Assembly (NCBI GenBank): GCA_918797485.1 | Contig: CAKKNE010000003.1 | Location: forward strand, 4,402,001-4,466,000 | Length of the DNA stretch: 64,000 bases | Source: Pelagomonas calceolata | Lineage: Eukaryota; Sar; Pelagophyceae; Pelagomonadales; Pelagomonadaceae | Direction: 5' to 3' | Shown: one piece after another, positions 1 through 64,000 of the stretch | Position numbering within the stretch: position 1 is the stretch's first letter | How the letters are laid out: every line of letters begins with the position of its first letter | Notes under the pieces: model-generated | What the model was told of the DNA's origin: nothing | The model's database searches: none | Seen by the model: the letters and a program-made list of their open reading frames with translations, nothing else | Program-made: the position numbers and the translations under genes

Positions 1-515
1 ACCTCGCGGCGAAAAAAGGCGCGCGCTTCGTCGGGACGCCGCGGCGGCGCCAGCTCGGCGAACTTCGAGTAGATGAAGAGCGCCACGAACAGCCCGCAAA
101 CGCCGCCGCCGTACCAGGGCGCCGGCGCGCAGCACGTGAAGTAGAAGCCGTTGCGGTACAGCTCCGTGAGCAGCACGGGCGCGCACGCGCAGAACCCCAT
201 CGCGGAGAAGAGCGCGAGCCCGAAATTCCAGCACTGCGCGAAGGCGCGGAGCTCGACCCGCCGCCGCACGCGCCGCAGGAGCGGGATCATCAGCGCGTAG
301 GCGGCGACGGCGCCGAGCGGCAGGTGCCAGGCCCGCGCGCTGGCGCGGCTCCAGGCGAAGCCGTTGAAGAAGCGCACGCGCTCCAGCGAGTAGAAGTGCA
401 GCTCGTAGCCCCGCCACGGCGCCGTCCACGCGTCATACTCGGCGGGCAGCTCCGGCACGTGCGCCAGGTCGGCCGCGACCTCGCCCGCGGTCGGGAGCCA
501 CTCGCGCAGGGTCAT
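1..515 (-). CDS. ELO-family very-long-chain fatty-acid elongase, partial
   Basis: Open minus-strand frame from an ATG at 515 running off the left edge, about 171 residues. It shows an amphipathic N-terminus, a hydrophobic segment near residues 65-80, then CWNFGLALFSAMG, a loop with paired Cys, and LFVALFIYSKFAEL, matching the conserved first half of ELO condensing enzymes (the FxxSKxxEL part of the family's SK..EL.DT motif). These ER membrane proteins condense malonyl-CoA with long acyl-CoA in PUFA and very-long-chain synthesis. The HxxHH box would lie beyond the window. After SKFAEL the reading becomes Pro/Arg-rich instead of continuing with DT, so an intron may start at about position 35. 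Family call from sequence; substrate unknown. Confidence 0.72.
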   Translation of the reverse strand, partial: MTLREWLPTAGEVAADLAHVPELPAEYDAWTAPWRGYELHFYSLERVRFFNGFAWSRASARAWHLPLGAVAAYALMIPLLRRVRRRVELRAFAQCWNFGLALFSAMGFCACAPVLLTELYRNGFYFTCCAPAPWYGGGVCGLFVALFIYSKFAELAPPRRPDEARAFFRRE

Positions 516-795
516 GGGGCGTCGAGTGCTGCACACGTCGTGCTTCCGCCGCGGCGGAGGATGCGTCCTCTTGCTCGCGCCGGTGCAATGCGCAGCGGTC
601 AAACGCGCCCACGCGACCCGCTCGGGCTCGGATGCCTAGTGTCTTACGGGCCGCTAGCCCGCAATTGGAACTCCCCTTCACGTGATGGCGCGGGACCACC
701 CGAGAGGGTAAAAGCGGGGCAGGGCTTGACCGGTTCGGCGCGCGCTCCCGGCGCGGTGCCCGACGGTGTCCGCGATTCGTTCACCCTGTCGGTTG

Positions 796-819
796 CCCCG
801 TACCGTTACTGGTACGGGG
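796..819. repeat. GTACC hairpin upstream of elongase gene
   Basis: Perfect 9-bp stem (CCCCGTACC / GGTACGGGG) around a 6-base loop, about 280 bp upstream of the elongase ATG. It is the simplest member of the GGTACC palindromes found upstream of several genes here. Confidence 0.6.
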
Positions 820-912
820 CACACAGGCCCTAGTGAGTTTTGCGCCACTAGCATTTTAGCTGTTTTACGCCGCTCGTCAGAATCCTGTTCTTCGCCGCTT
901 GCCCTTTCCGCC

Positions 913-1106
913 TGCAATGGAAATACACGTCTAGTAGGATCCCAAGGTTCAACTGAGACGTATCCAAGCACAACCCGTACTTGTATTACCCGCCTAGGCT
1001 ACTTCCCATCCTAGGGTACTCCGATATCCCCTTAGTAGGGGGAAGTCGCCTCTCACTCCTAACTATTATCATCCTGAGTCACCTTTAATTGACGGACGTA
1101 ATTCCC
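913..1106. repeat. 194-bp direct repeat, copy 1
   Basis: Identical by eye to 1302-1495; the start-to-start offset is 389 bp and the copies are separated by 195 bp of unique sequence. No open frame, rRNA or tRNA feature is recognised. Lack of divergence suggests a recent duplication or gene conversion. The rest of 541-1790 is moderate-GC spacer in which I see nothing else. Confidence 0.9.
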
Positions 1107-1301
1107 AGGCTAACATTCACACTTCTTCGCTATCCCCCACTCGGATTCTTGGAGACAACTTAGGGGCAATTCAAACTGCTGCTAACCCTGTTTCCAGCGG
1201 GCGTTCCAAGCATATTGACATAAGGTATTTGAAGATGCGCGAATATCATGCCGCGATTTCATGATTATCGCAATCTGATCACGATCACGACAATGGGGGA
1301 G

Positions 1302-1495
1302 TGCAATGGAAATACACGTCTAGTAGGATCCCAAGGTTCAACTGAGACGTATCCAAGCACAACCCGTACTTGTATTACCCGCCTAGGCTACTTCCCATCC
1401 TAGGGTACTCCGATATCCCCTTAGTAGGGGGAAGTCGCCTCTCACTCCTAACTATTATCATCCTGAGTCACCTTTAATTGACGGACGTAATTCCC
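1302..1495. repeat. 194-bp direct repeat, copy 2
   Basis: Second identical copy of 913-1106, ending in TTAATTGACGGACGTAATTC before unique sequence resumes. Confidence 0.9.
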
Positions 1496-1794
1496 CGTCA
1501 CAAACCCCATCAAACATGGGAGAAACTATTTCGTTAGACGACTACACTACGCTGCCGGGGAAGTCCGGAGCTACACACTCTATTTCCCTATGCATCGCAC
1601 CGCCCCCGTAAAACGTTTCTCTCGCTCCCCGCGTTCCGATGAGCACCCGGCCTACGTCAACACAGTAAAAATCAAAGGGGAAGTCGGCGCACAACTGAGC
1701 GGGCGCGTCCTCATGTCAACCCGTCGCCCCAACCCCCCGAGCGTGTACGTTCTTTCGAAATTGTTTGTATGCGCCCTTGTTGTTGTTGTGATGC

Positions 1795-3579
1795 CTAGAA
1801 CCTCAAGATCATAGCTCTTGTTGAGATGAGTAAATCTGCTAGTATCTTACCCACTTGATGAGTTCGATTCGCGGCATGCCGCAGTGCCACGCACTCGCTC
1901 GTTGCATTCGTCTCGCTCACGTCGAGCTCCAGAAAGCATCGGTATGGCAGCCTCGAGCCGATGATCTGCTCGACGTCGCCAAAATTCTCGATGGTTTCGG
2001 CCAGCGGGCGCGTGATGCGTTTGACGAGCGTCGATTTGACGCGCGAGCTCGGGTCGGCTCCCAGGAAATCGATCATGCTTGCGAACCCCCCAGTCATCAG
2101 GTCCTCGTATACGAATTCTCGCCAGCGCAGCTTGCTGTGGTTCAGCAACGCTCGCATTTGGGTGTCCGCGTCGACCATCTCTCTCATTTGCTTCAGTAAC
2201 GTCGGCGTCTCTATCGTCACTTCGACTCCGTGGGCCGCGCACGCCCTGTGGTCGCGGCAGTGATAGGCCTTCCCGATGTCGCCCGTCGCCTTCTGAATCT
2301 CACGTGTGCTCGTGTGCGACACCAGGTGCGACAGCTTGTTCCAGCGGGTGACGAGGATCGCGCCGACGCGCTCTGCGTGCCGCTCGAGCCAGCGCATCAC
2401 CTCAGACTCGACAAACGGCTTGTACGGGATACGAAGGCCGCACGCGCGGTAGCGCGTCTCGTTGCACTCCTCGGCGCTGGCGAAGAATCGCTCGATGTGT
2501 GGCACGCGGTGCTCCGCTGGCTTGAATGTCACAAACTCGCCGGCGATGTGGAGCTGAGCGTGCGAGTTGAGAGTCTCCGTGATCCACGTGCCGCCCGCGC
2601 GCTGGTTGATGATGAGAACGTACCGCCGGGGGATAAAAGATAATACACCAGCTCGCGGTGCGAGTAGTACTCTGGCGATGGGGTCGTGGAGGTCATAAAA
2701 AGCCACCCTCAAATTCCGACCCATTCGCGCGGGGGGGCGCGGCTTCTTCTTCGCGCAGGGGTTTGGCGGCTCGGGGAGCCCCCAGGCGCGGTAGCAGCTC
2801 CGCAGGCCCGCGGCCGGGTAGCCGGCGCGCCTTTCCAGGTCGCGGTCGACGCCGCGGCAGTAGAACTCGCGCGCGGGCCCACCGAGGCGCGCGTCGAGGT
2901 CGCACTCGCTCCGCGCGATGAGCGCGCCCGGGCGCACGGGCGCGAGGCGCTGCGCGCGCAGCGCGAGACCGGGCCCGACCTTGCGGCGGTCCACGCCCCT
3001 GGCGTCCTCGCGGAGCGGCAGGCAGAGCTCCGCGGCGAGCCGCCGGAGCGTCCCCGCCTGGTCGTACTGGACGTCCTCGTAGCGGAAGAAGGCCGTCCGC
3101 GGGCGGCCCGCGAGGCCCGCGAAGGCCTTGAGTTTGGCCGCCCGTAGAGCCAGCACGTCCGAGGCCGTCTCGACGCGCGTGGCCGCGGGGTCCACGGGCC
3201 ACTTGTTGTGGTTCGGCGAGCTGTAGGAGATCCAGGGCCCGTGCATGAGCCACGCGCCGATGCCCTGGCCGCGCGGCCGCGGGCTGTGGTGCGGCTTCCT
3301 GTGCATGGACGCGAGCCACGCGGAGACCTCGCGGAGGGAGACGGCGACCGCGACGTCGGCGTCCGGCTCCGGCGCGCGCGGTTCGGACGCGTTCGCGAGC
3401 CAGAAATGCTTCCAGCCCCACTGGAACCGGACGTCCACGCGGAAATTCTGCTCGACGAGGTGCTGCAGCAGGTTCGTGCCGCTGTGGCGCTCGCCGTAGA
3501 GCGTGAAGCGCGTCGCGTTGCGCGTGCACGGCGCGGTGGCGGCTGCGGCGGCGAGGAGGAGCAGCCAGCGCATCCTCAT
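1795..3579 (-). CDS. Tandem (double) sulfotransferase-like secretory protein
   Basis: 594 residues, no intron needed. The N-terminus MRMRWLLLLAAAAATAPC looks like a signal peptide or anchor. Domain 1 (about 20-280) has LYGERHSGTNLL, which corresponds to the PAPS 5'-phosphosulfate loop, a WGWKHFW stretch and FFRYEDVQYD. Domain 2 (about 305-590) has a second loop in IINQRAGGTWITETLNSH, then ILVTRWNKLSHLVS and WREFVYEDL, the usual 3'-phosphate and C-terminal YEDL signatures. Both halves therefore look like P-loop sulfotransferases, probably Golgi lumenal and acting on glycans. Domain 2 DNA is visibly less GC-rich, and an internal Met (MGRNLR, about residue 285) opens it, so a fusion of two once-separate genes is possible. 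Acceptor substrate unknown. Confidence 0.7.
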   Translation of the reverse strand: MRMRWLLLLAAAAATAPCTRNATRFTLYGERHSGTNLLQHLVEQNFRVDVRFQWGWKHFWLANASEPRAPEPDADVAVAVSLREVSAWLASMHRKPHHSPRPRGQGIGAWLMHGPWISYSSPNHNKWPVDPAATRVETASDVLALRAAKLKAFAGLAGRPRTAFFRYEDVQYDQAGTLRRLAAELCLPLREDARGVDRRKVGPGLALRAQRLAPVRPGALIARSECDLDARLGGPAREFYCRGVDRDLERRAGYPAAGLRSCYRAWGLPEPPNPCAKKKPRPPARMGRNLRVAFYDLHDPIARVLLAPRAGVLSFIPRRYVLIINQRAGGTWITETLNSHAQLHIAGEFVTFKPAEHRVPHIERFFASAEECNETRYRACGLRIPYKPFVESEVMRWLERHAERVGAILVTRWNKLSHLVSHTSTREIQKATGDIGKAYHCRDHRACAAHGVEVTIETPTLLKQMREMVDADTQMRALLNHSKLRWREFVYEDLMTGGFASMIDFLGADPSSRVKSTLVKRITRPLAETIENFGDVEQIIGSRLPYRCFLELDVSETNATSECVALRHAANRTHQVGKILADLLISTRAMILRF

Positions 3580-4545
3580 TTTCTAGGGCATCATCGTCGC
3601 ATGCGGCGCACACGAGGGCAGCCTGCCCGGGCAGTGCCACAACTATATGGTTTTTGGAACGGCGGCTGCGGTAGGCTTAATGGTCTTCACTAACTTCTCT
3701 TGCGTTAGAGGTCTCGTGCCGTTGGCCGGGTATCTAGCTTGACCGCACACATTGCGCTTCTTTTTCTTGCTCTAGAGTCTTGTGGTAAAATAGCTATAGT
3801 CAATTCGGCCTAGAGGGGTGACGGGGGAGCTATCCCCCGCGAGCGTGTACGTAAGCTTGCTGCCGGTCGTAGAAGCGTGCGTCGTCGTCGCCGTGCCCGG
3901 GCGCGTTGGTGAAGTTTTTTTTTGGACTAATTGCTGCTCTAAATCGGGTTTCGTGGCGACACTCATCCGGACGGAGTTTCGTAGTCATATGCTGACCGAG
4001 GAGGCGCTCGTTGCCAACTGTCATGCTAAAAATACTAGGCAGTAGGAGCACGGTGCCCAGTGCTTAAAGCTTTGCACTGATTCCCTAGTCACGGTGAGGT
4101 GAAAACTACCCTCCTCACGGCGGCCCGCGGCTAGGCAGCCTGGCTCTAAGCAAAGCAATAATTAAACTCCCACTTATAAACTAACTAACCCCGCAGGTGC
4201 TTCTCAAGAGACGGCCGCGCCGCACGAAACAAGGCCTCACCAAGGTCCGAGGCCATTGCCTCCGGGAAAGAAATACAAGAGCGGCATAAATTGCCAATGC
4301 CCGGGGCACTCCCGCGCAAGGTCCCATCATGTCCTGTGCAATTAGACCCGAGGCGACACTGCTCGCGCATTTTCCAGCCCGGTTCCATGTTCTTGTAAAA
4401 AAAATTATGATTGTGTTCTGTGTGCAAAAATATTAATGGCATACTCGATTTGCTCTACACTGAGCAAGGACGCATTAGCTGCCCGAATTTATTTTTCCCA
4501 TATTGGCAGTCAGATGTTTTCATGACAAATGGTGATGCATTGTAG
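3580..4545. other. Repeat-bearing spacer with inverted-repeat arm A
   Basis: No gene recognised. 3789-3914 is an inverted copy of 6907-7050: AATAGCTATAGTCAATTCGG at its left and the antisense of a coding-like fragment to its right. About 4123-4155 matches 25120-25165 in inverted orientation (shared TAAGCAAAGCAA core). A minus-strand frame at 4185-4442 (85 codons) has no recognisable domain and atypical composition, so I do not call it. Confidence 0.5.
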
Positions 4546-5679
4546 GCACCCGGCGACGACGCAAGCGCGGACGGCTTGCCCGAGGCCGGCGCTGCGGCGG
4601 ACGTCGCTCTCCCAAGATGGGACGCCGACGCGGGCGAGTGGATTCACCCGTCACTGGTGAAGGCGCCGTGTCGCAAGCCAGCGGGTTCGCGGTCACGACC
4701 GAGAACCTCCAGCAAACAGGCCGGGCCAAAGCTTCCGTTACTATCCGATCTCAAGGCAAGGTGTAAGGCGCAAGGTCTCAAATAAAGCGGCTCGCGGCTG
4801 GACTTGCTCGCGCGGTTCACAAACCCATCGGAACAGGACTATGTACACAGCACACGTAGCGCCTGGTAGCGCGAGGAGGACGCCGCCCTCGTCAAGCTGG
4901 TCGAGCAGCACGGCACGAAGCGCTGGGCGTTAATTAGTCGAGAACTGAACACGCAGATTTCAGGGATACGAACGTGCAAACAATGTAGGAAAAGGTGGGT
5001 ATAGAAACTGGACCCTACGATAAAGAGCGACCCCTGGTCGCCGCAGGAGGAGCGCACGATTCGTGATGCGCAGCGGCAGCTGGGCAACAAGTGGGCGGAG
5101 ATCGCCAAATTACTACCGGGTCGAACGGACCTCGCCGTCAAGAACTACTGGTACGCGTCCGTCCGTAAAAATCAACGGCGGTTGAAGAAGAAGGAGAAGA
5201 AGAAGAAGAAGAAGAAGAAGAAGAAGAAGGACTGCCAGGACGGCCGGCCGCCGCCGGGAGCCTTGGTCCTTGGCGTGGGCGTGGGCGCACCACGGCCGCC
5301 GCCGTCGTGCCCCCCGCTGCCCGCGGACACGCCGCAGGGCCTCGCGGCGTGCTTCGCCGCCTTCTACCCGGGCAGCCCCGCCAAGGCCAAGTTCCAGCAG
5401 TTCGTGCTCAACAACACGCTCTGCCCGCGCCACGTGCTCAACATGCCCGTGGAGAAGTGCGAGTCCATGCTCCAGCAGCATGGCTTCGAGGGCGTCGTCG
5501 TCTTCACGTTCCAGAGCCGCCTGCGCGAGGCTTTTGCGCCACCGCCCACGGCCTACGTGCCGTCGCCCGCGCCCGTCGAGGAGCAGTTGCCTGCGCCCTA
5601 CGTGCCGCCCATCGTCGCCGCCGCGGCGCCGCCACCAAGTGCCGCACCCGGCCCGGCCGCAGCGCTGGGCCAACACTGA
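4546..5679 (+). pseudogene. SAP-domain plus R2R3-Myb gene with three in-frame stops
   Basis: One continuous reading frame from 4546 to the TGA at 5677 encodes a SAP-like motif (LSDLKARCKAQGLK..SGSR followed by DLLARF), then Myb repeat 1 (REEDAALVKLVEQHGTKRWA, KQCRKRW) and Myb repeat 2 ([34 protein letters not shown]), a lysine run and a Pro/Ala-rich tail with no known domain. It is interrupted in register by TAA at 4783-4785 (inside SAP), TAG at 4867-4869 (second position of WxREED) and TAG near 4999 (where Myb proteins read RWxNxLDP). Repeat 1 also has one extra residue before KQC. Neighbouring genes use TAG and TAA as real stops, so a decayed transcription-factor gene is likelier than recoding. 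No start codon is evident; the 3' part alone (from about 5182) is an uninterrupted frame. Confidence 0.65.
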
Positions 5680-6079
5680 ATAAATACGTTGCGTTCATAA
5701 CGCCTCCTCGCCCTGCCAGCCTGAGAACGCATTGCCCACAGCGGCTCCCCCCCAACCCCTCGCAATACCCGCGCGGAAGCTGCCGGCGCGCTCGCGAGCG
5801 CTACGACGGGCCCTCCCACCGCGTGGCGCGCGCCCCGACGGCTGGCGGGACGGCTGGCACTACGCATCATGCCTGCAGTTTTGGAGCCGCGGCTCAGAGC
5901 CTGCCTGCTCTGTGTTCGTGTCCCCAGGGGAGGAACAAAAATCATTATATCGCGTCTGTCATTCAGACACGCTGGACTTCACACGCAGCTCGCTCTCCGG
6001 AACGGCTCGCCTTGTTTGATTGTGAACATCATCCGCAGCGCACACATCTGCGCATCACACGAAGCGACTAGCGTCGGGA
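5680..6079. promoter_or_regulatory. Spacer holding the ATG8 promoter
   Basis: 400 bp, without a recognisable gene. It begins with AATAAATA just after the Myb relic stop, a plausible 3'-end signal, and leads to the ATG8 start codon. No specific element is identified. Confidence 0.3.
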
Positions 6080-6616
6080 ATGAGCTTCAAAGCCGATCAC
6101 CCGCTGGTGCGCCGCGCGGCGTTTCGAAGAACTTTTTTTGGGACTGCGCGTCGCTCCGGGAAGGCGACGCCGACGGGCGCCGCGGCCGCGAAACGACCGC
6201 GGCGCCCCCGGCGCGCGTCACCGAAAGCCTGCGGACGCGCGCGCGATGCGCGAGAGAGGCCGCGCCCGCGCCCGCGCCACCGCGCCGCCGCCGCGCAGGA
6301 CCGCCGCCGCTCCGAGAGCGACCGCATCCGCGCCAAGTACCCCGACCGCGTGCCCGTCATCTGCGAGCGGGCCGACCGGAGCGACGTGCCCGACATCGAC
6401 AAGAAGAAGTACCTCGTGCCCGCGGACCTAACGGTGGGCCAGTTCATCTACGTCATCCGTAAACGCATCAAGCTGCCGCCCGAGAAGGCCATCTTCATCT
6501 TCGTCGACAACGTCATCCCGCCGACGGCGTCGCTCATGTCGGCCGTCTACGAGGTCCAGAAGGACGAGGACGGCTTCCTCTACGTGACGTACTCGGGCGA
6601 GAACACGTTCGGCTAG
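6080..6616 (+). CDS. ATG8: ATG8/LC3/GABARAP autophagy ubiquitin-like protein
   Basis: Exons 6080-6106 and 6299-6616 around a 192-bp GT-AG intron; the spliced product is 114 residues. The join gives [20 protein letters not shown], matching the family N-terminus residue for residue in length. The rest is near-canonical: [78 protein letters not shown]8 is conjugated to phosphatidylethanolamine on autophagosome membranes through its terminal Gly. Here the stop codon follows that Gly directly, so no ATG4 trimming would be needed before activation by ATG7/ATG3. The intron is a multiple of three with no in-frame stop, so retention would add 64 Arg/Ala-rich residues rather than truncate. High confidence in identity and splice. 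Confidence 0.96.
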
Positions 6617-7230
6617 CCGCCGCCCTGTGCTCCTCGCTCGTCCCGCTAAGTGTTCTCTCTCTCTTTCTCCCTTTAGAGGCTGCAAATTACCCGGCGACCT
6701 GTCGAGTATAGACAACGACTCCTCCGCTCCGAGAAATCCAGGGTAAACCCGAATTTACGTCGCAAAGGTACCTAGACGCTTCAGCGGCTCGGGAGGCGTG
6801 GTCTAAACGCGACAGACCCGAATTTACGTCGCAAAGGTACCTAGACGGCGCGCGAGTACGCCCGGATCAAGATCGACGGCCTCCGGCTCGTCGGCGGGAA
6901 CCCGGACTTCACCAACGCGCCCGGGCACGGCGACGACGACGCACGCTTCTACGACCGGCAGCAAGCTTACGTACACGCTCGCGTGGGATAGCTCCCCCGT
7001 CACCCTTCCTTGGGCGCGCCCCACCGAAACCCGAATTGACTATAGCTATTCCCACCTAGACGTTTCAGCGGCTCGGGAGGCGTGGTCTAAACGCGACAGC
7101 CCGGCGACCCGGAATTCTCCGGAGGTGAATTACCCGGCCCGGGTGAATAACGGGTGAGTGGGGTAATTCACCCGGGGAGCTTATAGAGGGGTCGCGTCGG
7201 CGGCGTTATACGATGGGCGCGGGCCTGGGC
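6617..7230. repeat. Repeat cluster with coding-like fragment and inverted arm B
   Basis: Contains ACCCGAATTTACGTCGCAAA-type repeats at 6747-6779 and 6816-6847, and a GCTCGGGAGGCGTGGTCTAA-type repeat at 6772-6816 and 7055-7099. 6848-6991 reads as an open fragment (ending FYDRQQAYVHARVG, then a stop), and 6907-7050 is the inverse of 3789-3914. The two arms bracket the Myb relic and ATG8. The fragment's parent gene is not recognised. The short motif CCGAATTGACTATAGCTATT (7031-7050) recurs at 49839-49868 with a small insertion. Confidence 0.65.
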
Positions 7231-7617
7231 CAGTGTAGAAATCAAATTATTATATGAATAGGCCTGGGATATTTCTGCTTCGTCAGATTGAAGTTCAACG
7301 TAAAGTTCAACTAGAGGGAGGGGGGGTAAATTTAGCAAAACCCGTCACCTAGGTGTTCTATTTGTCCAAAGGCCGGGCCTAAAAGGGTAAAACTCAAGTA
7401 AAATATGGTTCCAGCAGACACCGAGCTTTATCTTTGGTGGCCTGGAAGGCTCAGGAGGCGGATATGGAGCATCGCGCGTTACCCTAGTTACGTGCCGGAG
7501 GGGGGGGTAACGCGCGCGCGCAGAATTTTTAGGAGGTGTCTGCCGGCCGAAACAATAATTAATTAATAATTAATATTTGTATGGGCCGGCCTATCCCTAT
7601 GTTTGATTTCTACACTG
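7231..7617. mobile_element. Non-autonomous DNA transposon (MITE), hAT-like
   Basis: 387 bp. Terminal inverted repeats CAGTGTAGAAATCAAA / TTTGATTTCTACACTG are perfect over 16 bp and partly continue (GGATAGGCC-like). It is flanked by identical 8-bp direct repeats GCCTGGGC at 7223-7230 and 7618-7625, the target-site length of the hAT superfamily. The interior is AT-richer than the surroundings and has no transposase frame. Its termini differ at only two of 16 positions from those of the introner elements in the gene at 57408-59584, suggesting one transposon family. Perfect TIRs and target duplication imply recent insertion. Confidence 0.85.
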
Positions 7618-7887
7618 GCCTGGGCCGCGCCGGGCCACATGACTTGGTACTTGCCTTGGCGCACCTGTACGTATCCAAAAGCTCAACGGGCTGCTTGCGC
7701 CCATCCGCTCGCCCGGAGTGGTCTTTCGCTAAACTCACTAAACGGGTTTAGTCGAAAACCCGTCGGGTTATTGAGCGGGTTATTAACCCCGGATCCCCTC
7801 CGAGGGGTAATTATAGGTTAATAACGGGTAATTAACAGGTTAATGGCAACTAGCCACTTCGTGGGTCGTCCACGTGGGTCCTACGTG
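7618..7887. other. Spacer between two MITEs
   Basis: 270 bp of moderate GC with internal runs of GGTTAATAACGGGT-like sequence. No gene or known element is seen beyond the flanking target duplications at its two ends. Confidence 0.3.
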
Positions 7888-8389
7888 ACGGGGGCGGACA
7901 CAACCCCCAAATTTGCCGTATCTCTATAACTAGACGTCTTGGCCGGTGGCAAATTGAGCCAGAGGGGCCTATATACCCCTCTGGGACGTGACCGAAACGG
8001 GTAAGCGAAACGATTAGGTTTGGAAATTTTAGTGGCCTGCGAAGGTCTCGCGAGTGGCGTTTCGTGCCGCATCAGGCGACCTATCTGGCAGCCCATCGGG
8101 TACCCGGCCGCGCCTACGTATCCGCCCCACGCCATAGGTACCCAAGCCCCCCTGGGAGACCAAATTACCAGCATAGAAGCGAGTTTTGATTTTTCAGTCC
8201 GGTCCCCGAAATACCCGCACGTTAGGCCCCAGATGGGCAACTTCGCGACCGCGTCTCGCCGCGAAAGTGACCCCTTCCCCCCAGCCCGGTCAGGGGGCGT
8301 ACAAAGGGACTCTTTGGGACCCCGCAACCAAAATCGCCCCCGGCTAAGTGGCTAGGAACTCGAGTCTCAAATTTGGGGTCCGCCCCCGT
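7888..8389. mobile_element. Second non-autonomous DNA transposon, 8-bp target duplication
   Basis: 502 bp bounded by inverted repeats ACGGGGGCGGAC(ACAA)CCCC followed by CAAATTTG at the left and the reverse complement at 8368-8389, with identical flanking repeats CCTACGTG at 7880-7887 and 8390-8397. The 8-bp duplication fits hAT-type transposition, but the ends are unlike the 7231 element, so it is a different family. No convincing transposase; a minus-strand frame inside it lacks any domain. It lies about 40 bp downstream of the glycosyltransferase stop and may supply its 3' region. Confidence 0.75.
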
Positions 8390-8431
8390 CCTACGTGGGG
8401 GGTATGCTCGTCCAGGACCTCGGTACACAAC

Positions 8432-9436
8432 TTAACCATCGCCGCACCCGAGCACGAGAGCCTCGCCGGCGTCGCCTCCACCATCCCCTCCCCGCGGCGC
8501 GCACGCCGCCGGCGCGGCCCACCAGTTGCCGCGCGCCCCGCGGACGCCCAGCAGGTCGGCGCCCAGCCGCGCGAGGTGGGCCCGCGTCAGGTTGTGCATG
8601 TTTCGCTTGCCCTTGAGGCGCGACGACCGCGAGAGGTGGTTCAGCACGGCGTAGCGCCCCCCTTCGATCGTCGACCGCGACGGCTTCGAGAGCGTCGCCG
8701 GCGGCAGGGGCGCCACGACGCACGCGCCCTCGCGGATCGTCGCCGCCAGCAGCGGCTGGTCGCGGATCGACGACCGCTTCACCGCGCGGCCGTGCGCCGG
8801 GATGGCCGCAGCGACGCGGGCGCCCCACGCGCGCAGGCACCGCGCCGACCGCGTCCGGTGGGCGAAGAAGACGCCGCCGTGGTACGGCTCGCGCAGCAGC
8901 CGCGTCCTGTCGTGCGCGTCGGCCGTGACGGCGGCCTCGTCGTAGGCCGCGAGCGTCGTCGCGGGGTCCCGGAACGCGGCGAGCGCCGCGGCGACGAGCG
9001 GCCCGACTGGGGCCCCCGCGACGACGTCCACGTCGACGTACCACACGACGTCCTCGCGAACCACGTCCAGCAGCCGCATCTTCAGTTGCTTGTAGAGGAT
9101 CGACGCGCCCTGCTGGCAGCGCGGCTCGACGCGCACCGGCACCTGCGCGGGCGGTCGCGATGGCTTCGCGGCGCGTCGGCGACACTCCAAGCCGAAGAGA
9201 CCGCCCCGTTCCGCGCGGACCGCCGCCACGGTCGTCGTCGCCGGCGCGCACGCCGGCCGGTCCGTGAGCGCGTATATCGCGCCCGCGAAGGCGCCAGGCC
9301 CCCGAAGGCTCCGGACGCACATGCCGAACAGCGCTTCTCCCGCCAACCGGCCGCAGGCGACCACCGCAACGGCGACGCTGGGCTCCGGAGTTGCCGCCGC
9401 GGCCGCGCCCATGATGGCCGCCGCGAGGAGGCGCAT
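8432..9436 (-). CDS. GT-A-fold nucleotide-sugar glycosyltransferase-like protein
   Basis: 334 residues from the ATG at 9436 (MRLLAAAIMGAAAAATPEP, signal peptide or anchor); the frame is open further upstream but without an ATG. VAVAVVACGRLAGEALFGMC is a GT-A-type first strand, VVWYVDVDVVAG carries a DxD-like metal/nucleotide-sugar motif near residue 150, and GGVFFAHRTRSAR plus IRDQPLLAATI resemble the acceptor-side and (W/R)DQ segments of Golgi nucleotide-diphospho-sugar transferases. Probably secretory-pathway glycan synthesis; donor and linkage unknown. No intron needed. A MITE abuts its 3' end. Confidence 0.6.
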   Translation of the reverse strand: MRLLAAAIMGAAAAATPEPSVAVAVVACGRLAGEALFGMCVRSLRGPGAFAGAIYALTDRPACAPATTTVAAVRAERGGLFGLECRRRAAKPSRPPAQVPVRVEPRCQQGASILYKQLKMRLLDVVREDVVWYVDVDVVAGAPVGPLVAAALAAFRDPATTLAAYDEAAVTADAHDRTRLLREPYHGGVFFAHRTRSARCLRAWGARVAAAIPAHGRAVKRSSIRDQPLLAATIREGACVVAPLPPATLSKPSRSTIEGGRYAVLNHLSRSSRLKGKRNMHNLTRAHLARLGADLLGVRGARGNWWAAPAACAPRGGDGGGDAGEALVLGCGDG

Positions 9437-10056
9437 CCGGCAGCACTCCGAGGCTGCCCCGGTCAAGCAGCGGTCGCTGCAAGGGGCGCGGCGGTGGCGT
9501 GATCAACTTAGCGCGACGACGACAGGTACAAATATTTAAAAATGCAAAGCTTGCCAGGAATCCTGGGCCCCCAGCGCCGTGGCATAGGCTGCTCTCAACA
9601 AGGTACTATAAGACTTAGTATAGTACCTCTTGCTCTCAACCCGCACGCGACCTAAGGAAGGCAAGTGGTACTAAATATATTAGTACCCCTTGAGGAAGGG
9701 ATGTCTTGTGTTTTTGATTTTATTTTTTTATTTGTGTCTTACCGAAGCGGGGGATAGCTCCCTGGATCCAACTGTACTTGACATCAAAAATCAGACTGCA
9801 GTTCCCAGTGGTGGTTTGCAAGGACCTCAACGCTGGAATTTTGGTGTCATTACAACAGCAACAGAAATGGGGCTTAGTACTCGACCTACCAAAAATGCAA
9901 GCTACCTTTAGTACAATCAGCTGAGGCTGTTGGTATCTCCGTGACACATTGACACCCGAGAGACCTAGCTACAACAGCTGCATTGTGCACTTGCTGCACC
10001 CAGCTCATTAGATTCAAGCACATACCAAGCTAATATCGCTGAATCCAGTGAATACT
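9437..10056. other. AT-richer spacer with GGTAC hairpins
   Basis: No gene recognised. Two hairpins built on GGTAC: 9602-9627 (GGTACTATA, loop, TATAGTACC) and 9667-9687 (GGTACTAA, loop, TTAGTACC). A 73-codon plus frame at 9690-9911 has no domain and is not called. Confidence 0.45.
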
Positions 10057-10093
10057 TACGGTACGGTACCTACGGTACCGTACCTACGGTACC
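10057..10093. repeat. GGTACC palindrome array upstream of glycosyltransferase start
   Basis: Tandem alternation of TACGGTACC and GTACC units, strongly self-complementary, ending 9 bp before the ATG at 10102. Likely promoter or 5'UTR sequence; function inferred only from position. Confidence 0.6.
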
Positions 10094-10101
10094 ATACACG
10101 T

Positions 10102-11378
10102 ATGATGCGCGCATGGAAGGCTGCCATGGCGCCGATGATGGCGGTGGTGGCGGTGGCGGCGGCGGGCCGCGCGACGCACGCTGCTCGGCGGCGGCGCGAC
10201 GGTCGACGCGGGCCGCACAAGCGGACGGCTGCCCGCGACGTTTCACCTCGGCCAGCGCGCGAGCGGCAGTCCAACAGCTGGGCATGTTCTGAGGTGACAC
10301 AGCCACCGCGCCGCCGCGCGCTGCTACGCGCCATCGTCTTCGAACGCGACGGAGCGCGGCAGCTGCGAGCCTGGGTAGCGCACATGGCACGCGCGCTTCG
10401 ATACGATGAGCTCGTGCTCATCGACCACAATGGCGCCGACGAGGAGACGATTCAGGTGCTCCGCGACGCTACCGTCAAGGGTGCGCATCGCTGGCGCTGC
10501 GACGGACCGTTTTTGTTCAAGGCGCCCCCGCGCGCGGAAAGCATAAATCCACGAGGTGTCTTCAATCGCGCGGTGGGCGTCGTCAGATTCCAGCTGTTCG
10601 TTCCGCGCAGGCGGCCATGTGGTCGCACGTTGCGCGCGCGTACAACGCCACTTCCGACTACATCTTCCCGCTCGACGTTGACGAGCTGCTCATGACGGTC
10701 TCGCACGGCGGCGTGCGCCGACAATTCTCGGACAGGACGGAGTTGAGCGCGGGCACGCGTGTCGAATGGTCGCGAACTACGCTGGTCGAGGCTCTCTCAC
10801 GTCTCGATCGCTCGGGCCGTCCGTTTAAGAGTTACCTCGCGTCGGCGATCCCCGTCGATTGCCCGGGCGCTGGCATCGCGGCGGATGCGCGATGCCCGCT
10901 ACGCTATGCGTCGAACTTTGTGCAGAACTGCTACAGCAAAGTCTTCGCGCGCGGTGCAGAATGGCGATTCACTGATACCGGCAATCATTACGGCGGCACA
11001 GTCGCCACGGGACCGCTCACGCACAGCGACTGCGGCGAGGGCCGGGGCGGCTTTGGGGATGACCGGATCTGGAAAACGTACGCTTCGTCTGACCTTGCGG
11101 TGCTCCACGTACAATTTGTCTCGATCCGTGGCTGGCTCGAGCACTACATTCGAGGGGCGACGACATACAACTACACGCGACGCGACGTCAACTGCGACAC
11201 CGTCGGGCGCGGCCGCCACTACTGCAAAGTCATTCGCGAAATCCGCGCCACGGGGCTCGACTGGAATCGCCTGGTGCTGGCGTACCATCGCTTTGGCTGC
11301 CCACGCCCCATCAGGCACCATGCACGCCTCCGCGTGCCGCTCGATGTAGTCCAGCAGAAGGCGTGCGTTGGCGCCTAG
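10102..11378 (+). CDS. Glycosyltransferase-like protein (GT92/GT2-like, DxDE motif)
   Basis: Exons 10102-10572 and 10611-11378, phase 0, around a 38-bp GT-AG intron; 412 residues. MMRAWKAAMAPMMAVVAVAA looks like a signal or anchor. ALLRAIVFERDGARQLRAWV then YDELVLIDHNGADE is the N-terminal strand pattern of DUF23/GT92-type enzymes. The splice yields NRAAAMWSHVARAYNATSDY and IFPLDVDELLM, the family's DxDE motif, followed by KSYLASA and a Cys-rich C-terminus ending in a HVQF-RG-LEH-Y pattern. Probably Golgi. The alternative to the 38-bp intron is a frameshift, but the join restores a family-like stretch. ATG chosen because the upstream open frame lies in the GGTACC array. Confidence 0.6.
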
Positions 11379-11895
11379 AAATAATCTAGCCGGAAATTTG
11401 GGTCTTTGGTGCCGGCCAGCGTCGTATCACGACCTAAGTTAGAGACTCTGGCTGCGTGTGTGCGTCATTTTGGTGGTGCGTCAGTTGTCGCGGATGCTGT
11501 TCTCGCAGTCATCGTGACGACGCCAGGCCCAACTGCGTCGCCGTTGCGTGGCTCGGACCGCAAATCGGATCGAGCTCAACGTCCAGCAGCCCCGCGGCTC
11601 GAGACAATTAGACGTCTAGACGCATAGGGGGTGAAGTTATCTGGGTAGGAGGTAACTTCAGAGTAGGGGTTTCTTTAGCCAAGTTGAACGGGCGCCGCCG
11701 TGTCTAACGGTTCTAGTTAACATCACGATGGTGTCTGGTGTCCCCCCCCCCCTGTTCTAACCTGGACAACATCCGAGTCGTCTAAGTGCGCCGGGGTCTC
11801 ACTGACTCTCAGGCTACCTACCAGTAGGCTAGTTAGATGGTAAGTGGAAAGTAATGCGCGCGGGAGGAGGGGGGAGGAGGAAGGCGCGACACCCT
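11379..11895. other. Spacer between convergent genes
   Basis: About 520 bp, mixed GC. A small inverted repeat TGAAGTTA...TAACTTCA at about 11631-11661 is the only structure noted. No gene recognised. Confidence 0.3.
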
Positions 11896-14800
11896 CTATT
11901 CATCGGCCTCCGGAGGAGCCGGCGCCGGCGCCCCGCCAGTAGAGAACCGCTCCGCCCGCGCCTTCCGTCGCGCCTCGGCCGTCGCGGCGGCGGCGGCGGC
12001 GGGCGCCGGTGTCGGTGCCGCCGCCGGCGCGGCGGCGGCGGGCGCCGCGGCGATCTTCTGCTTCGCGGCCGCGTTCGCCTTCTGGAGCGAGAGGAGCTTG
12101 GCGCGGAGCGCGGCGGCCTCGCTCTGCTTCTTCGAGGCGGCGGCGGCGGGCTTCGCGGCGGCCGGCGCGGCGGCCGCCTTCTTCGCCTTCTTCTTGGGCT
12201 GGGCGGCCGCCGGCGCCGGGGCCGCCGCCTCGGCCGCGGGCGCCGGGCGCTTCTTCTTCGCCGAGGCCGGCGCGGGCGCGGGCGCCGCGGCGGCGGGCGG
12301 CGGCGGCAGGAAGGGCGGCGCGAGCGGCGAGAGCATCGGGACGGGCGGCGGCGCCGCGGCGGCGGCGGCGGCGGGGCGCTTCTTCTTCTGCGACGCCGGC
12401 GCCGGCGCCGCGGCCGGCGCGGCCGCGGCGGCGGCGGGGCGCTTCTTCTTCTGCGACGCCGGCGCCGGCGCCGCGGCCGGCTTCTTTTTCTGAGCCGCCG
12501 GCGCGGAGGCGGCCGGCTTCTTCGGCGCCGGCGCCGGCGCGGCGGCGGGGGGCGCCGCGCGCGCGGGCGACGCCATCGTCGCGACCTTGCCCTCGAGGGC
12601 CTGCGTCTGGGCCTTGTACTGGCGCAGCATGCCCGCCGCTTTCCTGACTTTCGCCTCGGCGCGCACGACCTCGTCCCTCAAGGCGCGCGCGGCGGCGTCG
12701 GCGGCGGACGCGCGGTCCTCCAGCAACCGCGCCCGCCGCGCCGCCTCGTCGAGGGCCCGCCGGTTGAGCGCCTCCGCGCGCTTGTCCCGCAGGAAGCGCT
12801 GGGCCGAGCGCGCCGCGTCGCGCGCCCAGGCCGCGTCCAGCGCTTTGCAGCGGTTCTTCTCGTCCCGCGCGTCGGCGGCCGCCTGCGACGCGCGCGTCCG
12901 CAGGTCGCCGCACTGGTCCTCGGCCTTCCGGAGCGCTTCCTCCACCCTCCGGTGCTCGTCGGCGTCGACGCGCGTCGCGCCGCCGGCGACGAGCGCGTCG
13001 ACGCGCCGGCGCCAGGCCGCCGCGTCGCGCTCCGCCGCCTGCCGCGCCTTCTCGGCGCCCTCGGCGCGCGCCCGCAGGTCCGAGAGCTGCCGGTCGCGCG
13101 GGTCCGCGACCGCGGCCCGCAGCCGCCGCAGTTCGTTCCGCAGGCCGTCGGCGGCGGCGCGCTGGCCCGACGCCTCCGCGCGCAGCGTCGCGTTCGACTC
13201 CCGCAGTAAGGAAAGCTGCTGCGCGGCCGCGCGGCGCCGCTGCTCCGCGTCCCCGCCCAGCCCCTCGTTCGCCGCGCCGTCCCGCGCGCGCAGCAGCGCG
13301 TCGCGCTCGGCGCGCGCCGCCGCGCACGCCTCCTCCGCCGACGCCGCGCGCGCCGCGTCCCGCCGCCGCCCGCGCGCCTCGACGGCGAGCTTGGCCTCCG
13401 CCAGCTCCTTCTCCCGCCGCACGAAGACCACGACCTCCCGCAGCTCCGCGAGCCGCGCGTCCGCGTCGAGCGCCGGCGCCGCCGCGTCCGCCGCCGCGCC
13501 GTCGGCCCGCCGGCGCTGCAGCCGCTCGACCGTCTGCGCCGCGAGGCTCACTTGCGCGTGCAGCAGCTCGTTCTGGCGTTCCAACGCCGCGCACCGCTTG
13601 GCGACCTCCTCGTCGGCGCGCATGCCGCGCGCGGCCGGGGCCGCGGCGGCGGGCGCCGCGCCCCGCAGCCCCTCGCACTCCGCGACGGCCGCGCGGCAGG
13701 CGGCGACCGAGGCGTTCAGGGCTTGGACGTGCGCCGCGTGCAGGCCCAGCTCGCGCTCGTACGCGTCGCGCGCCGACGCCGCGGCCTGCTGCGCCCGCTC
13801 GCTCTCCGCCGTGGCGGCGTCGCGCTGCCGCGCGCCGTCGTCCCGCGCGCGGATCAGGTCGTCCCGCCGCGCCTCCGCCGCGTCGCGCGCCTCGCGCGCC
13901 GTCGCCAGCTCCGCCCTCGCCTCCGCGAGCCGCTCCTCGAGCCGCGCGTTCTCGCCGGCCTCGTTGCGCTCCTTCTCTCGCAGGTTATCGATCGTGGCGC
14001 GCAGCTCCTGGCGCTCGCGCGCCGTCGTCTCGCGCAGAGCCTCGGCCGTCGCCGTCGCCTCGGCCAGCGCCGCCTCGTGGCTCTCGGCGATGCGGCGGAA
14101 CGTCTCCGCGTGGCCGCGCTCCGCGTCCCGGGACGCCACGGCCGCGTCCAACTCGACGCGCAGCTGCGCCGCGTCCTGGCGCAGGACCGAGGCCAGGGCC
14201 AACTCGTCCGGACTGGCGGCGTCCCGTTCTTCGAGCAGCGGCCGCGGCGACGGCGGCCGCGGTCTCGCGTCTCGGAGCTGGCCCTCGAGGGCCTCGGCCC
14301 GGGCGGCGGCCGCGGCGGCGGCCTCTCTCGCTTGCGCCGCCCGGCCGTCCGCCTCCTTGGCCTCCGACCGGGCCGCCGCCGCGTCGGCCGTGAGCGCCGC
14401 CGCCGCGACGCGGTGCGCTTCGTGCGCTGCTGCCAGCTCGTCGCGGCACGCCGCCAGTCTCGCTTCCGCGGAGGCGAGTCGCTCGGACGTCGCCGTGTCG
14501 TCGGCCTCCCTCGTGGCGCCCAGCGCGGCCTCGAGGCGCTCCAGCCCGCTCAACGCGTCCACGAGCCTGGCGTTCTCCGCCGTCAGCGATCGAACTCGCG
14601 CCGCCGCGTTGTCGGCCGCCGCGCGCTCGGCCTCGCGCCGCGCGTCGGCGCGCGCCGCCTCCTCGGACCTGAGGGCCGCGGCGCGCCGCGCGCTCCGAGC
14701 GTCCTCCTCCGCGGTTTGCGCGGCCAGCTCCGCCGCCTCGATGCGCGACGCCTTTTGCCGCGCATCCGCTAAGGCCGTCTGCTCGCCGCGCCGCGCGTCG

Positions 14801-16671
14801 TTCAGGGCACCTTCGAGCCGCCGCGAGCGCCCCCGTTCAAAGTCGAGGTCCGCCCGCGACCGCGCCTCCGCGCCCCTCGCCTCGGCCGCGTCCCGCTTGG
14901 CCGCCTCCTCGGCGTCGCGCGCCATGGTCTTGGCCTGCGCGGCGAGCTGCGCCTCCCGCCGAAACAGCTCGGCGTCCGCCCGGAGCTCGACGACGGCGTC
15001 GCTCGACGACGGCGGCCGCGCCGGCACGAGCTCCGCCGCCGCCGACGCGGGGTCGCGCAGCCGGCGCGCCTGGTCCCGGAACTGGTCTCGCTCGGCCACG
15101 AGCGCCCGCACCATGGCGTCCTGCGACTCGCGCGACCGCTTGAGCGCCTCGAGCTCCTCGAGCGTGGCCTCGAGCACGCCCGAGTCGACCTGGTCCTTGG
15201 CCGCTTCGACGTCCTGCGACAGCGACCGCACGACCCGCAGGAGTTGCTCGTTCCGCAGCTGCAGCTCGTCCACGTCCGCGAACGCCACGAGGTGCTCCTC
15301 CGCGTCGCCGCCCGCCTCGTTCTTGCGCGCCTTCTTCGGGCCCGCCTTCAGCAGCGCGCGCACCTGCGCCGCCAGGTCGCGCCGCGTCGCCTCGAGCGCC
15401 TCCCGCTCCGCCTCGGCGGACGCCGCCCGCGCGCGGCACGCGTCGCGCTCCGCCCGCGCGCCGTCGCGCTCCCGCTCCAGCGCGTGGTGCTTCAGCGCGA
15501 GCGCGTCGTAGGCCTTGACGGCGTCCTTGCGCGCCGCGACCTCGCGCTCGAAGACCGACGCCTTCTTCTCGATCTCGCGGCCGACCCGCTCCAGGTAGAG
15601 CTCGTTCCGCCGCAGCTCGGCCTTGGCCGCCTCGGCGGCGCGCTCCGCGTCCGCGGCGCGCCGGTAGAAGCGCGCCGCGCCGGCGTCGCTGCCCCGCGGC
15701 TCGCTCAGGGCGCGCTCGGCGTCGTCGGCGCGCTTCCGCTGCGCCTCCGCGTCGGCGTGCGCCTCGGCGAGGCGCGCGTCGGCGGCCTCCCGCGCCTCGG
15801 CCAGCAAATCGTCGCACTCGCGCTTCACGGCCGCGACCTGCTCCTCGAGCCGCCGCGCCGCGGCCGCCTCGCGCTCCGCCGCGGCCGCCGCCCGCTCCGC
15901 GTGCTTCCGCGCGTCGCGCTCGTGCGCGTCGCCCTCGTCGACCAGGGCCACGCTCAATCGCTTCTCGGCCACCAGGTCGGCCTCGAGCGCCGCGCGGTCG
16001 CGCGCGGCCGCGCCGCGCGCGTCCCGCAGGCGCGCCTCGGCGGCCGTCTGCGCGCGCTCCGCCGCCGCGCGGCGCTCCTCGCTCGCTTCGAGGAGGTGCG
16101 CCTTGGACGCCGCGTCGCCCCGCGCCTCGTCCCGCGCGCGCTCCGCGGCCGCCAGCGCCCGGGAGGCCTCGCCGCGGGAGTCCCGCAGCTCCTGCGACCG
16201 CTGGTCCAGTTCGTCCTTGAGCCACGCGGCGTGGCCCTCGAGGGCCTCGCGCTCCCGCGCCCACCGCTCCCGCTCGAGCGTCGACGCCCGCGCCTGCGAC
16301 TCCGCCCGCGCGCACTTCTCCGTGTTCTCTCGCGCCTCCTTCCTCGCGTCCGCGAGCGCCCGCTGCGCGTCCGCCGACGCCGCGGCGAGCTCGGCGGCCC
16401 GCAGCTCCGCGCGATCGGCGCGCTCGGCGTTCGCCCGCCGCGCGCCGTCGAGGCGCGCCGCGTCGCGCTCCGCGGCGGCCCGGCGCTCCTCCGCGTCCGC
16501 CGCGCCGCGCTGGGCGCTCGTGAGGCTGAGCGTGAGCTTCGCCAGGCCGCTTTCGTGCTCGGCCGCCGCGGTCCGCAGTTCGTCGCGCTCGGCGGTCGCG
16601 GCCTCGAGCGCCTCGCTCAATTTCATAAACCGCTGCTCCACATCGTGAAACAGGGCGGGGGCGCTCGCCAT
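11896..16671 (-). CDS. TPR/Mlp1/NUA-like nuclear-pore basket coiled-coil protein
   Basis: 1591 residues from the ATG at 16671 (MASAPALFHDVEQRF). Residues about 10-1360 are almost continuous coiled coil. Family landmarks include VDELQLRNEQLLRVVRSLSQ (about 470; TPR/Mlp proteins have LQ.+N..LL..VR.LS) and LREVVVFVRREKELAEAKL (about 1080; compare the LR..+..RREKE+AE segment of animal TPR and plant NUA), then LLRESNATLRAEA. The tail (about 1367-1591) is low-complexity Ala/Pro/Lys with repeated QKKKRPAAA-like blocks and ends in a basic RRKARAERFSTGG stretch. Such proteins form the nuclear basket and act in mRNA export and chromatin tethering. It is shorter than animal or plant homologues. The frame stays open upstream to 17094 but overlaps the divergent helicase start. 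Confidence 0.75.
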   Translation of the reverse strand: MASAPALFHDVEQRFMKLSEALEAATAERDELRTAAAEHESGLAKLTLSLTSAQRGAADAEERRAAAERDAARLDGARRANAERADRAELRAAELAAASADAQRALADARKEARENTEKCARAESQARASTLERERWAREREALEGHAAWLKDELDQRSQELRDSRGEASRALAAAERARDEARGDAASKAHLLEASEERRAAAERAQTAAEARLRDARGAAARDRAALEADLVAEKRLSVALVDEGDAHERDARKHAERAAAAAEREAAAARRLEEQVAAVKRECDDLLAEAREAADARLAEAHADAEAQRKRADDAERALSEPRGSDAGAARFYRRAADAERAAEAAKAELRRNELYLERVGREIEKKASVFEREVAARKDAVKAYDALALKHHALERERDGARAERDACRARAASAEAEREALEATRRDLAAQVRALLKAGPKKARKNEAGGDAEEHLVAFADVDELQLRNEQLLRVVRSLSQDVEAAKDQVDSGVLEATLEELEALKRSRESQDAMVRALVAERDQFRDQARRLRDPASAAAELVPARPPSSSDAVVELRADAELFRREAQLAAQAKTMARDAEEAAKRDAAEARGAEARSRADLDFERGRSRRLEGALNDARRGEQTALADARQKASRIEAAELAAQTAEEDARSARRAAALRSEEAARADARREAERAAADNAAARVRSLTAENARLVDALSGLERLEAALGATREADDTATSERLASAEARLAACRDELAAAHEAHRVAAAALTADAAAARSEAKEADGRAAQAREAAAAAAARAEALEGQLRDARPRPPSPRPLLEERDAASPDELALASVLRQDAAQLRVELDAAVASRDAERGHAETFRRIAESHEAALAEATATAEALRETTARERQELRATIDNLREKERNEAGENARLEERLAEARAELATAREARDAAEARRDDLIRARDDGARQRDAATAESERAQQAAASARDAYERELGLHAAHVQALNASVAACRAAVAECEGLRGAAPAAAAPAARGMRADEEVAKRCAALERQNELLHAQVSLAAQTVERLQRRRADGAAADAAAPALDADARLAELREVVVFVRREKELAEAKLAVEARGRRRDAARAASAEEACAAARAERDALLRARDGAANEGLGGDAEQRRRAAAQQLSLLRESNATLRAEASGQRAAADGLRNELRRLRAAVADPRDRQLSDLRARAEGAEKARQAAERDAAAWRRRVDALVAGGATRVDADEHRRVEEALRKAEDQCGDLRTRASQAAADARDEKNRCKALDAAWARDAARSAQRFLRDKRAEALNRRALDEAARRARLLEDRASAADAAARALRDEVVRAEAKVRKAAGMLRQYKAQTQALEGKVATMASPARAAPPAAAPAPAPKKPAASAPAAQKKKPAAAPAPASQKKKRPAAAAAAPAAAPAPASQKKKRPAAAAAAAPPPVPMLSPLAPPFLPPPPAAAAPAPAPASAKKKRPAPAAEAAAPAPAAAQPKKKAKKAAAAPAAAKPAAAASKKQSEAAALRAKLLSLQKANAAAKQKIAAAPAAAAPAAAPTPAPAAAAAATAEARRKARAERFSTGGAPAPAPPEADE

Positions 16672-16992
16672 GGTTGTCGTCCTGGATCGAAACCCGCCTG
16701 CCCTCGGCACAAGGGGGCTTTGCTCCTGCCTATCCTCAATAGAACCGGGCCGAGCTTCCCCCTGCTTGCTTGCTTGCTTGCTCTCTCTCTCTCGCTGCTT
16801 ACCCAAACCCGCTTGCGTTGCCGCGCCGCGCCGCGTTGTCCCTAGAGTCTTAAGGTCGCTAGCCCATTTCTCCTTTTTGAGGTTGCAGCTGTTTATGCCC
16901 CATGCTCGGCGCAAGTGAAGCAGGTTTGGTGAGCAGGGAGCGAGAGAAGCAGCGCACCACAACCAATACGTCTTTTTGAACTTGCGGTGCCG
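16672..16992. promoter_or_regulatory. Bidirectional promoter region, nucleoporin / helicase
   Basis: 321 bp between two divergent start codons. Holds CTTGCTTGCTTGCTTGCTCT followed by a CT run at about 16768-16795. Both products are nuclear, so shared control is plausible but inferred. Confidence 0.45.
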
Positions 16993-19900
16993 ATGGGTCG
17001 AGCCCAGCGCAAGCGCGCCGCGCCGCAAGCCCAGGCAGCGCCGCCGCCGAAGGCCTCGGCCGCGAAGCGCAAGAAGGCGCAAAAGCTCCGACAAAAGGCC
17101 GACGCGCTCGAAAAGCGGGCCGCCCTTTACGCGGCGCTCGCCGACAACGGCGCGTCGGGCGACGACCTGCGCGTCGTCCGCGCGGCCGTCGCGGGCGCGC
17201 GCGCGGGCGGGACGGCGCGTCAGCGGGCCACGGCGGCGCTGCTCAAGGAGCGGCGCGGGCTCGCGCTGGACGCCGACGACGCGGACGCTTTGTACGCGCG
17301 CGGCGGCGCGAAGCGCGCGCGCCTCGACGTCGGCGGCGACGACGCGGGCGGCGGCGACGCGGCGGCCGGCGGCGGCGACGACGCCGCCGCGGCGGGCGGC
17401 GAGTCGAGCGACGACGGCTCGTCCGCGGGCGACGAAGCCGCGCCGCCGCCGCCGCCGCCGCCGCCGACCGACGTCGCCGCCGCGATGATGCGCCAGCTCG
17501 CCGCGTTGCAGGCGAAGCCGGCGCCGCCGGAGAAACCCAAGGAGGCGCCCGCCAGTGCCGACATCGACGCGCCGACGGCGCGGCGGTCGGCAACGGAACC
17601 CACCGGTCGATGCGACGCAGGCGCCCGTCCCGGAGCCCGAGCTCCCGGGCCGGACGGGCTACGTGCCCGCTCCGCTCCGGCTGCCGGACGCGCTCACGAG
17701 CACGCCCTCCGCGGCGCCGCGCGCGCCCGCCGCGCGGCCCGCGTGGATGCCGCGGGTCCGCCGCACCGCGGCGGAGCGCGCGGCGCGGCTGCGCCTCCCG
17801 GCGTGCGGCGCCGAGCAGGAGATCGTCGACGCGGTGCGCGGCGCGGACGTCGTCGTCCTGAGCGGCGCGACGGGCTCGGGCAAGTCGACGCAGGTGCCGC
17901 AGTTCCTCTACGAGGCCGGGCTCTGCGGGCCGCGGGGCCTGCGCGTCGTCGCCACGCAGCCGCGGCGCGTCGCCGTCGTGGCCACCGCGGAGCGCGTCGC
18001 GCGCGAGCTCGGCGCGGCCGACCCCGGCGCCGCGCGCGACGCGCTCGTCGCCTACCGGACGCGCTACGACCGCGGCGGCCTGGGGCCCGCGACGCGCCTC
18101 GTCTTCGAGACCGACGGCGTCCTGCTGCGCGAGCTCGAGCGCGACCTGCTGCTGCGGGACTACGGCGCCGCCGTCGTCGACGAGGCGCACGAGCGGTCGC
18201 TGACGACGGATTTGCTGCTGGGGCTGCTGGGGCGGAGCGTCGCGCTGCGGCGGGCGGAGTTCGAGCGGGCGCGCGCGGCCGGGGAGCCCGACGTCCTGGC
18301 GCCGCTCAAGGTCGTCGTCATGTCCGCGACGCTCGACGCGCGGGCGCTGTCCCGGCGGGAGCTCTGGCCCGCGCCGCCGCGCCTCGTCGAGCTCGAGGGC
18401 CGGCAGCACCCCGTGAGCGTCCACTTCGCGCGCGAGACGGTGCTGGAGGACTACGCGGGCGCGGCGCTGGAAGTCGTGAGGCGCGTGCACCGCGAGGCGG
18501 CCGACGACGGCGCGATCCTCGTGTTCCTGACCGGGCGGCGGGAGATCGAGGCCTTCTGCGGCGAGCTGCGTTCAGATAGGACGCTGGACGTCCGGCCCCT
18601 CTACGCGCAGATGGCGCTGGAGGCGCAGCGCGAGGCGTTCGCGCCGACGCGGGCGGGCCGCGCGCGCAAGGTCGTCGTGGCGACGGACGTGGCGGAGACG
18701 TCGCTCACGATCCCCGGTGCGCGGCCCGCGTCGGGGCGCCGTCGACTCCGCCCGACCGCCCGCCCGCCCGCAGGCGTCGTCCACGTCGTCGACTGCGGCC
18801 GCGCGAAGCGGCAGGTCGTCGTCGACGCCGCGTCCGGCGCCGTCGCCCACCGCGTCGGCTGGATCAGCCGCGCGAACGCCGACCAGCGCAGCGGCCGCGC
18901 GGGGCGCACGCGGCCGGGCCACTGCCACCGGCTCTACAGCTCGGCGGTCTACGCGGAGACGTTCGAGGCGTCGGAGAAGCCGGAGCTGCTGCGCCTGCCG
19001 GTGGTCGACGTCGTCCTCCGGGTCAAGGCGCTGGGCGTGCGCGACCCGTCCGCCTTCCCCTTCCCGGACCGCCCCCCCCCCGCGAGCGTCGAGGCGGCCT
19101 GCGAGTCGCTCGCGCGCCTGGGGGCCCTGGAACTGCGCCGGCCGTACGCGCGGGCGCCGCTCTCGGAACTCGGCAGGGCGCTGGCGTCGCTCCCCGTCGG
19201 CGCGCGCCACGCGGCGACGCTCGCCTACGCGGGCCGCGTCGCCAAGGGTCTGGCGGCCGCCAAGCGGGACGCGTTCGCCGCACTGGCCGTCGCGTGCGTC
19301 GCGGCCGCCTCCGAGCGGTCGCCGTTCCGCGACGGCGCGGCCGAGGGCGAGCGCCGGGCCTTCCGCCACCCGCTGGGCGACGCCCACGCGCGGCTGCTCG
19401 CGCTGGGCGCCTACGCCGCGGCCGCCGACCGGGCCGCGTGCTGCGCCGCGCGGGGGCTGGACGAAGGCGCGCTGGGCCGCGCGGTCCCGTCCCCGGCGTC
19501 CCGCGCGCGGGGCCGCCAGCCGACGGCCCCGTCGCCTCCGCCGCGCAGGCGCGCCTCTACGAGTCGCTCCGCCGGTCCTGCGTCAAGGCCGGCGTCTTCG
19601 CCGCCGTCCCCGCCCTCGCGGCGCTCGCGCCGGCGTCGGCCGCCGCCGACGCGCGCCTCGCCCGGTGCCTCGCGGCCGGCGGCCTCGACCGGGTCGCGCG
19701 GCTCGCGGAGCCCGCTCGGGTCGTCGAGGCGGCGCGGCGGGACGCCGCGTCGCGGGGCGAGCGCTGGGACCCGCGGTCGCTCGACGCGTACCGCCGGGAC
19801 TGCGCCTACGAGCCGCTCGGCGGCGGCGGCTTCTGCTACGTCCACCCGGCCTCCGCGGCGCACGCGCGGACGCGCGCCGACCTGCCGGAGTTTGTCGTGT

Positions 19901-20459
19901 ACGCGACCGTCTCCTCGGCGGCCGGTCGCCGGCGCCTCGAGGGCGTGACCGCGGTCGAGGGACGGCACCTGGCCCGGCTCGGGCACGGCTTCGTCGAGCT
20001 GGGCGGGCCGTGCGCGTCGCCGGAGCCGACGCTCGCGGGCGGCGTCGTGCGCGCGTTCCGGCGCGCGGCGCTGACGCGACGCGGCGAGGCGTGGGCGCTG
20101 CCGCTCGCGCGCCCCCGCGTCGACCGCCGCGCCGTCGACGCGCGGACGCGACGGTCGCGCAGGTCAGCGCGGCGCTCGACGCCTTCTCGGAGGAGGACGC
20201 GGCGGACGTCTGCGCGCGCGTGGCGCTCGCGCGCTTCGGGGGCGACGACCTGCTGGAGCCGCGCGAGCGGACGGTGCCCCTGGACGGGGCCGCGCCGACG
20301 GCGCGGGGCCTCGCGCTCCGCCGCGCGCTGCGCGGCGTCGGCGACGGAGGGCTCGTGGGGGCGCTGCGGGGCGGCGGCGCGCGGGCGGCGTTCCTGGCGT
20401 GCGTGCGGCCCTCGCGGCGCGCGGCGGCCGCGGAGCGCCTCGACGCCCCCGCGGAATAA
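16993..20459 (+). CDS. DHX37: DEAH-box RNA helicase, DHX37/Dhr1-like
   Basis: Basic nuclear-type N-terminus, then motif I GATGSGKSTQVPQFLYEAG, Ia TQPRRVA, DEAH in VVDEAHERS, SAT in VVMSATLDARAL, FLTGRREIEAF, DVAETSLTIPG, the VI-type QRSGRAGRTRPG, and a C-terminal PEFVVYATVS...VTAVE part as in DHX37. The YEAG ending of motif I and the RQHPVSVHF stretch favour DHX37 over splicing DEAH proteins. Role: ribosome small-subunit biogenesis (U3 release). Introns supported by frame and borders: 18717-18773 (57 bp), 19484-19548 (65 bp), 20119-20162 (44 bp). The join between the N-terminal frame and the helicase frame (about 17473-17640) is unresolved: a phase-0 GT-AG intron 17473-17620 would work but removes coding-like sequence. 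Ends at 20459. Confidence 0.85.
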
Positions 20460-20813
20460 GTGTTTGCGCCTGGCACCCCTCCTCCCGGCCCGCGCGGGGA
20501 CGGACGGGCGTGCGGTCGAGGCGGCCTAGCAATGAAATAAATTATACGTATAAGCCTGGGCGAAAAGCGTCAAGCGCTCATTATTGTGTGTCCTCCGTCC
20601 TCCGAGTCGATTTCTAATTGATTTATTTCTTCATTTATTCATGTAACCCCACGCGGTCGGCGGCGGACACCGTGACGTCGTTTCGCCCTCGTTCTGCAAG
20701 GAGGCGCTCTTCGCGCCCGGAAGTCGAGCCATGGCAATGGATCATCCGAGTCCACTAGGCAATTCCAAGGTATAATACCTAACTCTATGCACTTGGGCGA
20801 ACAAAAAGCCACG
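20460..20813. other. Convergent 3' spacer
   Basis: 354 bp between the helicase and ATPase stop codons, AT-richer, with AATAAATTATACG at about 20535 and TTTATTTCTTCATTTATTCA at about 20622 as possible polyadenylation-signal regions for the two strands. No gene recognised. Confidence 0.35.
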
Positions 20814-23800
20814 TCAACGGTCGCCCGCATCTTCGCCCGCGGCGCGCCGCACGCGCTCCGCGGCGGCCGCCGCGACGCCCGGCAGGTCGTCCGGCGCTCC
20901 GTCGTCGATCGACGCGACGGCGTCGAAGAGGCCGTCCAGGCGCCGCTCGAGCGCCGCGCCGTCGCAGGCCGCCGTCGCCGCCTCCAGCCTCGGCTGCAGC
21001 GCGTCGACCGCGGCCGCGAAGCTTTGGGAGGCCCGCTCGACGGCGTCCGCCTCGTTCTTTCGCGGCCGGGGGCCGTCCGCGTCCGTCGGGTCGGGCGACG
21101 AGTCCTCGCCGACGACGGGCGGCGGCGGCGGCTGCTCCGGCGTGTCCGGCGGCGCCGCCCGCGCCGCGAGGGCCGCGTCGACCGCGGCCCGCGCGGCCCG
21201 GCGGTCCCGCCGCAGGCTCCGCTTCTCCAGCCGGTCGCACGCGGCCACGAGGTCCCAGCCCAGCTTCCGCCGGAACGCGTGCGCCATGCTTCGGCACAGG
21301 TCCTCGGCGTTGTGCGCCGCGTGGCTGAGGTCGTCCGCGCGCGCGTCGCCGGGGAACGCCGCGCGGAGCCTCGCCGCGTTCGTCCGGACCCTTCCGACGT
21401 CCTCCAGGAACGCGCCCAGCGTCTTGTACCGGGCCGCGTCGACGCGCGCCCGCACGACGCCCAGGTCCAGCGGCTCCGCGACGACCGCGAGGTACTCGGG
21501 CTGCTCCTCGGGGTCGACCGGCCGCCAGAGCGGCGCCAGGGCCCGGTCGCTCCGCAGCTCCCGCAAGCACGCCCGCAGAAACACGCGCAGCTCCCGCCAG
21601 CAGTGCCGGGCCTTGGCGTCGTCCCGCTTCGCCACGACGGCCTTTGGAGGCGCCGGCGCCGGCGGCGCCGCCGCCGGCGCCTCCGCCGCCGGAGGCGGCG
21701 GCGCCGCGAGCGCCTCGAGCGCCGCGCGGAACGCGGCCTTCACGTCCAGGAGACCCGCCGTCCAGAACGCGGCCCGCGCCGCCGGCGACGCGGGCGGCAC
21801 GACCACCAGCGCCGCGTCCGCGAGCCACGCCGGCCGCGGCGCGGCCGCGTCGGCCGCGGTCGCGACGACGACGAGCCGCTGGTCCCGGCGTAGTTCGTTG
21901 AGGATGGCGGCGAACGCGAGGTGGAGCGGGTCCGGCGCGCGCGCCGACCACCCGTCGACGTCCTGGACGACGAGGACCGCGTCGGCGTGCGGCGCCGCCG
22001 TCCGCCGCGCGTCCCGCGCGCGCGCCGCGAGGCAGGCGTCCAGGGGCAGACCGGTGCGCGCGGCGTCCCGCAGGAGCGTCGCGTAGCCACACTCCGCGAC
22101 GCCGGCCCCCCGCGCCTTGAACGCGTGCGCGACCGCCGCGAGGACGACGTCCCGCGACCGCGCGCCGTCCGCGGCCGCCAGAACGAGGGACGCCGGCGCC
22201 GCGAAGGGGGCCAGGGCCTTCCGCGGCGCGCGGCGCGCCGATATCGCGGCCGCGAAGGCCGCCGACGCCCCCGTCGGCTCCGCGGCGGCGGGCGGCGGCC
22301 GCGCGCCCAGCGCCCGCAGGGCCTCGTCCACGGACGCCTGGTACAGCGGCGCCCGGTGCGGCGCCAGCGCCTGCGGCGCGCACGCGTCGACGTCCAGGTC
22401 GCTGCGCCGCAGCGCCGCCGGCGCCGCCTTGCGCGCGGCCGCCTCGAAGTCCCTCGCGCTGACCACCACGGCGGTCCTACTCCCGGGGGTGTTCTCGTAG
22501 AGGTCCGGCCGGGCGCGCCGCACGGCCGCCAGGGCCGCCTCCGTACACAACGCGCGCAGGTCCGCGCCGCAGAACCCGGCGGTCCGCGCCGCCAATGCTG
22601 AAAGCAGCTGCGGCGTGGGCTTTGACGAAGGCGCCCAGCTCTCCGTGTGCAGGGCGAGGATGGCCCGCCGTTGCGATTCGTCCGGCGCGCAGAACTGCAG
22701 CTCGCGGTCGAACCGGCCCGGCCGCCTCAGCGCGGGATCGAGCGCGTCCGGCCGGTTCGTGGCGCCGATGACGACGACGTCGCCCCGGTCGGCGAGGCCG
22801 TCCATGAGCGCGAGCAACGTCGCCACCACGGAGTGCTGCGCCAGCTCGCCGCTCCCGCCGCGGCCCGCCGCGCGCGCGGGCGCGAGGCCGTCCAGCTCGT
22901 CGAAGAAGATGATGGAAGGCGCCTTGGCCTTGGCCTCGTCGAAGAGACTGCCGAGGGCCTTCTCCGCCTCGCCCACGTACTTCGAGAGGCAGTCGGCGCC
23001 GTTCCGCACGAAGAACGCCACGCCGCTCCTCTTGGCCTCGGCCCTGTCGTCGTGAGGCCGGTTCTTGACGAGGTGCGCGGAGCACGCCCGCGCGAGCTGC
23101 CTCGCTACCAACGTCTTGCCCGTGCCCGGCGGTCCGTGGAAGAGGACCCCCCGCGGCGGCGTGATCCCCAGGCTCTTGAACAGGTTCGGCTCCTTGAGCG
23201 GGAGGAGGACCATCTCCTCGAGCGCCTTCAGGTGGTGGTCCAGCCCGGCGACGCCCTGGAACGGCGCGACGGCCGGCGCCGGTCCGGCCGCGCCCGCCGC
23301 CGCGGCGTCCTCGTCCGACGACGAGCTGAGGTCGAGGTCGTGCTTCGGGGGCGGCAGCGACCGCCGCCGCGACAGCTGGTCGGCGCCGCGCCGCGCGACC
23401 GAGCTGTCGTCCGAGTCGAACAGGGGCGGCGGCGGCGGCCGCCGCCGGCGCGGCGGCCGCCGCGGCGGGCTCGGCGCGTAGCCGCCGACGCGGCCCCCGC
23501 CGCCGCCATCGCTGTCGCTCTTGTAGCGCCAGTCGTCCCCGCCGTCGCGCCCGCGGCGGCCGCGCGGCGGCGGCGCGCCCGCGAGGCCCTGGTTCGGGCT
23601 CAGGCCCGACACGTTGATCGGCCGCGCCGGCCGGCGCTCGCGTCGCGGGTAGCGCTCGACGGAGGACGAGGGGCTCCGGGCGCGCCTCGAGTTGCGCGTG
23701 CGCCGCCGCGCCGCGCGCCGCGGCGGCAACCGCCGCCGCACGCCGTCGCTGGAGCTCTCCTCGTCGTCGTCGTCGTCGCCCTCGGACGAGTCCTCGGGCT

Positions 23801-24359
23801 CGAACTCCTCGGAGCCGGGCGAGTCCTCGCGGCGGCGCGGCGCCTCGTCGTCGCTCGGCCACCGCGTCGCCGGCTGCAGGAGCGCCGCGCGGTCCACGGC
23901 CATGTCGTCGGACTCGTCCTCCTCGTCCTCCTCGTCCTCCGGCGCCGCGGCCGCCGGCCGCGCCGCCGCCGCTTCAGCTTCCGCGGCGGGCGGCGGCGCT
24001 TCCGGCGCGGGTGGCGCCTCCTCGGCGGGCGGGTCCTCGGCGGCCGCCGCCTCCGGCACCGCGTCGTCCGCGCGGCCGCGCTTCGGCCGCCGAAGCGGCG
24101 CTTCCTCCCCGTCGTCCTCCCCGTCCTCGTCATCGTTCGCGCGGCCGCGCTTCGGCCGCCGCGTCGGCAGCGGCGCTTCCTCGTCGCCGTCGTCGTCGTC
24201 GTCGTCGATCGACGGCGCGTCGAAGTCGTCGTCGTCGCCGTCGCTCTCCACGATGCGGCGGCGCGCGCCGCGGGCGGCGCGCACCGGTCGCCTGTTTTCT
24301 TCCTCCTCCTCCGGCTCGTCGTCCGCCGCACTGCGCCGCGGGCGGTCCGAGGCCGGCAT
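20814..24359 (-). CDS. ATAD2/Yta7-like AAA ATPase with bromodomain
   Basis: 1181 residues, single exon. Residues 1-370 are acidic/serine/arginine-rich with Asp-Glu runs, typical of chromatin proteins. AAA domain 1: GITPPRGVLFHGPPGTGKTL (Walker A, about 406), SIIFFDELDGLAP (Walker B, about 486), VVVIGATNRPDALDPALRRP, GRFDRE (arginine fingers). A degenerate second AAA follows. A bromodomain-like segment (about 920-1030) has FLRACLRELRSDRALAPLWR, PVDPEEQPEYLAVVAEPLDL and VGRVRTNAARLR. In ATAD2 the last block reads NALEYN, whose Asn anchors acetyl-lysine; here that pair is L-R, so acetyl-lysine binding is doubtful. Family role: histone chaperone and chromatin ATPase. Start ATG at 24359. Confidence 0.85.
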   Translation of the reverse strand: MPASDRPRRSAADDEPEEEEENRRPVRAARGARRRIVESDGDDDDFDAPSIDDDDDDGDEEAPLPTRRPKRGRANDDEDGEDDGEEAPLRRPKRGRADDAVPEAAAAEDPPAEEAPPAPEAPPPAAEAEAAAARPAAAAPEDEEDEEDESDDMAVDRAALLQPATRWPSDDEAPRRREDSPGSEEFEPEDSSEGDDDDDEESSSDGVRRRLPPRRAARRRTRNSRRARSPSSSVERYPRRERRPARPINVSGLSPNQGLAGAPPPRGRRGRDGGDDWRYKSDSDGGGGGRVGGYAPSPPRRPPRRRRPPPPPLFDSDDSSVARRGADQLSRRRSLPPPKHDLDLSSSSDEDAAAAGAAGPAPAVAPFQGVAGLDHHLKALEEMVLLPLKEPNLFKSLGITPPRGVLFHGPPGTGKTLVARQLARACSAHLVKNRPHDDRAEAKRSGVAFFVRNGADCLSKYVGEAEKALGSLFDEAKAKAPSIIFFDELDGLAPARAAGRGGSGELAQHSVVATLLALMDGLADRGDVVVIGATNRPDALDPALRRPGRFDRELQFCAPDESQRRAILALHTESWAPSSKPTPQLLSALAARTAGFCGADLRALCTEAALAAVRRARPDLYENTPGSRTAVVVSARDFEAAARKAAPAALRRSDLDVDACAPQALAPHRAPLYQASVDEALRALGARPPPAAAEPTGASAAFAAAISARRAPRKALAPFAAPASLVLAAADGARSRDVVLAAVAHAFKARGAGVAECGYATLLRDAARTGLPLDACLAARARDARRTAAPHADAVLVVQDVDGWSARAPDPLHLAFAAILNELRRDQRLVVVATAADAAAPRPAWLADAALVVVPPASPAARAAFWTAGLLDVKAAFRAALEALAAPPPPAAEAPAAAPPAPAPPKAVVAKRDDAKARHCWRELRVFLRACLRELRSDRALAPLWRPVDPEEQPEYLAVVAEPLDLGVVRARVDAARYKTLGAFLEDVGRVRTNAARLRAAFPGDARADDLSHAAHNAEDLCRSMAHAFRRKLGWDLVAACDRLEKRSLRRDRRAARAAVDAALAARAAPPDTPEQPPPPPVVGEDSSPDPTDADGPRPRKNEADAVERASQSFAAAVDALQPRLEAATAACDGAALERRLDGLFDAVASIDDGAPDDLPGVAAAAAERVRRAAGEDAGDR

Positions 24360-25271
24360 CGCTCTAGTACGCTGCGGCTTTTTTGTAATGTTGTCTCCGT
24401 GAAGGGCACTGCCAACACAACAAACGCGCTGCTACGCGCTGCTAACACACACCCGCGGAGCGATTACACACTCAGGCCACGTTTTTCGACCGCGTTAGCG
24501 GGCGAGGGCCACTAGCGCGGCGGCTGGCGTCGCGCTGTGCTTCCTACGGCGCGCGCGCGCGGTGGCGGACTTGGCGCACGGCGAGCGGGTGCGCGGCCGA
24601 GATTCGTGCGCGCGCTGCACCGGCTGGCTCTAGGATGAGCTGTGCGTGGCGTCGGCGCGTTGCCCAGCGCAATGAGTTAGTCTCGACGCGCCGCGATCGT
24701 GTTGAGGCTAGTAAGTATACGCTCTAGCCCACTAAGCAGAGAAAATATATTAGGCTCAAGGCGTCTTCGAGTAAGCAAACCTGCTTCTCCAACTCTTCGA
24801 CCCGCCCCGTGAGCGCCTCCACGCGCCGCTGGTCCTTTTTCAGCTTGAGCTTCTTGCGCGCCCTATACTCGAGTTTTTTTTACGCAGAGTATGAGAGAAA
24901 GCGCAGCCTGCCCCCCGGGTGCAGGCGCAGCACCGATCTGACGGTATAGTTACTAAAGGAAAACCTGCTCAATTATTTAATTACCTAAAAATAGGAAGCC
25001 TGATCCCTGCTCAATTAATTAATTAGATTAATTAGGACAATAGCCTGATCCCTGCTCAATTAATTAGGAAGACCACCTAAAAATAGGAACAAGCTCCTAA
25101 GAGCCTTCTCATTAAATAATGCAATGTTGCTTTGCTTAGAGCTAGGCCGCATAGCCGCGACCCACCCTGGGGACTATTAATTAATCATTTCGCTATACTT
25201 GCTGGTGCAGCGGATGGTGGGGCAAAAACCCACGCCCTTCTAGATACGTTATATTATTAATCGTCACAATT
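24360..25271. other. AT-rich spacer with repeat fragments
   Basis: Holds the ATPase promoter side (24360-24700), then AT-rich sequence with repeated GCCTGATCCCTGCTCAATTA units at about 25000-25070, and a 55-bp match to the LINE 3' end (AGGAACAAGCTCCTAAGAG) at about 25068-25120, inverted relative to the LINE at 52227-53037. The adjoining TAAGCAAAGCAA segment recurs near 4140. Confidence 0.5.
24724..24873 (-). pseudogene. bZIP-like basic/leucine-zipper exon fragment
   Basis: Minus frame reads EYRARKKLKLKKDQRRVEAL then heptad-like VEELEKQVCLLEDAL and a stop at 24724. It resembles the end of a bZIP basic region and zipper, preceded by a possible acceptor (TATAG). No upstream exon with the N-x-x-x-A-x-x-SR part was found, so it is either a terminal exon of an undetected gene or a relic. 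Confidence 0.3.
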
Positions 25272-25709
25272 GACGCCGAGGGCGAGCTGGCAGCAGCACT
25301 GCGCTCCGACCAAATCTGTCGGGAGAATGGGCTGCCCGTCCACAATTTTCCTCGCGACGGGGATCTGGGTGCGAAACCGCCTGCCTCTAGATATTACGGA
25401 GTTGAGAAGAAAATTCGCATGTCTGATGTGGTTTGGCGGGCAAGAATCAGATATTCAAATTGGGAAAATGATATATATATTGGCAGCTTCGACGAAGAGC
25501 AGGAAGCCGCGCGAGCCGTCGACGAGTATCTCGCGTCGATGGGATACGAGCGCCGGAACTTCCCGGAGGACGAGGTGGAGGACCTCGAAGACCTCGGCGG
25601 CGACGCGGTCTCGAGTCCGCGCCACCCTTTTTCTCGTCGGGGGTACCATCAAAGAGAGAGTCGCTTATTGAACCCACCCCCAGGTACGGATCAACTCCGG
25701 GCACAGTAA
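25272..25709 (+). CDS. AP2/ERF-domain-like protein fragment
   Basis: The frame open through 25272-25709 encodes SRYYGVEKKIRMSDVVWRAR, then IYIGSFDEEQEAARAVDEYL and GYERRNFPED, matching the AP2/ERF pattern (Y.GV, W.A.I, +GsF.t.EeAA.AyD, NFP). Just before it, AALRSDQICRENGLPVHNFP resembles the tail of a preceding AP2 repeat, so two tandem domains may be present. No start codon or clear upstream exon boundary is visible, and upstream sequence is AT-rich, so the 5' end is missing or the gene is truncated. AP2 proteins bind DNA as transcription factors. The tail after 25600 has no recognised domain. Confidence 0.5.
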   Translation, partial: DAEGELAAALRSDQICRENGLPVHNFPRDGDLGAKPPASRYYGVEKKIRMSDVVWRARIRYSNWENDIYIGSFDEEQEAARAVDEYLASMGYERRNFPEDEVEDLEDLGGDAVSSPRHPFSRRGYHQRESRLLNPPPGTDQLRAQ

Positions 25710-25929
25710 ATGCTACTAGTACTAGTACTAGCCCACCGCAGCGTCGTCGACGCGGTCAAAAACAACGAGCGAAAAAAGCACACGCACGCTGCGCGTCGCT
25801 TCAGAGCGACGCAAAAACAACCGACGGCAGCGACGTCCACCACGTAAGCGCACCGTCTCCGGCCTGCGCACTCATTTGAACCGCGCCGCTCTCCGCCGCC
25901 GTCCGCGACGCGCGCCGCGCTTGTCCAGC

Positions 25930-26447
25930 ATGGGCGAGGTCGTGGTGGTCCCCCGGAATTTCAGGGCGCGCGGCCCGCGTCTCGCGTTTCCGCCCGCGCG
26001 CGCGTCGAATCGACCCGCCCGCGCCGAACGACCCGCCGGCCCCGCGCGCAGCTCCTCGAGGAGCTGGAGAACTTCGACAAGGCGCGCGGCGACATGACCA
26101 TCTCCTGCGGCCTCAAGGACCCCAGCGATATTTTCCTGACGACGTGGCAGGCGTCGATCATCGGGCCGCCCGGCACGCGCTTCGACAACAACATCTACGG
26201 TCTGGAGGTCGTCTGCGGCGCGGACTACCCGCGGGTGCCGCCGGAGGTATATTTCCAGACGCGCGTCAACCTGCGGGGCGTCGACCCGCGGTCGGGGCGC
26301 GTCGACCTCGGCGCGCTGCGGGCGAACTGGCGCTACGACTGCACGATCGCGACGGCGCTGGGGTACGTGCGTCAGGAGATGTCGAAGCCAGCGTCGCGGA
26401 ACCTGCCGCAGCCGCCGGAGGGCGAGACGTTCCCGCCGAGGAGCTGA
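25930..26447 (+). CDS. UBE2V: Ubiquitin-conjugating E2 variant (UEV1/MMS2)
   Basis: Exons 25930-25965 and 26052-26447; 143 residues, the usual length. The intron (86 bp) has a GC donor (TTCAGG|GCGCGC) and CGCAG acceptor; splicing gives MGEVVVVPRNFR-LLEELENF, matching Mms2 across the join. Further matches: TTWQASIIGPPGTRFDNNIY, VCGADYPRVPPEVYFQTRVN, ANWRYDCTIATALGYVRQEM, NLPQPPEGETF. The E2 catalytic Cys block is absent, as in all UEVs, which pair with Ubc13 to build K63-linked ubiquitin chains in DNA-damage tolerance and signalling. No GT donor restores the frame here. Confidence 0.93.
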
Positions 26448-27156
26448 GGGTTCGGGGTTGTTGTTAGGCGCGCTTCCGGCGCGCGAGGGTAATTTCTCAA
26501 TGCTTTTTTCGTGGTTCCACGTGTCGAATACTCGGCCAACTTTGCCGCCGCGTGCAAACGAGCCAGCAGCGCGCGGTGGGAGTGGCGAGGGGCTCCCTGC
26601 GTTTGGCCCGTGAAGCCTCCGCTGACGCTTCCCTGGGCCCAGAGAAGGTTGGAAAATTCCGTCGCTCTAAAAAGCCGTCAGGTCAGGCTCGTGAGCGGGA
26701 GCGATCAGAGCTAAAATTTAGGGTCGCGTGTAAAAAAGAACCCTCCAGGCCTTTACCCTAGCCCTCCCTTGGAAGCGCGCAGGTCGCGCGCAGGAGTTCT
26801 CTGGGCCCGGCAGCGGCGCAGCGCACCGGAACTCATACGAAGCCCACTCTCAACGGCCACACTCGCGACCGCAACGCGGACTACGCAGATAGCTCAACGG
26901 ATTGGTGCGCCGCGGAAAACCCGAACCCGAACCCTCTCGATCAAAAAGCTCCCGGGATCAGCCCGGGCCCCGGGCGGGGGTAGCAAGACTTAGTCTCTTA
27001 GCGCTCGCGTCGCGCTGATCCGCGCTCCCGCGGGCTGCCCCGCTGCCCCGCTGCCCCGACCGCTCGCGTGTCGCGCCGATCCGCGCTCCCGCGGCTGCCC
27101 CGCTGCGCCGACCGCTCGCGTGCGAGCACACCGCCGTCCTACCGCCGGCAGATCCA
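26448..27156. other. Spacer with tandem GC-rich repeat
   Basis: No gene recognised. 27003-27121 holds two roughly 60-bp units (GCGCTCCCGCGG, GCTGCCCCGCTGCC, GACCGCTCGCGTG), the first with an extra GCTGCCCC block, ending about 35 bp before the next ATG. Confidence 0.5.
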
Positions 27157-27874
27157 ATGAACGCCCCGCGGGGCGCCGCCACGGCCGCGACCGCCGCGAA
27201 GAAGGCCGCGAAGACCGCCAAGCTGGCCGCCGCGGCCTCGACGCTGGGTCTCGGGCTCGTGGCGCTCGTGGGCGCGGCCGCGACGCTGCTCCCGCGGCAT
27301 CTGCTCGACGCGTGCAACTGGACGCGGCACCCCGACGTCCGGCGCGCCTTCTCGACGGACGAGTGCTACCGGCTCCTCGACGCCGCCGTGCAGGCCGCGC
27401 CCAAGGCGGCGCGCCGCGACGCCGCCGACGTGCTCTTCCATTTGGTGGAGTCGACGCGCCGCGAGGGCGCGCTCTGGCTCGGCCTCGGCCTCGGGAGCCT
27501 CTACGCGCTCGCGGTGCCGTTCGACCAGCGCCACTCCGCGCTGTTCGTGCTCGCGGCGAGCGGGTCCCCGGCCGCGCGGAATCGTGCCGCGCGGCGCCGG
27601 CGCGGACCCCCGGTCGGTGCCGCGCAGGTCGCTCGCGGCCCTCGTCGACGCGAGCCACGCAGGGCTCCTCGGCTTCGGCGCGACGGAGATGCTCACGGAC
27701 CGGGGGCGGTCGGGCGCCCGGGTCCTCTGCGCCTACTGGCTCGTCGCGCTGCCGTGCCTCTGGGCGGGATGCGTCGGCTCGCGGGCCAAGGCCCGGGCCA
27801 AGGACGAGCTCATGGGCCGGACCCACACCGTGCTGCGGAAGGCCTGCAGCGGGGGTAACCTGAAGATTAATTGA
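27157..27874 (+). CDS. Hypothetical four-TM membrane protein
   Basis: Exons 27157-27563 and 27628-27874, phase 2, with a 64-bp GT-AG intron; 217 residues. The join reads LAASG-SLAALVDASHAGLL, a smooth hydrophobic segment. Predicted TM stretches lie near residues 28-46 (LGLGLVALVGAAATLL), 106-122 (GALWLGLGLGSLYALAVPF), 129-150 and 180-200 (LCAYWLVALPCLWAGCV). The N-terminus is Ala/Lys-rich and amphipathic, possibly an organelle-targeting sequence. The C-terminus is basic. No family recognised. Confidence 0.6.
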
Positions 27875-27973
27875 ACCAGCCGGAGAGGGCTTCCAAGTGG
27901 GCTCTCCCAGGCTACTACGGACGGTAGCCTGAGTCCGTGACCCGGCGGCCCTATAGGCTATACTACCGTGACG

Positions 27974-30769
27974 TTACGCAAAGTACTCCGAATATGTCGT
28001 GAGACGTAGGAGATCGGCGAAGATGCCCGCGGCGGCGAGCTCCGCGCCGGCGGCGGCGCCCTTGATGATGAGGGGCGCCGTCACGTACCGGTCCGTCGTG
28101 AAGGCCACGAGGTTCTCGTTCTTCTTCAGCCGGTAGAGGGGGTCCGTCGCGTCCGCCGCGATGATCTCGACGCGGCAGCGGCCCGCGTCGACGTCGATCT
28201 CGAACGCGTAGCGCAGGACGGTGTCGGCGTCCTGCGCGGAGGCCAGGCGCGCGTCGATCTCCCCGTCGACGCCCGCCCGCTCCAGGTCCCGGACGACGGC
28301 CTCGCAGAGGTCGTCCTCCTCGTAGCTCTTGTCGGCCACGTGCGCCGGGAGGAACGACTCGACCGCGACGTCGCTCAACTCCAGGTCCATGCCGAGCTCG
28401 CGCGCGAGGATCACGACCTTGCGCGCCATGTCCTCGCCGGACAAATCTTCGCGCACGTCGGTCTCCGTGTAGCCGTTCGCGATCGCCTCCCGGAGCGCGT
28501 CGCAGAACGTCTTCCGGCCGGGCGCGTGGCACCGGAGCACGTACGCCATCGTGCCGCTCAGGCAGCCGCGGATGGAGTGGACCCGGTCGCCCGTCAGGAG
28601 CAGATCCTTCATCGTCGAGAGGATGGGCAGCGACGCGCCGACGCTCGACTCGTAGCGCCACCGGCTGTTCGAGGCGCGCGCGGCCTTGGCGACGCGCTCC
28701 CGCCGCGCGGCCGGGCCGCTCGCGACGACCTTCGACGGGCACACGATGGAGATGCCCGCCGCGAGCCACCGCGCGTAGTAGGCCGCGACCGCCTCCGACT
28801 GCGTGCTGTCGACGACGACGCGCTGCGGGTTCAGGTCCGCCTCGAGGAACTCGGTCAGGACTTCCAGGTCGAAGTCGCGGCCCGCCGCCAGGGCCGCGGC
28901 GACGTCCGGCGCCGCGTCGCCCTCCGCGCCCAGGAGGTTGTCGTCGGAGAAGCACATCCGTTCCGAATTCGCGGCCGCCGTGACGCGCACCACGAAATCG
29001 TGCTCCCTCCTCAGCGACGCCTGCTGGCGCTTCAGCTGCGGCAGCAGCTCCCTCCCCAGTCGCCCCGTCGCGCCGAGCACCGCCACGTTCGTGACGACCT
29101 CGGACAGCGTGAAGGCCGTGTGCGCCGCGCGCAGCGCGCGCGTCGCGTCGGCCTTGGCCACGCAGACCGCGATCTGGCGCTCGCTCGACCCCTGCGCGAT
29201 CATCGCGATGTTCACGCCGGCCTGGGCGAGCGCGTTCATGAACGTCGCCGAGGCGCCCGGCGACTGCACCATGCCCTCGCCCACGATCGCGACGACGCTC
29301 ACGCCGTCGAGGAGCGAGGCCGAGTTCACCCGGGACCGGGAGAACTCGAGCTCGAAGGCCGCCTCCACGGCTTTGAGCGCCTTCTGGCCCTGGGCCGTCG
29401 GGACCGCGCACGTGATGGACGCCTCCGAGGACGCCTGCGTGACCATCAGGACCGCGACGCCCGCCTCCTTGAGGGCGCCCAGGACGCGCCGGCCGAGCCC
29501 CGCGGCGGAGTCCGCCAGCAGCGCGCCCTCGAGCGTTAACAACGATGCGTCGTCGACGGAAGTGATGCCCTTGATCAGCGACTCGCGCGCGGCGCCCTTG
29601 GTGATGGCGCCCGTCCAGAGCCGGGACTCCGTCAGCGCGCCGCTCCGGCCCTGGATGACCGTGCCCTCGAAGGCCGGGTTGAAGACGTTCCGCACGAAGA
29701 CGGGGATGTTGTCGTCGATGCACGGGGCCATCGCGCTGGGGTGCAGCACTTGCGCGCCGAAGTAGGCGAGCTCCATGGCCTCGTCGTACTTCAGGGACGC
29801 GATCGGGAAGGCCTCCGGCACGCGCCGCGGGTCCGCGGTGTAGACGCCGTCCGTGTTCTTCCACATCGTGACGCGCGACGCCCGCAACAAGCGCGCGAAG
29901 ATCGTGGCGGAGTAGTCCGAGCCGGAACGCTTGAGCGTCGTGGGCACGCCGGCCTCCGTCGTGGCCACGAAGCCCGTGCACACGAGGACGCACGACTCTT
30001 GATTGTAGTCGACGGCGTCGAAGACATCGCTCCGCTCGGCCCACCAGGCCCCCATCCTCTCCGTCGTCTGGGTCCAGAGCGGCGCCACGCCGGTCGTCGA
30101 CGTCGAGCCCTTCTCGCCGAGCCCCTCCGACTCGGACTTGACGACCAGCACCTGCCGCGCGTCGACCCAGTCGCAGGCGACGCCGGTCGTCCGCAGGTAG
30201 GCGAGCAGCGTCTGGGCGGACCAGATCTCGCCGAAGCCCGTGACGACCTCCATCGTGACCGCGGGCACGGTCTTGATCATACGCAGGGAGCGCACCACCG
30301 ACAGCACGTCGGCGGCGTCGTCCCGGATGCGCGCGGCGATCGGCGCCACCACGTCCGGGGGCGCGAGCTCCTGCAGCGTCGCGAGCTGCCGCTCCACGGC
30401 GTCGTCCAAGTAGGTCGCGGCCAGGTCGAAGTCGTCCAGGGCCGCGTCGACGACCTTGATCAACAGATCCGTCATGCCGCCCATCGCGCTCACGACGGCC
30501 ATCGTGGGCACGCCCTGGCCCTCCTCGCGCGTCGCCTCGTCGAGGAGGAGGTCGCCGACCGTCCTGTACAACTCGGCCGTCGCCAGGGACGCGCCGCCGA
30601 ACTTGTGGACCTCCCACGCCTTCGTGGCGCCGCGCGGCTTCACGGCTTGCGCCGTGATCGTGGCCTTGGGCTCGTCCAGCACCGCTCGCACGGGCGCGGG
30701 CCGGGGCGGCGGCCCCGGCGGCGCCACCAGGGCCGCGGCAAGCGTCCCGCAGAGCGCGAGGCTGCGCAT
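27974..30769 (-). CDS. thrA: Bifunctional aspartate kinase / homoserine dehydrogenase
   Basis: 931 residues, no intron. The leader MRSLALCGTLAAALVAPPGP resembles a signal peptide with a stramenopile-type plastid cleavage region. Aspartokinase: WEVHKFGGASLATAELY (about 52), VVSAMGGMTDLLIK. Two ACT-like regulatory modules follow (VAVLMVTQASSE; VVAIVGEGMVQSPGASATFM). Homoserine dehydrogenase from about 560: VAVLGATGRLGRELLPQL (NAD(P) fold), VVVDSTQSEAVAAYYARWL, SVGASLPILSTMKDLLLTGD, GCLSGTMAYVL, DVREDLSGEDMARKVVILAR. It catalyses the first and third steps from aspartate toward threonine and methionine, probably in the plastid. Divergent from chlP across 692 bp. Symbol follows the bacterial and plant fused enzymes. 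Confidence 0.95.
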   Translation of the reverse strand: MRSLALCGTLAAALVAPPGPPPRPAPVRAVLDEPKATITAQAVKPRGATKAWEVHKFGGASLATAELYRTVGDLLLDEATREEGQGVPTMAVVSAMGGMTDLLIKVVDAALDDFDLAATYLDDAVERQLATLQELAPPDVVAPIAARIRDDAADVLSVVRSLRMIKTVPAVTMEVVTGFGEIWSAQTLLAYLRTTGVACDWVDARQVLVVKSESEGLGEKGSTSTTGVAPLWTQTTERMGAWWAERSDVFDAVDYNQESCVLVCTGFVATTEAGVPTTLKRSGSDYSATIFARLLRASRVTMWKNTDGVYTADPRRVPEAFPIASLKYDEAMELAYFGAQVLHPSAMAPCIDDNIPVFVRNVFNPAFEGTVIQGRSGALTESRLWTGAITKGAARESLIKGITSVDDASLLTLEGALLADSAAGLGRRVLGALKEAGVAVLMVTQASSEASITCAVPTAQGQKALKAVEAAFELEFSRSRVNSASLLDGVSVVAIVGEGMVQSPGASATFMNALAQAGVNIAMIAQGSSERQIAVCVAKADATRALRAAHTAFTLSEVVTNVAVLGATGRLGRELLPQLKRQQASLRREHDFVVRVTAAANSERMCFSDDNLLGAEGDAAPDVAAALAAGRDFDLEVLTEFLEADLNPQRVVVDSTQSEAVAAYYARWLAAGISIVCPSKVVASGPAARRERVAKAARASNSRWRYESSVGASLPILSTMKDLLLTGDRVHSIRGCLSGTMAYVLRCHAPGRKTFCDALREAIANGYTETDVREDLSGEDMARKVVILARELGMDLELSDVAVESFLPAHVADKSYEEDDLCEAVVRDLERAGVDGEIDARLASAQDADTVLRYAFEIDVDAGRCRVEIIAADATDPLYRLKKNENLVAFTTDRYVTAPLIIKGAAAGAELAAAGIFADLLRLTTYSEYFA

Positions 30770-31461
30770 GGCGGGTCCGCTCCGCTGCCTCGTGCTGTCC
30801 TGCCGACGACCCGAGCGATGCAGGCGGAGGCGCTTGCACTCTGCACGGGAGCGCTTGCTCGTGCAATCCTACCGAGCCCGAGCGATGCCAGAGCGCGCTT
30901 GCACGAGAGACCTCGCTTCTCGCGCTATCCTACAATTTTTTTTGGTACTTGGCTTTGGCCGCGCGGAGCGACGCGACCCGATCGTCCGGCGATGCACTGG
31001 GAGACGAGCTGCTTGCACCCGGTGCCCGCACCCTCGGGGACTGGGACTTTTGTCCTCCCAGGACTTGTTTTTGCCAGGCGTGTCTGACCCAGGCGCACAG
31101 GAGATCTTCCGGCGTCGAAACCCGCGTCATTGAACCATACACAGCTGCGCAGCTTGTAGTAAAACACGCCGCAAACGCAAGGTGACCGCCTCGACCCGTC
31201 ACGCCGCCCCGACGACTTCGCAAATTGCTCGCAGATCATAGAGTTGGCTGCGGCTCCCGGTGCAGCGGAGCTGCGGTGTCTCTATGCTGCTCCCCCGGGG
31301 GCACAAGATTTCCTGCACCACACACCCGGCCGACGGCGCTGCGGCCGCTCGCCGCCGCCGCGGTCGGGACGGCGCGGGATCTCCGCGCTGCTCCCCGAGG
31401 ACACCTCTCGATGTCCCGCACCACGCGCGCCCCCACCGCGCCGCCCCGACGCAGGCCTACC
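30770..31461. promoter_or_regulatory. Divergent promoter region, aspartokinase-HSDH / chlP
   Basis: 692 bp between two plastid-type enzyme genes. Near the left end are two imperfect repeats (CCCGAGCGATGC followed by GCGCTTGCAC; about 30809-30900). No open frame is supported: the longer plus frame reaching upstream of chlP lacks an ATG before low-complexity sequence. Confidence 0.4.
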
Positions 31462-32841
31462 ATGGTGAAGCTCTACGCCCTCCTCGCGGCGCCGGCCGCG
31501 GCGCTCGTCGCCAAGACGAACCCGCTGCCGCGCGCGGCGCCGCGCGCCGCGCCGGCCGACGTCGAGATGAAGTACCGCGTGGCGGTCATCGGCGGCGGCC
31601 CGTCCGGCGCCTGCGCCGCCGAGATCTGCGCCCAGGAGCCGAACATCGAGACGTACATCATCGAGCGCAAGATGGACAACGCCAAGCCGTGCGGCGGGGC
31701 GATCCCCCTGTGCATGGTCGACGAGTTCGACCTGCCGTCCGAGATCATCGACCGCAAGGTCCGCAAGATGAAGATGATCTCGCCGTCGAACGTCGAGGTC
31801 GACATCGGCTCCACGCTCAAGGACGACGAGTACATCGGCATGTGCCGGCGCGAGGTCATGGACGGCTACCTGCGGGACCGCGCCGTCAAGCTGGGCGCCG
31901 AGCCCATCAACGCGCTCGTGACGTCGATCGACTGCCCGGCGCCGGGCGACGACAACGGGAGATACACGATCCACTACTCGCGCAACGACCTCGGCCGCAA
32001 GGCGCCCGACGAGACGCTCGACGTGGACGTGATCATCGGCGCGGACGGCGCGAACTCGCGCGTGGCCAAGGCCATCGACGCGGGCGAGTACAACTTCGCC
32101 ATCGCGTTCCAGGAGCGCATCAAGATCGACGACGAGAAGATGGCCTTCTACGACGAGCTCGCCGAGATGTACGTCGGCGACGACGTGAGCCCCGACTTCT
32201 ACGGCTGGGTCTTCCCGAAGTACGACCACGTCGGCGTCGGCACGGGCACGGTCGTCAACCGCCCGGGCATCAAGATGTACCAGGACGCCATCCGCGAGCG
32301 CGCGGGCGACAAGATCGCCGGCGGAAAAGTGATCAAAGTGGAGGCGCACCCCATCCCCGAGCACTACCGGCCGCGGCGGCTCAAGCACCGCGCCATGCTC
32401 GTGGGCGACGCGGCGGGCTACGTCACCAAGTGCTCGGGCGAGGGCATCTACTTCGCGGCCAAGTCGGGCCGCATGGCCGGCGAGGCCGTCGTCAAGGCCA
32501 TGGCCGGCGGCACGAAGCTCCCGACCGAGGCGGAGCTCGAGGACCTTTACATTAAGCCCTACGACAAGCTCTACTTCCCGACCTACACCGTGCTGGACAT
32601 CCTCCAGAAGGTCTTCTACACGAACAACGCGGCGCGCGAGGCCTTCGTCGACATGTGCCGCAGCGAGTACGTCCAGGACGTGACGTTCCAGTCGTACCTC
32701 TACAAGCGGCTCGTGACGCCGAACCCCGTCGAGGACATCAAGCTCCTCTTCGGCACGGTCGGCAGCCTGCTGCGCGGCCGCGCGATCGCGACGCCGGACA
32801 AGCCCTTCAGCAACCCGGTGGAGTCGCTCAAACGCCTCTAG
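31462..32841 (+). CDS. chlP: Geranylgeranyl diphosphate/chlorophyll reductase
   Basis: 459 residues, single exon. MVKLYALLAAPAAALVAKTN is a signal-like leader before a transit-type stretch, fitting complex-plastid import. YRVAVIGGGPSGACAAEICA is the FAD-binding GxGxxG; MDNAKPCGGAIPLCMVDEFD is the GGR signature; DVDVIIGADGANSRVAKAI, FYGWVFPKYDHVGVGTGT and HRAMLVGDAAGYVTKCSGEG are the remaining FAD/GD and GGR blocks. The enzyme saturates geranylgeranyl groups to phytyl for chlorophyll, tocopherol and phylloquinone, so the organism is photosynthetic. Start chosen at the ATG opening the leader; the earlier frame is unlike a protein. Confidence 0.96.
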   Translation: MVKLYALLAAPAAALVAKTNPLPRAAPRAAPADVEMKYRVAVIGGGPSGACAAEICAQEPNIETYIIERKMDNAKPCGGAIPLCMVDEFDLPSEIIDRKVRKMKMISPSNVEVDIGSTLKDDEYIGMCRREVMDGYLRDRAVKLGAEPINALVTSIDCPAPGDDNGRYTIHYSRNDLGRKAPDETLDVDVIIGADGANSRVAKAIDAGEYNFAIAFQERIKIDDEKMAFYDELAEMYVGDDVSPDFYGWVFPKYDHVGVGTGTVVNRPGIKMYQDAIRERAGDKIAGGKVIKVEAHPIPEHYRPRRLKHRAMLVGDAAGYVTKCSGEGIYFAAKSGRMAGEAVVKAMAGGTKLPTEAELEDLYIKPYDKLYFPTYTVLDILQKVFYTNNAAREAFVDMCRSEYVQDVTFQSYLYKRLVTPNPVEDIKLLFGTVGSLLRGRAIATPDKPFSNPVESLKRL

Positions 32842-34245
32842 GCCCGGACCCCCCCGCCGCGGCGGATAGGCGCGCTCGCGGGCGCGCGTGGAAAAGATTG
32901 GCGAATATTAATCTTCTTCGATTTCCCGTATTAGTTAACGCTGCAATTTGGTGGGAGAGAGAGGGGGTGGGTTTTTTGGCAGCGCGAAGGTCTGACGACC
33001 TCCACCTTCCAAAAAAACCACCCCCCTTTTTGCCCCTTTCTTACCAAAGTCGCAAAACTACTTCCAACGTATTTGGTTCGGGTTCGAAAAAGGCTTCTTG
33101 GTTTTGTAAACCGTTGTTTTTGGCCCTTTTCTAGTATGATTACGCACGACAAAAACAAACCCTTCAAAACGGCGACCGCGTTTTCATCGAACCAAGACCT
33201 ACCGCGCGGCCTTCCGACGTAAAAACCAGCACGGCAACCGCCCTATTTCAAGAAATACGCTGTCAGCACGAAGCGCAGCGCGGCGGCTGCCCATACCGCG
33301 GCGGTGGCGGCGGCGCCGCGGGCGCCGACCCAAATAAGTGGCCTCGGGGCGAGGTCGAGGCCGGCCCGAAGGCGCCTACAAGCCGTGTTGTTGGGTGATA
33401 CCGGAATCTAATAAAAATAAAAAATAAAAAAAGCGCATGCGGTGTAGGTGGCTATCCACTATCAGAGCTACCCCCGTAGGAGTCCGAGGGCCGATCTGCA
33501 TCCAAAAAAAAGTAAATAATTTGGTCCCGATGGCACCCCGTCACCGTCAAATACGCAATTACCCGAGGGCCCCCAGTAGTCGCCGTAGCGGTCTCGTTGG
33601 ACCCCATACTACCCCAACGATAGTCAATTACGAGTATATGCCATCTACATTATAAGAAGGGTACTTTTTGCTGCCCACGCTCGGGACGTGAACATCTTTA
33701 TCTGGAGCTCGCGTAAGTCGGTCGATCATGGAACAAATGATCGCATCATGGTCCATGGTGAAGGTACACGGGCTGATGGTCGCAGGTCCAGGCCAGAATC
33801 CAAATTGGCGAGATCATGGGGTCGTGGGACGGCCGAGCCGCCCGGTGATTTCTGGACAGTAAATCAAATGTACAGCAACTCAGGCGGTTAGGCTGGCCCG
33901 TCCTAGGACCGAAACGCCAGAAACGCAAATTTATTTCGCAACTCACCGGTCTGGGGCCAATTCAGTGCCCCGCGTACGCACCGTCGTCCGTGGAGAACGG
34001 GCAAGTCGGTCGATCGTGAATAGAACAACGGCGTTATGGTCCATCTGGATGGTGTCGTCGCTGATAGTCGCGGGTCTAGGTTCTAAGCCCCTTATCACAT
34101 AAACGTAGGGTCCCGAAGTCGCTTCGCGGCGAGGCTCCAACGGGCCATCTAACATAGCTCATCCCCGCCCAGACGGCCTAGATGGAGTCTACCACTAACA
34201 AACGGAAGGAAACGAACATAAACTCGGGAGTTGTCTAGTATAACT

Positions 34246-34386
34246 CTTCTCCCGCCCTCCGAGCGCGGGCCGTCGGCTCCGGTTCCGTCGATTGTGTATG
34301 AAAACTGGGCTGGAGTTGATATGATGTACCATTTGGACGGTAGAAGGCGCCTTCAATCGCTGGTGTATTTTGGCGAGCCGAAAGAC
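34246..34386. repeat. Dispersed repeat shared with 52227-52367
   Basis: Starts CTTCTCCCGCCCTCCGAGCG and continues with ATGAAAACT.GGCTGGAGTT and TCAATCGC.GGTGT; same orientation and roughly 80% identical by eye to 52227-52367. The other copy lies between a kinase-fold gene stop and LINE coding sequence, so it may be part of the LINE or an older insertion. Confidence 0.6.
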
Positions 34387-34425
34387 CTAGTGATCTAGCG
34401 TATCGACACACTAGGAATCCATATA

Positions 34426-34446
34426 TGTGTGTGTGTGTGTGTGTGT
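34426..34446. repeat. TG dinucleotide microsatellite
   Basis: About ten TG units, then ATGTACATACATACATATAG. No gene association. Confidence 0.8.
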
Positions 34447-34661
34447 ATGTACATACATACATATAGTACACATGTATACAGGCCTAGGCGGATGGCTTTT
34501 GAAAACAGACCTCTCCGACTGACCCCCGAATAGTGAAGTTCAACCGGTAATCTCCGCTCTGACCGGCTGCGCCGCGGGGCCGGCGGCGGTAAGTGTGGCG
34601 GCGGTACAAGGCACATCATCGTGATAGTTACGTGGTCGTGGGCGCGGGCTCCAAACGGGCG

Positions 34662-37661
34662 CTAGACGTCGTCGAACTCCTCCCGGATCTCCAGCGCCAC
34701 GTCCAGCGCCGACTTGAGCGCGTCGCACGTCGTCAGCTCCTCCGAGAAGGCCGCGTCGTCCCACGCGAGGGAGATGGTCAGGCGCCGGTCGTCGTCGCAG
34801 TTGAACAGCCGGTAGTCCTCGGCGGCGATGGCCGAGCAGCCGTAGAGGCGCCAGCAGCAGTTCGGGGAGTCGTCGGGCGCGCCCCAGCTCTCGCGCCGCC
34901 AGAAGGGCCCGTTGTACAGGTACTCCGGGGGGTAGACCGTCTGGTGCCAGAAGAGCGCGAACACGACGTACGCCAGCAGCAGCAGCAGCGCGAGCGGCCG
35001 CACGACGTAGTAGTGGCAGCGCGACTCGTCGACCGGCCGCAGCACGACCAGGCCCAGCAGAAAGCCCGCCACGAGCCCGCCGCCGTGCGACGCGTACGAC
35101 GTGTCCGCGTCGCTGTAGACCAACAGGTACACGAGCATGTCCAGCGCCGGCACCGCGGTGCAGATCAGGGCCCGCACCAGGCGCCGCGACCGGTCGGCCA
35201 TGCTCCGGAAGTTCAGCAGCACGTCCGCCGCGTGCAGGCCTATGAGCGTGTACACGCCGCCGGACGCGCCCACGACGGCCCGGTGCACGTCCGCGAAGGC
35301 GCAGGTGAGGGCGCCCATGGCCACGCCGAACATGTAGACGCACAGCAGCGTGAGGTGGCCGTGGACCATCTCCACCGAGGCGCCGAAGAAGAGCTGCATC
35401 GCGCAGTTCACGCCGAGGTGGTACCAGCCGACGTGCACGAGCTGGTACGTCCACAGCCGCCAGAGCTGGTTGCGCGCGTCGAAGCACGCCGGGAAGGGGC
35501 CTGTCACGCGCATGTACAGCACCGACGGCCCGACCGTCGGCGAGCCCGCGTTGACCGCGCCCAGGGACCCGTGCTCGCGCCGCGCGAAGATGACGAAGGC
35601 CGCGACCTGCGCGCCCGTGACCAGCAGCAGCACGATCGGCCAGTAGAGGCGCTGGTTCTCGTACGTCAGCACGCAGCAGTCGCGCGGGACGCCCACGAAC
35701 CGCGTCCCCCGGGGCAGCTCGCTCCGCCGGCCCGTCCGCCGCTGGTCGCAGTCGTAGGGCCCGTCCTTGTAGCGCAGCACGTACCAGTGCTTGCCCCGCC
35801 GCCGCCCGGCGCGCATGCGGCGCACGACGACGCAGCGGCAGTACTGGCCCTCGCCGAAGGCCGTGCTGTGGATCGGCACGTCGCCCAGCGGCGTCGTGAC
35901 GGCGTACGTGTCGTCGGCGTAGTAGAGCTCCACGACCACGCCGCCCCGCAGCGTCGACCACCAGGTCCGCTGCGGCGCGTCGCCGTCCATGAGGAGGGGC
36001 GCGGCGTAGTTCGACAGGCGCTGGAGGCGCCGCTGCGGCGGCCGCGCGGGCGGGTCGTGGAGCGCCTCGAGGGCCGAGGCCCGCGGCGAGGGCGGCCGCG
36101 CGGCCTGCCGCCGCGCGAGCTCGAGGCCGTCGGCGATCATGTACGCCACGGCCGCGCTCTGGAAGGCCAGGTCGAGGGTCCGCGGCTCGCCGGCCTCGGT
36201 CCGGAACCGCGCGCTGAGCGAGGCCGCCAGCACGGCGTCCTCGACGCGGGGCCGCGGCGCGAACGGCATCTCCACGCTCGTGATCCGGGAGAAGGCCACG
36301 ACGACGGGCCGGCTCCGCGCGGGCTCCACGACGAAGCCCGCGAACGCGCCGTGCTCTCTGATTATGACCGGCCGCGGGCGCTTGAACGAGTTCTCCTCGG
36401 ACGCGTGGTTGAGCGCGCCCACGCCCGCGCGCAGCAGCCGCCGCAGCTGGCCCAGGCGCTTCGACTCCGAGGCGCTCAGGTCGACGTCGACGCGCAGGTC
36501 CGGCCGCGAGGACACGGTCCGGCGGCGGGGCGACGAGGCGCGCCGCGGCGGCGGCGGCAGCGCGGGCTGGAACGGGGGCCGGAGGAGGTGGCGCGGGAGC
36601 GCGTCCGAGGCCAGGGTCAGGGCCACGTGCGTGTTCCGGTCGCGCGCGCGGTTCGCGGCCGCCTCGCAGCGCGACGCGAACGCCAGGAGGTCGCGGTGCG
36701 GCCCGACGTCGTCGTCGAGCGCCACGACCACGTCGCCCGGGCGGACCGCCGCGGCGGCGGCCAGCCCGCGCGCCCGGAGGCGGTCCACCCGCAGCACGTC
36801 GCCGTCCCGCCGGAGGGTCAGCCCCCACGCCTCCGTGGCGGTCGCGGGCGCGTCGTCGCGCTCGCGCGCGAACTCCGCGAGCAGGTCCTCCACGCTCGAG
36901 CGGCGCGACGACTTGCCGTGGGACCGCCGCCGCAGCGTGTCGTCGTCGGCGAGGTCGGCCTCGTCCGCCACCCGGGGCGCGGGCAGCTTCACCGTGTAGA
37001 CGACGTCGCCCCGCGAGCCGGGCACGAGCGTCACGTTGCGCTGCGGCCCGCTCCGCGCGAGGGCCCGCCGGAGCGCGCCGCGGACGTCGCGCGCCTCCGC
37101 GTCCGGCACGACGACCGCGGCGCCGACGGCCACGACCGAGTCGCCCGGCGCGCCCAGCCGGTCGCACCGGCCCGCGGCGCGCCGCACGGCGACGACGCTG
37201 CGCCGCCGCTCCCGCGACAGCGCGCCCCGCAGGACGAACGCGTCGCCGCCGCCCAGCGCCAGCAGCACGTCCTTCGCCGCCACGTCCGCGGCCTCCAGGT
37301 CGACGGCCGGGACGACGTAGGCCGCGGGGAGCGACGGCGGCGGCGCCGCGTCCCCGAAGGCGATGCGCACGGGCCGCGGCCCGTCCGCCAACCGGAAAAA
37401 CAGGGCCTGGAACGACTCGTCGGAATCGACGCGGAGCGCCTCGCCGTCGATCGCGACGAGGCGCATGCCCTTCGCCAACCCCTTCGCGGGCACGGCGTCG
37501 GCGAGCACGGCGCCGCCCCGCTTGGGGTCGAACGCCAGGTCGAGGCCCAGCCGGCGCTTCTTGAACGCGACGGTGACGGTGCGGCCGGCGGCGGCGGCCT
37601 CGGCGGAGCGCACGTCGAGGTGGATCTCCTCCGGTCGCGTCGCTTCCTTCGTCTCGGCCAT
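34662..37661 (-). CDS. Rhomboid-family intramembrane serine protease with PDZ-like domains
   Basis: 999 residues from the ATG at 37661. The N-terminal half has PDZ-like modules (LGLDLAFDPKRGGAVLADAV...GLAKGMRLVAIDG; WGLTLRRDGDVLRVDRLRAR...VRPGDVVVALDD) and a PH-like stretch near 450-560. The C-terminal third is rhomboid: LWRLWTYQLVHVGWYHLGVN (HxxxN, about 748), VVGASGGVYTLIGLHAADVL with catalytic Ser in GASG (about 799), and YASHGGGLVAGFLLG with the catalytic His (about 858), among six or so TM helices. The dyad is intact, so an active protease is expected. A long lumenal or cytosolic tail with paired Cys follows. The frame extends upstream into a GGTACC array but without an ATG. PDZ-rhomboid fusion is unusual. 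Confidence 0.82.
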   Translation of the reverse strand: MAETKEATRPEEIHLDVRSAEAAAAGRTVTVAFKKRRLGLDLAFDPKRGGAVLADAVPAKGLAKGMRLVAIDGEALRVDSDESFQALFFRLADGPRPVRIAFGDAAPPPSLPAAYVVPAVDLEAADVAAKDVLLALGGGDAFVLRGALSRERRRSVVAVRRAAGRCDRLGAPGDSVVAVGAAVVVPDAEARDVRGALRRALARSGPQRNVTLVPGSRGDVVYTVKLPAPRVADEADLADDDTLRRRSHGKSSRRSSVEDLLAEFARERDDAPATATEAWGLTLRRDGDVLRVDRLRARGLAAAAAVRPGDVVVALDDDVGPHRDLLAFASRCEAAANRARDRNTHVALTLASDALPRHLLRPPFQPALPPPPRRASSPRRRTVSSRPDLRVDVDLSASESKRLGQLRRLLRAGVGALNHASEENSFKRPRPVIIREHGAFAGFVVEPARSRPVVVAFSRITSVEMPFAPRPRVEDAVLAASLSARFRTEAGEPRTLDLAFQSAAVAYMIADGLELARRQAARPPSPRASALEALHDPPARPPQRRLQRLSNYAAPLLMDGDAPQRTWWSTLRGGVVVELYYADDTYAVTTPLGDVPIHSTAFGEGQYCRCVVVRRMRAGRRRGKHWYVLRYKDGPYDCDQRRTGRRSELPRGTRFVGVPRDCCVLTYENQRLYWPIVLLLVTGAQVAAFVIFARREHGSLGAVNAGSPTVGPSVLYMRVTGPFPACFDARNQLWRLWTYQLVHVGWYHLGVNCAMQLFFGASVEMVHGHLTLLCVYMFGVAMGALTCAFADVHRAVVGASGGVYTLIGLHAADVLLNFRSMADRSRRLVRALICTAVPALDMLVYLLVYSDADTSYASHGGGLVAGFLLGLVVLRPVDESRCHYYVVRPLALLLLLAYVVFALFWHQTVYPPEYLYNGPFWRRESWGAPDDSPNCCWRLYGCSAIAAEDYRLFNCDDDRRLTISLAWDDAAFSEELTTCDALKSALDVALEIREEFDDV

Positions 37662-37810
37662 GCGTGCCACTGGCTGACGCGCGAACGCTGCTCTCTCGTC
37701 GTCGCGCAGGACTTTCGAAACTTCGCCGTTTCGATTGGCAAAGCTCACTGGCCGTGAATGACGAGACGAGCAGCCTGAGGCCCTTTCAGCACAAATGCCG
37801 GGTAGACCGC

Positions 37811-37844
37811 CGTAGGTACCGGTACCGTAGGTACCTACGGTACC
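37811..37844. repeat. GGTACC palindrome array upstream of rhomboid gene
   Basis: CGTAGGTACCGGTACCGTAG then GTACCTACGGTACC, about 150 bp upstream of the rhomboid ATG (minus strand). Same family as the arrays at 10057, 39191, 46421, 54951 and 63829. Confidence 0.6.
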
Positions 37845-38478
37845 CCCCAAGGAACCCTATAGGCGGAGACCATGCGAGGGGGGGTCGGTCCGGGATTTGC
37901 GATGCATGCCCCGCGCGCGCGGTAATTTAGGAGGAGTACCATTTTTCTTACTATTATACCCGTGGATTATCGACTTATATTCAAATATTTAAATAATTCG
38001 GGCAGCCTGAGGCACACACATATATATTCCATCCTACTAGTTGCGAGGACCCCTAGTACTACGCTACTAGTCCCCTCTTCCTCTCCTCTATAGTCCCACC
38101 TTGACGTAATGAAGGTTCACACCCCATTCATTCAAGTTCATAGTGCTAATATTACACGCCGGGGAGGCACTAGCGCCAAACTCACTCACAACGTTGCAGG
38201 GGCCCTGGGCCGGCACCCCTTATATTTCCTGCACTAGTCCTTATGTTCCTAGACTCTTCAAGTTAAGAACGCGTACATATGAGCACCACCTCTGTCCGTT
38301 TTCAGTACCACCGTGACGGGGTCTGCCAGTGTTCTCAGGAAACCAAAAAAATGAATGCGGTCACGTCCTAGCATGCTTGGCTGCATGCCCCTGGATACCA
38401 CAAATGCTTAGAAGTCAGCGGCAACGAAGCAGTAGTCGCCGGAGACGACCACACGTCACGCGCACACAGGGCAGGGAT
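37845..38478. other. AT-richer spacer
   Basis: Mixed low-GC sequence with CTAGTACTACGCTACTAGTC-like motifs at about 38050. No gene or named element is seen. Confidence 0.3.
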
Positions 38479-39153
38479 TCACAGGCACCCGTCCAGCAGG
38501 TCCTCGACGGCGTCCGCGTCGGCGACGTCCGCGGCGAACTCCGCGCGGACGAGCGCGCGCGCCCGGTACACCAGGAGCGCCGGGAGGCGCGCCTCGTCGA
38601 TCTCGAGGCCGAAGGCTGGGAAGCTTTTGATCGTGTCCCCGTCGAGGCGCACGATCGCCGGCGCGCACGCGCCCACGAACCGGCAGTCGCCCGGACGCCG
38701 CGCCTGGCGCGCCGCGAGCAGCGCGAGCGCGCGGTCGACGCGCCGAGACGCGTCGGTCCGGGAGAAGACGTGCACCAGCACAGGCGTCGCGACGTCCGCC
38801 TCCGCGACGGCCTCGAGCATGGCCCGCGCGTCGCCCGCCGTCGGGACCAAGGGTGCGTCGTGCTTCAGTGCCTCGATGCGGCGCTGTCGGAGTTTCTCGA
38901 CCTCGGCGTCGCGCAGGCGCCGTCGCTCCCCGAGCGCCGCGCCGCCGGCCATCGTCGCGCAGACCAACTTATGCGTTTCCTCCGAGACGTGCGCCGGCCT
39001 CTCTTGGCTGAACGCGGCGACGGCGTCGGCCTGGCGCGCGCCGCGCTGCAGCTCCAGCGCGAGGGGGTCGTCGAGCAATGCGTCGTCGCCGTCGTCCGGC
39101 TCCGGTCGGACGTTGTCCAGCGTCACGTCCGTGAGTCTTGGGAAGGCGGCCAT
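38479..39153 (-). CDS. Phosducin-like protein (thioredoxin fold)
   Basis: 224 residues from the ATG at 39153 (MAAFPRLTDVTLDNVRPEPD). A helical N-terminal part ends in AEVEKLRQRRIEALK, comparable to the LR..R..+M segment of phosducins. A thioredoxin-like domain follows: PVLVHVFSRTDASRRVDRAL, CRFVGACAPAIVRL, then LPALLVYRARALVRAEFAAD, the P-x-LLVY strand typical of PhLPs, and VEDLLDGCL at the end. No CxxC redox pair, as expected. PhLPs are co-chaperones of the CCT chaperonin and G-beta; a CCT subunit gene lies elsewhere in the window. Moderate confidence from pattern and length. Confidence 0.6.
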   Translation of the reverse strand: MAAFPRLTDVTLDNVRPEPDDGDDALLDDPLALELQRGARQADAVAAFSQERPAHVSEETHKLVCATMAGGAALGERRRLRDAEVEKLRQRRIEALKHDAPLVPTAGDARAMLEAVAEADVATPVLVHVFSRTDASRRVDRALALLAARQARRPGDCRFVGACAPAIVRLDGDTIKSFPAFGLEIDEARLPALLVYRARALVRAEFAADVADADAVEDLLDGCL

Positions 39154-39190
39154 GCGTAGCTTAAGCAAAACATGGATGCTTGTCGTGCTC

Positions 39191-39262
39191 AGGTACCAGC
39201 TGGTACCTACGGTATCAGCGGATAGGTACCTACGGTACAAGGTACCTACTGGTACGGTACCG
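39191..39262. repeat. GGTACC palindrome array upstream of phosducin-like gene
   Basis: The longest array here: GGTACCAGCTGGTACCTACG, then ATAGGTACCTACGGTAC and ACTGGTACGGTACCGC, starting 38 bp upstream of the phosducin-like ATG (minus strand). Confidence 0.65.
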
Positions 39263-39796
39263 CAGGCCGCGCCGACGGAGCTCTGCGTAGCGATGCCCGC
39301 ACCACTCGGAAATATCGTATTAAGTAAAAAATGCCGCGAAACCCGAGTGGTCTTCACCGGTGTGAGAATACGCGCCCGACGTTCGCAAGTCAGATATATA
39401 TACCGTGCTTATCACGGGGGGAAACAGACAAGGGGGAGGCGAATGATGGTGTTGATCCGCTGAAGAGGGAGGAGGACGTGGAGGTGGGAGTGACGAAATC
39501 CCGCGGCAATAAAGTATTTTACGCATTTTTTTGGGTAATTTCGGGGGAATGGGAAACAAGGGGGAGCGCGATGGATCTTCAGTATCCCAGGTCCGGGGGT
39601 GCTCTGTTTTGATGCGACTCATTGGCCGGTCGACGACCTGCCAAAGATTGGGGAGTGACGAAACCGACACCCCCTACTCTCTCGACCAAAACTTGAACGA
39701 CAACAATATTTCTAGACGATATTTAGAAACGGTTGAGTTGAGGAATCTCCTACACATGGTGAAGACCACCCTCCCACCGAACAACAGGGGCATTAC
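39263..39796. other. Low-GC spacer
   Basis: No gene recognised. Purine-rich plus strand (AGGGAGGAGGACGTGGAGGT at about 39464) and ATATATATA at 39393; the minus-strand frame at 39320-39670 has no domain and atypical composition. Confidence 0.3.
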
Positions 39797-40776
39797 TCAG
39801 AGCTCGTCCTTCGCGTCGCTCGCGCCGACGAACTCCGGCTGGGGCCGCCAGTCCGACGCGTTCGGTTCGTGGTGGCCCCAGAACTCGACGACCACCACGT
39901 CGCGCCGGCCGCGCGACACGTGGGACACGCCGTGCGGCTTCGCGCTGTCGACCAGCACGCCCCCGAACAGCGGCAGCTCCAGCTCGACGTGCCCCTCCAG
40001 GAGGAAGTGCCCCCCCTCGAAGTCCTCCCCCGGCCGCGACAGCAGCAGAATCAGCGTGTAGGTCGAATGCGCGTCGCGATGCAGGTCCATCCGCCCGCGC
40101 TGCGAGTAGACGATGCGCTCCGCCGAGCGGATGCGCAGCGACCTGCGCGGACGTCGACCCCGCGGTCGGGGCGGGGCGCCCGCGGAAGACCGAGCGCCGG
40201 CGGCGACCCGGGGTCGACGGCGAAGTGGCCCGCCGCCGCGAACGCCGCGATCGCGTAGAGCCGCTCCGTCAGCTCCGGCGCGACGCGCTGCAAGTACCAC
40301 CCCAGGGCCCAGACGAGCGAGGCGCCGGAGTGGTCGTGGAATGGCCGCTCCGCCGGCTTGCGGTCGGGGCCCCAGCGCGCCACGCAGTCCGCGAGCGCCG
40401 TCAGCGCGGCGACGTCGTCGGCCGACAGGGCCGCGGGGACCTCGACCGCGCCCGCCGCGACGACGCGCCGCGCCAGGGCCGGCCGCCGGTTCACCGGTCG
40501 GTGCGAGAAGGGCGCCCAGCACTTCCTGATCTTCGCCAGGGCCGCGTCGAGGCACGCGTCGGTCACGCACGGCCGCTTCGGGTTCCGGTCGTGATTCCGA
40601 CTGTGGTACCACTCGTGGCGCGTCTCGGCGAACGCGTTGGCGGGCGCCTTTCGCTTGGGCTCGCGCCGCGCGGCCGCCCACGCGGCCGCGATCTCGTCGC
40701 GCGACAGGGGCATCTGGCCGGCCGCGTAGGCCGCCGCGACGACGACGCGCCACGGCGTCACGCGGGAGACGTGCAT
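39797..40776 (-). CDS. 2-oxoglutarate/Fe(II) dioxygenase, prolyl-hydroxylase-like
   Basis: Exons 40208-40776 and 39797-40142; the 65-bp GT-AG intron is phase 2; 304 residues. The join gives AVDPG-SLRIRSAERIVYSQ. MHVSRVTPWRVVVAAAYAAG is signal-like. The catalytic core shows RMDLHRDAHSTYTLILLL with the HxD pair, EDFEGGHFLL, then KPHGVSHVSRGRRDVVVVEF carrying the distal His and the Arg that binds 2-oxoglutarate. Ends KDEL-like (DAKDEL), so ER residence is likely: a lumenal prolyl 4-hydroxylase-type enzyme. The upstream open frame lacks an ATG. Donor and acceptor sides share GTCGC(C/T)GC, a possible old duplication at the insertion point. Confidence 0.8.
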
Positions 40777-41011
40777 GGCTTGGGACGAGGCGCAGGAAAG
40801 CTCGCTGGACGCAGCGCGCAGCAGGGGCACAGTAATCGTATTCCGCTGGGCTGAGGCACGCCTTTTTACCTGATTTTGGCCCGGGGGGCTGCCCCGCGTA
40901 CAGCCGCAGACGCGTGATTGCTCCGACGCACGCCGTAGACGCCGGGCGGCGGGCGGCCGAGGGCACACGCTTGCTAGTGTCTTACGAGTTAGATGTCTTA
41001 TAATAAAACGC

Positions 41012-41052
41012 CCCGGGCCTCCTGAGCTCGCGGGTTTCTACGTCGACTGCGT
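41012..41052. repeat. Dispersed 41-bp repeat, copy 1
   Basis: CCCCGGGCCTCCTGAGCTCG followed by CGGGTTTCTACGTCGACTGC; matches 42444-42485 with a few differences. On the minus strand both copies read AVDVETREL, suggesting duplicated gene-end fragments. Confidence 0.6.
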
Positions 41053-41414
41053 TTGCCCCGCCGAGTCTGCGTCCCCCTGGGTGCTGTTCAGACCCGACTT
41101 CGTATGATTCCCGGTGTGCCGCGCTTTTATATGGCGTCTCCTGCGCGCGATGCCTGGCGCGTTTTCGTAGCGGGGCCGGCTCCCAGGCCTCGCCGCTGGA
41201 GGGGATAGGGAAGCATGCGGCCATGGCATGGGGAGTTATCAGCAGTCCTTCCCCCGCGGTGCCCAGTTATAGTAAATTATATGAGGGATGCTATCATGCC
41301 AGGAGTATGGGCCCGGACTAGCCTTATCACAACAAGCGCCCCGCCGGGAATTTCCGTAAAATGCACGTTCGTCGTCTCGCCCCGAGGAAACGCGAGGAAG
41401 CGAGCAGGCCAGGC

Positions 41415-41928
41415 TCAGCACGCGTACCCGTGGCCCCGTGACGGGCTCGTCCCGCGCGTCCGGAGCTCGATGGAGCGCGTACGCGCCGGCGAAGGCGACC
41501 CGGACCGGGCCGGGGGGACGCCGGCGACCCCGCGGAGCCGCGCTCCTGTTCCGAAGACCGCTAGGACCAACGCGAGGAGCCCGCATCTGACGTACGCGCC
41601 CGTGCGAAAGACGCGCTCGTCGTCGCCGGCGTCGTCGCCTTTTTTCGCCGCCGCGCGCGCCGCCGCGGGCCCGAGGGCCGCCGGGGCGCGGGGCTCGACG
41701 CCGCGGTCCCGAAGTCCGACACGATCGTCGACTGCGAGTCCTGCGCGGCCATGGCGAAGAAGAACTTGACGTCCGCGACCTCGAGGAGGGTGCTCGGCCC
41801 CGGCGGCCTGCGCGGCACAAAACGTCGGACGTCCGGCGGCGAGCGACCCGCGCGGAAGCGCCCGCCGCCCGCTCGGAGCGCGCGCGCGAGACCTTAGAAG
41901 CCGCGACGTGACGCATGTTTTTTGACGC
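41415..41928 (-). CDS. Possible small membrane protein, exon structure unresolved
   Basis: Coding-like blocks in two minus frames: TLLEVADVKFFFAMAAQDSQ (about 41740-41800) and DDERVFRTGAYVRCGLLALV (about 41565-41620), the latter with one TM helix, ending in a stop near 41415. An ATG at 41916 with a GT after MRHVAASK and a CGCAG acceptor near 41812 could form the first intron; the second join is not clear. No family recognised. GC-rich composition can imitate coding here, so this is weak. Confidence 0.25.
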
Positions 41929-42443
41929 GGGCGGCGGGCGGCCCGCGATCTTCGCGACACGCCAGCATGCGCGTTCGCTCCTCGCTTATTCTTTAAGTTA
42001 ACTAGCTCACACTCCGGAGAGTGGCGCGTGCGGTCGAATCCGGCGCCGCGCGACGACGAGTTAGCTCGCGCGCATGGGCATATAAGTACTTAAGAAAGTT
42101 GAAGGGTCTGCAGCTGCACCCCCGCCTGCAAAACCCGTGCCGGGATAAGGGTCCCTAGTGTCAGGGACACTAGTCTCGCAGGCGGGTGCTAGCACCCGTG
42201 CCTCATGGCGAAAACCCGTTTAAAGAAACGTCCGATCGTATCGGGTCCGAACTTTACTCTGCAGTGCGCTTCTTCCTGGCGCCGGCTGCATCGCCCCGCC
42301 AAACTTTTAGCGTGTCGCGCGTCGTGAGCTTCTAAAGTGGACGAACGCGCGACGAGGAGACGCCGCGGCTGTTTGGGCTTACCTGTCGAGCACATTGGGC
42401 TGCGGAGTAAAATAAGGCTAAAGATAAATCACTGGCGATTGAG

Positions 42444-42485
42444 CCCCGAGCCTCCAGAGCTCGCGGGTTTCTACGTCGACAGCGT
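42444..42485. repeat. Dispersed 41-bp repeat, copy 2
   Basis: CCCCGAGCCTCCAGAGCTCG followed by CGGGTTTCTACGTCGACAGC; same orientation as 41012-41052. Confidence 0.6.
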
Positions 42486-42599
42486 AGGATCCGGATCCGA
42501 GGCTGCCCGAACGACGTGGAAGAGGGGTGATACCTTCAGCGAAATAAAAAGGGCGCTGTTAACGGTGGTATCCGACCGGTGGCAGCCCGGCCGCAGCCG

Positions 42600-42910
42600 A
42601 GATCTCGGAATCGGAATCGGACTTCATTTCGAACTCGAACTCCACGTCGGCCTCGTTGTTCTCCTTGTCCTCGTCCCCGTAATCCTCGGGGGAGAATTAA
42701 TTGTCCGAGTCGGCCTCATCAGTAGCCACTCGCAGACCTCCGGGCTCCGCGAGCGTATAGTTTTTTACCTTCTCGTAGAAAACCATGATGTCGGCCCGGA
42801 ACTCGTCTACGATGATTGGGCAGCCCGCGTAATTTCGCCCTGTTTGGTAGTGCGGCCCTACGATGATATCGAGTGGAAACGGGTGCGATGCGGGCGGGCT
42901 CGGAGTCGGT
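42600..42910 (-). pseudogene. Decayed coding fragment of unknown family
   Basis: The minus frame reads PFPLDIIVGPHYQTGRNYAG, CPIIVDEFRADIMVFYEKVK, NYTLAEPGGLRVATDEADSD, then a TAA, after which the same frame continues acidic (EDYGDEDKENNEADVEFEFE). This looks like the C-terminal end of a protein with an acidic tail interrupted by a stop, or a real stop followed by 3' sequence. Family not recognised. The remainder of 40777-43275 is spacer with lower GC and no recognised gene, apart from the possible frame at 41415 and the repeats listed. Confidence 0.35.
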
Positions 42911-43275
42911 TGCAGTTGTCTGGTCGCTCCAGTTGCAGCTCTAGTAGCTAGGTCCCTCGGTTATCGCAGTGACACGAAAGAAAGAGAAGTGGCACGATAT
43001 GCCAATAGGAGTAACTCACGTAAGAGCGAGCCGGTAACTATCGTAGTATCGACTTTACAGCGTAAACAGCGCCGTAAAAGCGAGCCAGGGAGCGACCGGG
43101 CAGCTGCCGAGAACTGCACGCACAAGCCCCAAAACAGCGGGCAGCGAAAAAACAGCAGCCGCGCGGGCCGAGGCTGCCCCGGCACCAGAAGAACGACCTC
43201 TACCTCGGGATACACAACCCTTGTCAAAGGCCGCTGGAAATCGGGTGCCGCAGAGATCGCGGAGCGCAGCCCACC

Positions 43276-45227
43276 ATGCCGTCCCTCGCCGAGCTCCTGG
43301 ACGTACGGGCCAAAGGTCTGGAGCAGGAAAGGAACACCCCCAAGCCGGTGCCGCTGCGCGAGCACCGCGACTACGCCAAGTACTTCAAATGGCTCGAGGA
43401 GGGCAAGTTCACGCTGGGCGAATTGAGCACGCAGCTCCTGCACGCCGGCCTCGACAACCGGGCGCTGGAGATGGACCCGAGCAAGCCATACGGCTGGAAG
43501 CCGTCGGACGACGAGGAGAAGAGGCCGGCTTGGGCGCCGCCGCCCGTCACGGAGCGGAGCAAGCCAGGCTTGAAGGCCGTCTTCGAGATGTTCGACGGGG
43601 GCACCGCGCGGCCTCCGCGTCCTCGAAGCGGCTTCGACGCGCGCGACGCGCGGGGCTCCACACGGGACGCGCTCATCTGTCGCCGTCCGCGCAGGGCTCC
43701 ATGGACGTCAAGAAACTAGGCGGGTGTCTGCACAAGCTAGGCGTCAAGTACGATCGGCCGCTCTTCGAGCTGGCGACCAAGGCCTTCGACGAGGACCAGA
43801 GCGGCCTCATCGAGTTCGATGAATTCGTGGAGATGTTCGCCACGCTGCGGGCCTCGGACGAGCTCGCGCTGGGCGACTTCGGCGCGCCGTCCGCGGAGCT
43901 CACGGCCCAGGAACTGAGCGACGTGAAGGCGTCCTTCGACGCGATCGACGCGGACGGCTCGGGCGCCATCGACGAGGGCGAGGTCAAGACGCTCTTCGAG
44001 AAGGTCGGCCTGGACGCGACGGACAAGGAGATCCGGGGCCTGGTCTCGTTCCTGGACGCGGACGGGAGCGGCGAGGTCGAGCTCGGCGAATTCAACGAAC
44101 TGATGATGTGCGCGAAGGCGCGACGGAAGGCGCCCGACGCGCCGCTGGACGCCGTCGGGGCGCTGAAGTCCATGTTCGAGGAACAGCGCAAGGCGGCCAA
44201 GGTCGTGCGCGTCGCCGTCGGCGCGGCGCTCGCCGCGCTGCACCGCGACGCCGTGCCCGTCGACGGCGTCGGGGCGCTGGCCGCCTCGACGGCGCGCTGC
44301 CTCGTGGGGCACTGCGGCGAGACCAAGGCCGTCCTGCAGATCCTCGGCGACGCCTCCTCGCAAGCGCAGCGCGCCGCCGACGCGCTGGCGAAGACCGAAC
44401 TCATGCTGAGCTGCGAGTCCGGCGACGTGGAGCAGTGCAAGCGGGCCCTGGCCAAGGGCGCGGACCCCGACAGCCGGGCGAGAGACTGCGACGGGAACTT
44501 CGGGCCCACGGGCGCGCCCGCGGCGCCGGAGGACGACGACCTCGACCCGGACGTCGCCGCGGAGCTGAAGAAGGCGAACGGCCGGACCTGCCTGCTGGTG
44601 GCGCTGGAGAACGGCCACCCCGGCGTCGCGTTCGAACTACTGAAAGCAGGCGCCTCGCCGTCGCTGGCGGACGACGCCGACGGGATGACGCCCCTCATGA
44701 TGGCGCCGAAGAGCCTGGCGGTGGTCAAAAACTCGAAGCTCGTGGATCTGTTGTTTGCGGGGACCGACGTCGGCGTCGAGACGCCCGACGGCAGGAACGC
44801 GTGCAGCTTCGCGGCGGCCTTTGGGAGGGACGGCTACCTGCGGCGCCTCGTCGCCGGCGACTGCAGCCCGGAGGCCACGCGGCCCGGCGTCGCGTCGCCG
44901 CTGATTCTGGCGGCGATGAAGGACCACGGCAAGTGCGTGGAGTACCTCTGCAACACGGCCAAGGTCGACCTGGACTGCAAGGACCACGAGGGCAAGACGG
45001 CCGTCATGCACGCGCAGGCCGGCGACCTCAAGAACATCCGCGAGATCATCGACAAGGCCCGCGTGCGCGCGGCGCAGGAGGAGAAGGACCGCGCGGAGGG
45101 CCGCGGCTCGGCGGGCGACGCGCCGGGCCGGTCGTCGCGGCGGCGGTCGCTGAAGGGCTCGCTCGAAAGATCCAAGAGCCGCCGGAGCCGCCGCTCGTCG
45201 GGGTCCATCGACGAGGCCGCCGCCTAA
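43276..45227 (+). CDS. EF-hand calcium-binding protein with ankyrin repeats
   Basis: Exon 1 begins MPSLAELLDVRAKGLEQERN at 43276 and stays open to about 43600 (LKAVFEMFDG); exon 2 starts at 43695 (GSMDVKKLGGCLHKLG) in another frame and ends at 45227. Canonical EF loops: FDEDQSGLIEFDEF, IDADGSGAIDEGEV, LDADGSGEVELGEF; the first hand spans the exon join, which I could not place exactly (acceptor CGCGCAG at 43694, no matching GT donor). From about 44400 ankyrin-type units follow (NGRTCLLVALENGHPGVAFE, DGMTPLMMAPKSL, GVASPLILAAMKDHGKCVEY, EGKTAVMHAQAGDLKNIREI), then a basic Ser/Arg tail. Likely a calcium-responsive scaffold; partners unknown. Its stop overlaps the convergent gene by 4 bp. Confidence 0.8.
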
Positions 45228-46346
45228 GACAGAGACATTAGTTTACGCGGGTCCGATAGCTGCGAGAGGTGCGCGCCCAGGTTGAACGCGCACGTGGCGA
45301 ACCGCTTCCCGGCGGCGCCGCAGGCGAGCTTGTCCGCGCAGGCGCGCCAGCGGTACGCCGCCCGGTCCAAAAGGCCCCGGCTGACGAAGTACGGGACGTC
45401 CACGTCGAAGGCGAGCGCGTGGAAGTGCACGCGGCCCCGCCGCGGCTGGTAGCGGTAGGGAAAGCCCGTCGCGTCCGAGTCGACGCGCCGCCGCTGCCGG
45501 ACCTGCGCGCGACCGAGCCCTCCCGCGCGCCGATACGCGTTCGCGAGGCGGCGTTTCCGACGCCGCGGCGCTCACGGGGCAGCACGGCTTGAACGAGAAC
45601 GACGCGTACCGGCCGTCGTTCCGGTACCGCCGGCAGGGCGCCGGCCGCAGTCGCGAGCCGTTCACCTCGAAGGAGAAGTAGGGCTTGCGCGGGGGGACGT
45701 CGACGGCGCACGGGGCCGCGTCGGAGGCGCAGCACGCGAACGGGTCCGCGGACCGGTCGCGGCGGCAGACCGCGCCGGGGCCCGGCGCGCCGAGGAACCA
45801 CGTCAGTGCCGCGTCCCGCGCGGCGAGGAACCGCGCCGCGGCCGCGGCGTCGACCGCGCCGAACGCCAGCCAGTCGAAGCGGCCGCCCCACGTCTCGTTC
45901 GCGAAGAGCGCCGCGAGCAGGGGGCGGTGGGCGCCCTCGGCGTGCCGGGCGCCCGCGTTGACCGTCGCGTCGTCGTCCGGGAAGCCCATCGCGCCGGCGG
46001 AGAGATCCAGCGCGCGGGCCGCGAGGACGTGCCGGACCCTCCTCAGTTGCGGCTGCGGCCGCGGCGTGTCCACGATCACCACGAGCGGTCGGTGCTCGCG
46101 CCGCTCCTCGAAGCGCTCCCCGAAAAGTCGCGGCCAGCTCGCCACGAGCTGCTCGGGCGTCGCCGGCAGCCGCAACCGCTTGCCGTAGCGCGCCTGCAGC
46201 CGGTCGTGGAACTTGGCCGCCTCGGCCTCGATCAAGGCCACGTCCCGGAAGAGGCCGCCCTCGCTCCGGAGGAAGTCGAGGCGCGCGTGGAAGGCGTCGT
46301 CGCCACCCGCGAGGGCAAGGCCGAGGGCTGCCGCCAGGCGCCGCAT
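45224..46346 (-). CDS. Secreted protein of unknown function, possibly GT31-like
   Basis: Exons 45576-46346 and 45224-45502, phase 0, joined over a 73-bp intron with a strong GTGAGC donor and CGCAG acceptor; 349 residues. The N-terminus MRRLAAALGLALAGGDDAF is signal-like. RPLVVIVDTPRPQPQ, then GFPDDDATVN and FDWLAFGAVDAAAAARFLAA, faintly recall fringe/beta-3-galactosyltransferases, but the DDD motif is not in its usual place. The second exon is Cys-containing (CADKLACGAAGKRFATCAFN). The stop codon overlaps the plus-strand EF-hand/ankyrin gene stop (bases 45224-45227). Family unassigned. Confidence 0.6.
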
Positions 46347-46420
46347 CCGCGAGGGCAGCGCTCAGGGCGGGCGCACGCGAGGGGACGAGGCCATCGCTCC
46401 GGGGCAGCTTACAACGATAC

Positions 46421-46460
46421 AGGTACGGTACCGTACCGTAGGTAGGTACCTACGGTACCT
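46421..46460. repeat. GGTACC palindrome array upstream of secreted-protein gene
   Basis: AGGTACGGTACCGTACCGTA then GGTAGGTACCTACGGTACCT, 75 bp upstream of the ATG at 46346 (minus strand). The rest of 46347-46892 is low-GC spacer with no recognised gene. Confidence 0.65.
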
Positions 46461-46892
46461 GCTAATGATTGCAACGTTACAGCGATTGTGCTATGATCCT
46501 GCAGTTACCTTTATCTAGAGCTCATCTCAGGTTCTAGTAGGTATCAGAGTCTAGTGGCCTGTATCCTAGGATACTTCCTTCTCCCTCTTAATCTCCTTTA
46601 TTCCAACTCTGTCTTATCGGGGTTGATACCAGAAATAATGCTGGAGTCAAAATCGCATACAGGGGCTGTATATGGAGGCGAATGCTGGGAACAGATAAAA
46701 ATTATCTTAGTCGCGACTCAACCCCTCAGGCTCGACCGGGGGAACTTGCGGACTGCGTCGTCGCTCAGACACGGCGGTCACCGGGACGACGACGCCCGTC
46801 GTCCGCATTTCGTCCGCGGCGTCCCGCGCGAGAAGTCGCGCGAGGCTCAGGCTCACTCACTACGGTGCGAGTTAGCGGTGCGAGTGTTACCC

Positions 46893-47985
46893 TCACAACT
46901 CGGCGAGCGACGACAGCGTTTCGAGCCGCCGGTAGAAGTGGGCGCGCCTCCGCTTCTTCGGCGCGGGCCCGCGTGCCTTCTTCTTCGAGGCCGTGGCCCA
47001 CTCCGTGATCTTCATCGTGTTCGCCACGGCGCTGTCCTCTTGCTCCTGTGCGGACCGACACCATCGCGCCGGCGCCGGCGCCGCGCCACGCTGAAGTGCA
47101 TCGTGGCCGCGCCGGCCCGCCGACCTCGTCGAACTCGACCTCGGCGACGAACGCGAAGTGCGCGCGCGTGTCGTCGTCGACGGCGTCGACGTCCTTGAGG
47201 CGCTGCTTCGCCGGCTGCCACGAGAAGCGGGCCAGCGCCGGAAACCCGAAGACGGCGTGCGCGTTGCGCCTGAGCCACGCGACGCACGCCGGGTCCGAGG
47301 GGTACCCCGAGCCGAAGTCCCGGTCGTCCAGGCCGCGCTCCTCGAACACCCACCGCCTCAACGACTCGTCCCGGATCACCTTGGCGCAGATCGAGGCCGC
47401 GCCGGTGCACTTGTAGAGCGCGTCGGCCTTCTTGGCCACGGTAAAGCTGATGCGTCCCTCGAAGTGGCGCGTCAAGCGGTCCCGATACACGTCCGGGTCG
47501 CCCACCGTGTCCACGTAGGCCTCCACGACGTCCACGTTTCGATCGAGCGCGCGCTGGATGAGGCGGCAGGTGGCGTCGAAGGAGATCGCGTTGAGCGAGA
47601 CGGGCGCCTTCTTCCTCAGCATTTCGCGCGATAAGCGCGCGGCGCTCACGACCTCGACGGCCCAGCCCAACCGGTCGTCGTCCAGGACCCGCTCGAACAG
47701 CTTCGCGCGCTGGTCCTCCGTGAGCTGCTTGGAGTCGTTGATCTCCTCCTGGTCCCGCTCGACGTCCGCGTCCTCCTCGACGGCCCAGTAGCAGCAGCCG
47801 AAGGTCATGGCGCCGAGCACGGGGCCGCGGCCCGCCTCGTCGATGCCCAGCTTGCAGGCCGCCCCGGCCCGCGCCTTGGGCGGGAGCTGCGGGGCCTCGA
47901 TCAGGCCGTCGACGGGGATCGCGACGGCCTCGACCTTGCGCGGGTCGGCCGGCGGCGCGGGGGGCGGCGCAGTTGAGCTGTCCAT
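46893..47985 (-). CDS. RNASEH2A: Ribonuclease H2 catalytic subunit A
   Basis: Exons 47125-47985 and 46893-47045 around a 79-bp GT-AG intron (phase 0); 337 residues. KLGIDEAGRGPVLGAMTFGC is motif I with catalytic Asp/Glu; NDSKQLTEDQR, VVEAYVDTVGDP and FTVAKKADALYKCTGAASIC (second Asp region) follow, then GSGYPSDPACVAWL and RFSWQPAKQRL. The spliced C-terminus KITEWATASKKKARGPAPKK is basic. RNase H2 removes ribonucleotides from DNA and degrades RNA:DNA hybrids in the nucleus, with subunits B and C. The frame upstream of the ATG has no earlier ATG. Without the intron the frame continues into Arg-rich nonsense. Confidence 0.95.
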
Positions 47986-48115
47986 ACTCGAGCCGTCCCT
48001 ACGGCTTTTACGCCTCACGTCTAAACTTTCAAAACTAAGCTGAGAAGTTTACATACTAGGTAAACTTTTTATATTATTGACTTCCAAACTAGCTCTATTG
48101 TGCCGCATGCTTTAC

Positions 48116-49351
48116 TCACGAGGCGGCGCACGCGAGCGCCCGTTTCGCGTCGCGCGTCGCCGCCTCGAGCGCGGCGCGGTCGAGGGCGTAGCGGACGAGC
48201 CGCGACGCGACGCCGGCGCTCTTGTCGGCGCGGTAGGCGCAGAGCTCCTTGAATGTGCCGGGCACGCCCTCGTGCACGTAAAACGCGGGGCGGCCGTCGG
48301 CGAGGGTCGCGAAGCCGTCCACGGGGTGGTCGTTGACCTCGCCCCGGTCCGAGGCGGGCGTCGCGCGGAGGAGCGCGACGGGCGCGGAGAAGCGGACGCC
48401 GTCGCACGAGAAGGCGAGCGCGACGTAGGCCTCCGTCGCGAGGTACCGCGCGGTCCGGTTCAGGGCGTCCGGCGGCGGCGCGACGGCGACGGGGAAGAGC
48501 GCCGCGAGCGAGCCGCCGGGGTCGACGGGGTTGGGCTTGGCGGCGAAGGTGTAGACGTCGGCGCCGACGTCGGCGGCGACGGCGCGCTGCCAGGCCTCGG
48601 CGCCCGCGAGGAAGCGCACGCGCCGGAACGGGCCCCAGGCCGCGCCCGGCGGCGGCGGCGCGCCGGCGGCGGCGACGACCTGGACCGCGCGGCCGCCGCC
48701 GCCCGCCCGCGTGTTGGCCCGCGCGTAGACGAGCGTTCGCCCGCGCAGCGCGGCGGCGGAGAAGCGGCCGTCGAACTCGCACGCGTCGAAGCCCGCGCGC
48801 CGCTCGACGCACTTATCGCGCGCGAAGGCCCCGCCGAAGCCGTCGCCCGCGGGCCGGAACGCCGCGTCGAAGCGCCGCGTCGCCGCGAGCGGCGACCGCA
48901 GCGCGGGCGTCGTCCGCAGGCCCGCGAGCTTCCCGCCGAGCGCGCCTGCGAGCGCGCCGTGCGCGTCGCGCAGGAGCGCGAGGTTCATGGACGCGAACGG
49001 CGCGCGGAGCACCACGGCGGCGGCGCCGCACGTGGCGCCCAGGCCCGCGTCGGCGCAGCGCCGCCGCGTCGTTGTGTCGCGCTTGTTCGAGTGCGGCCAG
49101 CTCCCCGCGAGCGCGTAGACGTCGACGGCGCCGCCCCGCGCCGGGTCCTGCTCGACCGAGAAGTAGCGGCTCGGGTCGTGGTACGGCAGCCGCAGCGCCT
49201 CGCGCGCCTCGCGGACCAGGTCCGCCGCGACGACGCGCCGCGCCGGCACTTGCGGCGCCGCCGCCAGGCACTCGCGCCGGCGCCGGCGGCCAACGAGCCG
49301 CCGCCTTTTGGCGTCGCCTGCTACCACCGCACAGCATAGTAGGAGCCTCAT
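48116..49351 (-). CDS. Secreted protein of unknown function
   Basis: 411 residues, one exon, from the ATG at 49351 (MRLLLCCAVVAGDAKRRRLV, signal-like). Beta-rich with motifs such as RTLVYARANTR, WGPFRRVRFLAGAEAW and VALAFSCDGVRFSAPVALLR, which suggest a beta-propeller of the GH32/43-like clan, as in the gene at 57408-59584, but similarity is not strong enough to assign. Cys pairs fit the secretory pathway. A small minisatellite of CATCGATGGC units lies 30-70 bp upstream of its ATG. Confidence 0.6.
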   Translation of the reverse strand: MRLLLCCAVVAGDAKRRRLVGRRRRRECLAAAPQVPARRVVAADLVREAREALRLPYHDPSRYFSVEQDPARGGAVDVYALAGSWPHSNKRDTTTRRRCADAGLGATCGAAAVVLRAPFASMNLALLRDAHGALAGALGGKLAGLRTTPALRSPLAATRRFDAAFRPAGDGFGGAFARDKCVERRAGFDACEFDGRFSAAALRGRTLVYARANTRAGGGGRAVQVVAAAGAPPPPGAAWGPFRRVRFLAGAEAWQRAVAADVGADVYTFAAKPNPVDPGGSLAALFPVAVAPPPDALNRTARYLATEAYVALAFSCDGVRFSAPVALLRATPASDRGEVNDHPVDGFATLADGRPAFYVHEGVPGTFKELCAYRADKSAGVASRLVRYALDRAALEAATRDAKRALACAAS

Positions 49352-50080
49352 GGTCGTGGGCTGCTCATGGGGCTGCCCCCATCGATGGCATCGATGGCGC
49401 GTCGCATCGATGGCGTGTCGTGAAACTGCCCGATGGCAGGAGACGGGCAATTAACCTTTCAGCTGCGAAACGCAAGCTGTTCAAAACTGCGACGGCGCGG
49501 ACCACCAGGGTGTTAATAAAAGTGTAGATGTTATTAGAGTAAGTGTGAGTGTGAGACCCGCTTGGAGGTGTAAGTGTGAGTGTGAGACCGGTCGCAGACC
49601 TCAGATGTGAGTGAGTTCGAGCGGGCGCCTGAAATTTTTTTTAGTGCGAGGCGTCGCAAATAACTGCATTTCCGGCCATGTCGTCTTCCAGGCTCTGAAG
49701 TGGTCTGCCAAGCACGCGTGGCGGCGCTCTCAGCACTTTTGAGGCTAAATTTAGCGGATTTTAGAAAAACGCTTAAAACCCGAATTTACGAGTGTAAAGC
49801 TCGCAAAATACAACCCTCTAGGCGCGCACCCCCGCAACCCGAATTGACTATAGCGACTATAGCTATTTCCGCAATACATATAATATTATATACGCAATTA
49901 TTGCATAGCTCTACGCTGTGCTGTATGCCAAGCAAGCTGATGCTCGGCCCGACACGAACGTCTGTCAGATCGGCTGCCCCGGGCGACTCATGCTAGCGCG
50001 CGAACGCTAAGTGCTCGTGGCTGCCCCCAGAGCGCTTGCATTATGGTCGCCACTTGCCCCCGCACGAGATAAAGCAAGCC
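49352..50080. other. Spacer with short tandem and dispersed repeats
   Basis: Contains CATCGATGGC repeats (49379-49420), GTGTGAGTGTGAGAC repeats (49545-49590), and AACCCGAATTTACG plus CCGAATTGACTATAGCGACT (49777-49868), which resemble repeats at 6747-6847 and 7029-7050. No gene recognised. Confidence 0.45.
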
Positions 50081-52223
50081 ATGCGGACCGTACTGCTGCT
50101 GCTGGGCGCCCTCGCCGAGGGCCGCACATGGTTAAGCCAAACCAAACAGAAACCGAAGCAAGCGCGCCGCGCGCCGCCGCCGGGCGCGGGCGTGAGCCCC
50201 CTGGACGACGCCGTCGCGCGCACAACCTCTGTAGCCGCCTGGTTCCGCGGCGGCCCGCCGCCGCGGCACTGGGTGGCGACCCTACCCAACAACTACCGGG
50301 GCGGCGCGTTGCTGGGACAGGGCACGGTCAAGAAGGCGTTCGCCGTGCCGAACCGCACTGATGTGGTGCTGAAGACACGAGTCATGCACGGCGGCGCCCG
50401 GCAGCAGACCTGGGCCGAGGTGCTCTACCTCGAGTTTTTGAGAGGGAAGGCGGGCGTCCCCAAACTGCACGGAGCCTGGCAGGAGAAGCGGAGCGTGTAC
50501 TACGTGGTGCAGCGCTTGAGTGTTCCGCTGGTCGAGAACTCGGAGCCGTCCGCGGCGTGGTTGAAAACGTGTCGGGCCCGGCCGCTCGAGACTGCGGTAT
50601 CACTCATAGAGGGCGTCCGGTCGTTCGCCGACGCGGGCTTCTTCGACGCGGAGCACTCTCTGGACGGGCGCAAGTTCGCCCTATCAAAAGACGGCGCCGT
50701 CTACCTAGTCGACGCACCGGCGCCGCTCGCCACGTCGCCGGTTCGAAATGTGGTGGACTGGGTGCTCCGCGGCACGTGGAAGGACCGTAACGCGACGAAG
50801 GACCGGACCTGCCTCGCGGACAAGGACTGCCCCCGGCTTCGTGAGCAGGGCAGGGGCGAGCGCGTCCCGGGCCACAAGCGGGCCGCGCGCGAAACTGGAG
50901 GCTGGTGCCGAAATGGGAGGTGCGCCGGCATCGACGCGCGGGCGCACGTCTACGACCTGGCGACGCGGGCCTGGGCGCTGCCGCTGATTCTGGCGGAGGG
51001 CCGGTTTTCATCACAAAAGGCGAAGCAGCGCCTGGAGCAGCTAATAAAGCGCATGCGAAGCGAGGCGCCCGAGGACCGGCCGAGCTTGTTCTTTTTCCGG
51101 TGTCCGAAGCCCCTGGTGCTGCCGCGTATACGAAGCGACGACCGCCCGGGGAGCCTACAAGACGCCGTCGACGCGACCCTCCGCGCAACGCAGGCTGGAG
51201 GCGCTATCGACGCTGGACGCCGAGCTGGCGCCCGCGTGGCCCACCGTTGTCACTGGAGACGCCGCGGCGGTCGCGCGCGCCGCGGCGGCGGCCGCCTGGT
51301 CCCAGGGCGCGCCGCCGCCGCGGCACTGGACAACCAGTTCAAGTACCGGCTACGACCTCGGCCCCGTCCTCGGCGAGGGCGCCCGCAAGAAAGCTTTAAC
51401 AGTTGTGGGCCGCCCGGACGTCCTCGTGAAGACGCGTGTCAGGACGTCGGCGCACAAGGTCCGGAGCGAACTCGCGGCGCGCGCCGAGGTTATGTATTTG
51501 GAGCTCAACCGCGGGCGCCGGGGCGTGCCCCGGTTGTACGGCGGCTGGCGCGACGCAAGGGAGGACCGCGTCTACTACGTCGTGCAGCGCGCCGGCTCTC
51601 CCATAGTCGTCGACGAAGTATCGACTGTGCCGTCCGCCGCGTGGCTCGCGTTTTGCCGCGCCGACCCGGTCGGGGCGGCGACGGCACTGGTCGAGTGCTT
51701 CCGGTCCTTCACCTCCTCCGGCTACTTCATGGAGGACCTCCACGGCGCGCAGTTCACGTTGGCTGGCAATGACATATACGCGATCGACGCGCCGGAGACG
51801 TTGCCAAACGCGCCCGTGGCGGCGGTGCTGGACTGGACCGCGCGCAAGGGGGGAACGTCATGGGGGGGCCTCAAGTACGTCGAGATGCGGTTGAGTGTTC
51901 ATCAAAATTGCACTGTAGATGGCGACTGCCCGGCGACGTCGGACATTGAGCTGTGCGCCTTCCGCGACTGCGTCCCCGGGTGGGACCAGGGCGCGCGGGA
52001 GGCGCGCGGCTGGTGCCGCAAGGGCTGGTGCGCTCTAGTGGATGCGCGGGCGCACACGTACGACCTGGCGACGCGGGCCTGGGCGCTGCCGTTGATGTTG
52101 AAGGAGGGCCGGTTCCCGTCCCTTCATCAAAAGCGGCGCCTGGAAGAGTTAATAAAGCGCATGCGAAGCGAGGCGCCGGAGGACCGGCCGAGTCTCTCCG
52201 ATGTTCTCGCGGCGCTCGGTTGA
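50081..52223 (+). CDS. Tandem-duplicated secretory kinase-fold protein (FAM69/PIP49-like)
   Basis: Exons 50081-51099 and 51194-52223 around a 94-bp GT-AG intron (phase 2); 682 residues. MRTVLLLLGALAEGRTWLSQ is a signal peptide. Each half is one kinase-like unit: LLGQGTVKKAFAVPNRTDVV-LKTR, WAEVLYLEFLRGKAGVPKLH, YYVVQRLS, KFALSKDGAVYLVDAP; and PVLGEGARKKALTV, DVLVKTRV, AEVMYLELNRGRRGVPRLYG, YFMEDLHGAQFTL, IYAIDAPE. The Gly-loop, Lys and DxxH-like patterns fit FAM69/POMK-type kinases; DFG is replaced by DAP, so activity is uncertain. Between them are Cys-rich insertions (CLADKDCP). Unit ends are nearly identical in DNA (51042-51084 and 52150-52192). Confidence 0.65.
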
Positions 52224-52226
52224 TTT

Positions 52227-53037
52227 CTTCTCCCGCCCTCCGAGCGCGGGCCGTTCGGTTCGTTAATTGTGGATGAAAACTAGGCTGGAGTTGATGTAAT
52301 GTACTGTAGTAATTGGATGTTAAAAGGCGGCGTCAATCGCGGGTGTTCTTCGGCGATCCGCAAGACTCATCTGCGAATGTCGCCGCGGGGCGTTGTGTTC
52401 GTAAAGTTTCATCAACGTACCCGCGAGGGAGCGTGTTTGTGGTGCTCTTCATCAAGATGCGTCTTGTCTAGATACCCGCACACACAACCGTTTGTGGGGA
52501 TACCGCCAACGGGCCCGCTTTCCAGTAGGAGATACATATCTCCGCAACATGAGCGATTGGGTCGAGAAGGAACGTTTCGGCTTGCCGGAATATTTACTCA
52601 GAACGTGCCCCTCGTCTCTTCGGGAAGGGCGGAGGTTGAAGACGAAGTTCCGATTGGGTTGCCACGATCTCCGGAGCTCGAGCTCCCGAACGCAGCTTGT
52701 CCGCAACGCGCAATGTCCCTGTTGCAAATCCCGCGAGTCGGAAACGATTCAACATGCCCTACTTGAATGCTCGGCTTTTACGAAAGAACGTGACACGTTC
52801 CTTGAACGGTTCTACGAGTTGCACCCTATCGCGCGTGGCTTGAGCCCCGAAGGTCTTTGCGACGTCCTAATGAGTGACGACTTACCTCACGAGACTGAGA
52901 ATACTATGTATAGATACCTTATTCTATTTCGAGGCTCCGGTTGGGCATCCTGACCGAGCGGGGAGAAGGCTCCTAGGAGCTTGTTCCTTTTTTTAGGTCT
53001 TCCTTAATTTATTTATTTATTTATTTATATCTAGGGT
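52227..53037 (+). mobile_element. LINE (non-LTR retrotransposon) 3' end
   Basis: 52440-52953 in one frame encodes a typical LINE ORF C-terminus: YLRNMSDWVEKERFGLPEYL, KTKFRLGCHDL, then a CCHC-like block in AQCPCCKSRESETIQHALLE followed by C-S-AFTKERD. After the stop come a short 3'UTR (GGAGAAGGCTCCTAGGAGCT) and a terminal ATTT tandem tail (53004-53030). The 5' part, including reverse transcriptase, is missing, so it is a truncated copy. Related 3' ends lie near 25068-25120 and 56990-57060. Confidence 0.75.
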
Positions 53038-53192
53038 AGGAAGGGCTAGAGGGTTTCTGTTTCTTGGCAGCCCGAATAGGGGTACTTTTTTTTGCTGCAG
53101 GGGCACCGTCGCCCGGGGACGCCCGGCGTCCCAGCCGAGCATAGAACCTGCCGGGGGTGCTTAAGAGGCAGAGCCTGCAGCCTGGTTCACCG

Positions 53193-54502
53193 ATGCGTCT
53201 CTTCCCGAGTTTCGTCACGCTCGCGACCGCCCTCGACGCCGAGGAGGCCGCCTGGGTCGCGCGCTGGCGGCGGCCGCCGCAGTCGAAGAAGCACCACTGG
53301 CACAGGCTCGCCGGGCCCATCGACGTCTCGTGTACGTTCCGGTACCGCCTGGGCTTGACGAAAGACGCGGTCGGCGCCGCGGGCCCCGCGCTCGACCTCC
53401 GCTTCGACCAGCACCAGCGGTGGCTCTCCGAACCGCACGCGCCGGAGAGCGCCGCGTTCGCGGCGACGCCGCGCCTGTGCGCGTCGGCGGCGAATCAGGA
53501 GGCGCTCGACGGCGCCCCGGCGCACGTCATGGTCACGTCGTCGCTCGCCTACCTGTTCCGGCTCTGGCCCTACTTCGCGAACCACGTGCGCTTCGCGAAG
53601 CGACGCCGGAGGCGGTTCTTCGTGTGGATCGGCGAGCTGCCGGAGGGTCTCGCGACGACCATCGGCGGCGCGTGCCGGAGGTCGGCGCAGGGGCACGTGT
53701 TACTCGACCAAGGCATGCTGCCGAGGGACCTCCAGCGCCGGGTCCTGAAGTCGATCTACTTCCAACGGGAATCCGCCCAGACGATCTACAACAGCAACCA
53801 CTACAACAAGATGCCCGCCGTGCGCGAGCGGCGTCCGTCGACGGCCGGCGACCCGGGCGCGACTCCCCGGCGCGGTCCGCGCAGGCGCTCGCCGCGCTGG
53901 ACCACCCGCGCGTCGGCGGCGTCTTCTACGGCGACCTCGACTCGTACTACGACGGCGAGGGAGACGACGTCGCCGCGCTCCACGCCGACCCGAGCGTGGA
54001 CTACGCGGCCTTCACGAACTCCGGCCCGCAGCACGCCTTCTGGAACGTCAAGGGCTGCGCGTTCTACGCCCGCGACGCGCCGCTCCCGAAGAGACTGCTG
54101 GAGGCGTGGCTGCGCGACCGGTGCGGCTTCAAGGACCAGTACCCGTACTGGCATTCCATTTTGGTGGAGGGCGCGCGCGCGGGCTGCCTGGCGTACGACG
54201 GCGAGATCTACCGCATGCTCAGCTACGAGGCGATGAAGAAGGGGGCCGCCACGTATCCGTCCCTCGACGTCGCCGCGGGCGCGCTGCGGCAAAAGTGCCC
54301 CGCCTTTAGGTTCCGGCCGCACAAGTTCGCGCGGCCGCTGCACCGGAGCGTCGGCCCGGACGCGGTCGTGGGCTTTTCCTACGCGGCGGCCGGCGCGGTC
54401 CATGCGATGAACGTCTCAAACGTGCTCGCGAACACGCCGGCCGGGGGCGACCTCCTTGGCGCGCTCGGCCTGGCGGGCGTCGACGCGGCGGCGTACTCCT
54501 AG
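53193..54502 (+). CDS. Glycosyltransferase-like secretory protein with DxD motif
   Basis: Exons 53193-53819 and 53885-54502 around a 65-bp GT-AG intron (phase 0); 414 residues. The join reads YNKMPA-ALAALDHPRVGGVFYGD, leading into FYGDLDSYYDGEG with a DxD-type motif, then WNVKGCAFYARDAPLPKRLL, DQYPYWHSILVEGARAGCLA and YDGEIYRMLSYEAMKK, a layout like Golgi nucleotide-sugar transferases (GT34-like). N-terminus MRLFPSFVTLATALDAEEAA is only weakly signal-like. The start follows the LINE tail by about 155 bp. Donor and acceptor unknown. Confidence 0.6.
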
Positions 54503-54689
54503 TGTTGTGTGGTCTGTAACTCATTCTGTAGCTCATGTCGTCGTTGGCGGTCCGGGCGGGCCCGGCGCGCGAGGAAGCCGCTTGGGAAGCCCGAGGGGCT
54601 CAGGCTAGCGATGATGATATAAAATGAGCCGGTTTTTACACTATTTTCGAGATTTTAGAGGTAGGAGGCTTGTCGCTTTTAGGCATTCA
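54503..54689. other. Convergent spacer
   Basis: 187 bp between the glycosyltransferase stop and the small AT-rich ORF stop. Contains GATGATATAAAATGAGCC at about 54610. Nothing else is seen. Confidence 0.3.
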
Positions 54690-54914
54690 CTATAAACACT
54701 CTTCGTCAGTAGGCCGCGGAACCTTGTGGGCCCATAACGTAGCAAGAGTTGCGAATGATGCAAGACCAAATAGGTAATAAGACTGTTCTGGTTTAATCTT
54801 CTCATGATTGACAACTTGAAGTGATTTAACCCAGTCTTTTGGTGGTTCCTTTCGTCTACAATTACCCATGTACTTGAAATAAACATGATTCGAGAAGTGT
54901 CGAAGTGCGTCCAT
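54690..54914 (-). CDS. Small single-TM protein with AT-rich codons
   Basis: 74 codons from an ATG at 54914: MDALRHFSNHVYFKYMGNCR, then PPKDWVKSLQVVNHEKIKPE and a hydrophobic YYLFGLASFATLATLWAHKV, ending DEECL. The GC content is far below that of neighbours, and third positions favour A/T, so it may be a recent import (organelle, foreign or mobile DNA) or a small mitochondrial-type membrane protein. A GGTACC array sits about 40 bp upstream, as for other genes here, supporting it as a real gene. Family not recognised. Confidence 0.45.
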   Translation of the reverse strand: MDALRHFSNHVYFKYMGNCRRKEPPKDWVKSLQVVNHEKIKPEQSYYLFGLASFATLATLWAHKVPRPTDEECL

Positions 54915-54950
54915 GTCGTCAAAAGGAGCTAGCAAACCGCAGGTTTCGAT

Positions 54951-55005
54951 TACCGTAGGTACCGTAGGTACCGTAGGTACCTACGGTACCGCAATTGGTA
55001 CCGCA
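54951..55005. repeat. GGTACC palindrome array in a divergent promoter
   Basis: Three direct ACCGTAGGT units then TACCTACGGTACCGCAATTG and GTACCGC, lying between divergent ATGs at 54914 (-) and 55185 (+). Confidence 0.65.
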
Positions 55006-55184
55006 GTAGCCCCTGCCAGGCGCAGTCGTGATTGGGAGAACCCGCTCCGCATCGCAGCTCCAGCTCCGGCAACACCAAGGGGAGCAGTCCATATATTCTC
55101 ATCGCCGGTGGGCCACCATTACTCACGCGCTACGGGGGCTGCATCTGAGACAGTGGGGCAGCAACAGCATTTATTCGAGCCGTG

Positions 55185-56591
55185 ATGCAGCGCGCAGTCA
55201 TCGCGCTCCTCTGGAGCGGCCTCGCGTGCGCGGGCCTCGAGCCGATCATGGAGAACTGCCTCCAGCCGCGAACGAAACCAGAACAATATGTGGTCATGCT
55301 CTCGGCCTTCGAGCAGATGAACAAGAACATCGCAGTCGTGGGGGAGGTCGCCGCGTGGGCGAAGAAACTGAATCGCATTTTCGTCGAGCCTACGTACTGC
55401 TACAGCCGCGTCGCGCCGCCCTTCGACTCCATCGAAGCGGGCGGGTCGGTTCTGCAAAAGGAACTTGGGAACCATGCCGACCGCTTGCGGGAGCTCAACC
55501 GCACCGACCTCTGGAAATGTAGCATAGCGAAGCAACGCCTGAGCTCCGTGCGCGACATCGGAGACCTCTGCCGAAACGTTCCCACTATTTCCCCGGCTAC
55601 GTTCTTACAGCGGCTCGAAGCGAAACCTGCGCTGAAAGAGTCCTTGGCGGTCTTCTTCCAAGGCGCGCATCTCAAGGAGGTCCTCGACGGGAGCCGAGGC
55701 AAATCCATAGTATATTTGGTGGGCCTCCACCGCCGGCTCGTATCGAATCATGATATCGCGGACGGCAGATGCATCACGAAGACGTGCCACGGGCTCAAGG
55801 CAGGCCCGGCGCCTTCATTAATCAAGGTCGCCAGGAAGGCCGCGGACAAAGCTCGGCCGTACACGTGCGTCAACGTGCGCTCGGAGACGACGCTCACGGC
55901 CGCCTCGCTGCGCTGCCCCGCGCAAATCTACGCCGCCACCGCACGAGCCAGGGCCGCGCTGCCCCCATTAAGAAACGGCACCACTCTCGTCGTGTCGGAT
56001 TTGTATTCGTCAACCTCGGGGACGTACACGGCCGGCGGCCGCCACGACCACCTTAAGGAAATCCTACGAGCGCGTCTCGAAAATCTCTTATTCGGCGGCA
56101 GCCGAACTGCCGAAGCAACGCCGCGGCCGCTGAACGCGCGGATGTGCGGCGCCGGGCAGCAGGCGCTGCTCGGGACGTCGTTCAAGCGCTTCTGCGTGTG
56201 GAGCGCCGTGCCGTTTCTGACGCGCGGGTTGCGCGGCTCGACCTATTGATTTCCGCACAGGTGGTGCAACGCGCGGGGGAACTGCACAGCGTGCGACCTC
56301 TGCTACCCTGCGCAGCCCGCGGGGCGCCGGCGCCTCGTGGCCGTCTCCGGGACCCGGAAGGGCCCCCTCGAGGCGCTCCTGCGGCGGGACGCCCCCGGCT
56401 CTGCGAAGGCGGCCATGACAGAGCAGGTGCTCTGCGCCCTCGCGGACACCGTAGTCATGTGCGCGAAGCAGGAGGGTTGTCCCTGTGGACGCGGCCTACG
56501 CAGCGGCTTCGTGAGCGCGATCCGGGCGTACCGCGCGCAGCTTGGCGGTTCCGTGGCGACCGATGCGGCGGGGGGGATATTTAGTTTCTGA
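55185..56591 (+). CDS. O-fucosyltransferase-like secretory protein
   Basis: Exons 55185-56197 and 56261-56591 (phase 2); 447 residues. MQRAVIALLWSGLACAGLEP is a signal peptide. The N-terminal PEQYVVMLSAFEQMNKNIAV, VGEVAAWAKKLNRIFVEPTY and later YTCVNVRSETT resemble O-FucT-type enzymes (N-terminal strand and LNRTLV/HVR-like blocks). The C-terminal MTEQVLCALADTVVMCAKQE resembles their terminal helix with Cys. The 63-bp intron (56198-56260) removes an in-frame TGA at 56247 and joins RFCV-WCNARGNCTACDLCYP. Its end, TTGATTTCCGCACAG, closely matches introner ends (TTGATTTCCACACAG), so it may be an old introner remnant. Moderate confidence in function. Confidence 0.5.
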
Positions 56592-57407
56592 CACCCCGGG
56601 CCACGGGCGCGAAGTCGGGCTCGGTCCCCTAATTTGTGATTCGAGTTCCCAGCCACTTGTGCGGAGACTCGGACGGTTTTTCGGTACTGCGGACTCAACG
56701 GATAACGGACTCAAGGGGGGCCGGGGGGAAGCCAGATTTTGATAGACCATAGCGCGTTAAATACGTAGCCTATGCGCACCTGGGATTTTCATAAACTAAG
56801 GTTCCTTACGTCTATTCCCACCTTCTGACAAAGGGGGATACGAAACGGTCACGGTTAGGATCTGACGATTATAAGGCCCCGGACTGCCCCCGTCAGTGGC
56901 GTTTAAGCATTTGAAATTAATTAATTCCTTAATTAATTAATTAATTAATTAATTTAAGCAAGCAATTTATTTAATTCACCGTGACTGACAGGAAGACCTA
57001 AAAAAGGAACAAGCTCCTAAGAGAGCCTTCTCCCTGTTCGGTTAGGATGCCCAACCGGGGAAAGGCCCTTTTCTCACCGAGACCGGGCTGGTGGGGAGGG
57101 GTCACATTCGCGGCGAGACGCCGTCGTGAAGTTGCCCATTCTGAGCATTCTCCAACACACGTTGTTTGAATGCAAGGCCCTTCGCGAAAGACGTGGGTAC
57201 TAGGCGCCAGGTGCGAATTGCCCTACTACAGTCATAAATGATACACTGGCTTAACTCGGGAAAAGCAAAAGAAAGAAACGACATGACTCAAGTTGCCAGT
57301 GGAATAATAATAGTCGAGGTCGGCAAGATGACGCGTCGATCACATGGCCCACTGCGATCTGTGGCGGACGCCATCGGACCAGGCCAGGCCCCGACAACGA
57401 CGGAGCG
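56592..57407. mobile_element. Spacer with LINE 3'-end fragments
   Basis: 56921-56953 is an AATT tandem; 56990-57060 (GGAACAAGCTCCTAAGAGAG ... GATGCCCAACCGG) is an inverted copy of the LINE 3' end at 52930-53010. About 57130-57195 on the plus strand reads ILQHTLFECKALRERR, resembling the LINE block TIQHALLECSAFTKER, so two oppositely oriented fragments lie here. No host gene seen. Confidence 0.55.
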
Positions 57408-59584
57408 TCACTCGTCCACGAGGCTCCCGTGGCCGAGCGCGCCACCGGCGAGGAACCCACCGCTCTTGCCATCGGGCCCCGCGACCCAGAACGCGTATAA
57501 AGCCGCGTCCTCCAGGCGAAACTCGAACCGTATAGCGCGCTCCGCCAGATCGGACACCAGGAGGAGGCGCCGGCGCGTCGCGTCCGCCGGGCCCGTGATA
57601 TTTGCGGCGCGCCCGCAGAGCGGCGCTCCGGCGTCGCTGAGCACGCGCACTTTGAGACCACCCTTGACGTCGGCGTTGACCTGTGTGGAAATCAAATTTC
57701 GGACGCCCCACGCCATCGACGCGACGTCGTCCCCGTAGCTGCGTCTCCGCGATGGCGTGGCGATTCCACGCCATCGACGCGATGTTGCCTCCATTCCTGC
57801 GTCGGCTCGATGACGTGGAAACTAACTCACTGGTTGATTTTTCACACAGACGTTGACCCAGAGGTAACGGGGCCCTGATACGAAAGAGAACGCGAGCGGT
57901 CGCGTCGTCGCGGTGCCGTTCGTCGCTTGGAGGCGCGCGAACCCGTCCCGTCTCAAGGTGGCCAATGCCGTGCGCTCCTCGTAGTCCTTGTAGACGCTTT
58001 TCCCGCCGCCCTTCCCGAACCCGTACCCCACGTAAAAATAGAGCCTTTCTTCGCGCGACCCGAGGCCGGCGACGATGGGCGAGCCCGAGGCGAGCTGCAC
58101 GTTCCACCAGCCCTCGGGCACGTCCAGAAACGGCCGTCGATCGTCCGGCCGAGTGATGTGAAACCCGTCGCGCGAAAAGCCCACGTGGGCCGAGTTGTTC
58201 TTCAGTTCGCCGCCCACGGCCGGGCCGTGGAGGAGCGCGAGCCCGTGGACGAGGATTGACTCGTAGGCGACGCCGTCCACGTTGTACACGTCGCACTGCT
58301 CGAAGGCGCAGTCGTCGCGGTCGACGGCGAACCAGGGCACCTGTGTGGAAATCAAATTTCGGGCGCCCCACGCCATCGACGCGATGCTGTCCCCGTGACC
58401 GCGTCGGCTCGATGGCGTGGAGGCTCACGAAGGTCCACGCAATATTTCTCAGGATAACCTAACTCACTGGTTGACACACAGCAGGGCACCGCCGCGTCGC
58501 CCTCGAGCAGCGGCTCGCACTGGAAGTAGGCGCCGTAGAGGGGCCGGCCGCCGCGCATCGCGATCCGTCGCAGGGGCGCTTCGGCGTGGGGCGCCTCGAA
58601 GAGGCGCCGCGCCCGCATGTGGCGCGACGGCCCGCCGCGGCACAGGTTCTCGCGCAGGCTGAACGCCCAGACTGGATCCCGTCGGAGCGGGTTCAGGAAG
58701 AACGTCGAGCGGTCCGCGAGCACGCCCGGGCTCCGCCAACCGTCGCCCTTCGGGTTCGTCCACGCGAGGCCGTCCGCGGACACGTAGGGCGTGTACTCGC
58801 GGTAGCGCCGCCCGCCCGTCATGTACTCCATGCGCAACGCCACGAAGCGCGGCGGCGTCCTCAAAAAGTCGTAGGCCACCTCGAAGGCCTCGACGTGCGC
58901 CGTCGCGAGGACCACGTTCGTCCCGCGCGCGGGGCGCACGACTTTCGGCGAGCGCGGCCGCAGCGCTCGCCGGTCGGGCGCGGGCGAGAAGCTCGTCGCG
59001 AGCTTCGGCCGCTCGAAGCGGAGGCCGTCCCGGGACGTCGCCACGCAGGTCCGGCCGCCCGGGACCCCGTGGTAGGGCCCGCCGCGCCAGCCGCACCGGT
59101 ACCAGAGGAGGAGCCGCCGCCGCGCTGGGTCGTACAATGATCCGCCCCCAAACGGCCGCGCCGTGCGCATGCCCTTGCACCGGGCCTGGTGGCACGACGC
59201 GTCCATGCCCTGGTTCGGCGTCAATACGGCGGGGTTCTTGAGACGCAGGCGGCCCCAGGTCCGCGTGACGTTGCGCGTGCGGGCCCAGTCGACGAGGTAG
59301 TCGTCAACAAAAAGCTGCCTGCCGCCGTCGACCCGGCGGACGCCCGGAAGTGAGCAGTACGGCGGCGTATCAGGCGCCCGCGGCGCTTGCGGCGGGTCGC
59401 TCGCGACGCGGTTTATGAATTCGGTGTCGCGCGGCGGCCACTCGCGTGGTAACGTGATGCCGCTGCGCGGGTCGGCGTTCGCGGCGACGGGCGGTGCGCG
59501 TGGCGTCGTGTCGACGCACCCTGGAGCGGCCCAGGAGGCTAGGCACCCAACGACAGCCCAGGAGATACTGCGCGCACGCGTCAT
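57408..59584 (-). CDS. Secreted beta-propeller glycosidase-like protein with two introner introns
   Basis: Exons 58490-59584, 57858-58340 and 57408-57680; 616 residues. The leader MTRARSISWAVVGCLASWAA is signal-like. GRQLFVDDYLVDWARTRNVT, RLRLKNPAVLTPN, GGSLYDPARRRLLLWYRCGW and GRTCVATSRDGLRFERPKLA match secreted five-bladed beta-propeller proteins (GH32/43-clan fold, common in planctomycete-type proteins). The C-terminal beta-sandwich (LKVRVLSDAGAPLCGRAANI, FRLEDAALYAFWVAGPDGKS) fits the same family. Probably acts on polysaccharide or matrix; active residues not assigned. Introns 58341-58489 and 57681-57857 are homologous transposon insertions; removing each with one target-duplication copy restores an uninterrupted frame (VPWF and VNADV). 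Bacterial-like ancestry is inferred from family resemblance. Confidence 0.7.
57681..57849 (-). mobile_element. Introner element 2 (intron-forming DNA transposon)
   Basis: 169 bp, starting CTGTGTGGAAATCAAATTTC on the plus strand and ending TTCACACAG, with ends inverted-repeat over about 15 bp. Flanked by 8-bp duplications GCGTTGAC (57673-57680) and ACGTTGAC (57850-57857), 7 of 8 identical. In gene orientation the intron is one duplication copy (supplying the GT of GTCAACGT) plus the element (supplying CACACAG). An internal CGCCATCGACGCGA unit is duplicated. Confidence 0.85.
58341..58481 (-). mobile_element. Introner element 1 (intron-forming DNA transposon)
   Basis: 141 bp, from CTGTGTGGAAATCAAATTTC to GGTTGACACACAG on the plus strand. 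Flanked by perfect 8-bp duplications CAGGGCAC (58333-58340 and 58482-58489; GTGCCCTG in gene sense). Donor GT is the first two bases of the duplication, acceptor AG the element end. Shares its first roughly 45 bp and last roughly 20 bp with introner element 2. Confidence 0.9.
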
Positions 59585-59839
59585 TGCGAGGTTGGGCTTT
59601 GTTACGCGACGTCTGAGATAGCGCGAGACTCAGCCGGGCCACTTTGCTTATTAGAGTGTGGAATGTCCCATGAGTTTGCATTTAATGTGTGGTGCTCTCA
59701 GATAGCGGCCTAGAGATGTAAGACACTAGCCCGGCTGGACCGCGCGCAAAACCCGTCGGTTAAGCTGAGGCTAGGCTAGGCTAGGCTCGGCAAAAACGCA
59801 GGAGTACGGGCAGGGACCAGAACTACACAACACGCCAGC
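59585..59839. promoter_or_regulatory. Divergent promoter region, beta-propeller / PX genes
   Basis: 255 bp between divergent ATGs, with GAGGCTAGGCTAGGCTAGGC at about 59768. No other element is identified. Confidence 0.35.
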
Positions 59840-61003
59840 ATGGCTGCATACGAGGGGGGCGCGCGCCGCCGCCCGCCGCCCCCTCTCAGCAAGCCGAGAG
59901 CCGCGCTCCTTGCCCTGGCGCAGCAGGACGCGGAACACTACCTGAGAGGCGCCGGCGCCGAAGGCCTGTCCGAGGCGATCCGCGCGGTCGCCGTCGCGGC
60001 GATCGAGGAATTTTCCGACGAAACGCGAGACCCCCGTAAGAGCTCCACCGGGCCCCCCGCGGCGAAGGTCAGCGCCGGGGCCGCGGGCGCGCATGCGCGG
60101 GTGGCGCACGCGCAGGCCGAGCGCATCGCCGCGCGGGACGCGCTCGCGGCGCGCGCGACCGACGACCCGCTGTCGTCGGCGCTGCTGCGCGCGGTGGCCG
60201 ACGAAATGCCGGCGCCGGCGACCGCGCCGCCGGCGCCCGCGGCGGGCCTGCGGCGCGGCCCGGCGCCGGACACCTTCGACGCGCGCGGCCTTCGCCCGCG
60301 AGCGACGGCGAGCGGAACCGGAGGCGCCCCGCCACCACGCTCACGGAGCGCGGGCCAGAACCCGTTCGCCGCGGAGCCCGGGGCCTTCGACGCGCCGCCG
60401 CTTGGCCAGAACCCGTTCGCCGCGGAGCCCGGGGCCTTCGACGCGCCGCCGCTTGGCCACGCCCCCCTCCGCGGGCCCACGGCTTCGGCCCCCCTCCGCG
60501 GCGTCGGCGGCGACCGCGAGCCGCGCAACCTGACGGAAATCGAGCGCGAGACGTGGCGGCGGCACGTCGAGGATCTGCGCCGGGGGCTCGAGGGCGACGC
60601 GGACGCGCCGGCGGCGGCGTACGCGTTCGGCGGCGTCTTCTCGTGCGAGATGTACGGCTCGTCCGAGCAGCGCGACCAACACGATGAGCTCTACACGGAG
60701 TACGTTTTGCGGTGCCGCTGGGGGCGCTCGGTCGACGCGACGCGGCCGTGGCTCGTGGGCCGCCGCTTTTCGGAATTCGCGGCCCTCGACGCCTCGCTGC
60801 GGGGCGCGTACCCGTCCCTGACCTTTCCGGCGCTGCCGTCCTCGTATGTCCTCTTCCCCTTGGACCCTGCGGTCGTCGAGGAGCGCGAGGCGGGGCTCGG
60901 CGCATACCTGGGCGCCCTGCTCCGCGACCTGCCCGAGCTGCTCAAGACGCGGCACGTCGACGAGTTCCTCCAGGTGTCCGCGCGGATCCGGGAGGTCCAC
61001 TAG
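59840..61003 (+). CDS. PX-domain (sorting-nexin-like) protein with NPF motifs
   Basis: 387 residues, single exon. The N-terminal half is Ala/Pro-rich and disordered. At 173-206 a 17-residue unit, GQNPFAAEPGAFDAPPL, is repeated exactly; each carries NPF, the EH-domain ligand of endocytic adaptors. The C-terminal PX domain (about 268-386) shows YTEYVLRCRWG, PWLVGRRFSEFAALDASLRG (R-R-F-S-E-F phosphoinositide-binding region), PSLTFPALPSSYVLFPLDPA with the Pro-rich loop, and EREAGLGAYLGALLRDLPEL. PX domains bind PI3P on endosomes, so an endocytic or vacuolar sorting role is expected. Convergent with CCT6. Confidence 0.8.
   Translation: MAAYEGGARRRPPPPLSKPRAALLALAQQDAEHYLRGAGAEGLSEAIRAVAVAAIEEFSDETRDPRKSSTGPPAAKVSAGAAGAHARVAHAQAERIAARDALAARATDDPLSSALLRAVADEMPAPATAPPAPAAGLRRGPAPDTFDARGLRPRATASGTGGAPPPRSRSAGQNPFAAEPGAFDAPPLGQNPFAAEPGAFDAPPLGHAPLRGPTASAPLRGVGGDREPRNLTEIERETWRRHVEDLRRGLEGDADAPAAAYAFGGVFSCEMYGSSEQRDQHDELYTEYVLRCRWGRSVDATRPWLVGRRFSEFAALDASLRGAYPSLTFPALPSSYVLFPLDPAVVEEREAGLGAYLGALLRDLPELLKTRHVDEFLQVSARIREVH
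60354..60455 (+). repeat. 51-bp in-frame tandem duplication encoding NPF motifs
   Basis: Two identical 51-bp units (60354-60404 and 60405-60455) within the PX gene, adding one extra NPF motif without changing the frame. Confidence 0.9.
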
Positions 61004-61433
61004 GTTGTTGTCTATGTGTTTGGTAGTATGCGGCACCGTTATCTTACTATTGCTATTTCGAAGATTTCGAAGCTCTCGGCAGTCTTGCAAAGCACCATAC
61101 CGCTTAGGACGGGAGTACAGCCTGAGGGTATGTGAGGTTTGCATCTTAGAATTGACTGCCCAGTAGTACATAGTTTCGGGAATGTAATTTATGTAATTTA
61201 GTATCATGCGGTAGCCGGCTAAGTATACTGGGTAGGCGTCTAGGGTGTTTGGCTGATTTTTCTGCCGGTCAGACTTGTGTCCGCTCGTCGCGAGGGGGTC
61301 GTTCCTGTCCAAGGGGGCTTGGAGGTGAGCGAGGCGCCACCCGCCGAGCGCTCCCGCCCGGGACTGGAGAAAAATCGACGGCGGGTGGGGAGCAGTATAT
61401 ATATAAGCGACGAAAAATTAGACGGGAGTGCAG
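61004..61433. other. Convergent spacer, AT-richer
   Basis: 430 bp between the PX and CCT6 stops, with TGTAATTTATGTAATTTAGT at about 61180 and TATATATATAAG at about 61397. No gene recognised. Confidence 0.3.
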
Positions 61434-63398
61434 CTAGGCGTACTCGTCGTCCGGCGCGGCCGCGGGGCCCTTGCCCATGGTGCGCCCGGCCTTCATGACC
61501 TCGTCCACCAGCAATAGCTGCGTCGCTAAGACGGTCGACAGGTGGAGGTACTGCTTCTTGACGCGGTAATTGTCCCAGACGCCTAGGGCCGCGGTGTCCG
61601 TGGCTTCTCCAGTAGCTAAATCGAGTCCGAGACACCCACCGGTCTTGATCCTAGCGTCCTGGACGTTCACGATCGCTTCCTGAACGTCGAGACCGGCGTT
61701 CTCCGCCAGGACCTTGGGCACGACCAGCAGCGCGTCCGCGTAGGCGTGGATGCCAAACTTCTTCTTGCCTCGGGCCGCTTCCGTTTTCGTGAACGTGTCC
61801 ACGAGCTCGGCAGCGGCGGCGACCTCAAACGCGCCGCCGCCCGGGACGACCTTGCCGTCCTCCAGCACGCCCGCGACCGCCCGCAACCCGTCCCGCACCG
61901 CGTCTTTGATTTGATCGATCGTATGCTTGTTCGGGCCTTTCAACAGCAAGGTGCAGGACTTCGGGTTCTTGACCTCGTCGATGAAGGTGTAGTTCTCCTC
62001 GCCCAGATTGACCTCGTAGAGCAGCCCGGTGTGGCCGAGGCAGTCCGGCTCGAGGTCGTCGAGGCAGTTCACCGCGGAGCCGCCGCACGCCAGGGCGATG
62101 CGCTCCATGTTCCGGCGCTTGGCCCGTCGACACGCCCAGATGCCCTCCTTGGCGAGCATGTCCAGGGAGAGGGGGTCGATGCCCTTTTGGTTGATGACGA
62201 CGAACGACTCGCCCTCCTTGCACACGCGGCGCTTGAACTCGATGACCTGCGGGGCGCGACCGGATTCGGCGGCGGCGGCGCGTCATCTCTCCGCCGGCGA
62301 TGCCACCGCCGCGACGGACAGGACGCCGCGGGGCGGACCTGCTTCACCTTGTCGTCCGTGAACTTGCGCTCGCTCTCGATGAGCCTCTCGCGCTGCTCCG
62401 CGTTCGAGTAGTAGAAGCCCGAGGCGACCTCGGACTTTTCGTACTCGAGCGAGACGTTGCACGTGAGGACGTGGCCTGCGCGGCGCGGCGCCGTCGCGCG
62501 ACCGCCGCGGCCCGCTCGCGATCGCGAAGACGTTTCGCACGAAGACGCGAGACCACGGAGACGCCATCGACGCGACCCCGTCCCGGTCGGGTCCGATTTC
62601 CGCGCCGCGTCGCCGACAGTTCGTGAGGCGCTTGGGCATGTCGGGGTGCCGCGACGCGTGGTCGAGCACCAGGCCTCGCACGAACCGGGAGTCGGCCCCG
62701 AGCTTGTGCTCCATGGTCATCACCTCGACCATGTGCAGGTCGACGGCCAAACTCCCCTCGTCGTCTTCGTCGCGCACCGTCAGGACGGCGTCCACGACGG
62801 CCCCGGTCATGAGGTCCGCGATCTTCGGCTGGAGCTTCGTCCGGAGCGCGGTCCGCGCGACGCTCTGGAGGAGCTCCCGCGGCGGATTCTTCGCGTCCAC
62901 GCCGACGGCGCACGCGTCGAGGATTTCGAGCGCCTTGTCCCGCGCGAGGTCGTAGCCCTCGGCGATGACGCGCGGGTGCATGCCCTCGCCGACGTATCGT
63001 TCCGCGCACTTCAGAAGTTCGCCCGTCAGCAACACCACGGACGTCGTGCCGTCGCCCGTGATTTCGTCCTGCGCGGTGGCGGTGCGCGCGATCATGGTCG
63101 CCGTCGGGTGCCTGCGTAGAGATCGACCGGCGAGCGTATGAGCGCCGACACGCTCCTGATCGAAAAATTGCGGCGCCGTCGGGCGCATGATCTGCATCTC
63201 CTTCAGGAGGACGGCGCCGTCCTTCGTGAGCTTGATCTGGCCCGCGCCGCCCACGAGCATCTTCAGCGTTCCTCTCGGCCCGAGGTTCGACTTGAGGACC
63301 GACGCGAGCCCTCGGCCGGCGGAGACGTTGACTAAAAGCGACTGGGACTTGGCCACGATCTCGGCGTTCGGGTTGACGAGTTTGGCCGCGGCGGCCAT
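61434..63398 (-). CDS. CCT6: T-complex chaperonin zeta subunit
   Basis: Exons 63187-63398, 62618-63111, 62339-62475 and 61434-62246; 551 residues. Matches CCT zeta throughout: [40 protein letters not shown] (ATP site GDGTTS), [125 protein letters not shown]. Intron 1 (63112-63186, 75 bp) has a GC donor and is flanked by a 13-bp duplication; intron 2 is 62476-62617 (142 bp); intron 3 is 62247-62338 (92 bp). Joins restore homologue spacing exactly. Part of the eight-subunit cytosolic ring that folds actin and tubulin. Confidence 0.96.
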
Positions 63399-64000
63399 GG
63401 CGCAAAGAATTGCCCGGCGCGTCTGTCTTCCTCGGGCGTCGCTTTCTTAGAGCGCTGCGAACCACAGCCGCTAAATGCGCAGCTGCAGGCTGCCAAGTGA
63501 ATAAGAGGTCTCAGCAAAACCCCCCTCCCCAACCCGCACGGACATAATGTGGGCTTCACTAGCGTTCATGCACATTAGCCCGGCTTTTCGCCCCTAGTGG
63601 GTTGCCCCCTCCCTCCAAAAAAAACCGCCGCGAAAAAAGATGGTACAACGATATGTTCTATAAGCAAAGGTGAACTTTGCCCGGCCATCGGCGGCCCGGG
63701 ACTCGGACAACGAGACGCCTCGGAGTGTTTTTATTATAAACTGGTTTGCGGTGTAGCGTCGTTAGACACCCAATGTATAGTCTCAAATTTCGAGAGTGAG
63801 AGATACATATCTAGGGTAGGAAGGGCAGTACCTCGGTACTTGCTGGTACCGTAGGTACCGTGGTACGTCCCCTCCATACGCAGGTATGAACGTACCGTGG
63901 TACCGAGTGCCGCAGGCGCGGCAGGCACTGTTCAAGGAGCTCACAGATTATAACACAAAAAAACACACAACACGCTCCGACATGGAACGGGTGAAAATTT
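63399..64000. other. Right-edge spacer, possible start of another gene
   Basis: CCT6 promoter side, then low-GC sequence, and a GGTACC array at 63829-63905. ATATCTAGGGTAGGAAGGGC at about 63809-63828 also occurs at 53029-53048 next to the LINE tail. An ATG at 63980 opens a frame to the edge, too short to judge. Confidence 0.35.
63829..63905. repeat. GGTACC array near right edge
   Basis: CTCGGTACTTGCTGGTACCG then TAGGTACCGTGGTACG and CGTACCGTGGTACCGAG; 430 bp upstream of CCT6 and 75 bp upstream of the possible ATG at 63980. Confidence 0.6.

Follow-up and report, generated by a model that had tools for sequence, protein, structure and literature searches.

The origin of introns has long been a question, and one well-supported way for a genome to gain many of them at once is through introners. 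Those of Aureococcus anophagefferens (Huff, Zilberman and Roy, 2016, Nature; cited in PMC9481584) are reportedly short, non-autonomous DNA elements that have inverted ends and target duplications and so provide one splice site. Compared by description, they resemble the elements treated here in being of the same kind and in residing in a pelagophyte. The likeness to Aureococcus drawn in the initial annotation of this locus fits in kind.

Introner families number from as few as 5 to over 2,000 copies, recruit splice sites in several modes and use GC donors at up to 50% (Gozashti et al., 2022; PMC9860276). That paper describes families that resemble ours in that the element bears the 3′ splice site while the duplication provides the 5′ site, in their GC donors and in exceeding 2,000 copies; its Aureococcus sp. 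example is unlike ours, since both splice sites are element-borne and the transcript gains 12 bp (PMC9860276). Its main text makes no mention of Pelagomonas. Introners were noted in Pelagomonas calceolata in 2022, together with an introner-like peak of intron length near 210 bp (Guerin et al., 2022; PMC9481584). A full-length family-A element with its duplication measures 211 nt in our data from the same species, whereas the sequence, ends, duplications and orientation of the elements do not appear in the main-text passages of that study that treat introners. The Pelagomonas introns are thus a clear fresh example of introners, not a new phenomenon. What is new here is the anatomy of the element, a type of end with frequent asymmetry, and an introner end that agrees at most positions with the end of a hAT-like MITE in which the AG is missing; the link to this MITE, which is not proven, holds the greatest specialist interest. 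The small, chromosome-scale genome of this abundant ocean alga holds introners used in both orientations, an often one-sided end type, an acceptor-less sister MITE and a gene with an apparent allelic difference in its introners. Because these forms stand side by side in one genome, steps from transposon to intron can be compared, and they are testable with existing RNA and metagenome reads.

The window, a stretch of 64,000 nucleotides on contig C3 of P. calceolata, carries a gene with two introns (Table 1). Both introns are almost certainly introners, that is, short MITE-like DNA transposons without a transposase of their own that inserted into exons. The initial annotation had recognised two related elements of 169 and 141 bp with shared ends and internal blocks, and these lengths and likenesses were confirmed: the elements are 87.5% identical across their first 80 bp, both start with CTGTGTG and end with CACACAG, and the internal block recurs as a second copy in the longer one. 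In gene sense the first intron consists of GTGCCCTG plus the element and the second of GTCAACGT plus the element, so that, as had been claimed, the duplication supplies the GT donor and the element the terminal CACACAG in both. The 8-bp duplications are likewise present on both sides of each element, with a qualification that the annotation passed over: the pair around the element at 58341 is perfect (CAGGGCAC/CAGGGCAC, 8/8), whereas that around the element at 57681 is mismatched at one base (GCGTTGAC/ACGTTGAC, 7/8). Exact restoration of the coding sequence therefore holds in the strict sense for the 58341 copy, while the two duplications of the 57681 copy differ by one base; the kept one, GTCAACGC, codes for an alanine that is also present in homologues P0001 and P0002. 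Once both elements are excised, each with one duplication copy, a single frame runs from 59584 to 57408 and encodes 616 aa. Left unspliced, the frame meets a stop at 410 aa, and removal of the first intron alone leads to a stop at 537 aa. Pfam searches with the unspliced frames of the host gene and with two homologues gave no family over the cut-off. A 53-nt foldback block (CCACGCCATCGA...GATGGCGTGG) occurs twice in tandem in one element (57708-57760 and 57766-57818) and once in the other (58368-58420), and a related block is carried by family A.

Table 1. Positions of the gene, its introns and related elements in the window, and introner-bearing loci elsewhere in which a Pfam domain spans the join
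Feature	Position or locus	Strand	Size	Remarks
Host gene	exons 58490-59584, 57858-58340, 57408-57680	minus	616 aa (spliced product)	beta-propeller-like according to the initial annotation
First intron (gene sense)	58341..58489	minus	149 nt	141-bp element together with the duplication copy at 58482-58489
Second intron (gene sense)	57681..57857	minus	177 nt	169-bp element together with the duplication copy at 57850-57857
Introner copy, family B	58341..58481	minus	141 bp	
Introner copy, family B	57681..57849	minus	169 bp	internal block twice in tandem
Kept duplication copy, first intron	58333..58340		8 bp	CAGGGCAC, gene sense GTGCCCTG
Kept duplication copy, second intron	57673..57680			GCGTTGAC; 7/8 match to ACGTTGAC
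Empty site (gene sense)	58696..58703	minus		GTTCTTCC; family-A introner here in P0005
Separate MITE	7231..7617		387 bp	ends CAGTGTAGAAATCAAA (16/16, perfect inverted); duplication GCCTGGGC
Cysteinyl-tRNA synthetase	L072			Pfam domain across join
ABC transporter	L082			Pfam domain across join
Acyltransferase 3	L018			Pfam domain across join
XRN exonuclease	L025			GC-AG copy; Pfam domain reaches just ~4 residues beyond join

Comparison with intron-less orthologues had been proposed in the initial annotation, and in two genes we found homologues that run directly across the joins. A protein search with the spliced 616-aa product as query returned P0001, a 617-aa protein with 115 member sequences and 99% identity, and P0002 (74%, 634 aa, from a 35-kb contig), both of which align along the entire product and cross the two joins gap-free. 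Four more distant homologues (P0006, P0007, P0008 and P0011; 42-46%) are gap-free at the first join and show small gaps a few residues off the second. P0001 may derive from cDNA or from an element-free allele, and in both cases it supports the exact joins. The second gene encodes cysteinyl-tRNA synthetase. Here the join falls within the motif DFALWK, from which the unspliced frame departs, and the motif is covered gap-free by P0123 (85%), P0125, P0126 (Aureococcus) and P0132 (Chrysophaeum); P0124 begins past the join and is uninformative there. Removal of the element together with one copy of the duplication thus restores the coding sequence in both genes when they are compared with their homologues.

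The host gene also appears to exist in a form with a further introner. Protein P0005, represented by one member sequence, contains at STFF/LNP a stretch that corresponds to the reading frame of family-A introners, and its 19-residue string was also found in frames of 6 of the introner copies fetched. The residues that flank this stretch fit the 8-mer GTTCTTCC on either side, while the window gene has the 8-mer once. P0005 would therefore carry an introner at a site that is empty in the window, and this one protein suggests that alleles of the host gene differ in their introner content.

We searched the genome (32,445,274 bases in 8 contigs) for further copies, as the initial annotation had also proposed. 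The RCC100 assembly is described as six nuclear contigs totalling 32.4 Mb with one plastid and one mitochondrial contig, and its contigs 1 and 5 as sharing a >99% identical duplicated region at their ends (Guerin et al., 2022; PMC9481584); equal-scoring matches were obtained near the starts of C1 and C5. The 13-base end CTGTGTGGAAATC, allowing at most one mismatch, gave 2,728 matches against 12 for the reversed control, which excludes chance. An internal 19-mer of family A with up to two mismatches gave 982 matches, against 3 for its control. When 19 complete copies were located through this internal pattern, both ends had the 13-base form in 15, one end in 1 and neither in 3; if these 19 are typical, the copies might very roughly total 1,700.

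Complete elements were surveyed in 94 loci, many of them overlapping and mainly from the start of contig C1. This yielded 62 distinct elements that were complete and carried 8-bp duplications with at most one mismatch; 5 of them were CAG/CTG MITEs and were excluded, leaving 57 introner-like copies. Of the 30 loci that came from the 13-base end search, 6 lacked a complete element under the survey rule. Every one of the 57 can be read as GT-AG (47) or GC-AG (10) in some orientation, where the flanking 8-mers predict GT in 10% and GT or GC in 32% (p about 8e-29 for 57/57). The duplication had GT on one side only in 42 of the 57 copies, every one of which showed AG at the matching end of the element. 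The introner reading of the initial annotation is supported by this copy number and these duplications, as well as by the exact joins and the differing introner in another allele.

An insertion of ordinary MITEs that simply broke the gene, with splicing absent, would account for two further proteins, P0003 and P0004, which continue into the first intron and stop there, the tail of P0004 being the translation of the window's own introner. We regard this explanation as very improbable, since GT or GC stands on one side in 57/57 copies and since comparison with homologues shows exact joins in two genes, of which one encodes a tRNA synthetase and is essential. Truncated proteins such as P0003 and P0004 are what an intron-unaware gene caller would be expected to produce from unspliced DNA.

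The orientation of the copies bears on how the introners spread. Read in gene sense, 15 family-A copies are forward and 16 reverse, family B has 4 and 6, respectively, and one of the 42 was unassigned. The about equal orientations of family A fit DNA transposition combined with an acceptor at both ends. Near-identical repeated introns are predicted as well by spread through an RNA route, such as the reverse splicing proposed for fungal introners (PMC9860276), and we consider that route extremely unlikely here in view of the inverted ends, the 8-bp duplications and the near-equal use of both orientations. Among 12 full-length family-A rows, 11 diverged by 2.5-8.1% and one outlier by 34%, the outlier being included in the mean of 7%. 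Carriage of introners by viruses was considered and rejected: 43 contigs of IMG/VR contain the 15-base end, and a paired second end within 400 bp was found in 0 of the 43 stretches, which is the pattern of chance matches.

The joins of other copies were assessed by a frame-length test, a crude measure that could be applied to 51 of the 57 copies (6 were omitted because of unclear orientation or a flank under 300 nt). The exact join gave the longest frame in 28 of the 51 (p 0.001 against one third), with a median shorter arm of 320 nt, compared with 175 nt when the join was moved by 1 base, 212 nt when it was moved by 2, and 165 nt for antisense. For neither of the window introns was the exact join the longest; for these two, it is the homologues that decide. 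On that comparison, both window introns are probably spliced. We also scanned with Pfam seven spliced proteins, chosen by eye as recognisable among the 20 with the longest frames of the 51, and found a domain that spans the join in four of them (Table 1) and none that does so in the other three. At a further locus, L081, an introner around position 1427 lies inside a gene for which Pfam gives a CCCH zinc finger alone, and which we take to resemble the small subunit of U2AF, a splicing factor.

These observations suggest how an insertion could become an intron. Insertion into an exon duplicates 8 bp of target. Where this target, read in gene sense, opens with GT or GC, the upstream duplication copy would act as the 5′ splice site. 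The terminal repeat at the downstream end of the element, read towards the exon as TTGATTTCCACACAG, would provide the AG acceptor and, judging from its sequence, a pyrimidine stretch and the putative branch site TTGAT. Splicing would then excise one duplication copy and the element, with no change to the coding sequence. Families A and B have one repeat in common to their two ends, so that copies of either family would be functional in either orientation, and insertions that could not be spliced would presumably be lost through selection.

To ask how well the end is preserved, we compared 34 acceptor ends, restricted to those not used for finding the copy, with 32 opposite ends. The AG was kept at 34/34 acceptor ends versus 26/32 opposite ends (p 0.01), and the GAT of TTGAT was kept at all 34 acceptor ends. 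The branch-site motif YTRAY was not enriched at acceptor ends (31/34, compared with 29/32 at opposite ends), which is what a single repeat copied to the two ends would give; TTGAT is a candidate branch site within this repeat. Total mismatches did not differ significantly between the two kinds of end (p 0.16). Unequal decay as measured by plain mismatch count was therefore set aside as a tendency, and it is the terminal AG alone that clearly differs.

A separate MITE of the window (Table 1) is related to the introners by its ends. It has 11 matches in the genome, counting itself and including partial ones, and 5 complete copies with 8-bp duplications. This family of CAG...CTG elements (the window copy, L043-L046 and L048) shares the 8-bp duplications with the introners, and the end of the window MITE is identical to the introner end at 14/16 positions, one of the two differences creating the introner AG. 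The family is unlike the introners in that its CTG terminus offers no AG acceptor, in its lengths of 374-396 bp, and in the duplications, which start with GT in neither sense in any of the 5 complete copies. The terminal consensus of hAT transposons is YARNG. The MITE (CAGTG) and CAG-type ends conform to it, which makes the MITE end hAT-like by this consensus. Introners have the 8-bp target duplication of hAT elements, but families A and B, which start with CTGTG, deviate from YARNG with a T at position 2, and we therefore class the introners as hAT-like and not as hAT.

A further end type, CWGTGCRYAAATCAA, gave 322 exact matches in the genome and 0 for the control. Among the first 100 matches listed, 19 adjacent pairs of this type were found, 14 of them CAG/CTG, 5 CTG/CTG and 0 CAG/CAG, and the asymmetry in the pairing of CWGTGCRY ends had a permutation p of 0.02. 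Four of the 42 GT-oriented copies start with CAG in gene sense, and all four end in AG; one TAG/TAG copy behaves likewise, and one more CAG-start copy fits through a GC duplication. Tentatively, then, the introner end could be a hAT-type terminal repeat altered at its second base, a change from CAG...CTG to CTG...CAG that would make the AG acceptor, the neighbouring bases having already offered a branch site and pyrimidine tract. The CWGTGCRY type would be an intermediate capable of splicing in one direction only, and families A and B, with their symmetric ends, would be the last stage, capable of both. We hold this to be possible rather than probable; if true, the change of one base would have led from an ordinary MITE to a maker of introns, with the stages present in one genome. 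Neither a hAT-like link nor the asymmetric end type appears in the titles and abstracts covered by a limited literature search.

The source of the transposase was sought in the same genome. Two elements encode hAT proteins, one on C4 (L041:3049-6699; 3,651 bp, 721-codon frame) and one on C5 (L042:3021-5889; 2,869 bp, 832-codon frame). Both have perfect 8-bp duplications, and their inverted ends match at 16/16 (C4) and 15/16 (C5) positions. The hAT dimerisation domain was above the Pfam cut-off for both in the genome search and below it for the C5 protein in the protein scan. Each of the two transposons is single and looks recent. They were rejected as introner source, their ends, CAGGGCAGCAGAAGGG and CTAGGTTGCCATTAAC, not being introner ends. 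The C5 protein as query returned itself and one short match containing a stop, a DUF659 search returned the C5 element only, and searches of both proteins against the loci collected up to that stage matched their own loci alone. No transposase-encoding element with introner ends was found among the surroundings of the end matches that we read or through the domain searches.

It is quite conceivable, with a chance that we put somewhat short of even, that a transposase of a non-hAT superfamily moved the introners, their likeness to the CAG-ended MITE being convergent or due to a shared non-hAT transposase. The different ends of the two hAT elements and the lack of a transposase-bearing element with introner ends among those found are in line with this, as is the T at position 2 of the introner end in place of the A of YARNG, although one of the two hAT elements has the same T. 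The agreement between introner and MITE ends together with the 8-bp duplications of both, and the hAT-like character of the MITE end by the YARNG consensus, point the other way. The domain searches add to this to different degrees: MULE had no match in this genome and matched in 4 controls, whereas KDZ and P-type domains had no match in the genome and none in the controls either, and are weak negatives.

Two other features of the window were noted. A lone introner-like acceptor end lies at 56241-56260, where TATTGATTTCCGCACAG is followed by GTGGTGCA; we detected no second end, and a search of the 600 bp upstream for a second copy of the duplication with up to one mismatch gave none. It is possibly an old, decayed introner. 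In addition, BLAST matched window positions 913-1106 and 1302-1599 to another repeat, at L052:869-1165 (C3 near 3.2 Mb), with 97-98% identity.
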